Assembly (NCBI RefSeq): GCF_029027585.1 | Contig: NZ_CP093397.1 | Span: forward strand, 62,001 to 126,000 | Source: Sulfurimonas sp. | GTDB taxonomy: Bacteria; Campylobacterota; Campylobacteria; Campylobacterales; Sulfurimonadaceae | Direction: 5' to 3' | Length of the DNA stretch: 64,000 nt | In this document: piece by piece, positions 1 to 64,000 of the stretch | Layout: the number at the start of each line of letters is the position of its first letter | Numbering within the stretch: position 1 is the stretch's first letter | Made by a program: the position numbers and the translations under genes | The notes under the pieces: model-generated | What the model was told of the DNA's origin: nothing | What the model saw: the letters and a program-made list of their open reading frames with translations, nothing else | Database searches by the model: none

Positions 1-161
1 GGCATACCTCCAAGTTTTAAAAATGGGAGGTAAGCGAATGTCATGGCATTTGACAAACCAAAAATCATTGGTTCTGAAAGATTTAATCCATGATGTTTAA
101 GCATTGATGACATAACACCACTTTCACAATGTGCTGAATGATTGTGTTTATACTCACTCAT
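1..161 (-). CDS. BtrH N-terminal domain protein, partial (C-terminus beyond window)
   Basis: Only the first 53 or so residues are inside the window. They run from an ATG at 161 and contain the His-Cys-Glu-Ser-Gly segment followed by a hydrophobic stretch, as in the BtrH N-terminal (peptidase-like) family. BtrH of butirosin biosynthesis moves an acyl group from a carrier protein to an amine. In polyketide-lipid clusters, relatives are thought to release or transfer acyl chains, possibly here the product of the adjacent carrier protein and ketosynthases; that role is inference. The start overlaps the stop of the upstream gene by 8 bases, which indicates translational coupling in the same operon. 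The Cys at about residue 12 is the expected nucleophile. Confidence 0.75.
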   Translation of the reverse strand, partial: MSEYKHNHSAHCESGVMSSMLKHHGLNLSEPMIFGLSNAMTFAYLPFLKLGGM

Positions 162-564
162 TATTTAACTCCGGTAAAATCAAAAGTTCATCTGCTGATT
201 TACCCATTGCATCTGCATAAACATCTAATCTTTTTTTATTTATTTTAGCAAAAGTTACTGGATTAAAATCTTTTTTAATTGTCCATTTAAAAAAACCTGT
301 TGATTCTGACAAAACCTGTAAATCCATTCTGACATTGTACATATGAAAATAAAGAGTTGATTTATCATTACTTTTTACTTCTTTATACGCATCTATAGAT
401 GCTTGTTCTAAATCATGTAAGGCTTGTTTAGTAGCTATTTCTTCGACTTCCCAACCACTAGAACGAACTACCTTTATATCACCATTCTCATCTGAGGCAT
501 AAATTGCTTTTTTATTGTTTGAATAAGTTGAACTATTGTCTTGAGGAACACTACCTATATTCAT
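154..564 (-). CDS. Conserved-looking hypothetical protein in dialkylresorcinol cluster
   Basis: This is a 136-residue soluble protein with no signal peptide or membrane segment. I do not recognise the family. The middle (about residues 65-110) is rich in aromatic and basic residues and could be an all-alpha fold. It follows the DarB-like gene by one base and overlaps the BtrH-like gene, so it is almost certainly co-translated with them and may act in the same acyl-transfer or cyclisation steps. No catalytic motif is evident. Confidence 0.6.
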   Translation of the reverse strand: MNIGSVPQDNSSTYSNNKKAIYASDENGDIKVVRSSGWEVEEIATKQALHDLEQASIDAYKEVKSNDKSTLYFHMYNVRMDLQVLSESTGFFKWTIKKDFNPVTFAKINKKRLDVYADAMGKSADELLILPELNNE

Positions 565-565
565 T

Positions 566-1702
566 TTACACCGCCTCTAATAATATAAATGCAGTTGAAA
601 ATCTACCGCTTTCAGGTATATAACATAAGATATTATCACCTTTGTTAAAACTATTGCTATTAAAAAGTTCTTCTATCATTAAGTATATAGATGCCGATCC
701 AGTATTTCCTTTGTATGCTAGGTTTGTAAACCATTTATCTTGAGATATATCACAAGATGCCTCTTTCATACCAGCATAAACCTTATCTCTAAAATAACCT
801 GAAGAATAGTGTGGCAAGAACCAATCTATTTCATCTGGATTAAATATCTTTTTTTCTAGCATCTCTATTAACGGTTTGGTAACCGTATATTTAATAATAT
901 TATCATTTAAAAGTTTTACATCTTGTTTTACTGAAAATATAGACTTGTTACTTAACTCATTTTGGGTGTATTCTCTCCAACCTTTGATACTTCCATCTTC
1001 TTGCTTTTCACATCCAGAGTACATGCAAGTATCTAACTCATTTGCATAAGATCTTGAAAATATACTTTTTATTTTAAGTGATAAGGAATCTTTGTTCTTA
1101 GTGTTACTTAGATGCATAGCTCCAGCACCATCACTAAGCATCCATCTTAAAAAATCTTTTTCAAAAGCAATTTCTTGATTTTTTTCTAAAGCATCTACTC
1201 TTAAAGTTATCTCTTGTTTAAAGTTTTCACTACGCATAGATGCTGATGAATTTTCACTTCCTGTACAAACAGCATTATCTGCTTCTTTTGCTTTTATAGA
1301 TGTGTATGCATATTTTAAAGCTGTAACACCACTAAGACAAATACCAGCTGTTGAAACAACTTCAAGTGGTTTTATTTTCAATTCGCCATGAACCATTAAA
1401 GCATGGTTTGGCATCATCTGATCAGGAATAGTCGTTCCGCATACAAGTAAATCTAATCCATTTAAATTTACCTTATCTAGTTTTTTTATGGCATTAGCTG
1501 TCATCTGTGCATTTGTATGTGTTGTTTTTCTCGTTTGTGGGTCTATCGCATAGTATCTTGTTTTGATTTTATTCGATTTCAAAACTATTCTTTTTGCTCT
1601 TGATGGTCTTGAACTGACTTGACCCAAAATTTTTTCTATATACTCATTATCTATGGCTTCATTTGGTAAATATGCTGATATTTTGTTAATGTAAACTTCT
1701 AT
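566..1702 (-). CDS. darB: DarB-like beta-ketoacyl-ACP synthase III (dialkylresorcinol synthase)
   Basis: This is a ketosynthase III-fold enzyme predicted to condense two beta-ketoacyl chains into a cyclohexanedione/resorcinol ring, as DarB does. Counting from the TTG codon at 1627, the catalytic Cys lies at about residue 97 (ICLSG), the His at 273 (LPHYSSGY) and the Asn at 308 (YKGNTGSAS). The obvious canonical start in this frame is that TTG, but it would remove a typical KAS-III N-terminus (VYINKISAYLPNEAI) that is encoded in frame upstream. The reading frame is open back to the darA stop. Either the start is the ATA at 1702, which has AGGAG 6 bases upstream, or one base is missing after the ATG at 1707. 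The coordinates given use the ATA. The neighbouring darA, carrier protein and chain-length-factor genes support the assignment. Confidence 0.75.
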   Translation of the reverse strand: MEVYINKISAYLPNEAIDNEYIEKILGQVSSRPSRAKRIVLKSNKIKTRYYAIDPQTRKTTHTNAQMTANAIKKLDKVNLNGLDLLVCGTTIPDQMMPNHALMVHGELKIKPLEVVSTAGICLSGVTALKYAYTSIKAKEADNAVCTGSENSSASMRSENFKQEITLRVDALEKNQEIAFEKDFLRWMLSDGAGAMHLSNTKNKDSLSLKIKSIFSRSYANELDTCMYSGCEKQEDGSIKGWREYTQNELSNKSIFSVKQDVKLLNDNIIKYTVTKPLIEMLEKKIFNPDEIDWFLPHYSSGYFRDKVYAGMKEASCDISQDKWFTNLAYKGNTGSASIYLMIEELFNSNSFNKGDNILCYIPESGRFSTAFILLEAV

Positions 1703-1711
1703 AACATACTC

Positions 1712-2623
1712 CTATCTTCCGCTTGGTAATTCATAATAATTCTCTAGTTCTTTTATTTTTTCTTTTTGAAAAGGACTTAATAATTTTCTAATAAAAATAT
1801 TTAATGGAACAACCGTTAAAATTAGAGCTATCAAAAATACAGCATAAATTGTTATAACAACTTTTCTATTAAATGAGTATTTATCACCAGCAAATTTTAT
1901 TAATTTTCCCCATATTTTAAAACTTTTTGTTGCAATCTTTTCAGTCGCTATTAGTTTACCATTTACATTAACAGCACCAATATTTTTAAGTAGTGAATTA
2001 TACTTTAAACTGTTTAAAGTTTCTATATTATTTTTTATTCTTTCACCAAATCTTGAAGCATTTGTTATCTCTTCTTCGCTTATTCCAGCTGCTGGGAAAA
2101 AGGCAAAAGCATTTTTTTTGCCAGTAAGCAACCATCTTGGAGTTGTGAAAAATGTATATATACTCTTACCTTGATCAGTTAAAACTACATTATCTATAAG
2201 TTTTGCATCTACATTTTTTAGTAACTGCTTCATCTTTTCTTGAGCCATTACCCACATATCTCTACAAGCTACTAAAGTGATAACTGGTTTGTCTTTAAAG
2301 AGCTCTTTTGCTTGTTGTGTTTTTAAAAATCCTGTGATAGGAAGAGAAGGAGAAAGAAACCAAATAGTGTAACCTAGTATGATTAAATCATACTCTGAAT
2401 CTAAGTTATCAAGCTCATTAACTTCACAACCATCGAGATAAACTGACTCTGGAAACTCATCAAAAAACTCATAAAATGACCATGGGTAAGGATATGCTTT
2501 TTTTGGTACTATTTTTTTATAATCAACACATATGTTTTCATTTGCTAACTTAGATGTAAAACTATCAATAACGCGTTTTAATTGACCACTTTGAGAATAA
2601 TAAATGACTAATATTTTTTTCAT
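1712..2623 (-). CDS. darA: DarA-like dialkylresorcinol condensing enzyme (flavodoxin-like fold)
   Basis: The 303-residue protein begins with a flavodoxin-like beta strand and loop (ILVIYYSQSGQ), has a Rossmann-like domain to about residue 200, and ends with one hydrophobic segment at about 255-280 followed by a basic tail, so it is probably anchored to the inner membrane. Size, start motif and position next to a DarB-type ketosynthase match the DarA family, which works with DarB in dialkylresorcinol/flexirubin pathways. Its exact chemical step (cyclase or aromatase) is less certain. It begins its own transcription unit, because a lipoprotein gene on the opposite strand separates it from the other half of the pathway. 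Confidence 0.8.
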   Translation of the reverse strand: MKKILVIYYSQSGQLKRVIDSFTSKLANENICVDYKKIVPKKAYPYPWSFYEFFDEFPESVYLDGCEVNELDNLDSEYDLIILGYTIWFLSPSLPITGFLKTQQAKELFKDKPVITLVACRDMWVMAQEKMKQLLKNVDAKLIDNVVLTDQGKSIYTFFTTPRWLLTGKKNAFAFFPAAGISEEEITNASRFGERIKNNIETLNSLKYNSLLKNIGAVNVNGKLIATEKIATKSFKIWGKLIKFAGDKYSFNRKVVITIYAVFLIALILTVVPLNIFIRKLLSPFQKEKIKELENYYELPSGR

Positions 2624-2650
2624 TAATGTTGCTTATTTAAAATTTTTCTT

Positions 2651-2656
2651 ATTATA
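2651..2656 (-). promoter_or_regulatory. Candidate -10 element for darA
   Basis: Read on the minus strand this is a perfect TATAAT, 28 bases upstream of the darA ATG. No good -35 is visible, which is usual for Campylobacterota sigma-70 promoters. The 90-base gap also has to hold the promoter of the divergent lipoprotein gene. Confidence 0.4.
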
Positions 2657-2713
2657 CTCTATATTTAAGAGAATTTTAGTATCATTACAAAATTCAGATA
2701 TAAAGGAAAACTA

Positions 2714-3268
2714 ATGAAAACATTCATTAATATTATATTAATTTCAATCACAACCTTATTTTTCATAGGATGTGGGTCGGCGAAACTAACACCTGAACAA
2801 CAAGGGTATATCAAAAAAAGAGAAACTTTATATACACAAGTTTCTATGTGGTCATATAAAAATCAGGTAAAGGGAACTAACTACTCAACTGGCATGTTTA
2901 TTCCAGTCAATAGTAAAGTGACTATAGTAGCTGTATCTTCATCAAAAATAAAATTTACCTATAATGGTAAAAATATTCTAATTATAAATACTAAATACAC
3001 AAAAGTAGATATAAAAACCCTACTTGATAGAACTTTTTCAAAATCCAAAGTTAATTTATCTAAATTTTCAAAAAAAGAACAGTCCAATATACTTAAAGGA
3101 AAACTTGCACTCAACATGAGTAAAGAAGCAACTATTATAGCAAGAGGATACCCACCTACACACACTACTAGCTCTTTAAAGAAAGATAGTTGGAAATACT
3201 GGGCAAGTAGATGGGATACAATTATTTATAAATTTAAAAACAATAAAATAAGTTCAATTATTAAATAG
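2714..3268 (+). CDS. Putative lipoprotein of unknown function
   Basis: The 184-residue product has a typical lipoprotein signal (hydrophobic core, then FIGC with the acylated Cys at about residue 20). The mature part is basic, with a possible beta-rich region at residues 50-100 and a tryptophan-rich C-terminus (DSWKYWASRWDT) like a small outer-membrane assembly or SmpA/BamE-type domain, though I cannot assign it. The start has a good ribosome site (AAGGAAAAC). It lies on the opposite strand and splits the pigment pathway into two transcription units. A role in the pathway, such as lipid export, is possible but not shown. Confidence 0.75.
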   Translation: MKTFINIILISITTLFFIGCGSAKLTPEQQGYIKKRETLYTQVSMWSYKNQVKGTNYSTGMFIPVNSKVTIVAVSSSKIKFTYNGKNILIINTKYTKVDIKTLLDRTFSKSKVNLSKFSKKEQSNILKGKLALNMSKEATIIARGYPPTHTTSSLKKDSWKYWASRWDTIIYKFKNNKISSIIK

Positions 3269-3269
3269 A

Positions 3270-3295
3270 TATAGCTCTCTTACAGGAGAGCTATA
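3270..3295. terminator. Bidirectional hairpin between convergent genes
   Basis: A perfect 10-base-pair stem (TATAGCTCTC/GAGAGCTATA) with a 6-base loop lies directly after the lipoprotein stop and overlaps the stop codon of the convergent dehydratase gene. Downstream U-runs are weak on both sides. Confidence 0.6.
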
Positions 3296-3645
3296 ATAAA
3301 AGTTCCATTTGCTAGAACCTTTTCTTTTTCTTCTTTTATAAAAACTTTAAAATTAAAATAGGACAATCCTGCTAGTTGATGTTGCGCAAAGATTTCTACA
3401 TAGTAATCTAAAGATTTTAACTCTTCAAGCAGTTTTATATTTTTAAGAGAAACTAAAAAACCCATTTTTTTATCATTACCCCCAAATGCAGCTGAACTTT
3501 GTGCAGCAGCTTCAACTATCATGGCTAAACTAGGTAACGAGTCAAATTTTACACTAACTACTGCTATGTCTTTATCTAACTCTTTATATATTACTTCTTG
3601 AGCAAACCTAACTGGTGCTTTATGTGGTAGATTTAATTTACTCAT
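3280..3645 (-). CDS. Hot-dog fold 3-hydroxyacyl-ACP dehydratase (ApeP/FabZ-like)
   Basis: A small single-domain hot-dog protein. The start is placed at the ATG at 3645 because it overlaps the preceding stop as ATGA and gives a usual N-terminus (LNLPHKAPVRFAQEV). The HKAPVRF segment resembles the P-H-x-x-P entry loop of dehydratases, and the central AAAQSSAAFGG helix is characteristic. In aryl polyene clusters such enzymes remove water at each elongation cycle to build the conjugated polyene. The carrier protein and both ketosynthase-like genes precede it on the same strand. No ketoreductase is seen in the window, so reduction would depend on a gene elsewhere. Confidence 0.7.
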   Translation of the reverse strand: MSKLNLPHKAPVRFAQEVIYKELDKDIAVVSVKFDSLPSLAMIVEAAAQSSAAFGGNDKKMGFLVSLKNIKLLEELKSLDYYVEIFAQHQLAGLSYFNFKVFIKEEKEKVLANGTFIIALL

Positions 3646-4283
3646 AACTTTATACTCACTATACATTCATTTTTATTTCCACATAAATCATAAAGGTTTT
3701 TCATCCATAACATAGAGTTTGGAACACCTTTTTGCTTTTTAATATTTATAACTATATTCGCTTCTTTATCTGTCTTCTCAATTAAAAATCCAACACCACA
3801 TTCTAAGTCATAGTCACACTTATTTAACTCATCCACACCATTAAAACCAATAGCTTCTACACAACTTACAAAAACTTTATCTTCTTGAAAAAGCGTTAAA
3901 GCAGCTTGTTGCATAGCACAATATGATGTTTCATCTCCACAAGAAAGTGTAATAATCTCACTTTTATTTCCATAAAGTATAGAATGATAAGATGCAGCTG
4001 TATTGTAAACAGAGTTTTGAAAAGCACTTGGACTTACAGGTTCTTTATTCTGTATAGAGTTTAAAATATTTACAGTATCAAATACTTCTCCATAAGCACT
4101 GCCGTAAATCATATTACCAGTTTTAAACTCGCACTCACTTGCTAATTTTATTAAAATTTTAGAACTTCTACTAAGACGGCGTCTTAAAATCATTTTTTTT
4201 ACTAATTCTTTTTCATTAAGATTTTCTAATTTTATTTTATCACTTACCCATGCTTTTTTTAATATTTTTATATTAATTTTCAT
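3642..4283 (-). CDS. Chain-length-factor-like beta-ketoacyl synthase (ApeC-like)
   Basis: The 213-residue protein fits the short N-terminal ketosynthase-like family that partners an ApeO-type ketosynthase in aryl polyene clusters. The segment SPSAFQNSVYNTAASYHSI is typical of that family. The start at 4283 was chosen because it overlaps the frame-corrected ketosynthase stop at 4273 by 11 bases; the longer reading from 4328 only adds residues that belong to the ketosynthase. It probably forms a heterodimer with the ketosynthase and sets chain length rather than catalysing condensation itself. Confidence 0.75.
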   Translation of the reverse strand: MKINIKILKKAWVSDKIKLENLNEKELVKKMILRRRLSRSSKILIKLASECEFKTGNMIYGSAYGEVFDTVNILNSIQNKEPVSPSAFQNSVYNTAASYHSILYGNKSEIITLSCGDETSYCAMQQAALTLFQEDKVFVSCVEAIGFNGVDELNKCDYDLECGVGFLIEKTDKEANIVINIKKQKGVPNSMLWMKNLYDLCGNKNECIVSIKL

Positions 4284-5392
4284 CACAAATTCCAAATATA
4301 AGAGAAGTATTGTTTCCACCAAAAGCAAATGAATTACTCAAAGTGTATTTTAAATTAACATTTTTTGCTTCTTTTACAATATTTATAGAACCTTGTAAAT
4401 TATTTGCATCTAATTGAGGAAGTAATTTTTGTTTTTTTTAATACTTCAACGCATAAAATAGCTTCAATAGCCCCTGCCGCACCGAGAGTATGACCAATGT
4501 TTGCCTTTGAAGAACTAACTGGTACACTACTTGTAAATATCTCTAAAATTGCTTTAGCTTCTGTTGAGTCATTTGCTTCAGTACCTGTTCCATGTGCATT
4601 TATATAAGCAATATCAATGGCTTTTATTTGAGCGTTATCAATAGCATTTCTTATTGCAGATATAGCTCCTCTTGCTTCGGGATCAGGGTTTGCTATATGA
4701 TGTGCATCGCTACTTGTTCCAGCTCCTATAAGTTCTATTGAATCTATTTGCTTTGTATTTTGCAATAGTAATATACCTATACCTTCTGCTACATTCATAC
4801 CCTTTCTTTCTTTTTGAAAAGGTGTACAAATTTCATCAGATAAAATGCCCAAAGCTGAAAACCCAAAAATTGTAGTGTGACATATTTCATCAGCACCTAT
4901 AACCAAAACATTTTTATATGCTCCAATACTTATCAATTCTTTTGCTGTTTTTAATGCATTTGCACTTGAAGTACATGCTGTTGAGAAAGAGCGTGTAGAT
5001 AAAAAGTTATATTTATGATTTACTTGAAAGGCTATTGTATCTATTGTATGTTGAGTAGTATCTACATTTTCATAACTATTTTCTTTAAAAAATATTCTTT
5101 CAGTTGTTGCCATACCACCTACCGAAGAACCAACCAAAAGCAAAGTGTCTGAGAAATCATGTAAATTTGAAGTATTTAAAACTTCATCAATGCTATCAAA
5201 CAATATAGAATAAAAATCTTTTGAAGTATTAAATCTACCAATAGCAACACTTTTGTTAGGAACGATGTCCTCATATACTTTTATAGCACTTTGTTTTTTG
5301 AAAATAGCTTCTAAAGTTGTACCCGTACCACCAAATGCACTTCTAATAGAAGTTGCATTGATATATGCCTTAAGAGTTTGCTTTTTGATCAT
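4273..5392 (-). CDS. FabF-like beta-ketoacyl-ACP synthase II, frameshifted near the C-terminus
   Basis: This is the elongating ketosynthase of the cluster. The Cys-His-His triad is present at Cys140 (STACTSS), His267 (NAHGTGTE) and His301 (ANIGHTLG). As written, the frame ends at 4400 after 330 residues with a non-homologous tail. If one base is removed from the run of eight A (4432-4439), the frame continues as QKLLPQLDANNLQGS and then SNSFAFGGNNTSL, the expected last strand of the thiolase fold, and stops at 4273 for 372 residues. That corrected stop overlaps the next gene as in a coupled operon. Without the tail the fold would probably fail. The cause may be sequencing error, slipped-strand variation or recent mutation. 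Confidence 0.8.
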
Positions 5393-5630
5393 TTATATAT
5401 TTAGTTAAAGATGCTGATGATGCAAAAATAGTTTCTGCTTCAGCCATATTAGTAATTTTAACACCAAATTCTTTTTCCAAAACCAGTGTTAATTCAATAG
5501 CATCTACTGAGTCTAGTCCAAGACCATCTTCGCCAAAAAGTGCCATATCATCTTCAATATCATCTGTAGTTATATCTTCTAAATGTAAGCCTTCTATTAT
5601 TTTATTTTTCAATTCTTGTGATGTTATCAT
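5370..5630 (-). CDS. Acyl carrier protein of the polyene/resorcinol cluster
   Basis: An 86-residue, acidic, four-helix carrier protein. The phosphopantetheine attachment Ser is in GLDSVDAIEL at about residue 40. It differs from a housekeeping AcpP in its extra acidic loop (MALFGEDGLGLDS) and is dedicated to the neighbouring ketosynthase, whose ATG lies 23 bases inside this gene. It is the first gene of the operon, and its promoter must lie in the 5631-5760 gap. Confidence 0.85.
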   Translation of the reverse strand: MITSQELKNKIIEGLHLEDITTDDIEDDMALFGEDGLGLDSVDAIELTLVLEKEFGVKITNMAEAETIFASSASLTKYINDQKANS

Positions 5631-5728
5631 ATTAAAAAAATCCCTAGTGTATTAATCTGCGTACATTATATATTCTTTTGCATAAATATGAGTTTAACTA
5701 TTTAAAATCGCATATAAAACATCAATAT

Positions 5729-5751
5729 TTACAAAAGTTCACTTTTTGTAA
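5729..5751. repeat. Inverted repeat upstream of the carrier-protein operon
   Basis: Eight-base arms TTACAAAA/TTTTGTAA flank a 7-base spacer. It sits about 100 bases upstream of the acyl carrier protein start and just ahead of the tRNA promoter. It could be an operator for either side. No U-run follows on the plus strand, so a terminator is less likely. Confidence 0.35.
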
Positions 5752-5759
5752 AAAAACAC

Positions 5760-5788
5760 TTGACATTCAAAAACTTTTTGTCTATAAT
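5760..5788 (+). promoter_or_regulatory. Sigma-70 promoter of the tRNA-fMet/tRNA-Gln unit
   Basis: Consensus TTGACA (5760-5765), a 17-base spacer and consensus TATAAT (5783-5788). The predicted start near 5795 is about 30 bases before the mature tRNA. Such a strong promoter suits a stable RNA unit. Confidence 0.8.
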
Positions 5789-5824
5789 TTCGGCTCACAA
5801 ACACATTTTAGAGTTTGTAAACAC

Positions 5825-5901
<77 letters not shown>

Positions 5902-5921
5902 ATTTTCAAAACTATAAATGA

Positions 5922-5996
5922 TGGGGATTCGCCAAGTGGTAAGGCACTAGCTTTTGGTGCTAGCATTCATAGGTTCGAATCCTATATCCCCATCCA
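5922..5996 (+). tRNA. tRNA-Gln (TTG anticodon)
   Basis: The cloverleaf has an acceptor stem TGGGGAT/ATCCCCA with a U1-A72 pair as in tRNA-Gln, an anticodon stem CTAGC/GCTAG with loop TTTTGGT (anticodon TTG), and a TTCGAAT T loop. CCA is encoded. The gap to tRNA-fMet is 20 bases with no promoter, so they are co-transcribed. Confidence 0.95.
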
Positions 5997-6029
5997 CCTT
6001 TTTAAATATTTCCAAATAAAGATTTTATC

Positions 6030-6134
6030 ATGAATGACACTTCTGACTTAACAACTTTAACATTCCGTATTGCTATTTTCATTGTAATTGCTGGTATATT
6101 TTACTTCATATTAAAAAGTAAGAAAAAGAAATAA
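6030..6134 (+). CDS. Small single-pass membrane protein, 34 residues
   Basis: An open frame starts at the ATG at 6030 and encodes a short polar start, a 19-residue hydrophobic helix (about residues 13-31) and a tail of four lysines, a standard small inner-membrane protein layout with the C-terminus in the cytoplasm. The ribosome site (AAAG) is weak. It lies directly downstream of the tRNAs and could be read from their promoter. Its function is unknown. Confidence 0.5.
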   Translation: MNDTSDLTTLTFRIAIFIVIAGIFYFILKSKKKK

Positions 6135-6147
6135 TAATAGCACCTCT

Positions 6148-7452
6148 TTATTTTGCCTTATAATATATACCTTTTTTTGGATTACTAATAATTCCTTTGT
6201 GACTTAGAAATTGTATAGGAATAGATTTTATACTATTAGCATTAACTACTTTATAAACTTGAAAATGCAAATGTGGTCCACTTGAGTAGCCAGTATTACC
6301 AGAGTATCCCACTATATCCCCTCTTTTTATATTATCGCCTACCCTAACATAAGCACCACCTTTTCTTAAGTGATAGTAGGTTGCAAAAGTTCCATCTTTA
6401 TGCTCTATTGTTACAAAGTTTCCATGTTTTGCAAATTCTTTACTATATCCAACTTTATTTGAATCATCTTTTGTATCAACAACTACACCAGCTCTTGAAG
6501 CATATATTTTTGTGCCAATCTCCATAGCAAAATCTATCGCATAAGAATTTATACCTTTATGAGTTGACTTGCCGTGAAATCCTTGTGAAACTACATGTGA
6601 TGAGCCTCTTGCATAGGGAAGTCTATATATGTAACTATCATCATGAACTGCATCCATAGAGCCCATTATCCAACTATAGGTAAAGTTATATGAGTAAGAA
6701 CCCTTTTGTTTGTATAATTTAATATATTGTATTGTTGAGTTTGCTGTTATAGAAAAAGTTTGTTTAACATTTCCATAGCTCAAATTTTTATACTTGCCTT
6801 TTATGTTTATAGTTACACTAAAAGGATTTCTATTACCAGCAAAAACTATTATATATTTGTCATATTTTTTTACAAATAAATAAACATCTTTAGTAGATGT
6901 TTTCTTACTAGTTGAATTGTAATTTGATTTGATAACTTTTGTATGAAATTCACTTTGAGTTATTGCTATTAGCTTTTTATGTCTTATTTTTTCATCTAAG
7001 ACTTTACTTCTTTTTTTAGCTTTCACGCTATTATAAAATTCTATAGACTTCCTTTGTAAAGCCCTGCCTCTTAGAAGTCCATCAAACTCATAAGATATCA
7101 GTCTAAAAAACTTGTCATAATTTTTCTCTTTCATAGATAAATCAATATTTCTATGTAGCTGATGCAAAAACTTATCATACTTTTTTTGTAGTTTTCTTAA
7201 CTTAAAAAGATATTCTTTCTTTTTGAAATCATTATTTGAAGCGTCTATTAAAAAACCTATAAGCATAGTTGTATTTGCAAATTTAATATAGTCGTCTGAT
7301 ACTACCTTTAAACTATCAATGTCTGATAATCTTGATATAGGTTTAGTTGATTTAAAAAGAGGTGTCCCCATCTTTGCGAAAGTAATGGGATATTTGGAAG
7401 CTTCTATATATGTAAATAATAGAAAAAATAAAAATAGATATCTAAGTAGCAT
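6148..7452 (-). CDS. M23 (LytM-type) peptidoglycan endopeptidase
   Basis: A 434-residue exported protein with an N-terminal signal peptide (about residues 1-18), a long basic helical region, a beta-rich middle domain and a C-terminal peptidase M23 domain. The zinc ligands are visible as His298 and Asp307 (HKGINSYAIDF) and the HLH pair at 394-396, with a further His in TYYHLRK near 361. Enzymes of this family cut peptide cross-bridges in peptidoglycan and in Campylobacterota often shape the cell. It overlaps the HIT gene by a few bases, so the two form an operon. Confidence 0.9.
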   Translation of the reverse strand: MLLRYLFLFFLLFTYIEASKYPITFAKMGTPLFKSTKPISRLSDIDSLKVVSDDYIKFANTTMLIGFLIDASNNDFKKKEYLFKLRKLQKKYDKFLHQLHRNIDLSMKEKNYDKFFRLISYEFDGLLRGRALQRKSIEFYNSVKAKKRSKVLDEKIRHKKLIAITQSEFHTKVIKSNYNSTSKKTSTKDVYLFVKKYDKYIIVFAGNRNPFSVTINIKGKYKNLSYGNVKQTFSITANSTIQYIKLYKQKGSYSYNFTYSWIMGSMDAVHDDSYIYRLPYARGSSHVVSQGFHGKSTHKGINSYAIDFAMEIGTKIYASRAGVVVDTKDDSNKVGYSKEFAKHGNFVTIEHKDGTFATYYHLRKGGAYVRVGDNIKRGDIVGYSGNTGYSSGPHLHFQVYKVVNANSIKSIPIQFLSHKGIISNPKKGIYYKAK

Positions 7453-7942
7453 CTATATATTTAGGTATTAAACTTTTTATCTTTTCATATATTATCTGGA
7501 AATCAGTAGAGTAAACTCTTGTATCTGCGATAGAAGTTATGAAGTTTGTATCTCTTTCCCATCTAGGCACTAGATGCATGTGTATATGCTCTGCTATCCC
7601 TGCTCCACCAGCTTTTCCTAGGTTCATACCAATATTTACACCCTGAGCATTTAAAGCCTCTTTTAATAGCTTGACACCTTTTTGTGCTAAAGCACTCATA
7701 TGTAACCAAGCCTCATTATCTAAATCTTCTAGTTTATCTGTATGAAAATGAGGGATAATCATAAAATGACCTGGAGTATATGGATACTTATTCATAACAA
7801 TAAAACAATATTTATCTCTATAAAGAACATGCATCTCTTCATCGTTACTTTCATTTGTGCTTATATGACAAAAAGTACATCCCTCTATATTTTTATTTGT
7901 TACATATTCATCTCGCCAAGGTGCGTATAAAATATCTTCCAT
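7442..7942 (-). CDS. HIT family nucleotide hydrolase/phosphorylase (Ap4A-like)
   Basis: The histidine triad HIHMHLVPRW and an N-terminal zinc-type CTFCHIS are both present. The protein is about 166 residues. Related proteins cleave dinucleoside polyphosphates or nucleoside phosphoramidates. The start was set at the second of two adjacent ATG codons because the sequence GAAGGA lies 7 bases upstream of it; the TTG at 7957 would overlap that ribosome site and is unlikely. The gene overlaps the following M23 peptidase gene. Confidence 0.9.
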   Translation of the reverse strand: MEDILYAPWRDEYVTNKNIEGCTFCHISTNESNDEEMHVLYRDKYCFIVMNKYPYTPGHFMIIPHFHTDKLEDLDNEAWLHMSALAQKGVKLLKEALNAQGVNIGMNLGKAGGAGIAEHIHMHLVPRWERDTNFITSIADTRVYSTDFQIIYEKIKSLIPKYIDAT

Positions 7943-7986
7943 CATAAAGTCCTTCAATAAACTAATTGTAAATTTTATACGCTATG

Positions 7987-8103
7987 TTATCTAAATTTTA
8001 TGATTTTTGATTTAGAGTATCTATCATCAGTCTTATACCAGTAGTTATCTCTCTCGTTTTGTTTACATTTAACAGCATATAAAAGATATTTAGTTTTTAT
8101 CAT
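7987..8103 (-). CDS. Possible small protein, 38 residues
   Basis: An ATG 20 bases after the murF stop opens a frame for a basic, Tyr/Lys-rich peptide. It has no signal or membrane segment and no clear ribosome site. It fills the otherwise empty 165-base gap between murF and the HIT gene. It could be a genuine small gene or a chance frame. Confidence 0.3.
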   Translation of the reverse strand: MIKTKYLLYAVKCKQNERDNYWYKTDDRYSKSKIIKFR

Positions 8104-8122
8104 AATTATATCTGTTAATCAT

Positions 8123-9568
8123 TTATATAAAATTCGGTGCATCATTTGCAAAGAGAATAATATCTCCAGATGCAGTTTGAGATGCTAGAACTTCTGTGAT
8201 TTTTGATTTATCATGTAGTATAGTTTTATTTTTTACTTTTAAATTTTTATCAAAAAGTGTTGCATTTAAAGCACCTGTAATTATGACTATATCAAAAGTT
8301 TCATTTATTGCATCACATAGTTTGAGATTTAACTCATCACTACTCTCAACTAAACCAGGGGTCACTATGACTTTTCTTCCCTCATGTAAAGAACAAAGTC
8401 TAACACCCTCAAGCATACCGTCTATGTTACCGTTATAACCATCATCAAGTATGATTTTACCGCCTGCTACTATCTTTTGAAGTCTATGCTCAACAGGTGT
8501 TAGTTTTGCAACTGCTTTTGTAATCTCTTCGCTGCTCATATCAAAACTTTTTGCAACATGAACTGCTGCTGCAATATTCATAGTTTGAAAAGAACCTAAA
8601 ATATTTGTACTTAGATGCATAACTTCACCTAAGATATTTAAATCAAATTTAGTTGACTCTAACGAAGCATCTATATTTGAAATATTATCTCCAAAAAAAG
8701 TTACTTTTTCATGTGGTTCATCAGTCACAGAGTCATGAATAAAAGCATGCTCTAATCTTGGTGACTGCATGATTTCAAGTTTTGTAGCGATGATATTTTT
8801 TAAGGATTTAAAGTACTCTATATGAGCCTCTCCAACTTTCCCAACAATAACTGTTTGAGGCTCTAAAAAAGTAGTGATATCGTATATATCCCCGCTTTGT
8901 CTAGCTCCTGCTTCACAAATATATATCTCGGCATCACTAGGTAATGACTCATTTACATCACGCATTATTCCACCCAAAGTATTTACACTTCTTGGAGTTG
9001 CATAGACATTATACTTTTTACTTAGTATCTCATATACAAAATTTTTGATACTTGTTTTTCCATAACTTCCCGTTATACAAACTATTTGTAAATTTTGGAT
9101 ACTTCGAAGTTTTTTCTTTGCTTCTTTTTTAAAGGTTTCAAAAAGAAACTTCTCTACCATTACACTACCAATATATGCAAGAGCTAAAGGCATAAAAACA
9201 CCGTAAGTTTCACAAACACCTTTTAAAGTACAAAGAACATCTTGAAAAAATACTAAAGAAAGTAAAAGAATTAAAAAACGCTTTACACGCCAAGTAAGAA
9301 CAAGCTTTTTATCTAACTTTTTGTGCCAAATAAATATAGCTGGTAAAACAGCAAAAAAGAAAAAGATAGGAAAAAATTTGCCCGTTGTATGATACGCGAT
9401 AAATGGTATAAAAAAGTATAAAACATGCCATTGAGGTTTATGATGTTTTAAAATCACACGAGAAAGTTTATAGTCATACCACTGAAGATTTGTGATTAGG
9501 TACCAACCAAGAAGAGTAACAAAAAGTATGTTGGTTACAAAAGCGGTTAATATTTCAAAATCAAACAT
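8123..9568 (-). CDS. murF: UDP-N-acetylmuramoyl-tripeptide--D-alanyl-D-alanine ligase
   Basis: It adds D-Ala-D-Ala to the UDP-MurNAc-tripeptide in the cytoplasm. Residues 1-135 contain several hydrophobic segments, the membrane extension found in Campylobacterota MurF. The Mur ligase ATP loop GSYGKTSIKN has its Lys at 171, and the C-terminal domain ends in the family-typical FANDAPNF. The gene ends a compact operon with an alpha/beta hydrolase (8-base overlap) and ddl, which makes its D-Ala-D-Ala substrate. Confidence 0.95.
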   Translation of the reverse strand: MFDFEILTAFVTNILFVTLLGWYLITNLQWYDYKLSRVILKHHKPQWHVLYFFIPFIAYHTTGKFFPIFFFFAVLPAIFIWHKKLDKKLVLTWRVKRFLILLLSLVFFQDVLCTLKGVCETYGVFMPLALAYIGSVMVEKFLFETFKKEAKKKLRSIQNLQIVCITGSYGKTSIKNFVYEILSKKYNVYATPRSVNTLGGIMRDVNESLPSDAEIYICEAGARQSGDIYDITTFLEPQTVIVGKVGEAHIEYFKSLKNIIATKLEIMQSPRLEHAFIHDSVTDEPHEKVTFFGDNISNIDASLESTKFDLNILGEVMHLSTNILGSFQTMNIAAAVHVAKSFDMSSEEITKAVAKLTPVEHRLQKIVAGGKIILDDGYNGNIDGMLEGVRLCSLHEGRKVIVTPGLVESSDELNLKLCDAINETFDIVIITGALNATLFDKNLKVKNKTILHDKSKITEVLASQTASGDIILFANDAPNFI

Positions 9569-10283
9569 TATAAATTGCCTCTATCTCTGTGGATACTTCT
9601 TTAGCATAGTCTATAAAAAAGTAATGGTCACCATCATAAACTTTTAAAGTAGAGTATTTCATGAGTTTATCAATCTTTTTTGCAGAACTTAAAGGCGTCG
9701 CAGTATCTTCTTTTCCCCAACACAGAAGGGCTTTACCTTCATACGAAGCAAATTCATCACTATAATCTTCATCAACAACATTTTTAAAAGTTTCATACAT
9801 TTGTTCACTCATATTTTTTGCATCTTGGGCTACAAACATAGAACGAAATTTTGTTAGTCCAAAAGTTTTCAAGATTTTAAATAAAGCTATTTTTACTTTT
9901 ATTTTCAATGGTTTTGGTATAAAAATTCCTGCACTAGCTACTAAAATAATAACTTTGGGTTTGAGTAAAAGAGCTACTTTACCACCAAAAGAGTGTCCAA
10001 GTATTATGTCTTTTGAAGCATTAATTTCATTCATGAAAAGTTCAATGATATTTGCATAATCTTTAGTATGTAAAGAACTATCACAATTACTTAAACCAAA
10101 ACCAGGCAAGTCAATATAAATATGACGAAAAGCATCCATAAATGGAGAAAAAACTTGCTTCATTAAGTTTTTATTTGAACCCCAACCATGTAAAACAACC
10201 AAATCGACACTAGCTTGAGGATTTAGTATCTCATAGCTTACATCAAAAGTATGTTGATTATACACAATGGATTTTATTGCCAT
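9561..10283 (-). CDS. Alpha/beta hydrolase
   Basis: A 240-residue cytoplasmic alpha/beta-fold hydrolase. The oxyanion-hole motif LHGWGS lies at 31-36, the nucleophile elbow GHSFGG has Ser98, and the likely catalytic His is in YDGDHYFF near 220. It sits between ddl and murF with a one-base overlap to ddl and an eight-base overlap to murF, an arrangement that suggests a cell-wall-linked role. The substrate is unknown. Confidence 0.85.
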   Translation of the reverse strand: MAIKSIVYNQHTFDVSYEILNPQASVDLVVLHGWGSNKNLMKQVFSPFMDAFRHIYIDLPGFGLSNCDSSLHTKDYANIIELFMNEINASKDIILGHSFGGKVALLLKPKVIILVASAGIFIPKPLKIKVKIALFKILKTFGLTKFRSMFVAQDAKNMSEQMYETFKNVVDEDYSDEFASYEGKALLCWGKEDTATPLSSAKKIDKLMKYSTLKVYDGDHYFFIDYAKEVSTEIEAIYNV

Positions 10284-11320
10284 TATTTACCTTTTGCTTG
10301 GCTAATTGAGTGAATATACTCATAATTTACTTTTTTTCTTTTACTACTTGGTAAAGTTTCACAAATAAGTTCTAAAGAGGTCTTAAAATCATTAAAAAGA
10401 TAGTTTGCCATAGACCCAGGGATAGGATTTATCTCATTTAGTAAAACTTCTCCATCTACTACAAAAAAGTCACATCTAATCAAAGCACCTTCAAACATAT
10501 TTTTATAAATTTTAGTAAAAGTATTTTTTAGTTTTGATTCTAAAGCATCATCAATATCTGCTTTTACAACTTGCTCAGAGCGTGAAAAATCCATATATTT
10601 TTTTTCAAAATCTAAAAACTCATTTTTTTGAGGTTCTTCTACTATGGAAAAGTGCATTTCACCTTTTGCCATAAATCCAGCTAAATTATACTCTTTAACA
10701 TTGTTTATAAATGGCTCTACTAAAACACTTTTATCATACTCAAAAGCAACATCTAAAGCATAGTCAAGTTCACTCTCATCTTTAACTATACTTACTCCTA
10801 TCGAACTTCCAAGTCTTGCAGGTTTTATGATAACAGGGTAAGAAGTATTAATATGATGATGTTCATCAGATGATATGGTTTCATAATCTACACACTTTAT
10901 ATTTTTTGCCTCGCAAAGCCACTTTGTATATCTTTTATCATAAGAAAATACACTGGCATCTACTCTCGGTCCAATATATTTTATAGAGAAAAAATCAAGC
11001 AGAGCCGAGATAGTTCCATCTTCTCCGTCTGCACCATGAATAAGGTTTAAAACTGTACCACAATACTGGGTTGAACTAAACATAGTTTTTTGAGAAAACC
11101 CACCATGTGAGATGCTTAACTCTGGCATCTTCTTGTGCTCACCTTTAGAAAAAGTCACTGCTTTCATCTTAGAGTCTTCTATCAAGTAAAACTTATGGTC
11201 TTGGTCACAAAATATATAATTTATATCAATTCCTGATAACTTCTCTTTTAAAGTTATCGCACTTACTATACTTATCTCATGCTCGAAACTAGCTCCACCA
11301 AACAATATTATTAATCTCAA
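10283..11320 (-). CDS. ddl: D-alanine--D-alanine ligase
   Basis: An ATP-grasp enzyme of 345 residues that joins two D-alanines for peptidoglycan. The N-terminal LFGGASFEHEIS and HGADGEDGTISA segments and the metal-binding C-terminal stretch (LNEINPIPGSM) are diagnostic. Genes for MurF and an alpha/beta hydrolase follow in the same operon. The start at 11320 gives the normal family N-terminus. Confidence 0.95.
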   Translation of the reverse strand: MRLIILFGGASFEHEISIVSAITLKEKLSGIDINYIFCDQDHKFYLIEDSKMKAVTFSKGEHKKMPELSISHGGFSQKTMFSSTQYCGTVLNLIHGADGEDGTISALLDFFSIKYIGPRVDASVFSYDKRYTKWLCEAKNIKCVDYETISSDEHHHINTSYPVIIKPARLGSSIGVSIVKDESELDYALDVAFEYDKSVLVEPFINNVKEYNLAGFMAKGEMHFSIVEEPQKNEFLDFEKKYMDFSRSEQVVKADIDDALESKLKNTFTKIYKNMFEGALIRCDFFVVDGEVLLNEINPIPGSMANYLFNDFKTSLELICETLPSSKRKKVNYEYIHSISQAKGK

Positions 11321-11330
11321 ATATAATCCT

Positions 11331-11672
11331 TTATTTTATAAATATTTTTTCGTATTTTTCTTCATCAAAGCCAACTATCACTTGACCTTTATACTCTATG
11401 ATTGGTCTTTTAAAAAGCATATTTTCTCTACAAAGCCACTCTCTTTTTCCACTTGCATCTAGATTTAACTCTTTTAATTTTAAAATTCTATACTTAGTCC
11501 CACGACTGTTAAAAAGTATATCCATTTCAATTTGTTCTAACCACTCATCAACCTTTTTACAATCAACAGAAGTTTTTTTAAAGTCAATAAACTCTAAATC
11601 TATCTCATTTTCTTTAAAAAATTTTCTAGCTTTTCTAACGCTGTCACAAGTTGATATTCCGTATAGTTTCAT
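11331..11672 (-). CDS. Spx/ArsC (YffB-type) thioredoxin-fold protein
   Basis: A 113-residue ArsC-family protein. The N-terminus has one active-site Cys (GISTCDSVRKA) without the second Cys of a CXXC motif, and the C-terminal RPIIEYKGQVIVGF strand is typical. Such proteins are glutathione-dependent reductases or regulators of unknown substrate. The ddl gene is 10 bases away and co-directional, and ruvA is upstream. Confidence 0.85.
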   Translation of the reverse strand: MKLYGISTCDSVRKARKFFKENEIDLEFIDFKKTSVDCKKVDEWLEQIEMDILFNSRGTKYRILKLKELNLDASGKREWLCRENMLFKRPIIEYKGQVIVGFDEEKYEKIFIK

Positions 11673-11692
11673 TATATATTTTACCTTTAAAT

Positions 11693-12259
11693 TTAAACAC
11701 TCTGAAGAAGTTTTAAAGCCTCTTTTACAAGAGAAGCTGTGTCATCACTATTGCAATTACTTAAAGCTTTTATTATTTTATCTTTTTTAAAGCCTAGTGA
11801 TTCTAATGCTTCAGTTGCTTGTGAAAAAGCTATACTTTTTGGTGCATCTGTTGAACTTACAAGTTCCACATCAAAACCAGCCAACTCTACTAAAATTCGC
11901 CCTGCACTCTTAGGTCCAATGCCAGGGACTTTTTTCACACCGTTCATATCTTTGTTATTTATTATTGTTGCAAACTGGCTTGGTGTATAAGTTGAGCAAA
12001 TTGCCATGGCAACCTTTGGTCCAACTCCATTTATTTTAATGAGTCTTGCAAACATCTTTTTTTCACTCATCTCTAAAAAGCCAAATAGTAGTTGCGCATC
12101 TTCGCGGATTATTTGAGTTGTAAAAAGTTTTACCTCATCACTACCAATAGATGCAAAACTTTGCAGAGATATAAAAACCTCATAAACTACACCTTTAACA
12201 TCAACATGCACAAAACTCGGCTCTTTATAGACTATATGTCCATTTATCCCTACTATCAT
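11693..12259 (-). CDS. ruvA: Holliday junction branch migration protein RuvA
   Basis: A 188-residue protein with an N-terminal OB-fold (residues 1-62), tandem helix-hairpin-helix motifs (KINGVGPKVAM and KVPGIGPKSAG) and a C-terminal three-helix domain that contacts RuvB. It forms the tetramer that holds a four-way DNA junction. The gene is 17 bases downstream of fapA on the same strand. Confidence 0.95.
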   Translation of the reverse strand: MIVGINGHIVYKEPSFVHVDVKGVVYEVFISLQSFASIGSDEVKLFTTQIIREDAQLLFGFLEMSEKKMFARLIKINGVGPKVAMAICSTYTPSQFATIINNKDMNGVKKVPGIGPKSAGRILVELAGFDVELVSSTDAPKSIAFSQATEALESLGFKKDKIIKALSNCNSDDTASLVKEALKLLQSV

Positions 12260-12276
12260 TTATAAACTACTTTCAC

Positions 12277-14181
12277 TTATTCTTTCACTGCCTCTATTTT
12301 AAACTCTCCATCTTCAACCTCAACAACTGCAAAAACCATATCTGTTGAATTTTCCGCTGGTTTATGAAGCAACTCTATGGGCGGGTCAACTAGTTTAAAT
12401 ATTATTTCGTTATATCCTACCCATTTATCTCTGTTAATAATTCTTGCATCAAAAATATTATCTTGAAAAGAGGCTGTTTTTTCTGTAAGAAGTTTTAAGT
12501 GGTCAAGCTTTACATCATGTTCTGTTTTTATTGTCTTTAAATGCTCTTGCATTTTCGTAAACTGTTTATATTGTTTTACAAAGGAAGATGGCATTTTTAC
12601 ACCACTTTTTTTATAATGAAGTAAGCGTTTTTTTACATCATTGTGTATAGCTAAATTTCCTTTAATAATTTCACCATATTTATCTATTTCAGATTTTATA
12701 CTTTTTACATCAGCTTCTAGTTTTTGGATCTCTTCATGATTTTCACCAAGGTCTTCTTGTTTTGATTTTTTAAGTACAGGGTCTATGGTAAAAGTATTTT
12801 CACTTCCTTGTAACTTTTTAATCTCTATAAATCTTGAAGCAGTAGCCTTAACATGAGAAGAACATAACTCTATAACTATCTCTTTCGCTCTTATATCTCC
12901 ACCAATAGCTTGAGAAATTTCAACTATATCTCCATCAACTTCTCCATGTTCAATCCTAGTTATATGGATGTTCTTTCCATACGCCGCACCTCTGTGGACA
13001 TTTATCTCTAGCTTGTCTGCTTTTATTATAGAATCTTTATGAGTTTGACCAGATACTGTTGCTTTTAATGCTATTACCTTAGCAAAAGCACCTATATTAC
13101 CATCTATATCTATTTCAGACACTTCAACTTCCATACCAGAGCCTATGGCATCTTTTTGCTCATCTGTTTCTTTGACACTTATGTTTATATCTGAATCCAC
13201 ACCTGCGGTTATATTACCAGTAGATTTAAAACTAATCTCACCTATGTCAACTTCAGACGAAATAGTATAATTTGTTCCTTCTAAAACTATATAACCATTT
13301 TCAACTGCACGATATTCAATATTGTCATCAGTCTCAACAACTTTAATAGTATCATCAGTGCTAAAAGTAGGAACATTGGCTTCAACTGGCTCTTTTGGCT
13401 CCATATATTCACCACGACAATTTCTACCTGCTTTACCCTCTTTAGGTTTTATATATTCTATGAGTAACTCATCTTTATGAACACTTTGTATAAAATCTCT
13501 ACTTGAATAATCTATCTTAGAACTTTCTGTAACTTCTTCTTTTTTATCATAATGCAAAACGATTTCATCATCAGTAGTTAATGTTGGCTCATATGCTTCT
13601 GCTACAAGATATGTTTGGTTTTTGTTATAAGTTGCTTTTTCTTCCACTCTAACATGTGCAACAATTTTTGAAATCACATCTTCCATCATCTCATCAAAAA
13701 TATTTATGAGTATATTTGCACGAACTTTACTCTTGTTTATAAGAATCAAAAGTTCTCTTTGTAACCTTGGGCTGTAACTAACGCTAGAACCTTCTTTAAT
13801 ACTTAGATAAACTTTACATTTTGTAGCATTAGCTCCGATAGCTAATGATAAATCAGCATAAGTATCATTTTCAACTTTTGAAAAAATCTCAATCTCATAC
13901 ATCTGTTTTATTTGGAAATCTTTATCTAAAAAAGAGCCCTTATCTTCTAACTCTGTAAGGTCTTCGCTAGACATCTCCTCCCAATCAACCTCTTTTGCAC
14001 CATCATTCTTACGAGTATATGTCTGAACTTCCAATATATTAAAATCAATCTTATTAACATTGATTTCATAGGATTTAGCTAATTCTACCAACTCTTTTGC
14101 AACATTTTGAGTGCGTACAACGGTTGGACGAATTTTTTTTGATGATTTTTTGCTATTTTTATCTGAACCAAAAAGTGCCAT
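12277..14181 (-). CDS. FapA/DUF342 family protein
   Basis: A 634-residue cytoplasmic protein. It has a basic N-terminus, the characteristic DUF342 block near residues 240-280 (KPKEGKAGRNCRGE), a right-handed beta-helix region at about 290-430, and a coiled coil at about 470-570. FapA is linked to polar placement of flagella in Vibrio, and a similar localisation role here is inference from the family. It starts the ruvA-spx-ddl-murF operon and diverges from murJ across an 88-base gap. Confidence 0.85.
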   Translation of the reverse strand: MALFGSDKNSKKSSKKIRPTVVRTQNVAKELVELAKSYEINVNKIDFNILEVQTYTRKNDGAKEVDWEEMSSEDLTELEDKGSFLDKDFQIKQMYEIEIFSKVENDTYADLSLAIGANATKCKVYLSIKEGSSVSYSPRLQRELLILINKSKVRANILINIFDEMMEDVISKIVAHVRVEEKATYNKNQTYLVAEAYEPTLTTDDEIVLHYDKKEEVTESSKIDYSSRDFIQSVHKDELLIEYIKPKEGKAGRNCRGEYMEPKEPVEANVPTFSTDDTIKVVETDDNIEYRAVENGYIVLEGTNYTISSEVDIGEISFKSTGNITAGVDSDINISVKETDEQKDAIGSGMEVEVSEIDIDGNIGAFAKVIALKATVSGQTHKDSIIKADKLEINVHRGAAYGKNIHITRIEHGEVDGDIVEISQAIGGDIRAKEIVIELCSSHVKATASRFIEIKKLQGSENTFTIDPVLKKSKQEDLGENHEEIQKLEADVKSIKSEIDKYGEIIKGNLAIHNDVKKRLLHYKKSGVKMPSSFVKQYKQFTKMQEHLKTIKTEHDVKLDHLKLLTEKTASFQDNIFDARIINRDKWVGYNEIIFKLVDPPIELLHKPAENSTDMVFAVVEVEDGEFKIEAVKE

Positions 14182-14269
14182 ATCTTCCTACAATATTTAA
14201 ATTTTAAAACTAAACCCTCTATTTTAATCAAATATTTGTTAAACTTTCGTAAAACGAACAAAGAAGCCC

Positions 14270-15676
14270 ATGTTTAAAGCTATATTTACCAACAGTTTTG
14301 GAATTTTATTTTCAAGAATTTTAGGATTTTTTAGAGATTTACTAACAGCATCTATACTTGGTGCAAATATATATAGCGATATATTTTTCATAGCTTTTAA
14401 ACTACCCAATCTTTTTCGCCGTATCTTTGCTGAAGGTGCATTTACACAAGTTTTTATACCAGCTTTTGCCAAATCAAGACACAAAGGTGTCTTATCTGCA
14501 AATATCTTTTTAATATTTATCTCCATAGTTCTTATAATTACTCTACTTGTAAATTTACTTCCATCTCTCGCCGCACAGGCTATTGCCGTTGGTTTTGATG
14601 AAAAAAACATAGAAATAGCGGCACCTTTTGTCGCTATAAACTTTTGGTATTTACCTCTTATATTTGCAATAACTTTCTTAAGTGCTCTGCTTCAGTACAA
14701 ACATCACTTTGCAACCTCTGCATTTTCAACTGCACTGCTAAATCTTTCACTTATTTTTGCTTTATTATTTTCACAAGACAAATCACAAGTAGAGATAGTT
14801 TACTATCTTAGTTGGGGTGTAGTTATTGGTGGTATTTTACAACTTTTAGTACATATCATTGCCATACAAAGATTAGGATTATCCAAACTTATCGTAGGTG
14901 GATTTAAGCATCTAGGTACAAAAGCAAAACTTATACAAAAAGAAACAAAAGAGTTTAGAAGTCAGTTTTTTCCTGCAATGTGGGGAAATTCAACTGCGCA
15001 AGTCAGCGCTTTTTTAGACACTTTTTTAGCTTCATTTTTACTAACTGGTTCTATCTCTTACCTCTACTATGCAAACAGAATCTTTCAACTCCCTCTAGCA
15101 CTCTTTGCCATTGCAACTTCCATCGCTCTTTTTCCTCGCGTTGCAAGATACATAAGAAACAAAGATGAAACAAAAGCCCTAGAATTTTTACAAAAAGCTT
15201 TTTGGTTTTTAGCATTTTTACTTACAGCTAGTGCTATTGGTGGTTTTATCTTAGCAAATGAGATAACGCATCTACTTTTTGAAAGAGGTGCTTTTGATGC
15301 ACAAGATACAGCAAACACAACATTAGTTCTTCAAATGTATATGATTGGACTTATCCCATTTGGTCTTCAAAAACTTTTTGTTTTATGGTTATATGCAAAA
15401 CAGATGCAAGGACAAGCCGCAAAAATCGCTACTTACTCTCTACTTACTTATATCATCATAGCACTATCACTTATATCACCTATGGGAGTAAGTGGTTTAG
15501 CTCTGGCATCTACCGTCGGTGGTTTTGTTAGTTTTACTCTAACTATAAAGGTATTTGGAGTTAAAAACTTCTTTGATATTATTCGTTCTAAAAATGCTGT
15601 ATATCTTCTAGTTGGTGCTGTTGCGTTTACAGGATTACTTTTTGTTTTTAGGGATTTTATACAAGCTTATATATAA
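14270..15676 (+). CDS. murJ: Lipid II flippase MurJ
   Basis: A 468-residue polytopic membrane protein with about 14 helices that moves lipid II across the inner membrane for wall synthesis. Recognisable segments are the N-terminal FGILFSRILGFFRD, the RRIFAEGAFTQVF loop and a cytoplasmic RIFQLPLALFAIA segment. It diverges from the wall-related operon on the other strand, so the two sides share regulatory DNA. Confidence 0.95.
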   Translation: MFKAIFTNSFGILFSRILGFFRDLLTASILGANIYSDIFFIAFKLPNLFRRIFAEGAFTQVFIPAFAKSRHKGVLSANIFLIFISIVLIITLLVNLLPSLAAQAIAVGFDEKNIEIAAPFVAINFWYLPLIFAITFLSALLQYKHHFATSAFSTALLNLSLIFALLFSQDKSQVEIVYYLSWGVVIGGILQLLVHIIAIQRLGLSKLIVGGFKHLGTKAKLIQKETKEFRSQFFPAMWGNSTAQVSAFLDTFLASFLLTGSISYLYYANRIFQLPLALFAIATSIALFPRVARYIRNKDETKALEFLQKAFWFLAFLLTASAIGGFILANEITHLLFERGAFDAQDTANTTLVLQMYMIGLIPFGLQKLFVLWLYAKQMQGQAAKIATYSLLTYIIIALSLISPMGVSGLALASTVGGFVSFTLTIKVFGVKNFFDIIRSKNAVYLLVGAVAFTGLLFVFRDFIQAYI

Positions 15677-15687
15677 AGGAAAACTAA

Positions 15688-15744
15688 ATGAAAAAAACAG
15701 TACTAATCACAGGTGGAAACAAGGAAATTGGACTAGAAGTATGA
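15688..15744 (+). pseudogene. Fossil N-terminus of a short-chain dehydrogenase
   Basis: Directly after murJ, with a good ribosome site (AAAGGAAAACTAA), an ATG opens 18 codons that read as a Rossmann-fold start: VLITGGNKEIGLEV, the TGxxxGIG nucleotide-binding loop with Ile-to-Glu drift. A stop follows and nothing downstream matches the rest of the family. It is best read as a gene start left after a deletion. Confidence 0.55.
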
Positions 15745-15781
15745 AGATAAAAAAAATTAAACTTTACAAAAGGGATATGGA

Positions 15782-16024
15782 ATGAATATTGTATTGATTA
15801 TGCTTGTAGCTAGTGTATTAATTATCGCAGGGGAATGGGATGCACCTCCTCCCATAGCAAAGAAAAAAGAGAGTATTAAAATATGGCAAGGAAAAGAAAA
15901 CAATCCTAATCCAAACTATACCAAAGACAATTCACAATTAAAACAACCGACTCGTAAAGATAAATTAAGAGAAAATGACCCTGAATCTCTAAAAAACTAT
16001 GAGGCAGGATTTATTTTTGAATAG
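15782..16024 (+). CDS. Small hypothetical exported or membrane-anchored protein
   Basis: An 80-residue product with a hydrophobic N-terminal segment (residues 1-17, no lipobox Cys) followed by a charged Pro/Lys/Asn-rich tail with no recognisable fold. A ribosome site (AAGGGATATGG) precedes the ATG. The gene lies among remnants of deleted genes. No function can be assigned. Confidence 0.5.
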   Translation: MNIVLIMLVASVLIIAGEWDAPPPIAKKKESIKIWQGKENNPNPNYTKDNSQLKQPTRKDKLRENDPESLKNYEAGFIFE

Positions 16025-16071
16025 CACAGTGTTACTGCTATAAGAGTTATCTTTACAAATATACATTTATA

Positions 16072-16206
16072 ATGTATAAAGGGAAAAAAGAAGTTGTTGA
16101 AAGACTCTCACAAATTCCAATAGATAATTTGTATATTTCAAGAATAAATTATATTGAGCCTTTCTTGGATAGAATACAAGACCTAGAACTTGAACCAAAG
16201 TTATAA
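16072..16206 (+). pseudogene. Fragment resembling a VapC-type PIN toxin
   Basis: A 44-codon frame contains ERLSQIPIDNLYISRINYIE, similar to the beta-strand and helix that follow the first Asp of PIN-domain VapC toxins. The N-terminal acidic residue motif and the catalytic C-terminal half are missing. There is no ribosome site and no antitoxin gene. It is most likely a toxin remnant from a deletion event. Confidence 0.35.
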
Positions 16207-16237
16207 CCATATATCCGCTCAACATAAATAGGAAGTT

Positions 16238-17731
16238 ATGCATAGTTTAAAAATCAGAGATCTATCTTACAAATACCCCAGCGCAGCCCAACCAATTTTT
16301 AATGCTCTAAATTTAGACTTTGAAGAGGGATGGAGTGCAGTGACTGGAGTAAATGGTTCTGGTAAAAGTACACTTTTAAAACTAATTTCAAAAGAACTAA
16401 AAACCGAGAAGGGAATGATTCTTGGTAATTCTCTTGTGGTTTATTGCGCGCAAAGTACAGAATTTCCCCCGTTAGAGCTTGAAGAGTTTATGATGACCTA
16501 TACAAAAGAGGCATATAAGCTCAGAGACCTTTTGCAGGTGAAGGACGAATGGCTAGGCACTTGGGAAGTACTGAGTCATGGAGAACGCAAACAACTACAA
16601 CTCGCAGTTGCACTATCTAGTGAGAGTGATGTACTAATGGTCGATGAACCAACCAACCATCTTGACTCTCGTTCTCAGATGATTGTAGTTAAAGCACTTA
16701 AAAGCTACAAAGGTATTGGCATCTTGGTAAGCCATGACAGAACTTTACTAGATGCTTTAACTCAACAGACTATCATGATAAAAGCGGGTGAAGTTTTAAA
16801 ATATAGATCAAAATTTTCTTTGGCTCACCTTGCTTATGGACAAACACTCTCTCATAAGAAAAAAGCAATTAGCGAACAAGAAAATGAACTAAAAAAAATC
16901 AACCGAGTTGTTCAAGTCCAAAGAGAAAAAGTATCACTTGCTAAAAAGCGTTTTTCTAAAAAAGGTGTTTCTAAACATGACAGCTCAATGAAAGAGAAAA
17001 TAAACGGCGCTATCTTAACTGGTAAAGACAAGAATGATGGACAGATGCTACAGCGCACCCTTACTAAACAGCGTCACTTAAGTGAAAATATGAATAAACT
17101 CTCAAAAGAATACGCAACAGGAATCAGCTTTGAGGGAGAAATTGCCAAGTATAATTTTCCCATAGCTGTTGAGAAAAACTGCATTGAGCTTTTTGAGTCA
17201 ACACAACTTTGTTTTCCAAGGTTATCAGTAAATATTGGAGATAAGGTAGGTATTTGTGGTGAAAATGGTGCGGGGAAAAGTACATTTATACGCTATTTTG
17301 TGAAAGCAATAGATTTTAAACATGACTATCTTTACATACCTCAAGAGATTACAGACAAAGAAGCAGAGCAACTTTTTAATGAGATAAGCGACTTAAACAC
17401 TGATGCCAAAGGTGAACTTTTCACTCTTATTCAAAGACTAGGCTCAGATGCTAAAGCACTTCTAAATAGTAGCATACCGAGTCCGGGTGAAGTAAGAAAA
17501 CTACTTATAGCTCAAGGGTTGTTGAAGCGACCTTCTTTGATTATTTTAGATGAGCCGACAAACCATATGGATTTGGAATCTATAGAGTCCTTGGAAGCTT
17601 CTCTAAAAGAGTATGCAGGAGTTCTGTTGTTCATTACTCATGACAAGACTTTTTTAGAGAACTTAAGTACGAAGCGATGGGTATTTGAGAAGAATCAAGA
17701 CCAAGCATATACGCTTCAAGAAATCTTGTGA
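16238..17731 (+). CDS. ABC-F family ATP-binding protein
   Basis: A 497-residue protein with two ABC domains joined by a charged linker and no membrane segments, the ABC-F plan used by ribosome-associated factors. Domain 1 has Walker A GVNGSGKST (37-45), signature LSHGE and Walker B VDEPTNHLD. Domain 2 has GENGAGKST, SPGE and LDEPTNHMD. The linker (about 205-280) is strongly basic. The specific role, translation factor or antibiotic resistance, cannot be told. It is the first gene of a three-gene block with higher GC and different codon choice than its neighbours. Confidence 0.85.
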   Translation: MHSLKIRDLSYKYPSAAQPIFNALNLDFEEGWSAVTGVNGSGKSTLLKLISKELKTEKGMILGNSLVVYCAQSTEFPPLELEEFMMTYTKEAYKLRDLLQVKDEWLGTWEVLSHGERKQLQLAVALSSESDVLMVDEPTNHLDSRSQMIVVKALKSYKGIGILVSHDRTLLDALTQQTIMIKAGEVLKYRSKFSLAHLAYGQTLSHKKKAISEQENELKKINRVVQVQREKVSLAKKRFSKKGVSKHDSSMKEKINGAILTGKDKNDGQMLQRTLTKQRHLSENMNKLSKEYATGISFEGEIAKYNFPIAVEKNCIELFESTQLCFPRLSVNIGDKVGICGENGAGKSTFIRYFVKAIDFKHDYLYIPQEITDKEAEQLFNEISDLNTDAKGELFTLIQRLGSDAKALLNSSIPSPGEVRKLLIAQGLLKRPSLIILDEPTNHMDLESIESLEASLKEYAGVLLFITHDKTFLENLSTKRWVFEKNQDQAYTLQEIL

Positions 17732-17752
17732 TTTACAAAAGGAATGCACCTA

Positions 17753-18343
17753 ATGAATACTCAAACGAACAATTCTAAAGTACTATTTGCACTCAATAAG
17801 CCTAAGGGTTATTTGGTCACACGATCTGATGATCTTGGGCGAAAAACAGTTTATGATATTTTACCTGATTGGGTTTTTGATGATGGATGGATGCCAATCG
17901 GACGCCTTGATCTAGAATCTAAGGGACTTTTATTGTTCACAAGAGATGGACAGGTAGGTAATGTATTGACCAAACCTGGAAATTGCGTCAAGATATATGA
18001 GATTTGGGTTAGAGGTCATGTAACAGACGAACATATTGCACAGGCTTTAAAAGGAGTGAAAAGTAAAGACGATTTACTCAAAGCCCTTGTAGTTGAAAAA
18101 ATAGGCACTGGTGGCGCAAAAACAAAACTCAGAATACAAATAGATGAAGGTAAAAATCGGCATATCCGACGACTTTTTGGAGCGATGAAAGATCCAAAAT
18201 TTGGAACGCCTTTAAAGGTCTTAGACTTAAAGCGAATCAGCATTGGAAGTTTTAAACTCAACATCGATAGCGGTAAGTGGTGTTACCTTACAACAGAAGA
18301 AGAGAAGATGCTACTTCAAAATCTTCATCAGAGCAATTTATGA
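17753..18343 (+). CDS. RsuA/RluE-family rRNA pseudouridine synthase
   Basis: A protein of about 196 residues with the catalytic Asp in GRLDLESKGLLLFT and the family start FALNKPKGYLVT. It isomerises a specific uridine in rRNA. There is no N-terminal S4 domain, which fits the RluE subgroup (23S rRNA). The start is placed at the second Met because the AAAGGA ribosome site would touch the first ATG at 17744. Its stop overlaps the next start as ATGA. Confidence 0.85.
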   Translation: MNTQTNNSKVLFALNKPKGYLVTRSDDLGRKTVYDILPDWVFDDGWMPIGRLDLESKGLLLFTRDGQVGNVLTKPGNCVKIYEIWVRGHVTDEHIAQALKGVKSKDDLLKALVVEKIGTGGAKTKLRIQIDEGKNRHIRRLFGAMKDPKFGTPLKVLDLKRISIGSFKLNIDSGKWCYLTTEEEKMLLQNLHQSNL

Positions 18344-19542
18344 TTGCTATTATTGGTGCTGGTCCTGCGGGTCTGATGGCGGCACAAGTCTTATCAGATG
18401 CAGGTTATGCACCGACAATATTTGACGCGATGCCTTCTGCCGCGCGTAAATTTTTAATAGCAGGACGAGGTGGTTTAAACCTAACACATTCTGAAAACTT
18501 TGAGCTCTTTTGCAGCCGTTATTTTGAAGCCCAAGTTTTTTTACAACCTGCGCTTGATAACTTTAGCCCAAATGACATGCGCTTGTGGGCGAAAAGTCTT
18601 GGGTTTGAAACCTTTGTTGGCTCCTCTGGTAAAGTCTATCCCTTGGATAAAAAAGCGGCACCCTTACTACGCACTTGGATACATAAACTCAAAGCAAACG
18701 GTACTAAGTTTAAAATGAAACATCGCTTAGTTGGTTGGTCTAAGGATATTTGGCAATTTGAAACACCTGATGGGATAAAAAATTATTCATTTGATGCAGT
18801 GATTTTGGCTTTAGGTGGTGCTTCTTTGCCACACTTAGGTTCAACAGGCGCTTGGACAAAGATACTGGGAGATAAAGGGCTAGAAATATCCCCGCTTAAA
18901 CCTGCGAATATGGGCTTTAATGTGAATTGGTCAGAGATATTTAAAGAGAAGTTTTCAGGCACTCCACTAAAAAATGTAGAACTTAGCTTCAGAGATATTA
19001 ACGGTAATCTTCAATCCAAACTCGGTGAGTTATTAGTAAGTCAAAATGGGGTTGAAGGCAGTTTAATTTATACCCATTCTAAATTTATAAGAGAGCAGTT
19101 AGAACAGAAATCTCCGTTTACAATTTATTTAGACCTCTTCCCCCATCGCACCCAAAGTCAGTTACATGAACAGCTAAGTGGAAAACAAGGTAAAAAGAGT
19201 TTGAGTTCCTTTTGGAAGCGCTTAGGATTGGATGGTGTAAAAGCTTCTTTATTAAGGGAGGTGTTAGCAAAGGAGTTGTTAACTGAGCCTGAGTTAGTGA
19301 CAAAGACGCTTAAAAAGTTTCCCTTAACATTAGAAACTTTTAGACCCCTTGAAGAGGCAATTAGTACAGCTGGAGGATTAGGATTTGAAAATTTAGACGA
19401 GCATCTGATGCTAAAAGATTTTCCTAAAGTATTTTGTGTTGGAGAGATGCTAGACTGGGAAGCACCAACTGGAGGCTATCTATTAACTGGTGTTATGGGT
19501 CAAGGTAAACAAGCAGCCCTTGGTCTTTTGAAATTATTGTAA
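18340..19542 (+). CDS. HI0933/YhiN-type FAD-dependent oxidoreductase
   Basis: A 400-residue flavoprotein that begins with the dinucleotide motif IGAGPAGLMAAQ and contains the family motif RKFLIAGRGGLNLTHSE. The C-terminal FAD segment includes GEMLDWEAPTGGYLL. The upstream in-frame extension to 18277 lies inside the pseudouridine synthase gene and is rejected in favour of the ATGA overlap. The substrate is unknown. Base composition is richer in GC than the flanks, as in the two upstream genes. Confidence 0.85.
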   Translation: MIAIIGAGPAGLMAAQVLSDAGYAPTIFDAMPSAARKFLIAGRGGLNLTHSENFELFCSRYFEAQVFLQPALDNFSPNDMRLWAKSLGFETFVGSSGKVYPLDKKAAPLLRTWIHKLKANGTKFKMKHRLVGWSKDIWQFETPDGIKNYSFDAVILALGGASLPHLGSTGAWTKILGDKGLEISPLKPANMGFNVNWSEIFKEKFSGTPLKNVELSFRDINGNLQSKLGELLVSQNGVEGSLIYTHSKFIREQLEQKSPFTIYLDLFPHRTQSQLHEQLSGKQGKKSLSSFWKRLGLDGVKASLLREVLAKELLTEPELVTKTLKKFPLTLETFRPLEEAISTAGGLGFENLDEHLMLKDFPKVFCVGEMLDWEAPTGGYLLTGVMGQGKQAALGLLKLL

Positions 19543-19582
19543 ACTACATGAAATACTGTGAGTAAATTTAAGGAATAAAACA

Positions 19583-20941
19583 ATGAAACAACTACTAATA
19601 TATCTTTTTTTAGTGAATATTCTATTTGCCTCTAATGAGCAAATGGATGATAAAATAATAAATTTATTAAATAAAGTCAAACATAATAAAGCCCATGTTA
19701 TGAAACAGATTGCTTTTAAATGGTCAGATTCATTATACAAGAGACAAGGTAATTCCGTCTTAGATATAGATACAAATGGAAATTTTAAAAACTACTTACC
19801 AAGTAAATTAAAAAACTCAGATGGTGGGCTTATTGGGAGTAGAGGTAAGTATTGGGTATATACAAGTATTAAAAAAACTTGTTTAGTTTGGAATGGTATT
19901 GTTGAGAAGAATGGTGTTAAACTTAATAAATATTATCCAGATATTTGCAAGAATCCAAAAACTCAAATGATAGGTGCTATTGTTTATGAAACTGCTATTG
20001 GAGAAAAAAAACTATCAAAAGGTTTTTGGTCTCTTTCAGCTTTTGAACTTAAAAGTAAAGATATTTTAAAACTTACTAATTTTCAAGGTACTAGAAAATG
20101 GTATATACAAAAAGAAAAGCCAAACCAACTTAAACAAGAAAAAGCATTTAGAGACGCAGTATATGAAAATGACATAGCAAAACTACAAAATATTTTAAAT
20201 CATAATATTACTATTAACATGAATGAGATGTTTTTACTAGCAGTGGAGGTATCAAACTTAAAAACTGTTAAATTTTTGTTAGATAATGGTTCTGATATAA
20301 ACTATAAAAACAATTATGGAAATGCTCTCTCAAGAGCATCTTCAAATGATGCAAACTTACAAACAATAAAATATATTTTAAAATCTGGATTTAACTTTGA
20401 TAAAGATTCACTAGGTGATAAATCACCCATATTTGGATCTGCACAAACTAGACAAATAAAATTAATAAATTTTTGGTTAGAAAATGCAATAGATATCAAC
20501 TTAGAAAAAAGCAATGGAAGAACACCTATTTTTGATGTTTGCCGAAATAGAAAAAACATATTTGCTCGAATCACTTACTATGACACTTTAAAACTATTGA
20601 AGTTTATGGTTTCTAAAGGAGCAAACCCTATTCATGTAGATAAAAGAGGAACAACAACTCTTCATCTTATCTCAGAAAAAGGTGAACTTGAACAAGTTAA
20701 ATATATTTCTAGTTTTTTTAAAGATATAAATATTCAAGACAACTTTCTTCAAACTCCGCTTCATCATGCCGCTAGAAATATTCAATATGACAATAAAAAA
20801 AGAATTTATTATGTAATAAAATATTTACTAAATAAAGGTGCAGACAAAAATATAAAAGACAAGATGAAAAGAACACCTTATGATATTGTAAATAAAATGC
20901 AGTTTCCAGATAAAAAAATACTTAATTTATTAAAACCATAA
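19583..20941 (+). CDS. Exported ankyrin-repeat protein
   Basis: The 452-residue product has a signal peptide (residues 1-16), an N-terminal domain of about 160 residues with conserved Cys in KKTCLVWNG and PDICKNPKT that I cannot assign, and about seven ankyrin repeats (roughly residues 185-450; for example LKTVKFLLDNGSDINYKNNYG). Ankyrin repeats mediate protein binding, and an exported version suggests a periplasmic or secreted scaffold. A good ribosome site (AAGGAATAAAACA) precedes the ATG. Confidence 0.8.
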   Translation: MKQLLIYLFLVNILFASNEQMDDKIINLLNKVKHNKAHVMKQIAFKWSDSLYKRQGNSVLDIDTNGNFKNYLPSKLKNSDGGLIGSRGKYWVYTSIKKTCLVWNGIVEKNGVKLNKYYPDICKNPKTQMIGAIVYETAIGEKKLSKGFWSLSAFELKSKDILKLTNFQGTRKWYIQKEKPNQLKQEKAFRDAVYENDIAKLQNILNHNITINMNEMFLLAVEVSNLKTVKFLLDNGSDINYKNNYGNALSRASSNDANLQTIKYILKSGFNFDKDSLGDKSPIFGSAQTRQIKLINFWLENAIDINLEKSNGRTPIFDVCRNRKNIFARITYYDTLKLLKFMVSKGANPIHVDKRGTTTLHLISEKGELEQVKYISSFFKDINIQDNFLQTPLHHAARNIQYDNKKRIYYVIKYLLNKGADKNIKDKMKRTPYDIVNKMQFPDKKILNLLKP

Positions 20942-20949
20942 GATATTGT

Positions 20950-20973
20950 CAAGTATATAACAGAATATACTTG
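20950..20973. terminator. Hairpin after the ankyrin gene, possible terminator
   Basis: A perfect 9-base stem (CAAGTATAT/ATATACTTG) around a 6-base loop starts 9 bases after the stop codon. The following bases are only moderately T-rich, so termination may be weak. Confidence 0.45.
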
Positions 20974-21120
20974 CCTTACATTTCTGTGGGAAGGATTTTA
21001 CACCCAACTTACTCCTATCCTAACCAATGGGAATATCCATAAAAAATAAATAAACTCACTATGCTATAATTACAAATAGAGAAACCTCAATAATTAATTA
21101 CAATCATAGGAAATCATCAA

Positions 21121-22521
21121 ATGTATATATATGATTCAGTACAAAAAACAAAACGAAAGTTTACGCCGATGAAAGAGGGAAAAGTTTCCCTTTATGTGTG
21201 TGGACCAACTGTATATGATGATGCTCACCTAGGTCATGCTAAGAGTGCTTTGGTTTTTGACCTTTTAACTCGTGTTTTAAAAGCTAATGGATTAGATGTT
21301 ACTTACGCTAGAAATATCACAGATATTGATGACAAAATTATCAAAAAGGCTGTTGAGCTTGGTAAAAATATCAAGGAGATTACAGACTTTTACACAGATG
21401 CCTTTCATAAAGAGATGCAAGCCATAGGAGTCGCTCGACCAGATATAGAACCTAAAGCTACACAAAGCCTAGATGCTATGTTTGAACTTATACAAAAACT
21501 CATAGATGCCAATCATGCTTATGCAACAGAAGAAGGTGATGTTTACTTTGATACTGTAAGTGATAGTGAGTATTTAAAACTATCTTGTAGAGTTCAAGAT
21601 GAAGATGACAAACAACAAAGAGTTCAAAGTTCAAAAAGTAAAAAAAATAGTGTAGATTTTGCTCTTTGGAAGAGTATAAAAGATGGAAGCATATCGTTTG
21701 ACTCTCCTTTTGGTAAAGGTCGTCCAGGGTGGCATCTAGAGTGTTCTGCGATGATAGAAAAACATCTAGCATCTAGTGATGCTCCTTTTGCAGTTGATAT
21801 TCATGGAGGTGGTGCTGATTTACTTTTCCCTCACCATGAAAACGAAGCTGCTCAGACTAGATGCGCAACAAACCATGAACTTGCTAACTACTGGATGCAT
21901 AATGGTTTTGTAAATATAAACGGCGAAAAAATGAGCAAATCTTTAGGAAATAGTTTCTTTTTAAAAGATGCCCTAAAAGAATATGATGGCGAGGTTTTAC
22001 GATTCTACCTTTTAAGCACTCATTATAGAAGTAATTTTAATTTCAATACTGATGATTTAGCAATAGCTAAAAAAAGACTAGACAAAATTTACAGACTAAA
22101 AAAACGCCTTTTTGGACTTGCTAACAATACAGACCAAACAACTTTTAAAAATGAACTTCTCAAAGCCTTGAGCGATGATATGAATGTTTCTTCTGCTTTA
22201 GCTCTTATTGAAGCGTTTGTTTCAAGCACAAACGAAGCTTTAGACACAGCAGGAAAGCATAAACTACTTAAAAAAGAAACTATTGCAAATCTATCTTTTG
22301 TTGAAGAGATTTTAGGTTTTGGTGTTAAAAATCCTTTTGAGTATTTTCAATTTGGCATAGATGAAAAAACTAAACAAAAGATAGATGAACTTATAACTTT
22401 AAGAAATGAAGCAAAAAAAGAAAAAAACTTTGAAGCATCTGACAAACTTCGTAATGAGATTTTAGCTTTTGGAGTTAGCATAATGGATACGGCTCAAGGT
22501 ACTTTTTGGGAAAAAGTATAA
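21121..22521 (+). CDS. cysS: Cysteinyl-tRNA synthetase
   Basis: A class I aminoacyl-tRNA synthetase of 466 residues. The HIGH-type motif is HLGHAKS, the KMSKS motif is KMSKSLGN, and the zinc ligands include Cys in YVCGPTVYD and LECSAM and the HHENEAAQ segment. It charges tRNA-Cys. A TATAAT at 21065-21070 is a candidate -10. The next gene follows after 8 bases. Confidence 0.95.
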   Translation: MYIYDSVQKTKRKFTPMKEGKVSLYVCGPTVYDDAHLGHAKSALVFDLLTRVLKANGLDVTYARNITDIDDKIIKKAVELGKNIKEITDFYTDAFHKEMQAIGVARPDIEPKATQSLDAMFELIQKLIDANHAYATEEGDVYFDTVSDSEYLKLSCRVQDEDDKQQRVQSSKSKKNSVDFALWKSIKDGSISFDSPFGKGRPGWHLECSAMIEKHLASSDAPFAVDIHGGGADLLFPHHENEAAQTRCATNHELANYWMHNGFVNINGEKMSKSLGNSFFLKDALKEYDGEVLRFYLLSTHYRSNFNFNTDDLAIAKKRLDKIYRLKKRLFGLANNTDQTTFKNELLKALSDDMNVSSALALIEAFVSSTNEALDTAGKHKLLKKETIANLSFVEEILGFGVKNPFEYFQFGIDEKTKQKIDELITLRNEAKKEKNFEASDKLRNEILAFGVSIMDTAQGTFWEKV

Positions 22522-22529
22522 ATATATAA

Positions 22530-23449
22530 ATGGAATTCTCTGATATCCAAAACCACTTAGAAGAAAACTCGAAAGATTTATCTTCTGAGTTTAAAAGACT
22601 CTTTCATGGTCGTGGTGGACTCTATGAAGGCTTTAAGCATCTATGCATAGACTCCATTGACACCGTTTTAAGCGTAGCACTTTATGATGAAGAAAAAGAT
22701 GAAGCTAAACTTATAGAGATGCTTGAAGAGTTTGTAAAAAATTCAAGACACAAAAGTATAGTTTTACAACGCAGATATTTAAAAGGCTCTCCATCTGAAG
22801 TTTTAGCTGGAGAGTTACCACAAGATTTATTTGTTATGGAAAATGGCATAAAAATAAAACTAACCTTCTTACAAATCGTAATAATGGATATTTTGCTGAT
22901 ATGAAAAATGGACGAGAGTTTGTAAGAGAAAATTCTAAAGATAAAAGCGTTTTAAATCTTTTTTCCTACACTTGTGCTTTTAGTCTGTCTGCAATTAAAG
23001 GCGGAGCAAAAAAAATATCAAACATCGATATGAATAAAAGTGCTTTAAGTACAGGACGCTCAAATCACCATCTAAACAACATAGATACTAAAAATGTTAG
23101 TTTTCACCCTTACAACATCTTAAAATCATTCTCACGCATTAAAAAGAAAGGTCCTTATGATTTAATCATCATAGACCCTCCAAGTTTTCAAAAAGGAAGT
23201 TTTGAGGCAACTAAAGACTATAAAAAACTCATCATAAAACTACCACAAATTGCATCCCAAGAATGTCTGCTACTAACTTGTTTAAACTCACCAGACTTAG
23301 ATGAAGAGTTTATAAAGGTTCTTATAAAAGAATGGGCTCCAAATTTTAAGTTTGTAAAAAGACTCAAAAATGTAAAAGAGTTTGAATCTTTAAATGAAGA
23401 TAGAAGCCTAAAAAATCTGGTATTTAAAAGAGAATTAAGTAGTTTATAA
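22530..23449 (+). CDS. Class I SAM-dependent methyltransferase (RlmI/RlmK-like), frameshifted
   Basis: Two overlapping frames (22530-22904 and 22901-23449) are one gene. The first ends shortly after the ENGIKIKL strand; the other frame supplies NLLTNRNNGYFADMKNGRE, the next conserved segment of rRNA methyltransferases of this type, then the SAM motif VLNLFSYTCAFS and the catalytic IIIDPPSFQKG. One missing base near 22846-22861 explains the break, and the restored protein has about 306 residues. The DPPSF motif suggests base methylation of rRNA. No independent ribosome site precedes the second half. Confidence 0.8.
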
Positions 23450-23506
23450 ATCACAGACTAATGTTTTAATTTGTTTTTTTTCACAAATAAGAGTACAATA
23501 TAACTT

Positions 23507-25948
23507 ATGCAAAAAATCGTTTTTATTATCTTTTTTTTAATTATCTCTATTCTTGCTTTACAAGCAGTATCTCTTACGCAAAAAGAAAAAGCTTTTTTAA
23601 AAAAAAACCCTACAATTATATTAGGTACTGACAGTAGTTGGGAACCTTTTGTCATGAAAGACTTTAATGGAAGAATCATTGGTTATAACGATGATATTTT
23701 AAGTATAATCAATAAAATAACAGGTGCAAATTTTGCTCAAGTTCTAGGTAACTGGTCGCAAATACAAGAAAAAGCTAAATCTAAAGAAATAGATGGTCTT
23801 AGTGTAACAGCTATATTTAAAGAACAGAAGAAATGGTTTAATTTTTCAGATATTTATATTTCTTCGAAAAAAATAGTAATGACTAAACGCGGAAACCCAA
23901 AAAATATAAAATCTGATAAAGATTTAGATGGAAAAACTATTGCTATCCTTAAAGGCAATATATCAGATGAAAATATTGTAAAAAAATTTAAAAACTCTAA
24001 AATAATTTATGCAGACACAACAAAGCAGATGCTAACTGAAATAATATATGGCGAAGCAGATGTGATTTTTGGACATATATCAATAACTTATCTACTTAGT
24101 AAAATGGGACTTCCTTACCTAGACTTTGCTTATCCACTTGAACATAAATTAGACTTGGTCTTTAGTATAAGAAAAGACTGGCCAGAAGCCTTAAGTATTT
24201 TAAACAAAGGATTAGCAACAATCTCTAACCATGAAAGAATAAGACTAAAGCAAAAATGGTTTTTTGCAACTGCAAACACAAAACTAAAAGAACTAACTCT
24301 AAAAGAGAAAAAATATCTAAAAAATAAAAAACAAATTACTATGTGTATTGATCCCATGTGGATGCCATTTGAAAGTGTAGAGAATGGTAAACATATTGGT
24401 ATATCTGCTTCTTACTTTAAAATATTTAAAAAAGAAATAGGAATACCCATAAAATTGATTGCTACACATAGTTGGACACAGTCACTAGAATTTGCAAAAA
24501 AAAGAAAGTGCGACATCTTATCTTTACTAATGCCAACAAAAAAAAATAGTGAATATTTAAATTTTTCTAAAAAATATTTAGAAGCACCCATAGGACTTGC
24601 AACAAATAAAAATATATCATTTATAGATAATTTTAATGGCTTGAAGGGCATGAAAATCGGTATTGTGAAAGATTACGGCATTGCCCAAATCATAAAAATA
24701 AAGTATCCAGATATAAATATAATAGAAATACAAAATATCACAGATGGTCTTCAACAAGTAGAGAGAGGAGAAATTTTTGGATGTATAGACACCATACCAG
24801 TTATTTCAAATGAACTTCAATCAAACTACTCAAATAATCTCAAAATTAGTGGTAAACTCAATACTACTATAAAGTTAGGAGTCGGTGTTAGAAATGATGA
24901 TTTGATTCTTTTAAGTATATTTAATAAAATCATAGAAAACTTAACACCTAAAATAGAGCAAGATATTCTAAGCAAGCATATTCCAATAAAATATGAGCAA
25001 GAATTTGACTACTCTCTTTTTATTAAATTTTTTGCTATTTTAACGCTTATATCTATATTTTTATTGTACAGATATATAACATTACAAACTTATAATAAAA
25101 AAATAGCTAGACAATTAAAAATTATAAATAAAAATGTTCTAATTTCATCAAGTAATGAAAAAGGTATTATTACTGATATCAGTGAAGCACTCTCAAAATT
25201 ATCAGGATACAAAAAAGAAGAGTTGATAGGTAAACATCATGATATTTTAAGGCATAAAGATACATCTAGCATAACATTTAAAGATATGCTAAATACACTT
25301 TTAAAGAAAAAAATATGGCAAGGAGAAATAAAAAACTTAAAAAAAGATGGAAGTTCTTACTGGGTAGCTGTAACAATAACCCCTATTCTAGATAAAAGTT
25401 TCAATATCAAATCTTACCATGCAATAAGTCATAATATAACAGATAAAAAAGAACTTGAAAGGCTATCTATTACAGATGCTTTAACAAAGATTCCAAACAG
25501 ACTTCATCTAGACAATAGTTATGAGAAAGAACTTAAGCGAGTTACTAGACATAAATATGACCTCTCTATTATCATAATAGATATAGACTTTTTCAAGAAA
25601 ATCAACGACACTTACGGACATAAAATTGGCGATAATATTTTAGTAGAGTTTGCAACTATTTTAAAACAAAACATAAGAAGTAGCGATACTCTTGGGAGAT
25701 GGGGTGGAGAAGAATTTTTAATAATCTGTCCTGAAACAAACCTAGAAAAAGCAACAATATTAGCACAAAAGATACGCGAAAAAATTCAAAACTTTAATTT
25801 TAGTGATATTAATAAGTTGACTTGTAGTGCAGGGGTTTCTAGTTATAGCGAGAACGATAAACAAGAAGAAACCTTCATAAGAGCAGATAAAGCTCTTTAT
25901 GAAGCTAAAAATAGTGGAAGGAACAAAGTTGTATCTCTGTGTGTATAA
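23507..25948 (+). CDS. Diguanylate cyclase with two periplasmic solute-binding domains and a PAS domain
   Basis: An 813-residue transmembrane sensor. After a signal/anchor segment come two family-3 solute-binding domains (about 25-260 and 265-495), a membrane helix (about 503-525), a PAS domain (about 540-655) and a C-terminal GGDEF domain. The active site is GGEEF at about 733, and an intact I-site RSSD lies five residues before it, so feedback inhibition by c-di-GMP is expected. It should make c-di-GMP in response to one or two periplasmic ligands, probably amino acids or similar small molecules. It stands alone between a convergent and a co-directional gene. Confidence 0.9.
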   Translation: MQKIVFIIFFLIISILALQAVSLTQKEKAFLKKNPTIILGTDSSWEPFVMKDFNGRIIGYNDDILSIINKITGANFAQVLGNWSQIQEKAKSKEIDGLSVTAIFKEQKKWFNFSDIYISSKKIVMTKRGNPKNIKSDKDLDGKTIAILKGNISDENIVKKFKNSKIIYADTTKQMLTEIIYGEADVIFGHISITYLLSKMGLPYLDFAYPLEHKLDLVFSIRKDWPEALSILNKGLATISNHERIRLKQKWFFATANTKLKELTLKEKKYLKNKKQITMCIDPMWMPFESVENGKHIGISASYFKIFKKEIGIPIKLIATHSWTQSLEFAKKRKCDILSLLMPTKKNSEYLNFSKKYLEAPIGLATNKNISFIDNFNGLKGMKIGIVKDYGIAQIIKIKYPDINIIEIQNITDGLQQVERGEIFGCIDTIPVISNELQSNYSNNLKISGKLNTTIKLGVGVRNDDLILLSIFNKIIENLTPKIEQDILSKHIPIKYEQEFDYSLFIKFFAILTLISIFLLYRYITLQTYNKKIARQLKIINKNVLISSSNEKGIITDISEALSKLSGYKKEELIGKHHDILRHKDTSSITFKDMLNTLLKKKIWQGEIKNLKKDGSSYWVAVTITPILDKSFNIKSYHAISHNITDKKELERLSITDALTKIPNRLHLDNSYEKELKRVTRHKYDLSIIIIDIDFFKKINDTYGHKIGDNILVEFATILKQNIRSSDTLGRWGGEEFLIICPETNLEKATILAQKIREKIQNFNFSDINKLTCSAGVSSYSENDKQEETFIRADKALYEAKNSGRNKVVSLCV

Positions 25949-25951
25949 GAT

Positions 25952-26482
25952 TTAGTTTTTATGTATAGGAAATTTTTTCATTAGTTTTAATATTAATTTA
26001 TTGATTTTTTCTTCTTTTTCTTTTGGAGATTTTATCCCTTTTATCTCCATAGTTCCAACAACTCGCCAAACTATTTTTTCATTTTTTGGGTTTAGAGCAT
26101 CTATGATAAGTGTTCCCTCTACATAGTTATAACTTGTTGTTGTAGTTGTCATTCCTCCACCAAATCTATATCTTCCAAAACCCATAGTATTATAATCAGT
26201 TTGAAGTTCCATTTTATCTTTTACAGATGTATGAAAAACGAAAATTAAATCAGCTTCATTTTGAGAAACTTTTTTATAATTCTTTGATTTTAAATCAGCT
26301 ATAAGAGAGTTGATAATTCTATCATTTGTTAAAGTATCATCTCCTGCTTTATCTTTATGCTTTATAACAAAGCTATTTTTATCTTTAAAAGCAAAAGACT
26401 CATCATAATCAACATTTATTTTTAAGGTAGAACACCCAACAAGTAGAAACAATCCAATAAATAACACTGTAATTTTTTTCAT
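25952..26482 (-). CDS. DUF4136 lipoprotein
   Basis: A 176-residue lipoprotein with lipobox LVGC (Cys at about 17). The mature part fits the DUF4136 family, including the glycine-rich GRYRFGGG loop and the EGTLIIDALNPKNEKIVWR strand. Family members are envelope proteins of unknown function. Its gene is 9 bases downstream of the DUF4197 gene, so the pair forms an operon that converges on the diguanylate cyclase gene. Confidence 0.85.
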   Translation of the reverse strand: MKKITVLFIGLFLLVGCSTLKINVDYDESFAFKDKNSFVIKHKDKAGDDTLTNDRIINSLIADLKSKNYKKVSQNEADLIFVFHTSVKDKMELQTDYNTMGFGRYRFGGGMTTTTTSYNYVEGTLIIDALNPKNEKIVWRVVGTMEIKGIKSPKEKEEKINKLILKLMKKFPIHKN

Positions 26483-26491
26483 TATTTTTTC

Positions 26492-27262
26492 CTAAATTCC
26501 AAATACTTTTTTCAAAAGTGATGTTGTTTGAGCAAGAGGGTCTTTTCTTATCTCTGCCTCTTTTTGAGCTATCATTATAAACAACCCTTCTATCGCTTTT
26601 GAAGTTACATACTCATCTAAATTTTCTTCACTCTCTTTTGGTAAGAATGAACTTATCCCATATTCTACTGCCCTGCTCTTTATATCTGACTTATAAAAAC
26701 TATTTGCCTTCTTATAATAAGCCGTTACATTATTTGCTTCCATAGTTTTTTTGACAATAGGAAGTATTAACTTTGTCAAAGAGTTAGTTGTGTATATTTT
26801 AAAATACTCAGTTGCTCCATCTTCATTGCCAGATAAGATTTTTCTTGCATCATCAATTGTCATTTGTTGTATAGCATGTAAAAATATATCTATTGTTTTA
26901 GGAGCGGCATCTGTTGCCGCACTATTCATAGACTCTATAAAATCATCCACATACTTATCTCCACCAAAACCACGAATGATATCTTCTGCTTTTTTTATGC
27001 TTTTTGGAAGTGGTATTTTCACAGATGCATTACTAAGATAGCCATCTTTCTTACCAAGCTCTTTTACGGCATACTTTGCGCCTATGCTAAGAGCTTCTTT
27101 AAGTCCACTAGAGATAGTATCACGACTTAGTGTACTCTTTGAAGAAAAAGATGGAGTTGGTTCTGAAACACTCTTAACGACATCACTCATAAAACTTCCA
27201 AAATCAAAACTAAAAAGTACACTTGAGGAAAAAATCAAAACTATTATAAAATTATTTCTCAT
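26492..27262 (-). CDS. DUF4197 exported protein
   Basis: A 256-residue helical protein with a signal peptide (about 1-18). The segments GLKEALSIGAKYAVKEL and the C-terminal MIAQKEAEIRKDP are typical of DUF4197, an envelope family of unknown role. It is co-transcribed with the DUF4136 lipoprotein and diverges from pyrD. Confidence 0.85.
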   Translation of the reverse strand: MRNNFIIVLIFSSSVLFSFDFGSFMSDVVKSVSEPTPSFSSKSTLSRDTISSGLKEALSIGAKYAVKELGKKDGYLSNASVKIPLPKSIKKAEDIIRGFGGDKYVDDFIESMNSAATDAAPKTIDIFLHAIQQMTIDDARKILSGNEDGATEYFKIYTTNSLTKLILPIVKKTMEANNVTAYYKKANSFYKSDIKSRAVEYGISSFLPKESEENLDEYVTSKAIEGLFIMIAQKEAEIRKDPLAQTTSLLKKVFGI

Positions 27263-27337
27263 ATAAAATTCCTCTTATCAAATCATTGGTTTAATTCTAG
27301 TATAATCTCGAAAAAAATAAAAGGTATATTTAGTATT

Positions 27338-28398
27338 ATGATAAATTATGAAGCAATAAAACCTTGGCTTTTTAAATTAGACCCTGAAGAAGCCACCATT
27401 TAGCGGAATGTGTACTAAGACTTACAAATCTTTGTGAAATCCCATTTAAACCATTTTTAAAATCTCATTTTGTGGATAACAGTGTCTTAACTCAAGAACT
27501 TTTTGGTCGTACATTTTCTAATCCTGTCGGACTTGGAGCTGGATTTGATAAAAATGCAACTATGATAAAGGGTATAAGAACCTTAGGTTTTGGTTTTACA
27601 GAAATCGGTACAGTAACACCAAAGCCCCAAGAAGGAAACCCAAAACCAAGAATGTTCCGTCATATTGAGGAAGAATCTATCCAAAATGCGATGGGTTTTA
27701 ACAACAATGGTGCGGCTAAAGTTGTAAATATGTTAAAACAAAGATTTCCTTATGTTACTCCTATTGGTGTAAATATTGGAAAGAACAAAACAACTCCTGA
27801 TGATCAAGCTATAAATGATTATATCTCACTTATAGATACTTTTAACGGTTGGGGAGATTACTTTGTTATAAACATCTCATCTCCAAATACCCCTGGTTTA
27901 AGAGATTTACAAAATGAAGAGTTTATATCAGAACTATTTACACAAGCTAAAAAACTTACACAGATGCCAATCCTTTTAAAAATCGCTCCTGATATGGAAA
28001 TAGAAGATGCTGTAGCACTTACTAAAATGGCGGTTGAAAAAGGTGCAGATGGAATCATTGCGACAAATACAACCGTAGATTACTCACTAGTAAAAGAGCC
28101 AAAAGAGATTGGCGGTATAAGTGGTGCTGTTTTAAAAGAAAAAAGTTTTAAAATTTTTGAAGCAATCGCAAAAGAACTTTATGGAAAAACTGTGCTTATT
28201 TCAGTTGGTGGAATTGACTCAGCAGAAGAAGCATACAAACGCATAAAGGCAGGTGCATCTCTTATTCAAATCCTTAGCGGACTTGTATTTCATGGTCCAA
28301 ATATGATTATGAATATAAATAATGAGTTAACAAAACTTATAAAAGCAGATGGCTATAAAAACATAACTGAAGCCATAGGGGCAGATAGAAAAGCATGA
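27338..28398 (+). CDS. pyrD: Class 2 dihydroorotate dehydrogenase, frameshifted near the N-terminus
   Basis: The membrane-associated, quinone-linked enzyme of pyrimidine synthesis. The natural start is the ATG at 27338 (MINYEAIKPWLFKLDPEEA). That frame stops at 27401, but the next frame continues with HHLAECVLRLTNLCEIPF, the expected N-terminal helix, and runs into the catalytic domain. One base is missing near 27391-27396. The corrected length is about 353 residues. The FMN site segments GLGAGFDKNA and INISSPNTPGL (base Ser) are intact. The stop overlaps the next gene as ATGA. Confidence 0.9.
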
Positions 28399-29693
28399 AA
28401 TACTTACTAATACTTACACTAATTATAGGAACAATAATGGCATCTTCATTACCAAAATACGAAACAAAAACTTTAAAAAATGGCTTACAAATAGTTGTAA
28501 TTCCTTTAAAAAACTCTACGAATGTTATATCTACTGACATCTTTTACAAGGTTGGAAGTAGAAACGAAATCATGGGTAAAACAGGGATTGCTCATATGTT
28601 AGAGCATATGAACTTCAAATCTACAAAAAACTTACCAGCTGGAGAGTTTGACAAAGAAGTTAAAAGTATAGGTGGCGTAAACAACGCATCTACGAGTTTT
28701 GACTATACTCATTACTACATAAAATCAAGTACAGATAACCTTAACAAGTCACTAACTCTATATGCTGAACTTATGCAAAATCTTAATCTTAAAGATGAAG
28801 AGTTTCAACCAGAACGAGATGTGGTTGCAGAAGAGCGACGCTGGAGAACAGAGAATTCTCCATTAGGTTATCTTTACTTTGCACTTTTTAACAACGCTTA
28901 TGTTTATCATCCTTACCATTGGACGCCTATTGGTTTTATGAATGATATACAAACTTGGACTATTGATGATATAAAAGATTTTCATAAAACTTACTATCAA
29001 CCAAGCAATGCCATATTAATGGTTACAGGAGATGTTGAGGCAAAAGAAGTTTTCAAGAAAGCGAAAAAAGCTTTTGGAGGCATCAAAAACAAAGCTAAAA
29101 TACCAGAATTTAAATTTGTAGAGCCTGAACAAGATGGACCAAAAAGAGTAACTATTTATAGAGATAGTGAAGTAGAGATGCTAGCTATTACTTTTCATAT
29201 TCCTGATTTTAAAGACAAAGACCAAGTAACTCTAAGTGTAATCTCTGAGATTCTTTTTTCTGGAAAAAGCTCAAGACTTTACAAAGAACTAATTGATAAA
29301 AAACGCCTTGTGAACTCTATATATGCTTATAATATGGAAAATATTGACCCAGGTCTTTTTATATTTTTAGCAACTTGTAACCCTGGTGTAAAAGCTGAGG
29401 ATGTTGAAAAAGAGCTAATAGCACAAATAGAACTGATGAAAAATACAAAAGTCACTAAAGCTGAAATAAACAAAGTTAAGATAAATACAAAAGCAGATTT
29501 TATCTACTCTCTTGAAAGCTCTACTTCTGTTGCGAATCTATTTGGAAGTTATCTAGTTCGTGGCGATTTAACACCACTTTTAGAATATGAAGATGACATC
29601 AAAAAAGTAACAGCTAAAAAAATTCAAGATGCAGCTAAAAAATATTTTAACTTTAACAAATCTACTACCCTTATTTTAAAAAAGGGAGAGTAA
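28395..29693 (+). CDS. M16 family zinc peptidase (pitrilysin-like)
   Basis: A 432-residue exported peptidase with a signal peptide (1-17). The inverted zinc motif HMLEH lies at 67-71 and the distal Glu is in VVAEERR near 145. Both M16 halves are present in one chain, as in the periplasmic processing-peptidase-like group. It overlaps pyrD by four bases and probably shares its promoter, and it converges on the D-lactate dehydrogenase gene with a one-base gap. Confidence 0.9.
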   Translation: MKYLLILTLIIGTIMASSLPKYETKTLKNGLQIVVIPLKNSTNVISTDIFYKVGSRNEIMGKTGIAHMLEHMNFKSTKNLPAGEFDKEVKSIGGVNNASTSFDYTHYYIKSSTDNLNKSLTLYAELMQNLNLKDEEFQPERDVVAEERRWRTENSPLGYLYFALFNNAYVYHPYHWTPIGFMNDIQTWTIDDIKDFHKTYYQPSNAILMVTGDVEAKEVFKKAKKAFGGIKNKAKIPEFKFVEPEQDGPKRVTIYRDSEVEMLAITFHIPDFKDKDQVTLSVISEILFSGKSSRLYKELIDKKRLVNSIYAYNMENIDPGLFIFLATCNPGVKAEDVEKELIAQIELMKNTKVTKAEINKVKINTKADFIYSLESSTSVANLFGSYLVRGDLTPLLEYEDDIKKVTAKKIQDAAKKYFNFNKSTTLILKKGE

Positions 29694-29694
29694 C

Positions 29695-32454
29695 TTACTT
29701 AGAGCATTTATGCACTAAGTAAAGTATGGAGTTATAATCAATATCGCCATGCTCACTAAGCCCAATCTCACAGGTTATACTTGTTGAGTAGGCAAGTTTA
29801 GTTCCTTTAGGAATTTGCTGTTTTAAAGTTCTCAGTGCAGACTTGTTTAACTCAGGAAAGTTAAAACCTCTATCTCCCGCAAAACCACAACATTTTATAT
29901 CACTAGGAACTATTACCTCATTTGAGCATAATTTTGCAAGTTTTATAAACTTAGAGTGAAGTCCCATTTTTCTTGTACTACAAGTTGAGTGGATTACTAT
30001 AGGCTCATTAACTTTTGTGATTTTTAGCTTTGGTATCAAAAATTCTAAACTAAACTCTATTGGTTCGTATATTTTTAAATTACCTTCAAAACTCTCTATC
30101 ATTTTTTTAGTACATGGACTTGTGTCACAAAGTACAGGATATTTTCCGTCTTGAGTAGCAATTTTCAAACTATTTTCTAACTCCCTAGATTTCATCTTTG
30201 CTTGAGAACTAAAACCTTTACTAGAAAATGGCATACCACAGCAAAGATTTTCTAGATTTTTTGGCATAATCACTTCATAACCAGCTTTTTCTAGTAAAGA
30301 AAATGTAATGTCAAACAAACTACCACCCATTGTTCTACTTACACACGATGGAAAATAAACTACTTTGTTTTGACTTTTAATACTAGACCTATTGGCATCT
30401 ATGCTTATTGGTTTTGGAAGAGTTGGTATCCATTTTGGAATTTTTCTCATAAGATTTGTACCGATTATAGAGTGAGTGACATCTGCTGCCATTAGCCCTA
30501 CTTTCATAAACTTTAAAGTAGTGGAAAAATTATTTGTTATTAGATTTGCCATTTTATTATCAAAGCTAGTTATCTGCTTTTCTCTTAAGTACTTTGTAAA
30601 TGCACCCGTATCTATATCAACAGGACAAAGAGTCGAGCAAAGAGAACAAGTAGCACAAGTGTCTAAACCAGCATATTGGTACTCTTTTTCAAGTTCTAAT
30701 GCTTCATCACGCTTATTTGCACGATTGAGAACACTTATCTCTCTATTTGACACAATTCTTTGTCTTGGAGTAAAAGTTATAACATTTGATGGACATACAC
30801 TCTCACAAAAACCACACTCTATACATTTATCTACTAGTTCATGAGTTTGTGGCATCGGTTTTAAGTTTTTGAGATGCGCCTCTGAGTCATCATTTATAAT
30901 AACACCAGTATTTAAAATATTTAATGGGTCAAAAAGTTTTTTAACCTTTTTCATCATCTCATAAGCTTGGGCGCCCCACTCTAACTCAACAAATGGTGAC
31001 ATGTTTCTACCTGTTCCATGCTCTGCTTTTAAACTTCCATCATAACTAACTACAAGTGCTACAACCTCGTCCATAAACTTTTTATATCTATCTATCTCTT
31101 TTTTATTTGAAAAATCTTGAGTAAAAACAAAGTGTAGATTTCCATCTAGTGCATGACCAAATATCAAAGCTTCATCATAGTTATATTTTGAAAACAGATT
31201 TTGAAGTTTCAAAGTTGCTTCTGCTAGATGCTCAATATTAAAAGCAATATCTTCTATAATAACCGTAGTACCAATCTCTCTAGCCGCTCCAACAGCAGGA
31301 AACAATCCTTTTCTTATCTTCCAAAACAAAGAATATTCTTCCTCTTTATCTGTAAACTCTATATCTTGTATTGTTTTTGCAGTTTTTAGTAACTCTTTTA
31401 TATCTTGTATTTGAGTTTGCAAATCATCTTTGTTAGATGCTCTTGTTTCTATCAAAAGTGTTGCTACATCTTTATGAAGTGTTTTTAAATAAGTTGGCAT
31501 TCCTTTTTTGTTCTCAACACTACTTAAAGCTTTTCTATCCATCAACTCAACAGCATCTACTCTTACCTTTGAAGAAAGTTTCAGTAGAGCAACCGCTTTA
31601 CAAGCTTCATTTATATCTTCAAAAAAGACTAAAGAACTCGCTTTATGTGGATAATCTTGTACAGTTTTATAAGTTATTTCTTTTATAAAAGCTAAAGTTC
31701 CTTCACTTCCGATGATTAGATGCTCTAAGATTTCAAAAACATCATCAAAATCTACAAAAGAGTTAAGAGAATATCCACAAGTATTCTTTATTTTAAATTT
31801 TTTAATGATTTTTGCTTTTAAAACTTCATCTGCTTTTATCTCCTTAGCGTAAGCATCTAGGCTTTGTAAAAAAACTTTATGGGATAAAGAAAACTCTTGC
31901 TTACTCTTTTGAGATGAAGTATCTAAAAGAGTTCCATCATAAAAAACAATCTTCATACTACTAAGAGTATTGTATGAGTTATCAGCTACACCACAACACA
32001 TTCCACTCGCATTATTAGCAGCTATCCCACCTATCATTGCTGTATTTATACTTGCAGGGTCTGGACCTATTTTTTTCAAAAAAGGAGCTAAAAAAAGGTT
32101 TGCATCTGCTCCTATGACTGAAGGTTCTAAACTTACCTCTGATTTATCTTCACTCATACTAATCTTGTTAAAAGTTCGAGCAGTCACAACTAAGATAGAA
32201 TCACTTATAGCCTGTCCACTAAGAGATGTACCCGCCGCTCTAAAAGTTACACTCAGTTTGTACTTTGTAGCAAGTTTTAAAATACTTACAACATCATCAC
32301 TATTTTGAGCCTTTATAACTATCTTTGGTATAAGTCTGTAAAAGGAAGCATCTGTACCAAATGCAAGTAGATGTAATTTCTGTGTAAAAACATACTCTTT
32401 AGAAATCGTTTTGATAATTTCATCATAAAAAAGTTGATATTTTGTTTCTAACAT
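29695..32454 (-). CDS. FAD/Fe-S D-lactate dehydrogenase (DLD-II type)
   Basis: A 919-residue fusion. An FAD-binding type 4 domain (about 35-270; GTSLSGQAI loop), an FAD-linked oxidase C-terminal domain (to about 525), two 4Fe-4S motifs (CIECGFCESVC at about 546 and CATCSLCSTLC at about 600), and a C-terminal CCG-type domain pair. Homologues in Campylobacter oxidise D-lactate and pass electrons to the quinone pool. The domain order is normal and the length is typical. The metallopeptidase gene lies just upstream. Confidence 0.85.
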   Translation of the reverse strand: MLETKYQLFYDEIIKTISKEYVFTQKLHLLAFGTDASFYRLIPKIVIKAQNSDDVVSILKLATKYKLSVTFRAAGTSLSGQAISDSILVVTARTFNKISMSEDKSEVSLEPSVIGADANLFLAPFLKKIGPDPASINTAMIGGIAANNASGMCCGVADNSYNTLSSMKIVFYDGTLLDTSSQKSKQEFSLSHKVFLQSLDAYAKEIKADEVLKAKIIKKFKIKNTCGYSLNSFVDFDDVFEILEHLIIGSEGTLAFIKEITYKTVQDYPHKASSLVFFEDINEACKAVALLKLSSKVRVDAVELMDRKALSSVENKKGMPTYLKTLHKDVATLLIETRASNKDDLQTQIQDIKELLKTAKTIQDIEFTDKEEEYSLFWKIRKGLFPAVGAAREIGTTVIIEDIAFNIEHLAEATLKLQNLFSKYNYDEALIFGHALDGNLHFVFTQDFSNKKEIDRYKKFMDEVVALVVSYDGSLKAEHGTGRNMSPFVELEWGAQAYEMMKKVKKLFDPLNILNTGVIINDDSEAHLKNLKPMPQTHELVDKCIECGFCESVCPSNVITFTPRQRIVSNREISVLNRANKRDEALELEKEYQYAGLDTCATCSLCSTLCPVDIDTGAFTKYLREKQITSFDNKMANLITNNFSTTLKFMKVGLMAADVTHSIIGTNLMRKIPKWIPTLPKPISIDANRSSIKSQNKVVYFPSCVSRTMGGSLFDITFSLLEKAGYEVIMPKNLENLCCGMPFSSKGFSSQAKMKSRELENSLKIATQDGKYPVLCDTSPCTKKMIESFEGNLKIYEPIEFSLEFLIPKLKITKVNEPIVIHSTCSTRKMGLHSKFIKLAKLCSNEVIVPSDIKCCGFAGDRGFNFPELNKSALRTLKQQIPKGTKLAYSTSITCEIGLSEHGDIDYNSILYLVHKCSK

Positions 32455-32463
32455 TTTTTCTCC

Positions 32464-33162
32464 TTATATCAACTTCTCAAATACTCTAATCTTCTCTTCT
32501 TTCACTTTGTAATCTGATAGGTGTTTATGAACCAATTTCCAAAAATCCTTAGAGTGATTTTGATAAGTTATGTGAGCTAATTCGTGTATAACAACATACT
32601 CAATTAATGATGAAGATAGTTTTACAAGATGATAGTTAAATGAGATACGATTAGTTGAACTGCAACTTCCCCATCTATTTTTTGAGTATCTAAAACTTAT
32701 GTGTTCTGGTAGAACTTGCATAGTCTTAGCCCACTTTTTTGTTAGTGGTATTATTTTGTCTATCGCTTTTTGCTTGTAAAAGTTTTCAATAGCATTATGA
32801 AGCTCAACATCACTACATTTTAATGGTATTGTTATATGAAACTTGGAGTGAGTGAAATTTATAGTAACAGTGTCGGCATCTTCATCTTTAAGCATATTTA
32901 CATAGTAGCTCTTACCCATATAGTAAAGCCTTGAACCAGTTGTTATATCTTTATTGACTGCTATTGATTTAAATATATCAAGCTTCTTGCTTATCCAAGC
33001 TGATTTATTACTAACCATCTTGTTTATATCTTCTACGGGGGTAGTATCATTTGTTTTGACAAGCACTCCATCAGTATCAACATGAATATATGTATTTTTT
33101 AGTTTAGTTTTTCTCTTTATATAAAATACAATATTTTTAGTTCCATACTCTATACTATGCAT
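32464..33162 (-). CDS. YgjP-type M48 metallopeptidase (DUF45)
   Basis: A 232-residue protein with the zinc motif HELAH (VVIHELAHITYQNH) and the preceding family stretch RYSKNRWGSCSST. Such genes are often the last gene of type I restriction-modification loci. Here the start lies eight bases inside hsdR, so it is translationally coupled with it. Its role in restriction, perhaps protein turnover, is not established. Confidence 0.85.
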   Translation of the reverse strand: MHSIEYGTKNIVFYIKRKTKLKNTYIHVDTDGVLVKTNDTTPVEDINKMVSNKSAWISKKLDIFKSIAVNKDITTGSRLYYMGKSYYVNMLKDEDADTVTINFTHSKFHITIPLKCSDVELHNAIENFYKQKAIDKIIPLTKKWAKTMQVLPEHISFRYSKNRWGSCSSTNRISFNYHLVKLSSSLIEYVVIHELAHITYQNHSKDFWKLVHKHLSDYKVKEEKIRVFEKLI

Positions 33163-36067
33163 TTGTTTCTACCAACTTAGCCACTATATCTTTTGAGAGT
33201 TTTTTATCCACTTTATACTTAGCAAGTATCGGCTTGATAGAGTTCCTCATCTCTTTTTGAGCATCACTTTGAGTCAGTATTGCTTTTTTATTTAACCACT
33301 CATCAAGAGTATCAAATATCTCAAGTGTTAGCTCAGTTGCTTCATCACTTAACTCTGTAACTAAGTCATAAACTACAAGTTGCTTCTCATCACTTAAACC
33401 ACTATTATTATGTCTATTTTTATGGCGATTGATTATCACTTGCATATCACTAAACAAATCTATAATAGCCTGCTTTCGGTCTACCTTAGCATCTATTAAT
33501 TTTCTCTCCAATAACTCTGAAAGTTCAAGTGCTAACGCTGGATTTTTTTCTTCATTTGCTTTTATAATTGCTTTTGCTTTATCAAGTGGGTTATGTTTTC
33601 CCTCTCTTGTAAGTTCTGCTTGAAACTGTTTATAGTCTGTAATATCAATAGGTGCTTTAAGTAGATATTCTATCCCATTAGCTCTAAGGTGTTCATCTAA
33701 AATCATTTGTAACTTTTTAGAATCTTCACGAGTAATCTTCTCTTTAGAATCTCTAACTATCATCTTTATTTCATTAAATAGTTTAAAATCATAATCATAT
33801 CTTGTTGCAAAAGGGTCTGGAAGAACTATGTTCATTGATTTGTTAAAATCACTTACAAGCTCTTTGAATTTATCTTTTATATCTTGTGGCTTTAAGTGGG
33901 TTAGAGCTTGAAGTATAAAATCATCTCTTTCATTTTCTCTATTTTTCTTAACTGACTTGAAATAATCAACCATCTTTGTGTGTCTATTTTCAAGTGTAGT
34001 TTTTTCACTCTCTATATCTACCATAACATCACACGGGTTTAAATCTCCACTAAATATTTCAAGAGCATCTACGAGGTATTTAGTTATTCCTACAAAATCA
34101 ACTACATACCCAGCATTTTTACCTTTACGAGTTCTATTCACTCTTGCTATTGCTTGAAGTAGATTATGCTCACGAAGTATCTTATCAACATAAAGAGTTT
34201 GAAGTATTGGAGCATCATATCCCGTTAATAACATATCACTTACTATTAAAAAAGCAGTGTTATCAAATTGTCTTTTACCACCACGGCTTTTATCGTTCTC
34301 ATCTCCAAATGGTAGTTTGAAATCTTCTATCGCTTTTTTTGTATCTGCTTGGGGCGAGGCTAAATCATAAAACTCTTGTGGGTCTTTCTTTGTATCAAAA
34401 CTCATTATAACTTTTGATTGAAAATTATTAACACCTCGCTCAGCCAATTTATTAAATGCTTTTTTATAAGCTATTGCTTGGTATCTATTGTGACAAACTA
34501 TCATCGCCTTGAAACCGTCCAAATAGCTCTTATTTTTATAGTGTTCTACAATGCTTTTTGCTATCTCTTGGACTCTACGAGTAGCATTTTTATCAAGGCT
34601 CGTTGCTTTGGTTTTTAGTATCGCTTGTTTTTTAGCACTTTCATTTCCAAACGACTTAGCAAACTCAACATCTAAAAGCTCTTTTTCTATGAAGAACTTA
34701 CTTAGCCCTGTTTCATATAAAATTGGTAGCGTATTACCATCTGCTACTGATTGTTTTATAGTGTACTTGTCTATGTAATCGCCACCATAAAACTCGTGAA
34801 GTGTTGATTTGTTTTCTTTGTCTATTGGTGTTCCCGTAAAGGCTATAAACTTAGCATTTGGAAGTGATTGTCTCATATATGAAGCAGTTAGTCCGTATTG
34901 GCTTCTGTGGGCTTCATCTATAAGAACGAATATGTTTTCTTTATCACTCAGAACTTCAACTTCTTTTTTCTCTTCTGCTCTCTCTTGGAACTTCTGTATT
35001 GTTGAAGTTAAAGTTTTACCATAGCTATCTTTGAGTAGTGTCTTTAAGTGTGAGATTGAATTTGCTTGATGAACATTTGAGAAACCAACTCTGTTAAAAG
35101 TACTTCTGATTTGATTATCTAAATCTGTTCTATCTGTTAGAACTAAAATAGTAGGATTATCAAACCCACTTGTAGCAGCTCTTAACTTAGTAGCAAGGTA
35201 TATCATAGTAATAGATTTACCACTTCCTTGTGTATGCCATACAACACCACCACGGTTTTCATTTTTAAGCCTATCTACTATTTTATTTACAGCTCTAAGT
35301 TGTTGGTATCTTGGTAGCTTTTTGATTGTTCTACCCTCAACAACTTCAAAAATTACAAAGTATTTGATGATGTCAAGAAACTTTCTTTTTTCAAAAAGGT
35401 TATAGATTAAAATATCTTGTGGTGTTGGTTCATTCTCAAGAAGTTTTATGAGTTCATCAGATGCAACTTCATTGTATTTTGAGTAGAACTTCATATCTGC
35501 TTGGATTGTTCCATATAATCCACTTATACGATTAATAGCACTTATGATTTGGTTGTAATGAAATAGTTTTGGAGAGTTAGCTTGGTAGTAGTCTAAATCA
35601 GGAATGTCAGATATATCTACCTTTTGATTTTTTGCTTCTATGACTGCTAATGGTAGTCCATTTATAAACACAACTAAATCAGGGATAGAGTTAGCTCTTT
35701 CGCCTTTAAACTTCATTTGATTTACTATCAAATACTCATTGTTTTCAAGATTTTTATAGTCTATAAACTTTACAACTCTTGGTTTTGAATCGGTCGTAGG
35801 TTTAAGTGATAGTGCATCCGCACGAGTTATGAGCTTATGAATTTGGGAGTTTATCTCCATAAGTGAGCTACCACTTACAGCTAAAATTTTACGGATTATT
35901 TTTTGTAGGTTGTTTTCATTTAGCCAAGGGTTTATTCTTTTTAATGAGTTTGTTAATCTATCTTCAAGAACAACTTCATACATTTCGCCCTTGGCATCAA
36001 AGTAATCATATTTTAGCTTTTTAAAAAGCTCTATCGCTGGGAGTTCACTTTGTAGGTATTCGCTCAT
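33155..36067 (-). CDS. hsdR: Type I restriction enzyme, R subunit
   Basis: A 970-residue motor-nuclease. The N-terminal PD-(D/E)xK nuclease is visible as IPDLVVFINGLPLAVIEAKNQ's LAVIEAK core near 140. The SF2 ATPase has Walker A HTQGSGKS, the DEAH box LIDEAHRSQYG and the TGTPI motif. It translocates DNA and cuts unmethylated DNA with HsdM and HsdS. The ATG overlaps the RelE-type toxin stop by four bases, so restriction is coupled to the toxin/antitoxin transcript rather than directly to hsdS. Confidence 0.9.
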   Translation of the reverse strand: MSEYLQSELPAIELFKKLKYDYFDAKGEMYEVVLEDRLTNSLKRINPWLNENNLQKIIRKILAVSGSSLMEINSQIHKLITRADALSLKPTTDSKPRVVKFIDYKNLENNEYLIVNQMKFKGERANSIPDLVVFINGLPLAVIEAKNQKVDISDIPDLDYYQANSPKLFHYNQIISAINRISGLYGTIQADMKFYSKYNEVASDELIKLLENEPTPQDILIYNLFEKRKFLDIIKYFVIFEVVEGRTIKKLPRYQQLRAVNKIVDRLKNENRGGVVWHTQGSGKSITMIYLATKLRAATSGFDNPTILVLTDRTDLDNQIRSTFNRVGFSNVHQANSISHLKTLLKDSYGKTLTSTIQKFQERAEEKKEVEVLSDKENIFVLIDEAHRSQYGLTASYMRQSLPNAKFIAFTGTPIDKENKSTLHEFYGGDYIDKYTIKQSVADGNTLPILYETGLSKFFIEKELLDVEFAKSFGNESAKKQAILKTKATSLDKNATRRVQEIAKSIVEHYKNKSYLDGFKAMIVCHNRYQAIAYKKAFNKLAERGVNNFQSKVIMSFDTKKDPQEFYDLASPQADTKKAIEDFKLPFGDENDKSRGGKRQFDNTAFLIVSDMLLTGYDAPILQTLYVDKILREHNLLQAIARVNRTRKGKNAGYVVDFVGITKYLVDALEIFSGDLNPCDVMVDIESEKTTLENRHTKMVDYFKSVKKNRENERDDFILQALTHLKPQDIKDKFKELVSDFNKSMNIVLPDPFATRYDYDFKLFNEIKMIVRDSKEKITREDSKKLQMILDEHLRANGIEYLLKAPIDITDYKQFQAELTREGKHNPLDKAKAIIKANEEKNPALALELSELLERKLIDAKVDRKQAIIDLFSDMQVIINRHKNRHNNSGLSDEKQLVVYDLVTELSDEATELTLEIFDTLDEWLNKKAILTQSDAQKEMRNSIKPILAKYKVDKKLSKDIVAKLVETNA

Positions 36068-36402
36068 TTTCCTAAACCATTAAGTTTTAAAAGTACCAAT
36101 AGTTCACTTTCGCTGATACTTTCTTTTTGTGTTTTAGAGTATATATTCATAAGATAAAGGTTGTTTTGTTCATCTATAAAATAATAGATAATTCTAAAAC
36201 CTCCACTCTTTCCTGTAGGAGTAGAAGAGTTTGCCATTCTAATTTTATAACAATTATTTTGTAGATAAGTACCTGCTTTGGGTTTTTTTCTTAACTCCAA
36301 GATAACTTTTCTAATATCATCTTCTAATTTTTTATATTTTTTTGACAATGTTTTAAAATCTTTTCTAAACCCAGCTACTGGCTTAATATCAAAGCTCATC
36401 AA
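36064..36402 (-). CDS. RelE/ParE-superfamily toxin
   Basis: A 112-residue basic protein with the family pattern of an N-terminal helix pair (FRKDFKTLSKKYKKLEDD) and a C-terminal sheet (GGFRIIYYF and LMNIYSKTQKESIS). RelE-type toxins cut mRNA at the ribosome; ParE-type toxins poison gyrase. The sequence does not decide between them. Its start lies 14 bases inside the antitoxin gene, and its stop overlaps hsdR. Confidence 0.8.
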   Translation of the reverse strand: MMSFDIKPVAGFRKDFKTLSKKYKKLEDDIRKVILELRKKPKAGTYLQNNCYKIRMANSSTPTGKSGGFRIIYYFIDEQNNLYLMNIYSKTQKESISESELLVLLKLNGLGK

Positions 36403-36658
36403 GAAACTCTTCTATGGTTTGTAACTCATCTGCCTTTTTAGGGTCATCTAAAACCTCTCTTAGTTCTTTACAAGATGCATCAAAACTTTTGTAAAACGCT
36501 TCTGCCTCTTGTTTTTCTATATATGATTTTATAGATTCAATGATAATATCTGTTCTATTTAAGTTATACTCTTTTGTAAATTCATCTATCTGCTCTACTA
36601 AATAAACGGGAAGTCTAAGCCCTACTTGTTGTTTTTGAAGTTGTGCTAGTGAGTGCAT
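36389..36658 (-). CDS. Ribbon-helix-helix antitoxin
   Basis: An 89-residue acidic protein. The N-terminal half (VGLRLPVYLVEQIDEF, then NRTDIIIESIKSYIE) is a ribbon-helix-helix DNA-binding domain, and the acidic C-terminus should wrap the toxin. It should repress the promoter found directly upstream, which carries a TAGTAT/ATACTA inverted repeat across its -10 region. Confidence 0.8.
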   Translation of the reverse strand: MHSLAQLQKQQVGLRLPVYLVEQIDEFTKEYNLNRTDIIIESIKSYIEKQEAEAFYKSFDASCKELREVLDDPKKADELQTIEEFLDEL

Positions 36659-36690
36659 AGTAAAATCCTTTTAGTATTTTTATATATTAA

Positions 36691-36719
36691 ATTATATACT
36701 ATTTATATACATAAGTCAA
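36691..36719 (-). promoter_or_regulatory. Promoter and operator of the toxin/antitoxin-hsdR unit
   Basis: On the minus strand TTGACT (36714-36719), 17 bases and a perfect TATAAT (36691-36696). The -35 overlaps the hsdS stop codon. An inverted repeat, TAGTAT at 36696-36701 and ATACTA at 36672-36677, brackets the transcription start and is a likely antitoxin operator. This would place hsdR under toxin/antitoxin autoregulation. Confidence 0.7.
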
Positions 36720-37987
36720 ACAGTCCTAACCTCTCCACTCAAAAGCTTCTGTAATAAACCTTTTTTAAGTGTTTCATACTTTTCTTTTTTAGCTCTAAGC
36801 ACTTCTAACTTTTCATCAGCAGTTAATAATATGTCGGCTATTTGTTTTTGTTCTTTGAGGGGAGGAAAAGGAACTTTTATCTTTTCCAATCCAGAAGAAT
36901 AAATATGAACAACTGAGCTACCTTGACCAAGTTTTCTTAATTGAAGTCTTACAAAAGTAGAATTTAATTGATATGCCATAAAAAGAGAATTGTAATCTAT
37001 ACTTTTAGATAAAATAACAGTATCCCCTCCAACATATGCTTCAAAATCATCTATAAAAGCAACAGATTTACCAATATCATCAAGAATTTCACCAGACCCT
37101 GCGAATAATATATCTCCATTAATTATTTTTTTGCTATTAAGTGCTGATTTTTTATTGATAAAAGATTTTATATTTTTTAATACAATATCATATTCAGTAT
37201 ATATCTCAGCATATCGCATACAAGGTACTCCATCTTTAATTACTTCGTTTTTAGATATACCTTTACCCTTTGAAAATGAACCAATCATCGATAAGGATTT
37301 AACTTCCCAACTCTCAGGAATCTTCCCAAGCTCACTATCCTTAAACTCACTATGTCCTATACCTTCACTTAATAGCTTTTGTAGTAGCCCTTTTTTAAGT
37401 GTTTGGGCTTTTTCTATCTGAGTAGCAATAGCATCTATCTTGTCATCAGCAGTTGATAAAATATCAGCTATTTTCTCTTGTTCTTTTAGTGGTGGAAGTG
37501 GGATTTTTAACTCTTTTATAATTCCTTGACTAATATTTGGTTGTCCTGCTCCCCGTCCTAAACCAATTAGAGTATCTTTAATAAAATAAAAATATTTCCA
37601 ATAAAAAAATGGACTTGCTAATTTATTATCAAACATAATTGCACAACAAGCTTGGTTAGTGGCACATTCAGTTTTAAGATAAGCCGTTCTACCAATTGTT
37701 GCTCCATACATAGCAATTAATAAAGTGTCTATTGGAAATAATTTTGCTGAAGAATTATTAATAGCATCTTCTGTGATTTTTTCTTTTGTTCCATAGATAT
37801 AACAATCTCTAAGTTCTCCTGTTTTCAACCAATTGATTGTTCCATTTGTAAAATATTCATTTTTACTTCGAGAGGGTGTTCCTCCACTTGTGATTTTTAT
37901 TGTAATGTCATCTAAATAAACAACCTCCCACTCAACAGGAATAACTCCTATCTCACTATCCTTATAACCATCTTTTATCTTAGTCAT
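36716..37987 (-). CDS. hsdS: Type I restriction enzyme, specificity subunit
   Basis: A 423-residue protein with two target-recognition domains, each followed by a conserved helix. Repeated features are PxxWEVxxL at the start of each half and PLPPLKEQEKIADIL or PFPPLKEQKQIADIL before each long helix. The two halves read the two parts of a split DNA site. It follows the PemK/MazF-like gene by three bases. The two near-identical helix regions could recombine to swap specificity. Confidence 0.9.
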   Translation of the reverse strand: MTKIKDGYKDSEIGVIPVEWEVVYLDDITIKITSGGTPSRSKNEYFTNGTINWLKTGELRDCYIYGTKEKITEDAINNSSAKLFPIDTLLIAMYGATIGRTAYLKTECATNQACCAIMFDNKLASPFFYWKYFYFIKDTLIGLGRGAGQPNISQGIIKELKIPLPPLKEQEKIADILSTADDKIDAIATQIEKAQTLKKGLLQKLLSEGIGHSEFKDSELGKIPESWEVKSLSMIGSFSKGKGISKNEVIKDGVPCMRYAEIYTEYDIVLKNIKSFINKKSALNSKKIINGDILFAGSGEILDDIGKSVAFIDDFEAYVGGDTVILSKSIDYNSLFMAYQLNSTFVRLQLRKLGQGSSVVHIYSSGLEKIKVPFPPLKEQKQIADILLTADEKLEVLRAKKEKYETLKKGLLQKLLSGEVRTV

Positions 37988-37990
37988 TTT

Positions 37991-38482
37991 TCAGCTCTTT
38001 ACTTCTAAAGTACTTTCTGCTATAATATCTATACAATTTTCCTTCGGGATCGTCCCTTCTTTTTTAGAGGGGCAAAAATCTTCTTCAAATATTAAATCAT
38101 GTAATTTCTTTTTTAAACATCTAAAATCATTCTCATTTATTTTGCCTATTTTTTTGATAAATCTTTTAGAACTAAAAAGTTTATGTTGAACAAGCAATGC
38201 CGTACTTATCTTTTCATCTAAAAATTTAAACTGAAAGTAAAAACTCCCCTCTCTTAAAGTTGTTGAAAGTGGGATACCTAAAAACATATCGTTGGTGTAT
38301 CTTTTTAAAACCAAAACAGGTCTTTGAAACTTATCGCCTTTTCCATTTTGTTCAAAACCAATATTTTCACCAATTTTTAACCAAAAAATATCTCTCTCTT
38401 TAAAATATACTTTTTTATCTATTTTTTGAGTATTTTGTTTGACATCATTCCAACTGTTTAATTTTAGAGATTTATCATACAT
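37991..38482 (-). CDS. PemK/MazF-like toxin-fold protein between hsdM and hsdS
   Basis: A 163-residue protein with a PemK/MazF core (about residues 25-110): KERDIFWLKIG, RPVLVLKRYTND and the strand STALLVQHKLFSSKRF. MazF-type toxins are mRNA endonucleases. No antitoxin gene is adjacent, so either hsdS/hsdM products or an antitoxin elsewhere control it, or it is not toxic. It lies one base from hsdM and three bases from hsdS, in the middle of the methylase operon. Confidence 0.75.
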   Translation of the reverse strand: MYDKSLKLNSWNDVKQNTQKIDKKVYFKERDIFWLKIGENIGFEQNGKGDKFQRPVLVLKRYTNDMFLGIPLSTTLREGSFYFQFKFLDEKISTALLVQHKLFSSKRFIKKIGKINENDFRCLKKKLHDLIFEEDFCPSKKEGTIPKENCIDIIAESTLEVKS

Positions 38483-38483
38483 A

Positions 38484-40030
38484 TTAAAAACCCAAACTTT
38501 TTAAATAACCATTTAACTTACTATCTATCTCTTGTTCTTTTACTTCTAAATCACTAATATCTAGCATTGTAGATTTGATGTCAATAATAACCTCTTCATC
38601 ACTTGTATCTATGTATCGTGAAATATTTAAGTTGTAATCGTTCTCTTTTATCTCACTCATATCGACAACTCTCATAAATTTATCTATTTCTGTAAGTCCA
38701 TCATAGCCATCAACTATTTTTTTAATGTTCTCGTTTGTCAAAGTATTTTGATTTTTGCCACTTTTAAATTGGCTTGAAGCATCTATAAACACAACTCTGT
38801 TTTGTAGATTTTGAGCTTTGCTTTTGTTTATGATGATGATAGATGCAGGGATGCCAGTGTTGTAAAACAACTTTTCAGGAAGTCCAACAATAGCTTCTAT
38901 AATGTCATCTTGAAGTAATCCCTCTCGTATTTTACCCTCAGTTCCACCACGAAATAAAATACCATGTGGCAATACAACACCCATTCGTCCATCATTTTTA
39001 AGAACACTTATCATATGCTGAACAAATGCTAAATCTCCATAACCTCTCGGTGGTATGCCATACTTAAATCTACCATACTCATCACAAACAACAGAGTTAT
39101 ACTTTGGTGCTATCTCTTTACCTTTGTCATCAGTTTTTACATCTATCTCAGCCCTTGCCCACCATTTTTTTAAGCTAAATGGCGGATTTGCGATTACACG
39201 GTCAAAGTTTCTTAGTTCGCTGTTTTGCTCATGCTTTGGATTTGCTAGAGTGTCACCCTTTTGTATATCAGCATCTTTAAAGCCATGCACAATCATATTT
39301 ATCTTACAAATAGCCCAAGTTCCAAGGTTCTTCTCTTGACCATAAAGCTTGGCATCTACAAACTTACCAACAGTTCCACCATTAGCTTTAATGTACGAAG
39401 CACTTTGTATTAACATGCCGCCACTTCCACAAGTAGGGTCATAAACACTATTCCCAGCTTCTGGTTTTATGAGGCTTACAACAAGTTTCACTACCTCTTT
39501 TGGAGTGTAGAACTCTCCACCTTTTTTTCCACCATCATCAGCAAATTCACGGATTAGATACTCATAAGCCGACCCTAAAATATCTGGATTATCAAGATGT
39601 TCATTAGCAAGAGAGTATTTGTTGAAGTGTTGTAGTAGTCTTGAAAGTAAACTATCGGGAAGTTTCTCAGTATCTCCAAAATGAACAGCAGTCATAACAC
39701 CCTCAAGTTGTGAGTTATTCTCTTCTATGAGTGAAAAAGCTTTGTCAAGTGCTTGACCAATGTTTTCAGTCTTTTTAGTTAGCTCAGACCAATAAGCATC
39801 ACGAGGAATAAAAAATTGGTGATAATCTTCATCAAGGAGAGCAACTTTAAAACTTACACCATCATCTTTAACAGCTTGATTTGCTTCTTCTATAAACTGG
39901 TCATTTGCTCTTTTTAAAATAGTAATCCAAAGATATAGTTTTTAAAATCTGAACTATCAATATGCCCTCTCATTAAATCAGCACTATCCCATAGCCATCG
40001 TTCAAGTGTTTCAAGTGTGAGTTTGTTCAT
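38484..40030 (-). CDS. hsdM: Type I methyltransferase subunit, frameshifted
   Basis: The N6-adenine methylase of the system. The intact part (38484-39695) has the SAM motif DPTCGSGGML and the catalytic NPPF. The true start is the ATG at 40030 (NKLTLETLERWLWDSADL). Its frame stops after FGLLF at 39916, where TTTT has probably lost one T. One added base continues as LKRANDQFIEEANQAV and then VALLDEDYHQFFIPRDAYW, the normal HsdM N-terminal domain, into the intact part, for about 515 residues. As written, the methylase would be inactive, which is hard to reconcile with an intact hsdR unless the shift is reversible or an error. Confidence 0.85.
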
Positions 40031-40057
40031 ATTATTTAAATCCTATAAATTACGAGG

Positions 40058-40072
40058 TACCCCTTGAGGGTA
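40058..40072. promoter_or_regulatory. Inverted repeat upstream of hsdM
   Basis: Arms TACCC/GGGTA with a 5-base centre lie 28 bases before the hsdM start. It could be an operator controlling the restriction-modification operon. No regulator gene with a matching role is seen. Confidence 0.3.
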
Positions 40073-40180
40073 TAATTTGTTTATTATACTTCACAAACCT
40101 GAATTATTAAACTAATCATCTCTGTTTACCTAATCCAAATATTAGTATAGTATTATTTACAAAAATAATATGGAGAAAAA

Positions 40181-40687
40181 ATGAAAAAAATTATCGTAGG
40201 GCTTATGATAGCCTTTTTGTTTATAGGTTGTGGTTCTAAAGGTTCAGAAGAAACAGTAGTGGTAGAGCCTAAACTTGTTGTTGGAAAAAGCTTAGATGCT
40301 ATAGTAATTAATGACCAATTTGAAAAGCCTCAAACAATAGATGCTAATACAAAAAAAGTTATTTTTGCATTTTCAAAAGATGTTGCTCATACTTGTAATG
40401 ACTACTTTGTAACACAAAAACCAACTTACTTGAGTGATAATAAAACTCAATTTATTGCAGATGTTAGTGCTGCTCCATCTTTAATTCGTAGTATGTTTAT
40501 ACTTCCCGGATTGAAAGATTTTAAACACACAGTTTTAATCTTAGATGATAAAAAAGCTGCTGCACCTTTTAGAAGCGGTGTTGATGTAGAAAAAATTGTT
40601 ATAGTATATCTCGAAAATAAAACTATAACATCAATAAAAACAATAAACTCTGCTGATGAGTTAAAAAATATTATTCAAACAAACTAG
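40181..40687 (+). CDS. Putative lipoprotein with thioredoxin-like fold features
   Basis: A 168-residue lipoprotein (lipobox FIGC, Cys at about 17). The mature part resembles an AhpC/TlpA-like arrangement: VGKSLDAIVINDQFEKP, a strand KKVIFAFSKD, and a strand HTVLILDDKK. The CXXC active site is missing and only one Cys (CNDYF) remains. The function is unknown. The ribosome site (GGAGAAAAA) is good and a strong terminator follows the gene. Confidence 0.75.
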   Translation: MKKIIVGLMIAFLFIGCGSKGSEETVVVEPKLVVGKSLDAIVINDQFEKPQTIDANTKKVIFAFSKDVAHTCNDYFVTQKPTYLSDNKTQFIADVSAAPSLIRSMFILPGLKDFKHTVLILDDKKAAAPFRSGVDVEKIVIVYLENKTITSIKTINSADELKNIIQTN

Positions 40688-40688
40688 C

Positions 40689-40730
40689 AAATTGAGGCAT
40701 CTAGCCTCAATTTAAACTCTTTTTTTTTAC
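40689..40730 (+). terminator. Rho-independent terminator
   Basis: A 10-base stem (AAATTGAGGC/GCCTCAATTT) with a 5-base loop is followed within 8 bases by a run of nine T. It starts one base after the lipoprotein stop codon and insulates the cysteine cluster from upstream transcription. Confidence 0.85.
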
Positions 40731-40766
40731 TTTCCTATTTATTCCCTATTAAACTTATATATTTAC

Positions 40767-40795
40767 TTGACATTAAAATAAAATTACCCTATTAT
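40767..40795 (+). promoter_or_regulatory. Promoter of the sulfate-assimilation operon
   Basis: TTGACA (40767-40772), a 17-base spacer and TATTAT (40790-40795). The predicted start near 40802 leaves a leader of about 50 bases that contains TAAATCGATAGA (40819-40830). Confidence 0.75.
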
Positions 40796-40818
40796 TGCAC
40801 TTAAGATTTAATCTATAC

Positions 40819-40830
40819 TAAATCGATAGA
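40819..40830 (+). promoter_or_regulatory. Shared 12-base element, copy 1 (cysH leader)
   Basis: TAAATCGATAGA lies in the leader just downstream of the promoter. The same 12 bases recur at 45729-45740, immediately upstream of the Rrf2 regulator promoter; 16 of 18 bases match when extended to the left. It is a candidate operator for the cluster's Rrf2 protein. Confidence 0.45.
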
Positions 40831-40851
40831 TAAACAAATTTGGAGTATTAG

Positions 40852-41079
40852 ATGCATGAAAAGCCTTTTAGAAGTATTGTCAAGACTATCTCATGGAGAG
40901 CACTTGGAACAATAGACACTATGGTTATTTCTTACTTTATAACAGGTAATCTTAAAATGGCTGCATCTATTGGAGCGATTGAGCTTTTTACAAAAATGTT
41001 TCTTTACTATTTTCATGAAAGAGCTTGGAGTAAGTCATCTTTTGGCTTAATTAAAACTCCTCAAGACTACCAAATATAG
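40852..41079 (+). CDS. DUF2061 small membrane protein
   Basis: A 75-residue protein with two hydrophobic segments and the DUF2061 core (KTISWRALGTIDTMVISYF and IGAIELFTKMFLYYFHERAW). Genes of this family often stand next to sulfate-assimilation genes, and a role in sulfate or sulfite handling has been suggested but not shown. It is the first gene of the operon, 9 bases before cysH. Confidence 0.85.
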   Translation: MHEKPFRSIVKTISWRALGTIDTMVISYFITGNLKMAASIGAIELFTKMFLYYFHERAWSKSSFGLIKTPQDYQI

Positions 41080-41088
41080 GAAAATAAA

Positions 41089-41784
41089 ATGGACACAACT
41101 AACTTAAATGAAAGATTTAAAAACTTATCACCTCAAGAGGTTTTAGAGTATTTTTTAAAAAAATACGGAACTAAAGCAGCATTATCAAGTAGTTTTGGTG
41201 CTGAAGACCAAGTTATAACAGATATGTTGCTTAAACTTGATAAAAAGGCAAATATATTTACACTAGATACTGGAAGACTTCATCCACAAACATATAGTGT
41301 GATGGATGCTACAAACCTAAAATATGGTGTAAAAGTTAATGTTTTTTTTCCTAAAACTGATGAAGTTCAAAAACTATACCAAGAACAAGGGGTAAATGGT
41401 TTTTATGAATCTATTGAAAATAGAAAGACATGTTGTTTTGTTAGAAAGATAGAGCCTCTTCAAAGAGCTTTAGGAGAATTATCTATTTGGATAACGGGAC
41501 TTAGAGCTACTCAGAGTGTAACAAGAGAAGAACTTAAGGTTATTGAGTTTGATAAAGTAAACAAGGTTATAAAAGTAAATCCTCTACTTATGTGGAGTGA
41601 AGAAGATGTATGGTCATACATAAAAGAAAACAAAGTTCCATACAACTCACTTCATGACGAGGGCTTTCCAAGTATTGGTTGTGCTCCTTGTACAAGAGCC
41701 ATTAAAGATGGAGATGATGTAAGAAGCGGTAGATGGTGGTGGGAAAACCCAGAGCATAAAGAGTGTGGACTGCACACAAAATAA
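41089..41784 (+). CDS. cysH: Adenylyl-sulfate (APS) reductase, CysH family
   Basis: A 231-residue reductase that converts activated sulfate to sulfite. The cysteine pairs KTCCFVRK and GCAPCTR are ligands of a 4Fe-4S cluster, which marks the APS-using type rather than cluster-free PAPS reductases. The catalytic Cys is in the C-terminal ECGLH. The lack of a CysC kinase in the cluster agrees with direct use of APS. CysD and CysN, which make APS, follow. Confidence 0.92.
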
Positions 41785-41797
41785 TAAGGAGAAAAAA

Positions 41798-42709
41798 ATG
41801 ATAAGCACCGAACGATTAACACATTTAAAACAACTAGAAGCTGAGTCTATGCACATCATGAGAGAAGTTATAGCAGAGTTTGAAAACCCTGCAATGCTTT
41901 ACTCTGTTGGTAAAGATTCTGCAGTTATGTTGCACTTAGCTCAAAAAGCTTTTTTTCCTGCAAAATTACCATTTCCCCTACTTCATGTAGATACTAGATG
42001 GAAATTTAAAGAGATGATAGCTTTTCGTGATGAGATGGCTAAAAAACTCGGGTTTGAACTTTTAGTTCATACAAATCCAGATGGTATAGAACAAGATATA
42101 GGACCATTTACTCATGGTAGTGCAGTTCATACTGATATTATGAAAACACAAGGTTTAAAACAAGCACTTAACAAGTATAAGTTTGACGCTGTTTTTGGTG
42201 GAGCAAGAAGAGATGAAGAAAAATCTCGTGCAAAAGAGAGAATCTATTCTTTTCGTGATGAAAAACATAGATGGGATCCAAAAAATCAAAGACCAGAACT
42301 TTGGAATATATACAATTCAAGAGTAAAAAAAGGTGAAAGTATTCGAGTATTTCCACTTTCAAACTGGACGGAACTTGATATTTGGCAATATATTTATCTT
42401 GAAGGGATTCCTATTGTTCCTCTTTACTTAGCTAAAAAAAGACCAGTTGTCGTGAGAGATGGTGTCAAAATTTTAGTTGATGATGATAGATTACCATTAA
42501 AAGAAGGTGAAGTACCAACTATGGAGAGTGTAAGATTTAGAACACTTGGTTGTTACCCTCTAACTGGTGCCGTAGAGTCAGAGGCAACAACACTTCCTGA
42601 AATCATTCAAGAGATGCTACTAACAAAAACAAGTGAGCGTCAAGGTAGAGTCATAGATAATGACTCTGCAGGCTCAATGGAAAAGAAAAAAATAGAGGGA
42701 TACTTTTAA
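41798..42709 (+). CDS. cysD: Sulfate adenylyltransferase subunit 2
   Basis: The adenylyl-transfer subunit of ATP sulfurylase, 303 residues. The PP-loop is [13 protein letters not shown], and other family blocks are [11 protein letters not shown] and [16 protein letters not shown]. The start at 41798 has AAGGAG eight bases upstream; the in-frame extension to 41765 lies inside cysH. CysN follows after one base. Confidence 0.95.
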
Positions 42710-42710
42710 G

Positions 42711-44123
42711 ATGTCAATATTAGATAAAAAAATAGCTGATGATATACAGAGTTATTTAAAAGAACATGAAAACAAACAGCTACTAAGATTTATAACTTGT
42801 GGTAGTGTTGATGATGGAAAAAGCACTCTTATTGGAAGACTTTTACATGATTCTAAGATGATTTTTGAAGATCAACTTGCAGCTATTAAAAATGATAGTA
42901 AAAAAAGTGGTACTACTGGAGAAAAGTTTGACTTATCTCTTTTAGTAGATGGGTTACAAAGTGAAAGAGAGCAAGGGATAACTATTGATGTTGCTTACAG
43001 ATACTTTGCAACTGATAAAAGAAAGTTTATCATTGCAGATACTCCCGGACATGAGCAGTACACTAGAAATATGGCGACAGGTGCTTCAACAGCAGACTTA
43101 GCGATAATACTAATAGATGCTAGATATGGAGTTCAAACACAGACAAAAAGACACTCTTTTATAACAAAAATGTTAGGTATTAAGCACTTAATCATTGCAG
43201 TTAATAAAATGGACTTAGTTGATTTTTCACAGCAAAGATACGAAGAGATTACTGCTGAGTATTTAGATTTTGCTAAAGAGTTAGGATTAACTTCTGACCT
43301 TACTTTTATACCGCTATCTGCACTAGATGGAGACAATGTTGTAAATAGAAGTTCTAAATCACCTTGGTATAAGGGTGAGACTTTGATGAATACAATAGAG
43401 AACATTGAAATTTCATCAGACAGAGATTTAACTCACTTTAGAATGCCTGTTCAGTATGTAAATAGACCAAACCTTGATTTTAGAGGTTTTTGTGGGACTA
43501 TTTCAGCAGGAATCATAAGTGTTGGAGATTCTATAACTGTTTTACCTTCTGGTAAAAGTTCAACTGTTAAAGAGATTGTAACTTACGATGGAAATTTAGA
43601 ACATGCTTATGCTCAGCAGGCTATTACTATTACTCTAAATGATGAGATAGATATTTCTCGTGGAGATATTTTAGTAAAAAGTGATGAACAACCTGATATA
43701 GCGAGTGACTTTGATGTAAACATAGTTTGGATGGATGAGCAACCTTTAACTAAAGGCAAGCAATACTTTATAAAAAGAGCTTCAACTGTAACAACAGGGA
43801 CTATAGAATCTTTTTATCATAAAACTGATGTAAATACACTGGAGCAACAAAGTGCAAACCTACTCAACTTAAATGAGATTGGTCATGCAAAACTATCTTT
43901 AAATCAAAAGATAGCCTTTGATGCGTATGACCATATAAAAGCGATGGGTTCTTTTATCATCATAGATAGAATCACAAACAATACAGTTGGTGCTGGAATG
44001 ATTATTAAAAAGTCTGATACTAACACTAAGGCATCTATACATGAGCATTCAGAGTTTGAAGTTGAATTTAACGCTCTTGTTAGAAAGCACTTTCCTCACT
44101 GGGAAGCTAAAGAAATTTTGTAG
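42711..44123 (+). CDS. cysN: Sulfate adenylyltransferase subunit 1 (GTPase)
   Basis: The regulatory GTPase subunit, 470 residues, in the elongation-factor family. G1 is [13 protein letters not shown]3 is [11 protein letters not shown] and G4 is NKMD. It ends without the APS kinase domain found in CysNC fusions, in agreement with an APS-reducing pathway. It works as a complex with CysD encoded directly upstream. Confidence 0.95.
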
Positions 44124-44131
44124 GAAATGAA

Positions 44132-45739
44132 ATGACAAAAATTATGAAAAAAGAGAACCCTGCACAAAGAGTTGAGCGCATAAAAAAAGAAAAAAGTGGG
44201 ATAGATGTACTTAAAGATATACATGAATATGCCATACATAACAAAGAGATAGACCCAGAAGATATAGATAGGTTTAAGTGGTATGGACTCTATACTCAAA
44301 ATAAAAACTTACAAGCTGATGATGATGAGACTCTGTACTTTATGTTAAGAGTAAAACTTGTTCTTGGTTCTATAAACATAGAACAGATGCGAGTTTTAGC
44401 TGATATTTCAAAAGAGTTTGCGAGAGAAACTGCAAACATTACAACTAGACAAGCTGTACAGTTTCACTTTATACAAGTTCGCGATTTACCTGAAATATTT
44501 TTCAGATTAAAAAGTGTTGGACTTAGCACACTTTTTGCAGCAGGTGATGTTCCTAGAAATATCACTACTTGTCCAGTTTCTAGCATCGATAAGAGTGAGA
44601 TTTATGATGTTAGTGCATTGGCGTTAGAGTTAAATGCATATCTTGATGGAAATAAAGAGTTAGTTAATCTTCCTAGAAAATATAAGGTTGGAATAAGTGG
44701 CTGTTCTAAACACTGTATGGGACATGAGATACAAGACTTGTCTTTTACAGCAGTAAAAAGTGCAAATGGTGAAGTTCTTTTTGATGTAAGTGTTGGTGGA
44801 GGTTTAGCATCTGCTAAACAGTTTGCTTTGCATCTAGGCTATGTAAAAGATAAACAAATTTTAGATGTTTTAAAAGCTGTTAGCATTATTTATAGAGATG
44901 AAGGACTTAGAGAGAGTAGAAGAAAAGCTAGACTTGGTCATCTTATAAATAAATGGGGGATTCATAAGTTTAAAGATGAAGTGCAAAGAAGTCTTGGTTT
45001 TAACTTTATAAGTGATTTGATTGGGGAATATACTCCATACAGCAAGAGAGAACATTTTGGCATCCATGAATCTAAGCAAGATGGCAAGTCATATATCGGT
45101 TGTGCTGTAAACGGTGGTTTTATTGGTTCTCTTGGACTTTCTTCTTTAGCTGATGTTTTACAAAAGCATGGAGCAACAACTATTAGAACAACAACTACAC
45201 AAAATATTGTAATAGTTGATGCACCAAGTGAAAATGCAGAGGATTTAGCAAAAGAGTTACTAGACATAAACATAGATGCTAATCCAAACCCATTTAAAGC
45301 AAGAACCCTATCTTGTACTGGTTCAAAGTATTGTAAATTTGGAGTGACTGAAACAAAAGATAAGGCTATTGAACTTGCAGAGTATTTAAATAGCGAGTTT
45401 CCTGACTTTAACGAGAAAGTATCTCTATCTTTAAACGGTTGTCCAAATTCGTGTGGGCATCCAGACATTGTAGATATCGGTCTAGTTGGAACGAAGTTTA
45501 AAAATAAAAATGGAGAAACTATCACAGGATTCGAGTTAGTTTTAGGTGGGAACTTAGAGGGAAATAAATCAACATTAGGAAAGAAGATGAAGTTAAAAAT
45601 TGCACCACAAGATGTAAATCATACAGTTGCAAATATAATTGATGCATATATAAAAAGTTCTAAAAAATATTTAGGATTGTTTTTAAAAGATTTAATAGAA
45701 GGAGATGAGTTCACAGTTTATTCCATAGTAAATCGATAG
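44132..45739 (+). CDS. Siroheme/4Fe-4S sulfite (nitrite) reductase, ferredoxin-type
   Basis: A 535-residue reductase with two ferredoxin-like plus two siroheme domains. The cofactor ligands are in CTGSKYCKFG and GCPNSCGHPD. Its position directly after cysN points to assimilatory sulfite reduction (six electrons to sulfide); nitrite is the alternative substrate in the family. Ferredoxin is the probable donor, because no flavoprotein subunit gene is adjacent. The stop codon lies within the second copy of the TAAATCGATAGA element. Confidence 0.88.
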   Translation: MTKIMKKENPAQRVERIKKEKSGIDVLKDIHEYAIHNKEIDPEDIDRFKWYGLYTQNKNLQADDDETLYFMLRVKLVLGSINIEQMRVLADISKEFARETANITTRQAVQFHFIQVRDLPEIFFRLKSVGLSTLFAAGDVPRNITTCPVSSIDKSEIYDVSALALELNAYLDGNKELVNLPRKYKVGISGCSKHCMGHEIQDLSFTAVKSANGEVLFDVSVGGGLASAKQFALHLGYVKDKQILDVLKAVSIIYRDEGLRESRRKARLGHLINKWGIHKFKDEVQRSLGFNFISDLIGEYTPYSKREHFGIHESKQDGKSYIGCAVNGGFIGSLGLSSLADVLQKHGATTIRTTTTQNIVIVDAPSENAEDLAKELLDINIDANPNPFKARTLSCTGSKYCKFGVTETKDKAIELAEYLNSEFPDFNEKVSLSLNGCPNSCGHPDIVDIGLVGTKFKNKNGETITGFELVLGGNLEGNKSTLGKKMKLKIAPQDVNHTVANIIDAYIKSSKKYLGLFLKDLIEGDEFTVYSIVNR

Positions 45740-45740
45740 A
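45729..45740 (+). promoter_or_regulatory. Shared 12-base element, copy 2 (upstream of the Rrf2 gene promoter)
   Basis: An identical copy of TAAATCGATAGA overlaps the sulfite reductase stop codon and ends five bases before the -35 of the next promoter. Together with copy 1 at 40819-40830 it suggests autoregulation by the Rrf2 protein, though position relative to the promoter differs between the copies. Confidence 0.4.
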
Positions 45741-45745
45741 GTTAC

Positions 45746-45774
45746 TTGACATTATATTTTTAATTCGATATAAT
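45746..45774 (+). promoter_or_regulatory. Sigma-70 promoter of the Rrf2-cysK unit
   Basis: Perfect consensus: TTGACA (45746-45751), 17 bases, TATAAT (45769-45774). The start site near 45781 gives a 26-base leader to the GTG start of the regulator gene. Confidence 0.85.
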
Positions 45775-45806
45775 TTTTTCAGTTATTTAAAGATAAAGGT
45801 TTAGAA

Positions 45807-46219
45807 GTGGCAATAGTATCAACCAAAGGCATCTATGGTTTAACAGCGATGGTTATTTTAGCAAAAGAAAATGAACAGAAGTTATTACAAATCAAAGAGA
45901 TTGCAAGTAAGGGCGATATACCGCAAAACTACCTCGAACAGATACTTGTTACTTTGAAAAAAAGTGGCATAGTTGAGAGTATTCGAGGTGCTAGTGGTGG
46001 ATATAGACTATCTAAAAATGCCAACAACATATCTGTTTTTGAAATTCTAAACTCATTAGAGAGTAGTTTCGCACAAACAGATACTAAAACTAAAAACTCT
46101 CTTCTTCAACCATTTTGGGATGATTCTCAAAAAAAATAGAAGAGATTTTTTTACTTACACTGAATGAACTAGATGAATTTTTACAAAAAAATTCTGAAAA
46201 TTTCACATATTATATTTAA
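45807..46219 (+). CDS. Rrf2 family transcriptional regulator (CymR-like), frameshifted
   Basis: A winged-helix repressor that starts at GTG 45807. The family blocks VSTKGIYGLTAMVILA, LEQILVTLKKSGIV and RGASGGYRL are intact; the Fe-S Cys residues of IscR are missing, as in CymR. The frame stops at 46139 within a run of eight A (46129-46136). One more A continues as KIEEIFLLTLNELDEFLQ and stops at 46219, for the usual 137 residues or so. The downstream gene is cysK, and CymR in Gram-positives senses cysteine status through CysK, so control of this sulfur cluster is a reasonable inference. Confidence 0.85.
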
Positions 46220-46228
46220 GGATTTAAA

Positions 46229-47149
46229 ATGAATATTGCAAAAGATGTAACTGAGTTAATTGGAAATACGCCATTAGTTAAAATAAACAAACTATCAGAC
46301 ACAACAGGTGCTACAATCTTGGGTAAATGTGAATTTTTAAACCCATCTTCTTCTGTTAAAGATAGAATTGCCTTAGCCATGATAAATGCAGGTATAGAAA
46401 ATGGAGATATAAAAGAAGGTACTCTAATCATAGAGCCAACAAGTGGAAATACAGGTATAGGACTAGCTACTGTATGTGCAGCGAAAGGTCTTAAACTTCT
46501 TTTAACGATGCCAGAATCTATGAGTCTTGAAAGACGACAACTACTTAGTGCTTTAGGAGCAAACTTAGACTTAACTCCAGCAGCAAAAGGTATGAAAGGC
46601 GCGATAGATAGAGCGACAGAGTTAAACGAAACTAAACAAAACACTTTTATGCCCCAACAGTTTAACAATCCAGCAAACCCTAAGATGCATAGAGAAACAA
46701 CAGCTTTAGAGATTTTAAAAGATACTGATGGAAAAGTTGATATCTTAGTTGCAGCAGTTGGAACTGGTGGATCTATGACAGGTATTGGTGAAGTATTAAA
46801 AGAACATAATCCAGAGATTCAAGTTATTGCAGTTGAACCATCAACTTCACCTGTAATATCAGGAGAAAATCCTGGACCACATAAGATACAAGGTATAGGT
46901 GCAGGATTTATTCCAAGCATTTTAAATACAGAGATTATTGATGAAATTATAAAAGTAGATGATGACGATGCTTTTAGCACATCAAGAGAACTGGCTAAAA
47001 CAGATGGATTACTTGTAGGTATCTCATCTGGTGCAAATATTTGGGCTGCTACGCAAGTAGCATCTAGAGCTGAAAACAAAGGAAAAGTAATAGTTACTAT
47101 TCTTTGTGACACAGGTGAAAGATATTTAAGCACGAGCCTCTATTCATAA
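46229..47149 (+). CDS. cysK: Cysteine synthase A (O-acetylserine sulfhydrylase)
   Basis: A PLP enzyme of 306 residues that uses sulfide and O-acetylserine. The PLP Lys is in SSSVKDRIA, the substrate loop is TSGNTG, and the phosphate-binding loop is GTGGSMTGIG. It follows the regulator gene by 9 bases after frame correction. It completes the route from sulfate to cysteine encoded by the upstream genes. Confidence 0.95.
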   Translation: MNIAKDVTELIGNTPLVKINKLSDTTGATILGKCEFLNPSSSVKDRIALAMINAGIENGDIKEGTLIIEPTSGNTGIGLATVCAAKGLKLLLTMPESMSLERRQLLSALGANLDLTPAAKGMKGAIDRATELNETKQNTFMPQQFNNPANPKMHRETTALEILKDTDGKVDILVAAVGTGGSMTGIGEVLKEHNPEIQVIAVEPSTSPVISGENPGPHKIQGIGAGFIPSILNTEIIDEIIKVDDDDAFSTSRELAKTDGLLVGISSGANIWAATQVASRAENKGKVIVTILCDTGERYLSTSLYS

Positions 47150-47169
47150 AAAGAGAGTTAACACAAGAT

Positions 47170-48492
47170 ATGCAAGAAAACAAAGATATATTTAGACCCT
47201 TTGTAAATGAGGAAACTTCTTTTGAAGATATTTCAAAAGATATAATTGGAAAAAACAAAGAAAACTATTTTGACTACACAGCCTCAGGTCTTGCATACTC
47301 TCCCATAGAGGAGAGAATACAAGAAGTTCTAACAACTTACGCAAATACTCACTCTGAATTTGCAAGTGATGCAAGAACTACATCTTTTTACTACGACATA
47401 GCAAGAGAAAATCTTAAAAAACATCTAGCTCTCCAAAATGATTTTGTACTTTTACCTTGTGGAAATGGTGCAACAGGAGCTATTAAAAAGTTTCAAGAAC
47501 TTCTTGGCATCTATGTGCCACCAGCAACTAAAACAAGATTTAAACTAGACTTCAAGAAGATGCATGCTCCTCTTATAATCGTTGGTCCGTTTGAGCATCA
47601 CTCTAATGAGATAAGTTATAGAGAAGCTATGTGTGACACGATAAGAATACCACTTGACACAACAGGAAATGTGGATTTAGAATATCTGAAAAAAACTCTA
47701 GAAAAAAATTCCCATAGAGAAATTATAGGAGCTTTTTCAACTGCATCTAATGTAACGGGAATAGTTCCACCATATCAAAAAATATCTGCACTTCTTAGAG
47801 AGTATAACGCGATTATTGCTTTTGATAGTGCAGCATCTTCACCATGTTTAAATGTTGAGTCTAATCTTTTTGATGCTCTTTTCTTGTCTCCGCATAAACT
47901 TCTAGGAGGGCCGGGAACTTGTGGTCTTTTAGCTATACGAAAATCTTTGATAAATGAGAAAGAATCCCCTACTTTTGCAGGTGGTGGAACTGTGGCTTAT
48001 GTATCAAAAGATGAGCATATTTTTAACAGTGATATAGAGATAAGAGAAGATGCTGGAACTCCAGCAATTTTACAACTCATAAAAGCTTCTTTTGCTTACC
48101 AGTTGAGAAATGAGATAGGGATAAAACGCATTCAAATTAGGAAAGTTGAACTATTTGAAATACTTAAAAAAGAACTTTTAAAAATAGAAGGCTGTACTAT
48201 CTATGGTCAAAATGAGAACCACAGAAGTGTTGGCATCTTAGCTATAAACTTTAAAGGCATAGTCCCTTTTGAGTTATGCGAACTACTATCTCACGACTTT
48301 GGCATCCAAACAAGAGCAGGATGTAGCTGTGCGGGTCCATACGGACATGACTTATTTGGCATCTCACCAGAAGATTCAAATAACATAAGACCAAGTTGGT
48401 TGAGAATTAGCGTGAACTATACACATTCACAAGAAAGTATAAAGCATCTACTATCTTCTTTGAAAAAAGCCTTAGTTCAACTAAAAAAATAA
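47170..48492 (+). CDS. Class V aminotransferase (cysteine-desulfurase-like)
   Basis: A 440-residue PLP protein of the NifS/SufS fold. The PLP-binding Lys lies in FLSPHKLLGG, and a C-terminal Cys-rich loop AGCSCAGPYGHDLFG is like the catalytic loop of SufS-type enzymes. The N-terminus has an extension (FVNEETSFEDISKDIIGK). It could be a desulfurase, a cysteine-linked lyase or an aminotransferase. It is 20 bases downstream of cysK, so sulfur metabolism is likely. Confidence 0.8.
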   Translation: MQENKDIFRPFVNEETSFEDISKDIIGKNKENYFDYTASGLAYSPIEERIQEVLTTYANTHSEFASDARTTSFYYDIARENLKKHLALQNDFVLLPCGNGATGAIKKFQELLGIYVPPATKTRFKLDFKKMHAPLIIVGPFEHHSNEISYREAMCDTIRIPLDTTGNVDLEYLKKTLEKNSHREIIGAFSTASNVTGIVPPYQKISALLREYNAIIAFDSAASSPCLNVESNLFDALFLSPHKLLGGPGTCGLLAIRKSLINEKESPTFAGGGTVAYVSKDEHIFNSDIEIREDAGTPAILQLIKASFAYQLRNEIGIKRIQIRKVELFEILKKELLKIEGCTIYGQNENHRSVGILAINFKGIVPFELCELLSHDFGIQTRAGCSCAGPYGHDLFGISPEDSNNIRPSWLRISVNYTHSQESIKHLLSSLKKALVQLKK

Positions 48493-48545
48493 CCTTTTGC
48501 TTATGCTACATCTAGACTTAATAGTAAAAATGGGTGCTTACTTTT

Positions 48546-48666
48546 CTACTTTTTCTTATAATTCACTAAATAATAATCGACTAAATTCAACTTCATACTT
48601 TTACTCAATCCACGATGTAAACTAATCATATTTTTCATGTGAGAGAATACTCCACCTTCGAGTATA
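48546..48666 (-). mobile_element. Transposase C-terminal fossil
   Basis: A minus-strand frame ends at TAG 48546 and reads GGVFSHMKNMISLHRGL followed by SKSMKLNLVDYYLVN. This resembles the last motif (F-S-x-x-K...HRGL) of DDE transposases of the IS256-variant/IS1249 type. No start, catalytic core or clear terminal repeats remain. It is the only coding trace in the 354-base gap between the aminotransferase and ATP-grasp genes. Confidence 0.5.
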
Positions 48667-48758
48667 ATGAACCCCTAAAATCAAACCAGTAAACTTGGTT
48701 TAATGAAAAATACGGGAGTCTAAAAAGTACTTGAAAGTATGCCATTAAACACCAAACC

Positions 48759-48827
48759 TAATAAAATATATTTTATTGATTATACTGTTTGAAGCTGAAT
48801 GTGAAGTCCCCACAAAACATGGGGACT
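48759..48827. repeat. Palindrome and hairpin in the 48493-48846 gap
   Basis: The gap holds an 18-base A/T palindrome (AATAAAATATATTTTATT, starting near 48759) and a 7-base-pair GC-rich hairpin AGTCCCC/GGGGACT (48805-48827) with a 9-base loop. Neither is followed by a U-run, so simple terminators are unlikely. They may belong to the decayed mobile element next door. Confidence 0.4.
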
Positions 48828-48846
48828 AAAAAGAATAATGTAGTGA

Positions 48847-50268
48847 TTATTTTAGAAGTTTACTCCAAGCTTTTTCTATTTTAGAAATAAGTTTTTTTGT
48901 GATGCCTTTTATTTCTGTGAGCATTGAGGTATTTTGATGAAGTACACCAATCACTTCATCAACATCACCACCAAAGTGTTTTACAATACTATCAACTTTT
49001 TTCTTTCCAATACCATCAATAGAAGTTAAAAATTCTTTTAACTCTTTTTTAGTTATTTCAAACTCTTCTTGAGTTGATTCTGCTGATTCATCATTGGTTG
49101 GAGATGGTGCATTTTTAAAATCTTTTTTCTTTGATTTTGCAGATGGTTTAAGCGCAAGATTGTCTTGATAGTTCCACTTCTCACTTGGCCATTCTTCACT
49201 CCATCTTCTTTTTACATCATGCATCTTATATTCACTATCCAAAACATGAAGATAGATTTCATTTTCACCAAATAGTTTTCTCTTTTTACCAAAATATGCA
49301 CCATCATAACTAGCATTATAATTACCAAAGTGTATGTGTCTAAGCGTTCTAAGTATAGATGCGTCCATTTTACCTAACTCTTCCCAGTTAAACATAGGAG
49401 CGTGAGGTTTTCTAAATCTACCTTCACTTAAACTCCACATAATATACTGACCAATCCAATCTCTGATATATGGAAATGCTGCAAAAGCAGTAGCACATTC
49501 CAAAATACGAACTTTTCCATCTATGCCATAAGCAACATCAACTGCCCAGTACTCAGCATTAGCAGCTTTTGAAACTTTTACAGCTAAATCAAGAACATTT
49601 TTAGGAACATCCATATAGTCCATACTTCCACCTTGAGAAGTATTTGTAAGCCATTCACCCTCAGGAGCACGACGCCAAAATGCACAAACAGGTTTATGAC
49701 CAATAAGCATTACACGAATATCTGCTTCCATAGGGATAAAGTCTTGGAAGTATTGTGGGTGGTATTGTTTATCATCATAAAGTTCTCTTGCTTCTTTGTA
49801 AGAGTCAACTTTATGAACAAAGTAACCACCGTAGTTTGATGGACCATAAGATTTTTTGATGATTTTTGGATACTCACATTTTTTCAAAAATTTGTCCGCA
49901 TTATCATGCTTGTAGTAGATATAAGTTTTTGGGATTGGAAGGTCATATTTCCAAGCAAATCTAGTTACATTTTCTTTAGACTTGTTTGAAAACTGAGTAT
50001 CCATAGATGGGATGAAACGAACATAAGGAAGTGCTCTAGCAATCTCTCTAAAAGTTTCATAAGCAGTAGCAGGGATATTACCTATCAAAACATCGATTTT
50101 TTTACGCTTTACCTCTTTGATAAATCTATCTTTATCATTTTTCCAATGGTAAGTTACTGTTTCAATCTTGTTTGGCCAACCTTTAAAGTTTGAGTGGTCA
50201 AAAAATCTCAATACATAGTCTAAATATAAAAATCCTAGTTTTGGTAGTTGCTTATTTGTTAATCCCAT
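48847..50268 (-). CDS. ATP-grasp enzyme fused to a C-terminal helix-hairpin-helix domain
   Basis: A 473-residue protein. The first 300 residues or so form a RimK/glutathione-synthase-like ATP-grasp fold: PKIIKKSYGPSNYGGYF as ATP-binding loop and AVDVAYGIDGKVRILECATAF as metal-binding strand, where the usual E-x-N reads E-C-A. After a low-complexity linker (about 370-405) comes a helix-hairpin-helix region (SIDGIGKKKVDSIVKHFGG and EIKGITKKLISKIEKAW). The HhH part usually binds DNA without sequence specificity. Fusion with a ligase-like domain is unusual. The substrate is unknown. Confidence 0.75.
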   Translation of the reverse strand: MGLTNKQLPKLGFLYLDYVLRFFDHSNFKGWPNKIETVTYHWKNDKDRFIKEVKRKKIDVLIGNIPATAYETFREIARALPYVRFIPSMDTQFSNKSKENVTRFAWKYDLPIPKTYIYYKHDNADKFLKKCEYPKIIKKSYGPSNYGGYFVHKVDSYKEARELYDDKQYHPQYFQDFIPMEADIRVMLIGHKPVCAFWRRAPEGEWLTNTSQGGSMDYMDVPKNVLDLAVKVSKAANAEYWAVDVAYGIDGKVRILECATAFAAFPYIRDWIGQYIMWSLSEGRFRKPHAPMFNWEELGKMDASILRTLRHIHFGNYNASYDGAYFGKKRKLFGENEIYLHVLDSEYKMHDVKRRWSEEWPSEKWNYQDNLALKPSAKSKKKDFKNAPSPTNDESAESTQEEFEITKKELKEFLTSIDGIGKKKVDSIVKHFGGDVDEVIGVLHQNTSMLTEIKGITKKLISKIEKAWSKLLK

Positions 50269-50358
50269 GTTACTTTTTCTCCATTTTTTAAATATAAACG
50301 CGATTATACTGTTTTAATCTTAAATTTAAGTTACAATTTAGCTAAATATAGTATTGGA

Positions 50359-50925
50359 TTATTTAATCTTCTCTAAATACTCACAATCAACTGTATTTAC
50401 CTTAATTAAATCACCTTCAAGCACATGATAAGGAATTTGTACAACAGCACCAGTTTCAAGAGTTGCAGGTTTTTTACTTCCACTTGAAGTATCACCTTTA
50501 AAGTTAGGAGGAGTTTCTGTAATAATAAGTTCCATTGTTTCAGGTGCTTGAACTGAGATAGCTTTGTTTCTAAAAAATACAATATCAACATTGATTCCAT
50601 CTTTAAACCATTTTGAAGCATCTTCACATTGATCATAAGGAAGACCTAGTTGGTCGTAAGTTTCGTTATCCATAAACTGATACATATCTCCATCATCATA
50701 AAGATACTGCATTGTTTTAAAATCAATCACAGGAATTTCAAATTTATCCCCAGCATGAACAGTTTTTTCAACAGTTTTTCCATTTAAAAAACTTTTCATC
50801 TTCATACGAACAAATGCCGCACCTTTTCCTGGTTTTACATGTTGAAATTCTACAATTTTATATGGTACTTCACCTACAATTAAACGAACATTCTTTTTTA
50901 TATCACTCATTCCCACTGTTGCCAT
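50359..50925 (-). CDS. efp: Elongation factor P
   Basis: A translation factor that rescues ribosomes stalled at polyproline. Start placed at the second ATG (MATVGMSDIKK), which has AAGG nine bases upstream and matches the family N-terminus. The tip residue Lys34 is in HVKPGKGAAF, and the C-terminal OB-folds include the GDTSSGSKKPATLETG signature. Divergent from tgt; the ATP-grasp gene follows on the same strand 90 bases on. Confidence 0.95.
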   Translation of the reverse strand: MATVGMSDIKKNVRLIVGEVPYKIVEFQHVKPGKGAAFVRMKMKSFLNGKTVEKTVHAGDKFEIPVIDFKTMQYLYDDGDMYQFMDNETYDQLGLPYDQCEDASKWFKDGINVDIVFFRNKAISVQAPETMELIITETPPNFKGDTSSGSKKPATLETGAVVQIPYHVLEGDLIKVNTVDCEYLEKIK

Positions 50926-51034
50926 AAACATTATCCTTAATTTTATTTTATTGTTAATTAATAGAATTTTACACTAAATGGACTTAGAATGTTATAATGT
51001 CAAAAATCATATACTTTTTAGGATATTTATACTT

Positions 51035-52153
51035 ATGAACTTTACTCTAAATGCTACCTCTAAAAATGCTCGTGCTTGTACTATAACTACTGCTCACTCA
51101 ACCATAAAAACACCTGTATTTATGCCTGTTGGAACTTTAGGAAGCGTTAAAGCTCTCGATATGGACGATGTATTAAATCTTCTTGGTGCTGAAATAATTT
51201 TAGCAAATACTTACCATACATACTTAAGACCAGGTGATAAAACCATTGCCAAAATGGGTAAACTTCATGGCTTTACAACTTATCCAAAAAGTTTTTTAAC
51301 GGATAGTGGTGGTTTTCAAGCGTTTAGCCTCTCTGATATTTCTAAGCCAAAAGAAAATGGTATAGAATTTCGTTCTCATATAGATGGAAGTAAACACTTT
51401 TTTACACCAACAAAAGTTATAGATATTCAACACAATCTTGGAAGCGATATTATGATGATTTTAGATGATTTAGTTGCATTACCTGCTACACAAGAGCGTA
51501 TAAAAACTTCTATTGAAAGAACTACTGCTTGGGCAAAAGAATCTATTGAGTATTTTCGTGCTAAACAAAAAGAAGGCGTTGGTGTTGAGCAAAATATTTT
51601 TGCAATTATTCAAGGTGGTACAGATAAGGCATTTCGTACAAAAAGTGCCACTGAGTTATGTGCTATGGACTATGATGGTTTTGCTATTGGAGGGCTTAGT
51701 GTTGGAGAGTTAAACAACGAAATGTACGATACAGTTGAACATACAGTACAATATATGCCAGAGGATAAACCTCGTTACCTTATGGGTGTTGGAACTCCTG
51801 AAGACCTCATAGAAAACATTGAGCGAGGCATCGATATGTTTGACTGTGTTATGCCAACTAGAAATGCTCGAAATGGTACACTTTTCACTTCATTTGGTCG
51901 CATAAATATAAAAGGTGCAAAGTTTAAAGAAGACGCCACACCAATAGATGCTGAGTGTAAATGTCTAACATGTCAAAGATATACTCGTTCTTACCTAAAT
52001 CATCTTTTTCGCGCTCGTGAAATAAGCTACTTTAGACTTGCCACTATTCACAACTTACACTATTATTTAAATCTTATGAGAGAAGTTAGAGAAGCGATTT
52101 TAGAAGATAAATTTGATGAGTATAAAAAAGAATTTTATAAAAAAAGAGCCTAA
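51035..52153 (+). CDS. tgt: tRNA-guanine transglycosylase (queuosine pathway)
   Basis: A protein of about 372 residues that exchanges guanine 34 for preQ1. Active-site segments are [17 protein letters not shown] and the nucleophile Asp in [14 protein letters not shown]. The zinc site is [13 protein letters not shown] plus a downstream His. The start at 51035 gives the normal N-terminus ([14 protein letters not shown]); the longer reading from 50978 is not supported. Its stop overlaps the stop of the convergent, frame-corrected response regulator. Confidence 0.95.
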
Positions 52154-52535
52154 ACTTTAAGACGGTGCTTAGATATTTCTGGAGATACAAAGTGTCTAAA
52201 ATACTCAGCACTTATAGGTTTTTTTAAAATCTATAAACACCATTATCTTTCATCTTCATAAAACTTTCACGATTTTCATCGCCACTTATTGCAAAAAAAG
52301 CTTTTTTTAAACTTGGCTGTATTTTAAAAACTTCAGATGCAAACTCATAACCATCCATTTTAGGCATATTTATATCACTAAAAACAATATCTGCACCATT
52401 TTGTTCTATAAATTCTAGTGCTTCATTGCCATTTTCGTATGAGTATATTTCACTATCATCTACATCTAAATCTTCTAAAAAAGATTCGAGTATCATTCTA
52501 ATAGTTAAGGAATCATCTAAAATTACAATTTTCAT
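52150..52535 (-). CDS. Single-domain response regulator (CheY-like), frameshifted
   Basis: A receiver domain with the acidic pair DD at 7-8, phospho-acceptor Asp54 ([12 protein letters not shown]) and conserved Ser in FAISGDE. The frame stops at 52224 after VYRF. Adding one base to the adjacent A/T run (52219-52229) continues as [17 protein letters not shown], which supplies the conserved K-P switch of receivers, and stops at 52150 for 128 residues. No output domain or kinase gene is adjacent. Confidence 0.85.
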
Positions 52536-52576
52536 ATTTGGACTATAACTAATTGTCGCTTAATTATTGCAAAAAT

Positions 52577-53794
52577 CTAGAATCTAGTTACATTCTCATT
52601 CATAAATGTCATTATAACTTTTCCGTTTAAAGTTTGTCCATTGTACAAAGATTGTTCATTATTAACCACATTTTTTACATTTTTATCAAATAACATAGCA
52701 TTTACTTTCTGTCCAACTTCTATGTTTACATACTTTTCTTTAATACTGTTTGCACTATTTTTTGTTGTAAGTTTTACCAACTCACTCATACTAATCATCT
52801 TTGATTTGACAAGTTTTGTGTAGTAGAGTGGCATCGCGTCACTTATTGCTTCACAACCATAAGCAGCATTGAAAAATGCAACTTCTTTATTTAAAGGAGA
52901 ATTTGGTTGATGAAGTGTTGTTAGTATGTCTATTTGCTTGTTTTTTAAGGCATCTTGGAGTAACTTCATATCACTTTTAGATGCCAATGGTGGGTCTAGC
53001 TTTGCCGTTGTGTTAAAGTCTTCACAAGCTTCATCACAAAACATAAGATGATGAATAGAAACTTCACAACTAACCTCTACCCCATCTTTTTTAGCCTGAT
53101 TTATCAAGTAAATAGAACGAGGAGATGCTACTGACTTAAAAAGGATTTTTATCTTAAAATGTCTTGCTATCTCTATCATTCGTGAAACATGTAAAACTTC
53201 ACTCAAATCAGGAATACCCGCAAGTCCTAACTTTGAATTTACTCTTGCTTCTAGCATTACACCACTTTTTATAAGCGAGTTATCTTCCGCCTTACAGAAG
53301 ATAGTGACATCATACATCAAAGCGTATTCTGCTATTTTGATAGCTACATCATTTTTTGCGATTGTACTCATAAAAGGAACTTTTGCTCCACTTTTTAAAA
53401 GTATGGCGATATTGCTAAGTGTGCTATCTTCTTTTAGGCTATTTAACATAAGGTCAATTTTTGAACCATCTAAATCACGAAGTCCATTTTGTGCAAATTC
53501 CAAAACTACTTCGTTATCTATGACAGGCTCGCTATCAGCATTTAAGACTAGATGTCCTACTCCACCCTTTAGTGCTTCATCTGAAAGATTTTTAAGATTT
53601 TTTGAGTTTAAGGTAGAGTCAAGAAGTCTAACATTTGTATCTATCATAAGTGGCATAAAGTATGCGCCTTTAGCATCTATGCTTTGAGTGTCTTTTAAAT
53701 CTTTTGCTATCTCCGATATAACTCCATTTTCAATGCGAATATCTGCTTCATACTCTTTCTCAGCGTCACATACTATTGTATTTAATATAACCAC
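52577..53794 (-). CDS. Degenerate dihydroorotase-like protein (PyrX/PyrC' type)
   Basis: A 405-residue amidohydrolase-fold protein aligned with class I dihydroorotases. The metal-binding HxH motif is replaced (MIDTNVRLLD where D-x-H-x-H-L-R is expected), and the later metal/substrate loop reads LHQPNSPLNKE. It is therefore probably catalytically inactive, like PyrX proteins that only support aspartate transcarbamoylase. The pyrB partner is not in the window. It follows the Crp/Fnr gene by 9 bases in a mixed operon. Confidence 0.75.
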   Translation of the reverse strand: MVILNTIVCDAEKEYEADIRIENGVISEIAKDLKDTQSIDAKGAYFMPLMIDTNVRLLDSTLNSKNLKNLSDEALKGGVGHLVLNADSEPVIDNEVVLEFAQNGLRDLDGSKIDLMLNSLKEDSTLSNIAILLKSGAKVPFMSTIAKNDVAIKIAEYALMYDVTIFCKAEDNSLIKSGVMLEARVNSKLGLAGIPDLSEVLHVSRMIEIARHFKIKILFKSVASPRSIYLINQAKKDGVEVSCEVSIHHLMFCDEACEDFNTTAKLDPPLASKSDMKLLQDALKNKQIDILTTLHQPNSPLNKEVAFFNAAYGCEAISDAMPLYYTKLVKSKMISMSELVKLTTKNSANSIKEKYVNIEVGQKVNAMLFDKNVKNVVNNEQSLYNGQTLNGKVIMTFMNENVTRF

Positions 53795-53803
53795 TTTTAC
53801 TCC

Positions 53804-54436
53804 TTACTCAAAATACTGCAACAAGGCATCTCTATTTATCTTTTTTGTTTTTATATCTATAATATCATGGTCTTTAAAGAACTTCAAAATTCTTGAAAGT
53901 GTTTCTGGTGATACACTTAAAATTTCGGCAATTATTATGTTTTTAGTTGTAAAAAAACTATCTGAATGCTGATAAATATATTTTGCTACTCTCTCTTTTG
54001 AGTCTAATACAAGATTTGTAGATATGATAGCTTCAAGATTTTTAATCTTTTTTATTAAAGAAGTTTGAATCAAAAAAGAAAGTTCAGGATTTGAATATAT
54101 AATTTTTTTGAACTTTTTAAAGTCAATTTTCATGATTTCAACTTCAGTATATGCCTTGGCAGTCGCAGGATAAGGAATCTGTTCAAAATTTGCAACTTCA
54201 CCTATTAACTCATTTTCGTGAAAGTATTTTAGAACTATCTCTTTATGATTTGATGAAGTTTTATAAAGTTTTATGACGCCTTTTGCTAAAAGATAGAGAT
54301 ACTTTGTCTCATCTCCTTCATAAAAAACTATATTATCTTTAGGAATGGTAAACTTTGTTGTAAAAGATTCAATACTATCGATTGTTGCTTCATCTAAATC
54401 ACTAAACATATCAATATTTTTTAATTTTAATTTCAT
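53804..54436 (-). CDS. Crp/Fnr family transcriptional regulator
   Basis: A 210-residue regulator with an N-terminal cyclic-nucleotide-type sensor fold (residues 1-115) and a C-terminal winged helix (about 140-205; recognition region LSVSPETLSRILKFF). It has no N-terminal Cys cluster, so it is not an oxygen-sensing Fnr. A DNR/NssR-like response to nitric oxide or nitrogen oxides fits its NosL neighbours but is inference. It is 12 bases downstream of the NosL-like gene. Confidence 0.85.
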   Translation of the reverse strand: MKLKLKNIDMFSDLDEATIDSIESFTTKFTIPKDNIVFYEGDETKYLYLLAKGVIKLYKTSSNHKEIVLKYFHENELIGEVANFEQIPYPATAKAYTEVEIMKIDFKKFKKIIYSNPELSFLIQTSLIKKIKNLEAIISTNLVLDSKERVAKYIYQHSDSFFTTKNIIIAEILSVSPETLSRILKFFKDHDIIDIKTKKINRDALLQYFE

Positions 54437-54448
54437 TAAAAGATATCC

Positions 54449-54889
54449 TTATTCACTAAGTATTTTGGAGATAACTTCATCATAACTTAAGATATCTTTT
54501 TCATCTGGTATAGTATCTTTTGTTTTATGTGCCCAAAAACCAAAACTCATAGGTGTAATGTTGTCTGTATCGTAAAAAGCACTTCTAGCATCTATAAACT
54601 TTTGTGTAGATGCATCTGTAATCCAAATAACGGCTTTATCTTTCCATGAGATTTGTTCTTCTTTAAACCAAAGTGCCACACAACCAATATCATCAAACAT
54701 ATATGACTTTCCAGTTTGTGGGTCTTTTACTTGAACGGCATGTTTTCTATCACTTACAACCATAACGCATCTACTACACATATCTCTGTCCCAATGAACA
54801 GTTGATAAATCTGTTTGTACCTTTTTTTCACAAGCTAAAAACATCATAGAAATCACTAAAAGTAGTAAAATATTTATATATTTTCTCAT
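54449..54889 (-). CDS. NosL-like lipoprotein
   Basis: A protein of about 146 residues with a lipobox FLAC and a NosL domain: MCSRCVMVVSDRKHAVQV with the metal-binding C-x-x-C-x-M motif, then YMFDDIGCVALWF. NosL proteins bind Cu(I) and deliver copper to nitrous oxide reductase. The start at 54889 shares a base with the upstream stop (TGATG). No nosZ gene is in the window, so the copper target is unknown. Confidence 0.85.
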   Translation of the reverse strand: MRKYINILLLLVISMMFLACEKKVQTDLSTVHWDRDMCSRCVMVVSDRKHAVQVKDPQTGKSYMFDDIGCVALWFKEEQISWKDKAVIWITDASTQKFIDARSAFYDTDNITPMSFGFWAHKTKDTIPDEKDILSYDEVISKILSE

Positions 54890-55848
54890 CACAGCCAAAC
54901 TCCATTTTTTATATAATACATCATTACAAATGAAGTAAGTAATATAACATAAAGAGTGTTAATTATGATAGATTTTTGATAACTTATCTTTCTTATACTT
55001 TCATTTACATCTAAAAAAGCAACTACAAAACCATAAAAAGTTCCTAAAAATAAAAGTATATAAATTGGGTAACCTATAAAATAATATTCACTCTGTAAAA
55101 AACAAAATGGACAATGATGAGAGGGAAGTTCATAAATATATGTTCCAAAGAACACAATCAAAGAAACTAAAGAAATCAGTACAAAGAAGAGGTTACTTAG
55201 TGCAAACAGATACTTGTTTTTTAAAAAATAAAATACAAGTAACAGTAAAAAATTTGCATAAAAAAGAGTTAAAAGTGTAGTCGTGTTAAGAGTAAAAATA
55301 GAAGAAATCGCAGATGCTGATGTACTTGAGTAAAGCGTGCCACAACAACTAACCATTTTATCTATTTCAATAGAACTAAACATAACTCCTTCTAAAATCA
55401 ACTCAGCCATAAAAAGAAAAAAAGCAACTAAGTAAAGAGCGAATTTTTGTTTTACAAAGGGTTGATTTTCATGCTTTATATCTTCATTGTGTAAAACTAT
55501 CCAATAAGCAAATATATATAGATTTATGATTTTTAAGATAAAAAGAGGTGTTCCATAGACAGTAGCATCTACGACTCCCGCCCCACACATTGCACCTGTC
55601 AAGACATTAGATATTTTATCTAGTGTAAAGACAAAAAACAGAAATAATGGTACTTTTATGATAAAAATAAATTTTATAATAGTTGAAGCAAGGTAACTTT
55701 GTTTTTCTAGTTTGTACTGCAACTGACTTACAGAATTTCTATCCCATTTTCTATAAATATTTATACTTAAAATAAAAACAATAATTCCAAAAAATGCAAA
55801 AAGTGCATTAAGAATAAAAATAGTTAAAACTTCTGGTGTGAGTATCAA
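54889..55848 (-). CDS. Polytopic membrane protein with paired cysteine motifs
   Basis: A 319-residue protein with about eight membrane helices. Two cysteine motifs stand at membrane-edge loops, MVSCCGTLYSS and HHCPFCFLQSEYY, the second being a CXXC next to two His; another Cys is in GAMCGAGV. These could bind copper or act as a VKOR-like thiol exchange site. I do not recognise the family. It overlaps the ABC ATPase gene by four bases and touches the NosL-like gene, so it should act with both. Confidence 0.75.
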   Translation of the reverse strand: MILTPEVLTIFILNALFAFFGIIVFILSINIYRKWDRNSVSQLQYKLEKQSYLASTIIKFIFIIKVPLFLFFVFTLDKISNVLTGAMCGAGVVDATVYGTPLFILKIINLYIFAYWIVLHNEDIKHENQPFVKQKFALYLVAFFLFMAELILEGVMFSSIEIDKMVSCCGTLYSSTSASAISSIFTLNTTTLLTLFYANFLLLLVFYFLKNKYLFALSNLFFVLISLVSLIVFFGTYIYELPSHHCPFCFLQSEYYFIGYPIYILLFLGTFYGFVVAFLDVNESIRKISYQKSIIINTLYVILLTSFVMMYYIKNGVWL

Positions 55849-56513
55849 ACTAAAGAGCCATTATGCATCTGTATCTCTTTATCAACAAAATCAAGGTTGA
55901 AAAAAAGTGGGTCATGAGTTGCTACAACTATGGTCTTTCCAAGAGCTTTTAACTCACGAAGCATCTCTATAAAATGAAGTGAAAGTTTTTCATCAAGATT
56001 TGCTGTTGGCTCATCTGCTAAGATAATTTTAGGCTCATTTACATTTGCTCTTGCAATTGCTACTCGTTGTTGCTCTCCACCAGATAGATTTTTAACAATC
56101 GCATCTTTTTTATGCTCTATATGAAACATTTTCATAACTCTTTGCAACTTTGCATCTACTACTTTTGCATCTGGATTTAAAGGAACTAAAGGAAGTAAAA
56201 TATTTTCTTTTACACTAAGACTTGGGATAAGGTTGTATTTTTGAAAGATAAAACCTATGTTATCCCGTCTATACTCAGATGCAAAGCTATCAGGCAGTTT
56301 TGAGATTTGTTTAGCATCTACTATAACTTCCCCACTTGTTGGTTTAGATAAGGCAGCAATGAGCGATAAAACACTACTCTTACCACTACCACTAGCCCCC
56401 TTCAAAACAATCAACTCACCCTCATTAATTTTAAGGTTTATATCTTTAAGTGCTACAACAATATTGTTTTTATTTATCTCGTATGTTTTTGTTACATTTT
56501 TTAGTTCTATCAT
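55845..56513 (-). CDS. ABC transporter ATP-binding protein (LolD/MacB type)
   Basis: A 222-residue ATPase: Walker A GASGSGKSS (about 39-47), signature LSGGEQQRV and Walker B IILADEPTANLD. It belongs to the LolD/MacB/FtsE group, which pairs with FtsX-fold permeases. The only such permease nearby is encoded at 61001-62182, on the same strand but 4.5 kb upstream, on the other side of the WD40-caspase and AAA genes. Its ATG is two bases after the caspase gene stop. Confidence 0.9.
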   Translation of the reverse strand: MIELKNVTKTYEINKNNIVVALKDINLKINEGELIVLKGASGSGKSSVLSLIAALSKPTSGEVIVDAKQISKLPDSFASEYRRDNIGFIFQKYNLIPSLSVKENILLPLVPLNPDAKVVDAKLQRVMKMFHIEHKKDAIVKNLSGGEQQRVAIARANVNEPKIILADEPTANLDEKLSLHFIEMLRELKALGKTIVVATHDPLFFNLDFVDKEIQMHNGSLV

Positions 56514-56515
56514 AT

Positions 56516-59500
56516 TTACTTTACCTTTACCAAAGGAAATCCTTGTCCCAACGGAGATATAAACGGGTACTGTGCACGCTTAAACTCACGCTCTGCAATC
56601 TCTGGAACCATGTCTTCTACGAAGTTTGCGATCTCTAATGTTTTTATATATCCATCTCTATCACTATCTGCTTTACCATTTAGTCCATCTGTTAATACAT
56701 AAGTAAGAAGACCATGACCTTTATAACCTTCTAGTGCTTCTTGGCTTGATGAAGATGCAGAAATGATAGTAGAACCTACTGCTCTACTTAAAACCTTCAT
56801 AGCAGTTGTTTCAGTTAGTCCTCTTGTAAGTAATGCAACTTCTATAGCTTGACCTAATGCTCCTGAATTACAAGTATCTAGTATGATAAATTTTTTAGTT
56901 GTTGGAATATTTGCTATCATATCTCTAAGTGCATTTTGGCCTATAGCTTCTCTTTTTATTCCTCTACTTGATAATGCTCCAACATTTGAAGTAATCATAT
57001 GATACTTAGCATCTTCTATCATCCCATGACTTGCTACAAAAAATATAAACAAATCATTTGAAGATATATTTTCTAAATTTTTTAAAGTTTTAGTGATGTG
57101 TTCTTTTGAAGTTTGCTCTTTTGATATTAGTAATTTTATGTTTACATCACCATATAACCCTTTAGTTCTTTTCTTTATAGTTTTTGCGAAAAGCTTTGCA
57201 TCTGCTACTGCGTATTTTAAAGCTATTGTTGGATTCTTATATTCATTTATTCCAACTATTACTGCATAGATGTTTGGTTTAACTATTGGGTTATAAGTTG
57301 ATGTTACAGCTAAAGTGTCTTCTCTAGATGCCATAGTGTTAGCTTCATTGTAAACTATAGCTTTTAATGTGTGTTTTCCTTTTGGAAGTTTGATGGTGTA
57401 TGTTTTAAGAACTATATTTTTATTCTGTTTCTTTTTAAGTCCTCTATCTCCATCTGTCTTAATAAGAACTCCATCAAGATAAAGTCTTATTTGTCCTATA
57501 CCACCTGAACTTGGAGTAATGCGAAGAGTTACTTTTAACTCTTCTTTTTTTATAGATGTTTTAGTATCTATTATAGCTACTTGTGGGGCTGGCTTTACAT
57601 CTGATAGTTTTAGAGTTGGTATAACTATTATTTTTTTAACTTTTTTTATTTTATGGACTTTCTTCTTAACTATTTTTAGTTCTGTATTAACAATTTTATC
57701 TTGTCCTGCTAAAAAGTTTGACGGTTTTACATCAGACAAAGATAATTTCATAATATCAGGACGATAAAAGGTTTCAAAGTATTGATCTATACTTGATACA
57801 TCCATTGGAGTTGTTAAAACATTAAGATATTTTGGAGCTTTTGCTGACGAATTAAAATACCCCTCGGATGTAATAGATAACCATTCATTATCATCAAAAG
57901 CTACAATATCTAAAAGATTTTTATTATTTTTATTGTCCCAAAGGTTAATACTATATCTACCAACTTTATAACTATAATCTCCATCTATTGATAATAATTC
58001 TTTGCCATTATTTATTAATTTCTTATTCTCATTTTGCGTTATTTTTATAAATTTAGTTGATGTTTCTATATCTAATTTATAATAATCCTTTTTTAAATAA
58101 TTTTGATATTCTGATATAGAAATAAGCAGTGATTTATTATCTTTAGAAAAAGTAAATACATTAAAATCTATATAGTTATTATACTTTATACTTTTAACTT
58201 CCTTATTTGATTTTAAATCAAACAATATTATATTTTCATTCTTATGATACGCTATATATCTACCATCTGAACTATAAATAAATTCTTCAAGTTTTAAACT
58301 ATCAGGTATTTTCATTATTTTGTTTTTCACTGTTTTAAGACTAAATGTTTTATCATCTAAAAACAAATCCATAATAACTATTGATTTGTCATCTATATCA
58401 AAACTTGATAATGTTTTTTTACTTTTAAAATCTAAAAATAGTAATTTCTTTTTTGTCTTTAAAACTATATATTTTTTATTATTAGTTATCCGAAAATCTA
58501 TTATTTTTTTCTTTACTATTTACAGTAAAAATATCCCTCCTTGTTCCTGAATTAATTTCATAAGTACTTATTATATTTTTTTCATACAAAACTGCAAAGT
58601 TTTTTTTATCTGGACAAGCAATAATTTTTTTTGGAGAAATAAAATGCTTTCTAAAATCTTTGATATTTTTCCAAGATTTCATATCCCAAAGTTTAATCCC
58701 TTGTCTATCAGCTGAAGCTAAATATTTTCCAGTAGGACTAAAGGCTGAATAAAATGTCCAAAATTTATGCCCTTGCAATGTTTTATATAGAGTCATATCG
58801 TCCATCTTCCATATTTTAACAGTTTTATCAATACTGTTAGAAGCTAAATATTTACCATCAGGACTATAGCTAACACTATAAACCCAATCTTTATGTCCAT
58901 GAAGAGTTTTTAACTCTTTTTTATCATCTATATTCCATATTTTTATTACATGTTCTTTGATGTCTTCATAAGAACCTGAAGAAGAAGCTATATTTTGTCC
59001 ATCTGGACTAAAAGCAACAGAATATACCCCATCTTTATGTCCGCTAAATACATATACCTCTTCAGCACTCTTTGCATCCCAAAGTCTAACCATTTGATCT
59101 CTACCACCAGATACAATCAACTTACTATCAGGACTAAATGCGACAGAGTAAGCATAACCTCCATCATGCCCTTTAAAAGTTTTTATAGACTTGTCTTTAT
59201 TTATATCCCAAAGCTTTAGCGTTCCATCATAACTTGCCGTTACAAATCTATTGCTATTGGTATCTATTGCCAATGATGACACCCCCAGAGTATGACCTTT
59301 AAAAGTTTTCACATGCTCTCCTGTTACTAAATTCCATAACATAATTGTCTTATCCATGCTTGCCGACAATACAAATTTACCGTCATTTGTTAGTGCCACT
59401 GAGTGAACTTCACCTGTATGACCACTAAAGGTTCTAATCTCTTTTCCATTATTTATTTGCCATAGTTTAACAGTTTTATCACCTGAACTTGAAAGTAAAT

Positions 59501-59687
59501 GTTTACCATCTTTTGTAAAAACAAGTTTGCTCACTCCTCGATCATGACCGTACTCAACAAAAGGTTTAGTCATCTTAAAGTTTTTATCTGTATATATAAT
59601 ATTTTCAGGTTTTGCAACTTTAATTTTACTACTTGATGAACCACAACCAACTAACAAAAATACAATTAAAACTAAATGTCTATACAT
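56516..59687 (-). CDS. WD40-repeat caspase-like (C14) lipoprotein, frameshifted
   Basis: Two frames are one gene. The first half starts at ATG 59687 (GGGAG ribosome site) with a lipobox (FLLVGCG) and seven clear WD40 repeats (for example SGHTGEVHSVALTNDGKF). Its frame ends at 58482. The other frame is open from there as IIDFRITNNKKYIVLKTKKK into a second, degenerate propeller. Removing one A from the 7-base run at 58504-58510 joins them into about 1056 residues. Then follow a family-typical linker (ITSEGYFNSSAKAPKYLNV), an Ig-like domain and a caspase domain with catalytic His (FFVASHG) and Cys (ILDTCNSG). It would be a lipid-anchored, probably periplasmic protease-like sensor. Its start overlaps the AAA ATPase gene and its stop is two bases before the ABC ATPase gene. 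Confidence 0.85.
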
Positions 59688-60954
59688 TTTTATCTCCCTT
59701 AAGAATAAACTCATCCAAACTAATTATCTCTACATCATCAACACTAGCATTTTTACTATATGTTATCAATCTACAAATATCACCATCTTTTTTAAACTGC
59801 TTAAAACTTCTAAATTCTCTCTTTTTAGTGCTTTCCTCTTCTATATCAAAAGCTACTTGGTACAGTATATTATTTGAGTAAAAATCAACCTCATACTTAT
59901 CTTTTAAGTATGTCAGTTTTTCATCATTTTTATATAAAATATTAAAAACTAGATTTTCCAAAGCTATGCCTTTATTTTTAGTTCTGTTTATTCCTAAATT
60001 TAAAAAACCATTGTCACTGATGTAAAGTTTTTTTACTGACTTTATTTGCTGTGTAAATTTTGAATGAAAAGCAGGTATGGTATTTACTAAAAAATTATCT
60101 TCAAAGTAAGTTATATATTCTTTTATCATCTTTGCATCTATACTTATCTTTTTTGCCAAACTTGAGTAGTTAAGTTCTGTTGTGGCATTTGAAATCACAT
60201 AGTAAAAAAGGTCTTTTATAGCTTGGCTATTTTTTATCTTGTATCTTGGAACAATATCTTTAAGTATTATATCTTCTGCAATATTTTTCAACTGCTCTTT
60301 TTTTATCATTTCATTTTCGTTTGAAATAACAGAATAATATCCACCCCATTTAAGATATTCATCTTTTGCTCTACTTATTTCTATCTTATTTGCTGTTCTT
60401 TGTAGAACACTTGTGTAAGATATATTTTTAAACTGCAAAAACTCTTGGAAACTAAAGCTATATATTTGAAGTTTTAAAACTCTACCTGTTAGTACAGTTG
60501 CATAATTTGATGTAAGTAGTGATGAATTTGAGCCTGTAATAATAAACTTTATATTACTATTTTCATACTTTGATTTTACAAATACTTCCCAGTTTTCAAA
60601 TATTTGAACTTCATCTATAAAAAAGTATATTTTTTCATCTTTATTAGGATTGGCAATTTTCATGTATTCATCAAAAATAGTATTTAAATAACTAGCATCA
60701 TTTTTATAAGGTATAAATTCTGGTTTTTCAAGATTTATAAAAAATATATTTTTTGCTTCAACATTCTTCAAAAGTTCTTTTATAAGTAATTTGGCAATAG
60801 TACTCTTACCAACTCTTCTGGCTCCAATAAGGGCTAAGACCTCTTTTGTATCAATATATGCAAGAGCTTTTTCCAAAACATCTCTACTTATAAAATGATT
60901 ATAAGCCTCACTATTTATCCAATGATTATTATCTTCCAAAAGAATTGATTTCAT
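59680..60954 (-). CDS. AAA-14/DUF4143 ATPase
   Basis: A 424-residue ATP-binding protein: Walker A GARRVGKST (about 43-51), Walker B IYFFIDEVQIFENW and sensor FIITGSNSSLL, then a DUF4143 C-terminal domain that ends in a PD-(D/E)xK-like strand pair (YEVDFYSNNILYQVAF). The function of the family is unknown; members are often mobile or solitary. The stop overlaps the start of the WD40-caspase gene, so the two are coupled. A promoter and palindrome lie directly upstream. Confidence 0.85.
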   Translation of the reverse strand: MKSILLEDNNHWINSEAYNHFISRDVLEKALAYIDTKEVLALIGARRVGKSTIAKLLIKELLKNVEAKNIFFINLEKPEFIPYKNDASYLNTIFDEYMKIANPNKDEKIYFFIDEVQIFENWEVFVKSKYENSNIKFIITGSNSSLLTSNYATVLTGRVLKLQIYSFSFQEFLQFKNISYTSVLQRTANKIEISRAKDEYLKWGGYYSVISNENEMIKKEQLKNIAEDIILKDIVPRYKIKNSQAIKDLFYYVISNATTELNYSSLAKKISIDAKMIKEYITYFEDNFLVNTIPAFHSKFTQQIKSVKKLYISDNGFLNLGINRTKNKGIALENLVFNILYKNDEKLTYLKDKYEVDFYSNNILYQVAFDIEEESTKKREFRSFKQFKKDGDICRLITYSKNASVDDVEIISLDEFILKGDKNV

Positions 60955-60971
60955 TTTTTATATACCTTTAA

Positions 60972-60992
60972 AGGAATGTATTCCTGATTATA
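60972..60992 (-). promoter_or_regulatory. Candidate promoter with palindromic operator upstream of the AAA-caspase pair
   Basis: On the minus strand a TATAAT (60987-60992) is followed at once by a perfect palindrome AGGAAT-AC-ATTCCT (60972-60985) that would cover the transcription start. A weak -35 only. This suggests that the AAA and caspase genes have their own regulated promoter inside the larger operon. Confidence 0.5.
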
Positions 60993-61000
60993 ACATAAAA

Positions 61001-62182
61001 TTATCTAACAACCTCATCAGCATCTAAAGTCGCTATCTTCCATGATGGGATGATAGTCGCTGATATATAGATAGGTACACTTAGAAAAAAGACTAAAAAA
61101 AGTGTTTGAGTATCAAATATAAAAGGAAGTTCAAAAGATGTTTTTAGTTGTGAGTAACCTGTAAATATATTTTGCAAAAGTGGTGCTTGTAAAATATACA
61201 CAAAAAGAAATGCCAAAATAACACCAAAAAGATAAGCGATAAAAGAGATGATAAAACCTTCATAAAACTTCTCTTTAAGAACATCATCCACCCTCCAACC
61301 TATGGCTTTAAGTATTCCTATTTCTCTTTTTTCTTCACTACTAAGTCCACTTGCCTTGTCATAGATGATTATAAAAAATGTAAATAGTGAGATGATGAAA
61401 AGTGCTAAAAATATCCCACTTTTGTAATCAAATATATTCTGATAACTAATCTTTAAATCATTTTTTGTTATCACTCTGGCATCTGGAAAAAGAAGCTTTA
61501 TCTTAGATGCAACAGTTACAACCTCATCAAGATTTGAAACCTTTACAACTATGTCCGTAGCCTTTGACTCATCTATGTCAAAAATCTCTCTCGCACTTGC
61601 CTTTGTCATAACTATCATATCATTTGATTCTAGTTGAGTATCTCCATCAAACACACCTTTTAAATATATTTTTTTTAGTTCTCCATTTGGTTTTATGAAG
61701 TTAAAATACTCTTTGTAGTAGTTTTTTAACATCGTTTTTTTTACTCCACTTCCAACCAACATAGATGCATTATCGTTAAAGTCAAGTTTTGCATTATCAA
61801 CTATAATAGAGAGTGACTTTTTATATTGCTCTTCAAACTCATCAATTCCAACAACACTAAAGTTTACTCCAGCATTCTCAAAATAGTAGTATCCCCAAAC
61901 ACGAGCAGTGGCATCTACAACTCCTGTGATTTCTAAGATAGCATCTGAACTACTCACATCTATGTCATAGTGTCTTCCTGCTTTTATCTTTTGAACGATT
62001 ATTTGAGGAAGAGCATCTACGGTTGAGTTTAACTCTGATTTGATGGAGTTAGTTATAAAAAAAACGCTTGTTAAAAGAAAAATCAAAAGAGTCAACACTG
62101 TTGTAATAAAAAAGCTTTTATACTTTTGTCTTAGTATGGAGTTTATGGCGTACTCTATAAGGTAAAAATTTATTTTATTCAT
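61001..62182 (-). CDS. ABC transporter permease, FtsX/MacB fold
   Basis: A 393-residue protein with an N-terminal helix (about 18-40), a large extracytoplasmic domain (about 45-255) and three C-terminal helices (about 265-385). The EKREIGILKAIGWRVDDVL segment after the second helix is the ATPase-coupling motif of this fold. Partner ATPase probably encoded at 55845-56513. Family members move lipoproteins or act as mechanotransmitters rather than importing solutes. It overlaps the small upstream gene by 8 bases. Confidence 0.88.
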   Translation of the reverse strand: MNKINFYLIEYAINSILRQKYKSFFITTVLTLLIFLLTSVFFITNSIKSELNSTVDALPQIIVQKIKAGRHYDIDVSSSDAILEITGVVDATARVWGYYYFENAGVNFSVVGIDEFEEQYKKSLSIIVDNAKLDFNDNASMLVGSGVKKTMLKNYYKEYFNFIKPNGELKKIYLKGVFDGDTQLESNDMIVMTKASAREIFDIDESKATDIVVKVSNLDEVVTVASKIKLLFPDARVITKNDLKISYQNIFDYKSGIFLALFIISLFTFFIIIYDKASGLSSEEKREIGILKAIGWRVDDVLKEKFYEGFIISFIAYLFGVILAFLFVYILQAPLLQNIFTGYSQLKTSFELPFIFDTQTLFLVFFLSVPIYISATIIPSWKIATLDADEVVR

Positions 62183-62495
62183 TATCTAGCCTATTGATTA
62201 TGTGCGAGTGAGAGTAGGTGAAAGTTGAAGGGAAGTACTCTCTTAAACTTCCATCATCTTTGTAGATGCTAAACACATTACTCAGACTTCTATGTCTAAT
62301 ATAAGTTGCTTCTGTTGAGATAGCTAAATCTCCAAGACCAACAAGTGCTACAAAATTTTTTTTCTTAACTAGCATCTCTTTAGAGTCAGATTTATACATA
62401 CTTAGATAATAAGCTTCAAGTACAAACACAAGCATAATAATACCTACAAATAAAATCAGTTTAGGTGTTTTTGGAGTGTATCTATTTTCATTCAT
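62175..62495 (-). CDS. Small membrane-anchored protein of the NosL/ABC operon
   Basis: A 106-residue protein with one hydrophobic segment (about 12-32) and an extracytoplasmic domain of 70 residues with no Cys. I do not recognise the family. The start at 62495 (ATG after an in-frame TTG) overlaps the NosL-domain gene by 8 bases, and the stop overlaps the permease start, so it is tightly bound to the operon and probably a transporter accessory subunit. Confidence 0.65.
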   Translation of the reverse strand: MNENRYTPKTPKLILFVGIIMLVFVLEAYYLSMYKSDSKEMLVKKKNFVALVGLGDLAISTEATYIRHRSLSNVFSIYKDDGSLREYFPSTFTYSHSHIINRLDNE

Positions 62496-63165
62496 CAAGT
62501 TTATTAACTTCTTCTTTTTTTATATCTTCAAACTTCATAACTTTTATACCCTTATGATCCATACTAAATGTCTTAGCCTCATCGTATTTCTCAAATGAGA
62601 TAAGTTCATCACCCATAGGTCCATATACATCACTGCCTATTACGAAGTAAGCATCTCTAGCATCTAATACTTTTAGAGAGTAATAATCTCTCACTAAAAT
62701 TTTAGATATACCTTTTTGATGTTTATAATAATACTTCATCATATCTTTAACTCCATCAAAAGAGAACCGTTTATCATCATAAAAAATTTGTGTAATCCAC
62801 TTTGGGTACTTATACACATACATTCCACAGATAGGGCACTTTTCATCTTTGGTTACTTTTATCTCTAAAATTACTTCGCTGTTATCTTCAAGTCGTTTTA
62901 CTTCAAAAAGGTATAGGCAAAGGGCATTGAAGTATTTTGGATTTAGCGGTTTACAAAGTTTGTTTTCTTTTATATCTTTACTCAAAGCATCTATACTTTT
63001 GTACTGACTTAAGTCTATCTCTAAATCACACTTTTTTAAAAATATTTTTTTACCCATAGGATAAATCTTCTTCTCTTTTTGTGCTAAAGAGATAGATGCA
63101 TCTGCAAATAATGTTGTTATAAAAAACAGTGAGATAAGAAAGAAAAGGTTTAGGTAAGTTTTCAT
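62488..63165 (-). CDS. Exported protein with C-terminal NosL domain
   Basis: A 225-residue protein with a signal peptide (1-21), an N-terminal region of about 85 residues with three Cys (KKCDL, NKLCKPL, ALCLYL), and a NosL domain with the C-x-x-C-G-M copper site (KCPICGMYVYKYPKW) and RFSFDGVKDMMKYY. Like the second NosL protein at 54449 it should bind copper, but it has no lipobox. Both flank the ABC transporter genes. Confidence 0.85.
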   Translation of the reverse strand: MKTYLNLFFLISLFFITTLFADASISLAQKEKKIYPMGKKIFLKKCDLEIDLSQYKSIDALSKDIKENKLCKPLNPKYFNALCLYLFEVKRLEDNSEVILEIKVTKDEKCPICGMYVYKYPKWITQIFYDDKRFSFDGVKDMMKYYYKHQKGISKILVRDYYSLKVLDARDAYFVIGSDVYGPMGDELISFEKYDEAKTFSMDHKGIKVMKFEDIKKEEVNKLDE

Positions 63166-63200
63166 AATAAAAATATACCTTAAGAAGTATTACAAAATCG

Positions 63201-63680
63201 TTAAGTTGTTCTAAGTAACATCAATCTTCGTACAAATAAGACAATTAATCCAACAGCTAAAATTTTAAAGTCTAACTCACTTGCTGTGTGAATATTTTCA
63301 AAGGTTGTGCTTTGGGTTGCTTCTACGCCCATAGCCTGCATCGCTAAAATCTTAGGTGCATAAACATTACTAAACATCAAAGAAGAAAAGACAACTGTAA
63401 CGCTACTAGCTAAAACTATAGAGTCTCGTTTTGATGTCTTATACATATATGTTTCATACAGCATAACAGCACCAGCAAGAAAGTAAACCCAGTAACTAAA
63501 CCTATGAAAGATTTCACCCATCAAAATACCAGCATTATAGTGATCTAGAGTTATATCTACTAAGTGTTTGTTTGGGTTAAAAATAACAGGAGCAACTACT
63601 GCACCTAGAACTATTACTGCTCCAAATGAAGCTGCTAAAATGATTAGATAACTAAAGTCTATATAAATTCTTTTACTAAT
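63201..63680 (-). CDS. DUF4149-like membrane protein with a non-ATG start
   Basis: The in-frame coding sequence extends upstream of the TTG at 63524 through RIYIDFSYLIILAASFGAV and VIVLGAVVAPVIFN, a membrane helix typical of DUF4149/TMEM205-like proteins. It is open back to a stop at 63687. The only start in the right place is ATT at 63680, 7 bases after AAGG. Total about 159 residues and four helices, with YAPKIL and HTASELDFKI as further family features. Role unknown. ATT starts are rare, and a base error (ATG expected) is possible. Confidence 0.65.
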   Translation of the reverse strand: MSKRIYIDFSYLIILAASFGAVIVLGAVVAPVIFNPNKHLVDITLDHYNAGILMGEIFHRFSYWVYFLAGAVMLYETYMYKTSKRDSIVLASSVTVVFSSLMFSNVYAPKILAMQAMGVEATQSTTFENIHTASELDFKILAVGLIVLFVRRLMLLRTT

Positions 63681-63689
63681 GGGTTTGCC

Positions 63690-64000
63690 TTATAGCTTAA
63701 GCGTAAAACCTCTATCAAAATTACTATAATCTTTGTAGAAGTCTAACTGCTCAAATGCTTGATTTGATAAATATGTTTGTATCTTACCTTTTTGCTCATA
63801 ACCCATCTCACATGTAAAAAAGTTAATCTTTCGCTTTAAGACTTCAACAAGGAGTTCTTTAATGATTTCATCTCCGACAACTCCTCCAAAAAGTGCATTT
63901 TGAGGTTCATAAGAAAGGTTTGACTCTAGTGGTGTTTTATCTGCAATATATGGAGGATTTGATACAAGATAATCTATATCTTCATCTATTGGCTCTAAAA
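63690..64000 (-). CDS. prmC: Peptide chain release factor glutamine methyltransferase, partial
   Basis: The last 102 codons of PrmC/HemK. The catalytic motif VSNPPYIAD is visible, followed by the conserved PLESNLSYEPQNALFGG segment. The enzyme methylates the GGQ glutamine of release factors. The N-terminus lies beyond the window end. Confidence 0.9.
   Translation of the reverse strand, partial: LEPIDEDIDYLVSNPPYIADKTPLESNLSYEPQNALFGGVVGDEIIKELLVEVLKRKINFFTCEMGYEQKGKIQTYLSNQAFEQLDFYKDYSNFDRGFTLKL

Follow-up and report, generated by a model that had tools for sequence, protein, structure and literature searches.

The closest described counterparts of the locus reported here are the core defence hotspots cDHS1 and cDHS2 of P. 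aeruginosa, which, as outlined in PMC10250203, have fixed core flanks, varied defence cargo and no single mobile element, with islands of 1-224 kb lying between the flanks. The site that we analyzed is the junction between the genes for an FtsX-type permease and a LolD-type ABC ATPase (the FtsX-LolD junction). It resembles those hotspots in that its flanking genes are conserved in both occupied and empty genomes and its cargo differs from genome to genome. Here, however, the insertions comprise one to three ORFs inside one operon, and the cargo ends on the right 0-7 nt short of the following start codon, unlike the arrangement outlined for cDHS1/2 (PMC10250203). Known defence hotspots are situated between operons or in mobile elements, whereas this site lies between translationally coupled transporter genes and takes one or two genes per insertion. 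A search of the literature on DUF4143, bacterial caspases and operon-internal hotspots, at the level of titles and the starts of abstracts, returned no published description of the FtsX-LolD site or of the caspase pattern described below.

One of the two genes found at the site belongs to PDC-S01, a PADLOC single-gene defence candidate of the AAA_14/DUF4143 type. As summarized in PMC12988326, the PDC families are predictions that are mostly unvalidated, and PDC-S01 is very widespread in prokaryotes. Our copy is like this predicted family in its full-length profile match, its single-gene form and its patchy distribution, and differs in lying inside an ABC operon. The other gene encodes a WD40-caspase protein. 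In the overview given in PMC3501461, WD40 is the commonest partner domain of prokaryotic caspase homologues (73 sequences, 10.9%), and the homologues are rare in Epsilonproteobacteria (0.01 per 1000 proteins). Our protein shares with the WD40-bearing homologues of that survey the Peptidase C14 domain, the His/Cys dyad, the WD40 repeats and an N-terminal membrane or signal segment; unlike the homologues as outlined there, it has the WD40 part first and the caspase last, paralogues with a near-constant protease end beside propellers of background-level identity, and a frameshift in the copy at this site. Conflict systems that involve caspases and diversified modules are presented in the summaries of PMC7159879 and PMC10907252 as multi-gene systems. 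The EACC1-associated and VMAP systems (PMC7159879) are alike in combining a caspase effector with variable modules, but in the outline given there they are multi-gene with an N-terminal caspase, whereas here the caspase is C-terminal and lipoprotein export is predicted. The caspase scored 52.8 against the EACC1 caspase model NF047832 (NCBIfam), below its cut-off of 140 bits, and no EACC1-type or MoxR/vWA partner was present among the identified neighbouring genes.

We interpret the FtsX-LolD junction as a small insertion hotspot in a NosL-associated ABC operon, which in the source genome is filled by two accessory genes acquired independently of each other, one for a PDC-S01-type ATPase and one for an exported WD40-caspase lipoprotein, and we put the probability of this reading at roughly 0.75.

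The host operon and the inserted genes

The source genome (G000) is a single contig of 2.6 Mb, and the window, by which we mean the whole stretch of 64,000 nt that was analyzed, corresponds to G000:C1:62001-126000. On the minus strand the genes follow the order DUF4149 protein, NosL protein, small protein, FtsX-type permease, DUF4143 ATPase, WD40 ORF, caspase ORF and LolD-type ATPase, beyond which lie the genes for a membrane protein of 319 aa, another NosL-like protein and a regulator resembling Crp. NosL genes flank the operon at both ends. The features are as follows.

62488-63165, minus strand: NosL-domain protein, upstream in the operon (PF05573, 4.4e-34)
62175-62498, minus strand: small protein of 107 aa, host-operon gene, position conserved in relatives
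61001-62182, minus strand: FtsX-type permease, host-operon gene flanking the insertion site on the left (PF02687, 1.6e-13)
60955-61000, minus strand: 46-nt leader from the FtsX stop to the DUF4143 start, no terminator found
59680-60954, minus strand: DUF4143/AAA_14 ATPase, inserted gene 1 (PF13173, 1.8e-33; PF13635, 1.7e-18)
58482-59687, minus strand: WD40 beta-propeller, N-terminal piece of inserted gene 2 (PF00400, 2.1e-75)
56516-58519, minus strand: caspase (Peptidase C14), C-terminal piece of inserted gene 2 (PF00656, 8.7e-14)
55845-56513, minus strand: LolD/FtsE-type ABC ATPase, host-operon gene flanking the site on the right (PF00005, 2.2e-36)
54889-55848, minus strand: membrane protein of 319 aa, host-operon gene with no match in Pfam or NCBIfam
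54449-54898, minus strand: NosL-like lipoprotein, downstream in the operon (by resemblance, no Pfam match)

The two ABC proteins fell below the curated cut-offs for the LolCDE exporter (187.6 versus 307.75 for LolD and 47.4 versus 362.45 for LolCE). Scans around the cassette found promoters and terminators at chance level (44 promoters versus 44.4 expected, and 2 terminators versus 1.8 expected), on which basis a cassette with its own promoter or terminator was rejected, and Rfam gave no matches in 54000-64000. The GC content is uneven, being 32% in the C-terminal module of the caspase, 21% in the stretch before that module, 32% in the WD40 part and 26% in the DUF4143 gene, against 31% for the window.

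The DUF4143 ATPase matched the PADLOC model PDLC04787 (PDC-S01) over its full length (1.1e-95, residues 20-419) and has, as judged by eye, a Walker A motif within its AAA_14 domain; the DUF4143 domain we take to be PD-(D/E)XK nuclease-like. It is a candidate anti-phage gene, a role that rests on the PADLOC prediction, and may act intracellularly against phage or foreign DNA. Six relatives have homologues of the gene, 63-73% identical, elsewhere in their chromosomes.

In an earlier note on this DNA, the LolD, DUF4143 and FtsX genes had been placed correctly on the same strand and the caspase had been put at 2 bases from the ATPase gene, as is indeed the case (the caspase ORF stops at 56516 and the LolD gene begins at 56513), but the WD40-caspase, treated there as one gene, proved to be two ORFs in different frames. 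The overlap of this gene with the DUF4143 gene, from which a coupled unit had been deduced, is also real and amounts to 8 nt, ATGTATAG, with the WD40 start at 59687 (35 nt with the start of the longest ORF). The coupled unit itself did not hold up: none of 12 DUF4143 loci elsewhere had a caspase or WD40 match, and none of the 24 caspase loci fetched had a DUF4143, FtsX or LolD match. Since the two genes were never together in these 36 other loci, the pair in the source genome is a composite, and the DUF4143 and WD40-caspase genes are two independent genes.

The FtsX-LolD junction in related genomes

Homologues of FtsX were found in 98 of the 135 same-genus genomes, and the FtsX-LolD spacing was measured in 97 same-genus loci (82 + 15, the source genome included), counting only those with both genes on one strand, within the stretch fetched, at a distance below 8 kb. 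Five genomes contributed a second, diverged FtsX locus, and in the 82-locus set matches with less than 35% identity to LolD or NosL were ignored. Outside the 97 are G025, whose contig ends in the cargo; G374, in which LolD and the membrane protein are missing; G400, whose contig ends 52 nt past FtsX with the start of LolD visible and adjacent, that is, empty; and the partial matches in G357, G022 and G014, whose stretches were not fetched.

The ancestral FtsX-LolD pair is contiguous. In 88 of the 97 loci the two genes overlap (ATGA, gap -1) or are 2 nt apart, and in the sister species G403, whose FtsX is 93% identical, the site is empty with a gap of -1. The combination of DUF4143 and WD40-caspase genes was found at this junction in none of the 96 other same-genus loci. 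Chance can be set aside as an explanation, since the genes have homologues and their order here deviates from that seen across the genus. These results support the view of the earlier note that LolD and FtsX are normally adjacent, and the first of its two alternatives, that a defence-like cassette was inserted into a NosL/ABC operon, the pair being uninterrupted in G403 and 87 further same-genus loci; the contrary outcome named there, a cassette carried by all relatives, was not observed. That reading had nevertheless missed both the frameshift and the repeated nature of insertion at the junction.

Within the genus, ten loci have an insert at the junction, consisting of genes of at least four types or of short remnants. 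Spacings above 60 nt were measured in 9 of the 97 loci and above 150 nt in 8:

G000, 4490 nt
G352, 1795 nt
G359, 1414 nt
G381, 1105 nt
G362, 1063 nt
G043, 1034 nt
G412, 214 nt
G037, 167 nt
G292, 81 nt

The tenth occupied locus is that of G025, in which an unrelated ORF at the junction runs to the contig end. At six other junctions of the operon there were no insertions above 150 nt in 274 cases (LolD-membrane protein, 0/95; small protein-FtsX, 0/61, with one of 67 nt; NosL-small protein, 0/55; membrane protein-NosL, 0/35; NosL-Crp, 0/21; Crp-PyrC, 0/7), the numbers being unequal, the lowest three (35, 21 and 7) because the downstream NosL, Crp or PyrC gene was in many loci not found beside its partner. 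The difference between FtsX-LolD and the six junctions gave a Fisher value of 1.8e-5 by locus and of 0.004 when only 4 independent events were counted. Of 12 loci from outside the genus, two had 84 and 226 nt at FtsX-LolD, and both were also gapped between LolD and the membrane protein.

In a FastTree phylogeny of FtsX, LolD and the membrane protein (90 loci), 6 of the 9 members of the clade of the source genome are occupied, the empty ones being G403, G414 and G400, and the EF-hand-like cargo described below falls in two other groups of the tree. Since the occupied loci are clustered, the independent events are few, perhaps 4-6, which weighs against the hotspot reading, but gains, losses and replacements have all occurred at the junction.

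Cargo at the junction and how it may be exchanged

The cargo types found between FtsX and LolD were the DUF4143 gene with the WD40-caspase, PD-T4-7, RhuM, EF-hand-like proteins and short remnants. The ORF at the junction in G025 matched PD-T4-7 of PADLOC (4.7e-38), which, in the summary of PMC9519451, was reported from E. coli as an abortive defence of the TA-like type. The main ORF in G352 is RhuM (PF13310, 4.7e-105; PDC-S05, 6.5e-152), and the cargo of G359 is a RhuM protein 83% identical to it. These PD-T4-7 and RhuM/PDC-S05 occupants share the junction with the cassette genes and are unrelated to them in sequence. PADLOC-listed families thus make up 4 of the 7 gene-sized occupants, as a raw count in which G359 is included by virtue of its identity to G352. 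In G043, G362 and G381 the cargo is an EF-hand-like protein of 327-345 aa, so named by eye, and the two of these proteins that were tested, from G043 and G362, had no Pfam or PADLOC match; G412 holds an apparent remnant of an EF-hand-like gene, and short remnants are also present in G037 and G292. Neither this EF-hand-like cargo nor the three remnants correspond to known defence genes, which speaks against regarding the junction as a hotspot of defence as such, as does the predicted, mostly unvalidated status of the PDC families (PMC12988326).

The large cargo ORFs lie on the strand of the operon and stop close to the LolD start, with gaps of 0 nt in G352 and G359, 1 nt in G362, 2 nt in G000 and 7 nt in G381 (G043 was omitted because its LolD start is uncertain). 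A similar leader after the FtsX stop is common to G025, G352 and G359. No integrase or transposase was recognized among the insert ORFs of G000, G352, G359, G043, G362 and G381, those of G359 and G381 having been judged by eye and similarity; the insert of G025 is cut by the contig end. Since three loci share a similar leader, close relatives have an empty site and no integrase was recognized among the insert ORFs, we suggest that cargo may arrive and be exchanged by homologous recombination through the conserved flanking genes. Cargo would survive only if LolD stays transcribed and translated, and the operon would remain functional since only cargo that is co-oriented and ends next to the LolD start is kept.

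It is possible, although we think it unlikely, that the cargo is a neutral hitchhiker, that is, that the junction tolerates LolD-sparing inserts without any particular defence theme and that the defence names reflect the commonness of such genes among accessory genes. The EF-hand-like cargo and the remnants would fit this explanation, as would the great commonness of PDC-S01 in prokaryotes (in the summary of PMC12988326) and the six close DUF4143 homologues elsewhere in the genomes of relatives. It is less easily reconciled with the share of PADLOC-listed families among the gene-sized cargo and with the lack of insertions at the other operon junctions, which are tightly spaced too. Under the hotspot reading that we prefer, the core pair of FtsX and LolD beside NosL marks a junction that can be searched for untested defence genes.

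The WD40-caspase gene and its frameshift

The longest WD40 ORF covers 58482-59714, and its likely start is the ATG at 59687, which has an RBS-like GGAG immediately upstream. From this start the protein has a lipoprotein-like signal peptide with the lipobox MYRHLVLIVFLLVGC (read by eye), and several homologues of the WD40-caspase also start with such a peptide. In the caspase frame, which is open from 58519, the longest ORF is 56516-58372, from an ATG at 58372. Its PF00656 match is above the curated cut-off, and the catalytic His/Cys dyad (H449 and C501 in the numbering of ORF 56516-58372) is intact and invariant in 10 sequences. The two frames overlap by 38 nt (58482-58519), and the overlap includes the following feature.

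58504-58510, minus strand: A7 run, probable site of a one-base shift

Full-length homologues of the WD40-caspase are single ORFs of about 960-1230 aa in which the WD40 part precedes the caspase; their lengths are 963-1204 aa in five genomes and 1045-1159 aa for the four closest copies. The WD40 and caspase ORFs therefore most likely represent a single gene interrupted by a one-base shift, for which the A7 run is the probable site. An origin of the WD40 part from tandem repeats was considered and rejected, the search giving one short weak array only.

Homopolymer positions such as A7 and T6 are prone to indel errors in long-read assemblies, and a second DUF4143 copy in the source genome is also split, at a T6 run. 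A one-base shift in or near the A7 run could accordingly be an assembly error in an intact gene, an explanation that we keep in mind but consider fairly improbable. In the window, 73 A/T7, 15 A/T8 and 2 A/T9 runs inside ORFs of at least 150 aa stay open, which makes a high error rate at homopolymers less likely, and both broken genes of this genome, the WD40-caspase and the second DUF4143 copy, are accessory, where real decay is expected. We favour, short of proof, a real inactivation or a switchable tract. With propeller and protease out of frame, the caspase copy in the source genome is probably off, as a pseudogene or a switchable tract, unless slippage rescues it. An assembly error at this position would also count against our reading of the locus as a whole.

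The caspase family in other genomes

Caspase matches were obtained in 14 of the 135 genomes of the genus at 1e-8 and in 12 genomes of a 298-genome sample of the order at 1e-10. The complete genome G352 has four intact close copies at unrelated places, with no FtsX or LolD match near them in the fetched stretches. They share a C-terminal module with the copy in the window.

56519-57613, minus strand: constant 365-aa C-terminal module, 84-88% identical to the four G352 copies

At such closeness the module was found in G000 and G352 only (2 of 397 in the phylum sample), the genus search adding no further genome, and neither the module nor other caspase relatives were found in viral contigs or in GTDB contigs, where the scans may omit near genomes. 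The module had no match in the PDB by sequence at 0.01, and a single-sequence structure model of it (pLDDT 43.9) was too poor for a structure search. One of the G352 copies lies between coaX and hisG; we do not claim a second operon-internal hotspot there because in other genomes the spacer is variable and has genes on both strands.

The other possibility offered in the earlier note was that the caspase works as a part of this envelope system. A functional role of both the caspase and the ATPase in the NosL/ABC system, for example as a lipoprotein protease sorted or activated via the transporter, would suit the common strand, the 2-nt distance to LolD and the predicted export of a lipoprotein beside a lipoprotein-export-like ABC pair, but we regard it as highly improbable, and any working link to that system as unlikely, in view of the lack of the cassette in all 96 other same-genus loci, sister included, the 24 caspase loci elsewhere with no FtsX or LolD match, the four unrelated places in G352, the frameshift, the unrelated cargo equally tight to LolD and the ABC scores under the LolD and LolCE cut-offs.

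The last 365 residues of the four G352 copies are 81-94% identical to one another, whereas the N-terminal 520-600 aligned residues, comprising the WD40 part, are 23-29% identical with a dN of 0.8-0.95. WD40 propellers of unrelated origin have about 20-30% identity, so these values are at background and point to either propeller exchange or very fast divergence. We infer the functions of both cassette genes from their sequences. An intact caspase could be exported and could be a sensor-protease, in which the propeller would sense something outside the inner membrane and trigger a proteolytic response. More speculatively, and with considerable doubt, the family may be likened to variable receptors, with a constant protease, an exchangeable, diversified WD40 propeller outside the inner membrane, copies at varied sites including a junction shared with anti-phage genes, and switching at a homopolymer, which together would form a periplasm-facing immune repertoire. 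If the pattern of constant protease and variable propeller reflects sensing, it would provide a testable case of paralogous periplasm-facing caspase sensors in bacteria. In a second caspase family, compared as one copy each from three genomes (L082 in G000, L214 in G352 and L140 in G327), the N-terminal parts are 47-53% and the C-terminal parts 73-79% identical, a far milder difference than that in the first family.

Caspase copies and their neighbours

In the complete genome G352, the ends of the four caspase copies (L210-L213) are near-identical, and each is fused to a WD40 propeller that looks unrelated to those of the other copies. A degraded caspase fragment lies close to the copy in L211. 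In G352 a caspase copy is housed between coaX and hisG, an interval that spans ~27 kb in the sister species G403 (L247 and L248; G403:C1:1208500-1239500), where it contains large genes in duplicate, Sel1-repeat-like genes and a partial duplicate of hisG; the gene names in this interval, including Sel1-repeat-like, are presumptive.

Similar exported proteins (ISGIGYAQT...), which we take to be LPP20-like, are encoded immediately upstream of caspase genes from two families (L211:9108-10505 and L140:2985-4415), and exported protein and caspase gene possibly form a conserved pair. A further, lipoprotein caspase group has a CHASE2-type gene (PF05226, 1.4e-10) and a small exported protein upstream (L144:1232-6840), and the gene order at L143:4965-11165 appeared similar by eye.

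The host operon in relatives

The membrane protein gene at 54889-55848 (minus strand) adjoins the LolD-type ATPase gene in nearly all of the loci measured. Its product carries the cysteine motifs CCG and HHCPFC and matched no family in Pfam or NCBIfam. Both genes are absent from the G374 locus (L197), in which the second NosL gene directly follows that of the FtsX permease. In another clade, the cargo of the FtsX-LolD junction is an EF-hand-like protein of 327-345 aa (L058, L186 and L190; remnant in L176), and the two members compared with Pfam and PADLOC had no match in either.

A second DUF4143 gene

A T6 run (about position 5696 of L136, G000:C1:1640000-1650000) is where a one-base shift breaks the second DUF4143 gene of the Sulfurimonas sp. 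genome in two. The two halves still show 66-76% identity to an intact homologue, so the break would be recent, or else a sequencing error.

Follow-up and report, generated by a model that had tools for sequence, protein, structure and literature searches.

This locus is annotated as two genes, one encoding WD40 repeats and the other a caspase. The question it raises is whether these are separate proteins or one protein divided by a change of frame and, if the latter, what caused the division and what the intact product might do. We examined it within the window, by which we mean the whole 64 kb stretch of DNA that was analyzed. The reading we prefer, to which we assign a probability of about two in three, is that the two frames encode a single exported lipoprotein with WD40, Ig-like and caspase parts, that the frame change is a sequence error in an intact gene, and that the product would act as a ligand-gated protease of the envelope.

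The gene, its parts and its relatives

Read across a frame change at a run of seven A residues (58504-58510), the minus strand from 59714 to 56516 yields one protein of about 1056 residues, counted from the probable lipoprotein start, an ATG at 59687. The WD40 frame (58482-59714, 410 aa) and the caspase frame (56516-58519, 667 codons from stop to stop) overlap by 38 bases, and the seven-base run is the only long homopolymer in the overlap. A simple coding-frame model changes frame at this run, without a stop-and-start junction. As the initial annotation had claimed, the caspase frame is open 5' of its first ATG (58372). The features are collected in Table 1.

Table 1. Features of the WD40-caspase locus and its flanks, in window positions
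Feature	Position	Strand	Basis or remark
FtsX-type permease, flanking, host operon	61001..62182	-	
AAA_14-DUF4143 ATPase; PADLOC candidate PDC-S01	59680..60954	-	E 1.1e-95; 8-base overlap with lipoprotein start
Single WD40-caspase lipoprotein gene, frame change bridged	56516..59687	-	Both halves covered by single-frame homologues
Signal peptide and lipobox, MYRHLVLIVFLLVGC	59643..59687	-	Translation; lipobox LVGC, +2 residue Gly
First WD40 propeller, about 7 repeats	58659..59549	-	Pfam WD40, 7 stretches, E 2.1e-75
Two-frame overlap with A7 run (T7 on + strand) at 58504-58510	58482..58519	-	
Second propeller, more degenerate, beginning in the WD40 frame	57920..58519	-	Weak propeller matches; repeated beta strands in a low-confidence model
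Conserved linker ending DQYFETFYRPD, near the boundary of the divergent sensor half	57755..57895	-	
Ig-like beta sandwich (predicted)	57290..57592	-	AlphaFold2 strands, caspase-frame residues 313-407, pLDDT ~60-86
Caspase (peptidase C14) domain	56555..57268	-	PF00656, E 8.5e-14
Catalytic His codon (ASHG), H498	57026..57028	-	Invariant, 17 rows
Catalytic Cys codon (DTCNSG), C550	56870..56872	-	Invariant, 17 rows
ABC ATPase, flanking, host operon	55845..56513	-	Adjoins FtsX in relatives without insert

The Pfam matches to PF00656 and to WD40 (E values in Table 1) are far beyond chance. The former reached 52.2 bits against a gathering score of 21.4, which places the domain in family C14. The catalytic His and Cys, described as intact in the initial annotation, are both invariant in an alignment of 17 sequences, and the domain is thus a predicted C14 protease with an intact dyad. 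The only NCBIfam model to match it was NF047832 (caspase, EACC1-associated type; E 4e-14), with a score of 52.6 bits that lies below the curated cut-off of 140. The structure models were of medium confidence overall. AlphaFold2 gave the caspase frame a pLDDT of 68.6, with the caspase part mostly at 82-96 and some loops lower. Foldseek matched this model to caspase-11 (6ns7, TMt 0.62) and MALT1 (8v4x, 0.46), which ranked 31 and 43 in a list made up mostly of propeller matches. The model of a relative from Chromatiales (mean pLDDT 66.7) had the same order of parts, and its propeller matched known WD40 structures.

A contig scan with the caspase half alone gave no match, while an alignment query did. 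A complete genome of the same genus (G379) holds six full-length copies, each in a single frame (1159, 1095, 1064, 1045, 1018 and 959 aa). The four longest are 77-85% identical to the window protein after the FYRPD motif and extend N-terminally through WD40 repeats without a shift; the other two are more distant and intact too. About 25 further relatives are single open frames, among them members in G023 (1040 aa) and G018 (1019 aa), a paralogue in the genome of the window itself (1016 aa) and proteins from Chromatiales, Bacteroidota and UASB270 (955-1180 aa). These single-frame relatives measure approximately 950-1300 aa. Single-frame members also occur in the order beyond the genus, the one exception being a gene in G011 with a frameshift of its own. 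The usual order of parts is signal peptide or lipobox, WD40 propellers, FYRPD linker, Ig-like sandwich and C14 caspase. The search for full-length homologues therefore returned single proteins and not invariably two, and intact homologues span the join, which bears out the earlier proposal of one WD40-caspase lipoprotein split by a single indel. Judged by sequence, the two annotated genes are one WD40-caspase gene, and their split conceals a complete predicted exported caspase.

Two groups of relatives stand apart. A different caspase subclade (L054, L055 and L100) lies beside a CHASE2-domain gene family and a small unknown gene. Caspase genes resembling those of Sulfurimonas (L116 and L119) occur in a MAG record labeled Helicobacter pylori PMSS1, and this label looks doubtful.

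Cause of the frame change

The most probable reading of the shift at the A7 run is that sequencing or assembly introduced an error into a gene that is in fact intact. The window contains four frameshifts that look like single-base events, so assembly error is the simplest cause, and the idea that the break is a special feature of the WD40-caspase gene did not hold. An Rrf2-type regulator (45807-46139) stops after FWDDSQKK, behind an A8 run, and its next frame runs on as IEEIFLLTLNELDEFLQKNSENFTYYI, much like relatives L151 and L152; this break is probably a sequence error. A CheY-like receiver (52224-52535) stops directly before the conserved LKKP, which the next frame supplies and which the intact receiver of G379 retains. 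A SAM-dependent methyltransferase (22530-23449) is in two pieces (124 and 182 aa), compared with frames of 304-358 aa in four relatives. Elsewhere in the same genome, a DUF4143 paralogue of the neighboring AAA_14-DUF4143 ATPase (L137, G000:C1, ~1645.7 kb) looks split near a T6 run. Multiple disruptions of conserved genes, most of them at homopolymers, have the appearance expected of errors left over from long-read sequencing (compare PMC12007338), and on this ground we judged the WD40-caspase split to be probably an artifact. These breaks suggest that homopolymer indels disrupt other genes of this complete genome. Three points speak against an error: the other three breaks in the window resemble single lost bases, whereas the A7 break needs the opposite shift or a loss of two bases; the window contains 124 A/T runs of at least 7, many of them without any break; and genome completeness is 99.87%.

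Another possibility is a real and recent frameshift, leaving the strain either with a pseudogene or with a shortened WD40 lipoprotein followed by an untranslated caspase part. The family may decay at times, as the frameshifted gene of G011 (1233 aa + 74 aa) and a stop-containing caspase fragment at 713.5 kb in G379 indicate. However, 667 codons remain open downstream with the catalytic residues intact, and conserved genes of the same window are broken alike, which points to errors; we consider a real frameshift unlikely. It could also be speculated that slippage during transcription, or phase variation, at the A run of the join lets the protein be expressed in spite of the break. Slippage at runs of A is a known phenomenon, as is phase variation through homopolymers in Campylobacterota. 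A run of seven is short, though, such runs are common in the window, and homologues of the same genus stay in frame without any shift, so that this explanation appears quite improbable. We rejected a -1 slip of the ribosome at A-AAA-AAT, as the resulting frame runs into a TAA immediately. The least probable alternative, to which we give hardly any weight, is that of two genuine genes, one for a WD40 lipoprotein and the other for a cytosolic caspase. The caspase frame does yield 618 aa from its first ATG, but this codon falls within a propeller, and the two parts are fused in almost all relatives with complete ends.

Divergence of the sensor and protease halves

Across the window protein and the four G379 proteins close to it, identity was 77-94% after FYRPD and 24-31% before it, the latter values perhaps stemming in part from misaligned repeats. 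In the caspase half, third codon positions were only 48-67% identical between the window and G379, and this half is therefore held mainly by purifying selection. In the caspase genes of L049 and L050, third-position identity over the last ~185 codons was 85-92%, which suggests that these two copies were recently gene-converted over that stretch.

The reverse pattern was found at L028, L053, L096 and L097. Their WD40 halves are 50-65% identical to those of L022, L023 and L052, while their caspases are 23-29% identical, and the identity falls sharply at FYRPD. With groups that were named after the trees had been seen, an AU test rejected the placement of these four caspases with those of L022, L023, L051 and L052 (p 1e-5) and did not reject that of the WD40 halves with L118 (p 0.106). 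The trees and the AU test agree with a putative replacement of the caspase part in this lineage. The idea that the WD40 and caspase trees differ in shape carries less weight: the four loci cluster in both, so a single effector replacement at the base of the clade suffices.

Export, partner and genomic setting

The lipobox of the window protein (LLVGC) places it among bacterial lipoproteins, as judged by pattern and hydrophobicity. By pattern, almost all relatives whose N-terminus is complete have a signal peptide or lipobox, which locates the caspase, by prediction, outside the cytoplasm; the WD40-caspase is predicted to be exported to the envelope. Its most likely role, we infer, is that of a ligand-gated envelope protease. 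Anchored in the envelope as a lipoprotein, the protein would bind through its variable propeller half a ligand such as a foreign or stress-exposed envelope component. Binding would free the conserved caspase, which could then cut a periplasmic target, perhaps a co-occurring LPP20/FlgO/DUF4384-like protein.

This candidate partner is an exported protein of ~465 aa that adjoins six caspase loci and has weak matches to LPP20, FlgO and DUF4384, several of them scoring below the Pfam cut-offs. Of the genus genomes with a caspase match above 300 bits, 9 of 9 had it, as did 4 of 126 others (Fisher 2e-11), a p-value that overstates independence, as the 300-bit cut-off was set afterwards and the genomes are related. 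None of six genus genomes with a weaker match (<300 bits) had it; when all caspase matches are counted, the figures are 9 of 15 against 4 of 120 (p 1e-7). Against the link, the partner also occurs in four genus genomes that gave no caspase match. In the genome of the window the partner gene lies at 609-610 kb, unlinked to the caspase.

WD40-caspases are an already known kind of protein, here with unusual evolutionary features. Our literature searches, which covered open-access papers, found no periplasmic WD40-caspase in Campylobacterota. A survey of bacterial metacaspases (Asplund-Samuelsson et al. 2012, PMC3501461) found WD40 in 10.9% of them and noted signal-peptide-like N-terminal helices; its count for Epsilonproteobacteria was very low (0.01 per 1000 proteins). 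Those WD40-containing metacaspases likewise join a C14 domain to WD40 repeats. In the present family, unlike the surveyed proteins, the caspase is C-terminal and nearly always exported (by prediction), with a FYRPD linker and an Ig-like domain. Cyanobacterial orthocaspases, for which a ligand-sensing model has also been proposed, share the link of a caspase with WD40 and DUF4384 (PMC7475262). There, however, DUF4384 is fused and the caspase is modeled as cytosolic; in the present family the DUF4384-like part is an exported protein of its own, and the caspase is expected to lie beyond the cytoplasm. Modular pairing of variable parts with caspase effectors is likewise seen in diversifying conflict systems, where the effectors can be swapped (Kaur et al. 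2020, PMC7159879); they are centered on an NTPase, while the window protein has no fused NTPase.

We tentatively propose a family of caspases anchored in the envelope, whose conserved protease would be joined to WD40 sensors that diversify quickly or are exchanged, and would work with a dedicated LPP20/FlgO/DUF4384-like partner that is itself exported. Such a family would serve periplasmic recognition and proteolysis through repertoire-like copies, six of which are present at full length in one genome. Whether bacterial caspases act extracytoplasmically as sensors of envelope signals can be clearly tested in this family, and copies in the same genome with a common protease and differing sensors make such testing possible.

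Defense against phage or rivals is a possible purpose of such a protease. The initial annotation had suggested a phage-response role, and the variable position, the candidate-defense neighbor and the fast-changing sensor keep this possible; the idea of a cytosolic phage sensor, on the other hand, is weakened because the protein is exported. In a NosL-type transporter operon, the WD40-caspase and the ATPase gene are placed between the genes for the FtsX permease and the ABC ATPase. These flanking genes adjoin directly in G012, G032 and G462, are separated by only a 45-aa frame in G490, and enclose a RhuM gene and an unknown gene in G379. The differing contents mark the site as a variable slot. 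A functional alternative, compatible with one protein, is that the caspase is an anti-phage effector acting together with the adjacent ATPase. This ATPase matches the PDC-S01 profile at full length (positions 9-408 of 412), a RhuM gene occupies the slot in G379, and the L049 copy lies downstream of a tmRNA and an integrase. We regard such a pairing as doubtful, since the protein is exported to the envelope, PDC-S01 is a candidate family, and the match of the caspase itself in PADLOC is generic and partial (E 6.4e-11; residues 415-612 against positions 1-162 of 453). Moreover, among the other loci compared the ATPase recurs beside the caspase only as a distant one in L024.

The slot as a whole, in the window (56514-61000) and at L102, L103-L105 and L107, was found empty or filled by a small frame, the RhuM pair or the ATPase with the WD40-caspase. 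The arrangement at L049 (3953-13505) is island-like: a tmRNA comes first, then a phage-type integrase and a Fic protein, and after these the WD40-caspase with its LPP20/DUF4384-like neighbor.
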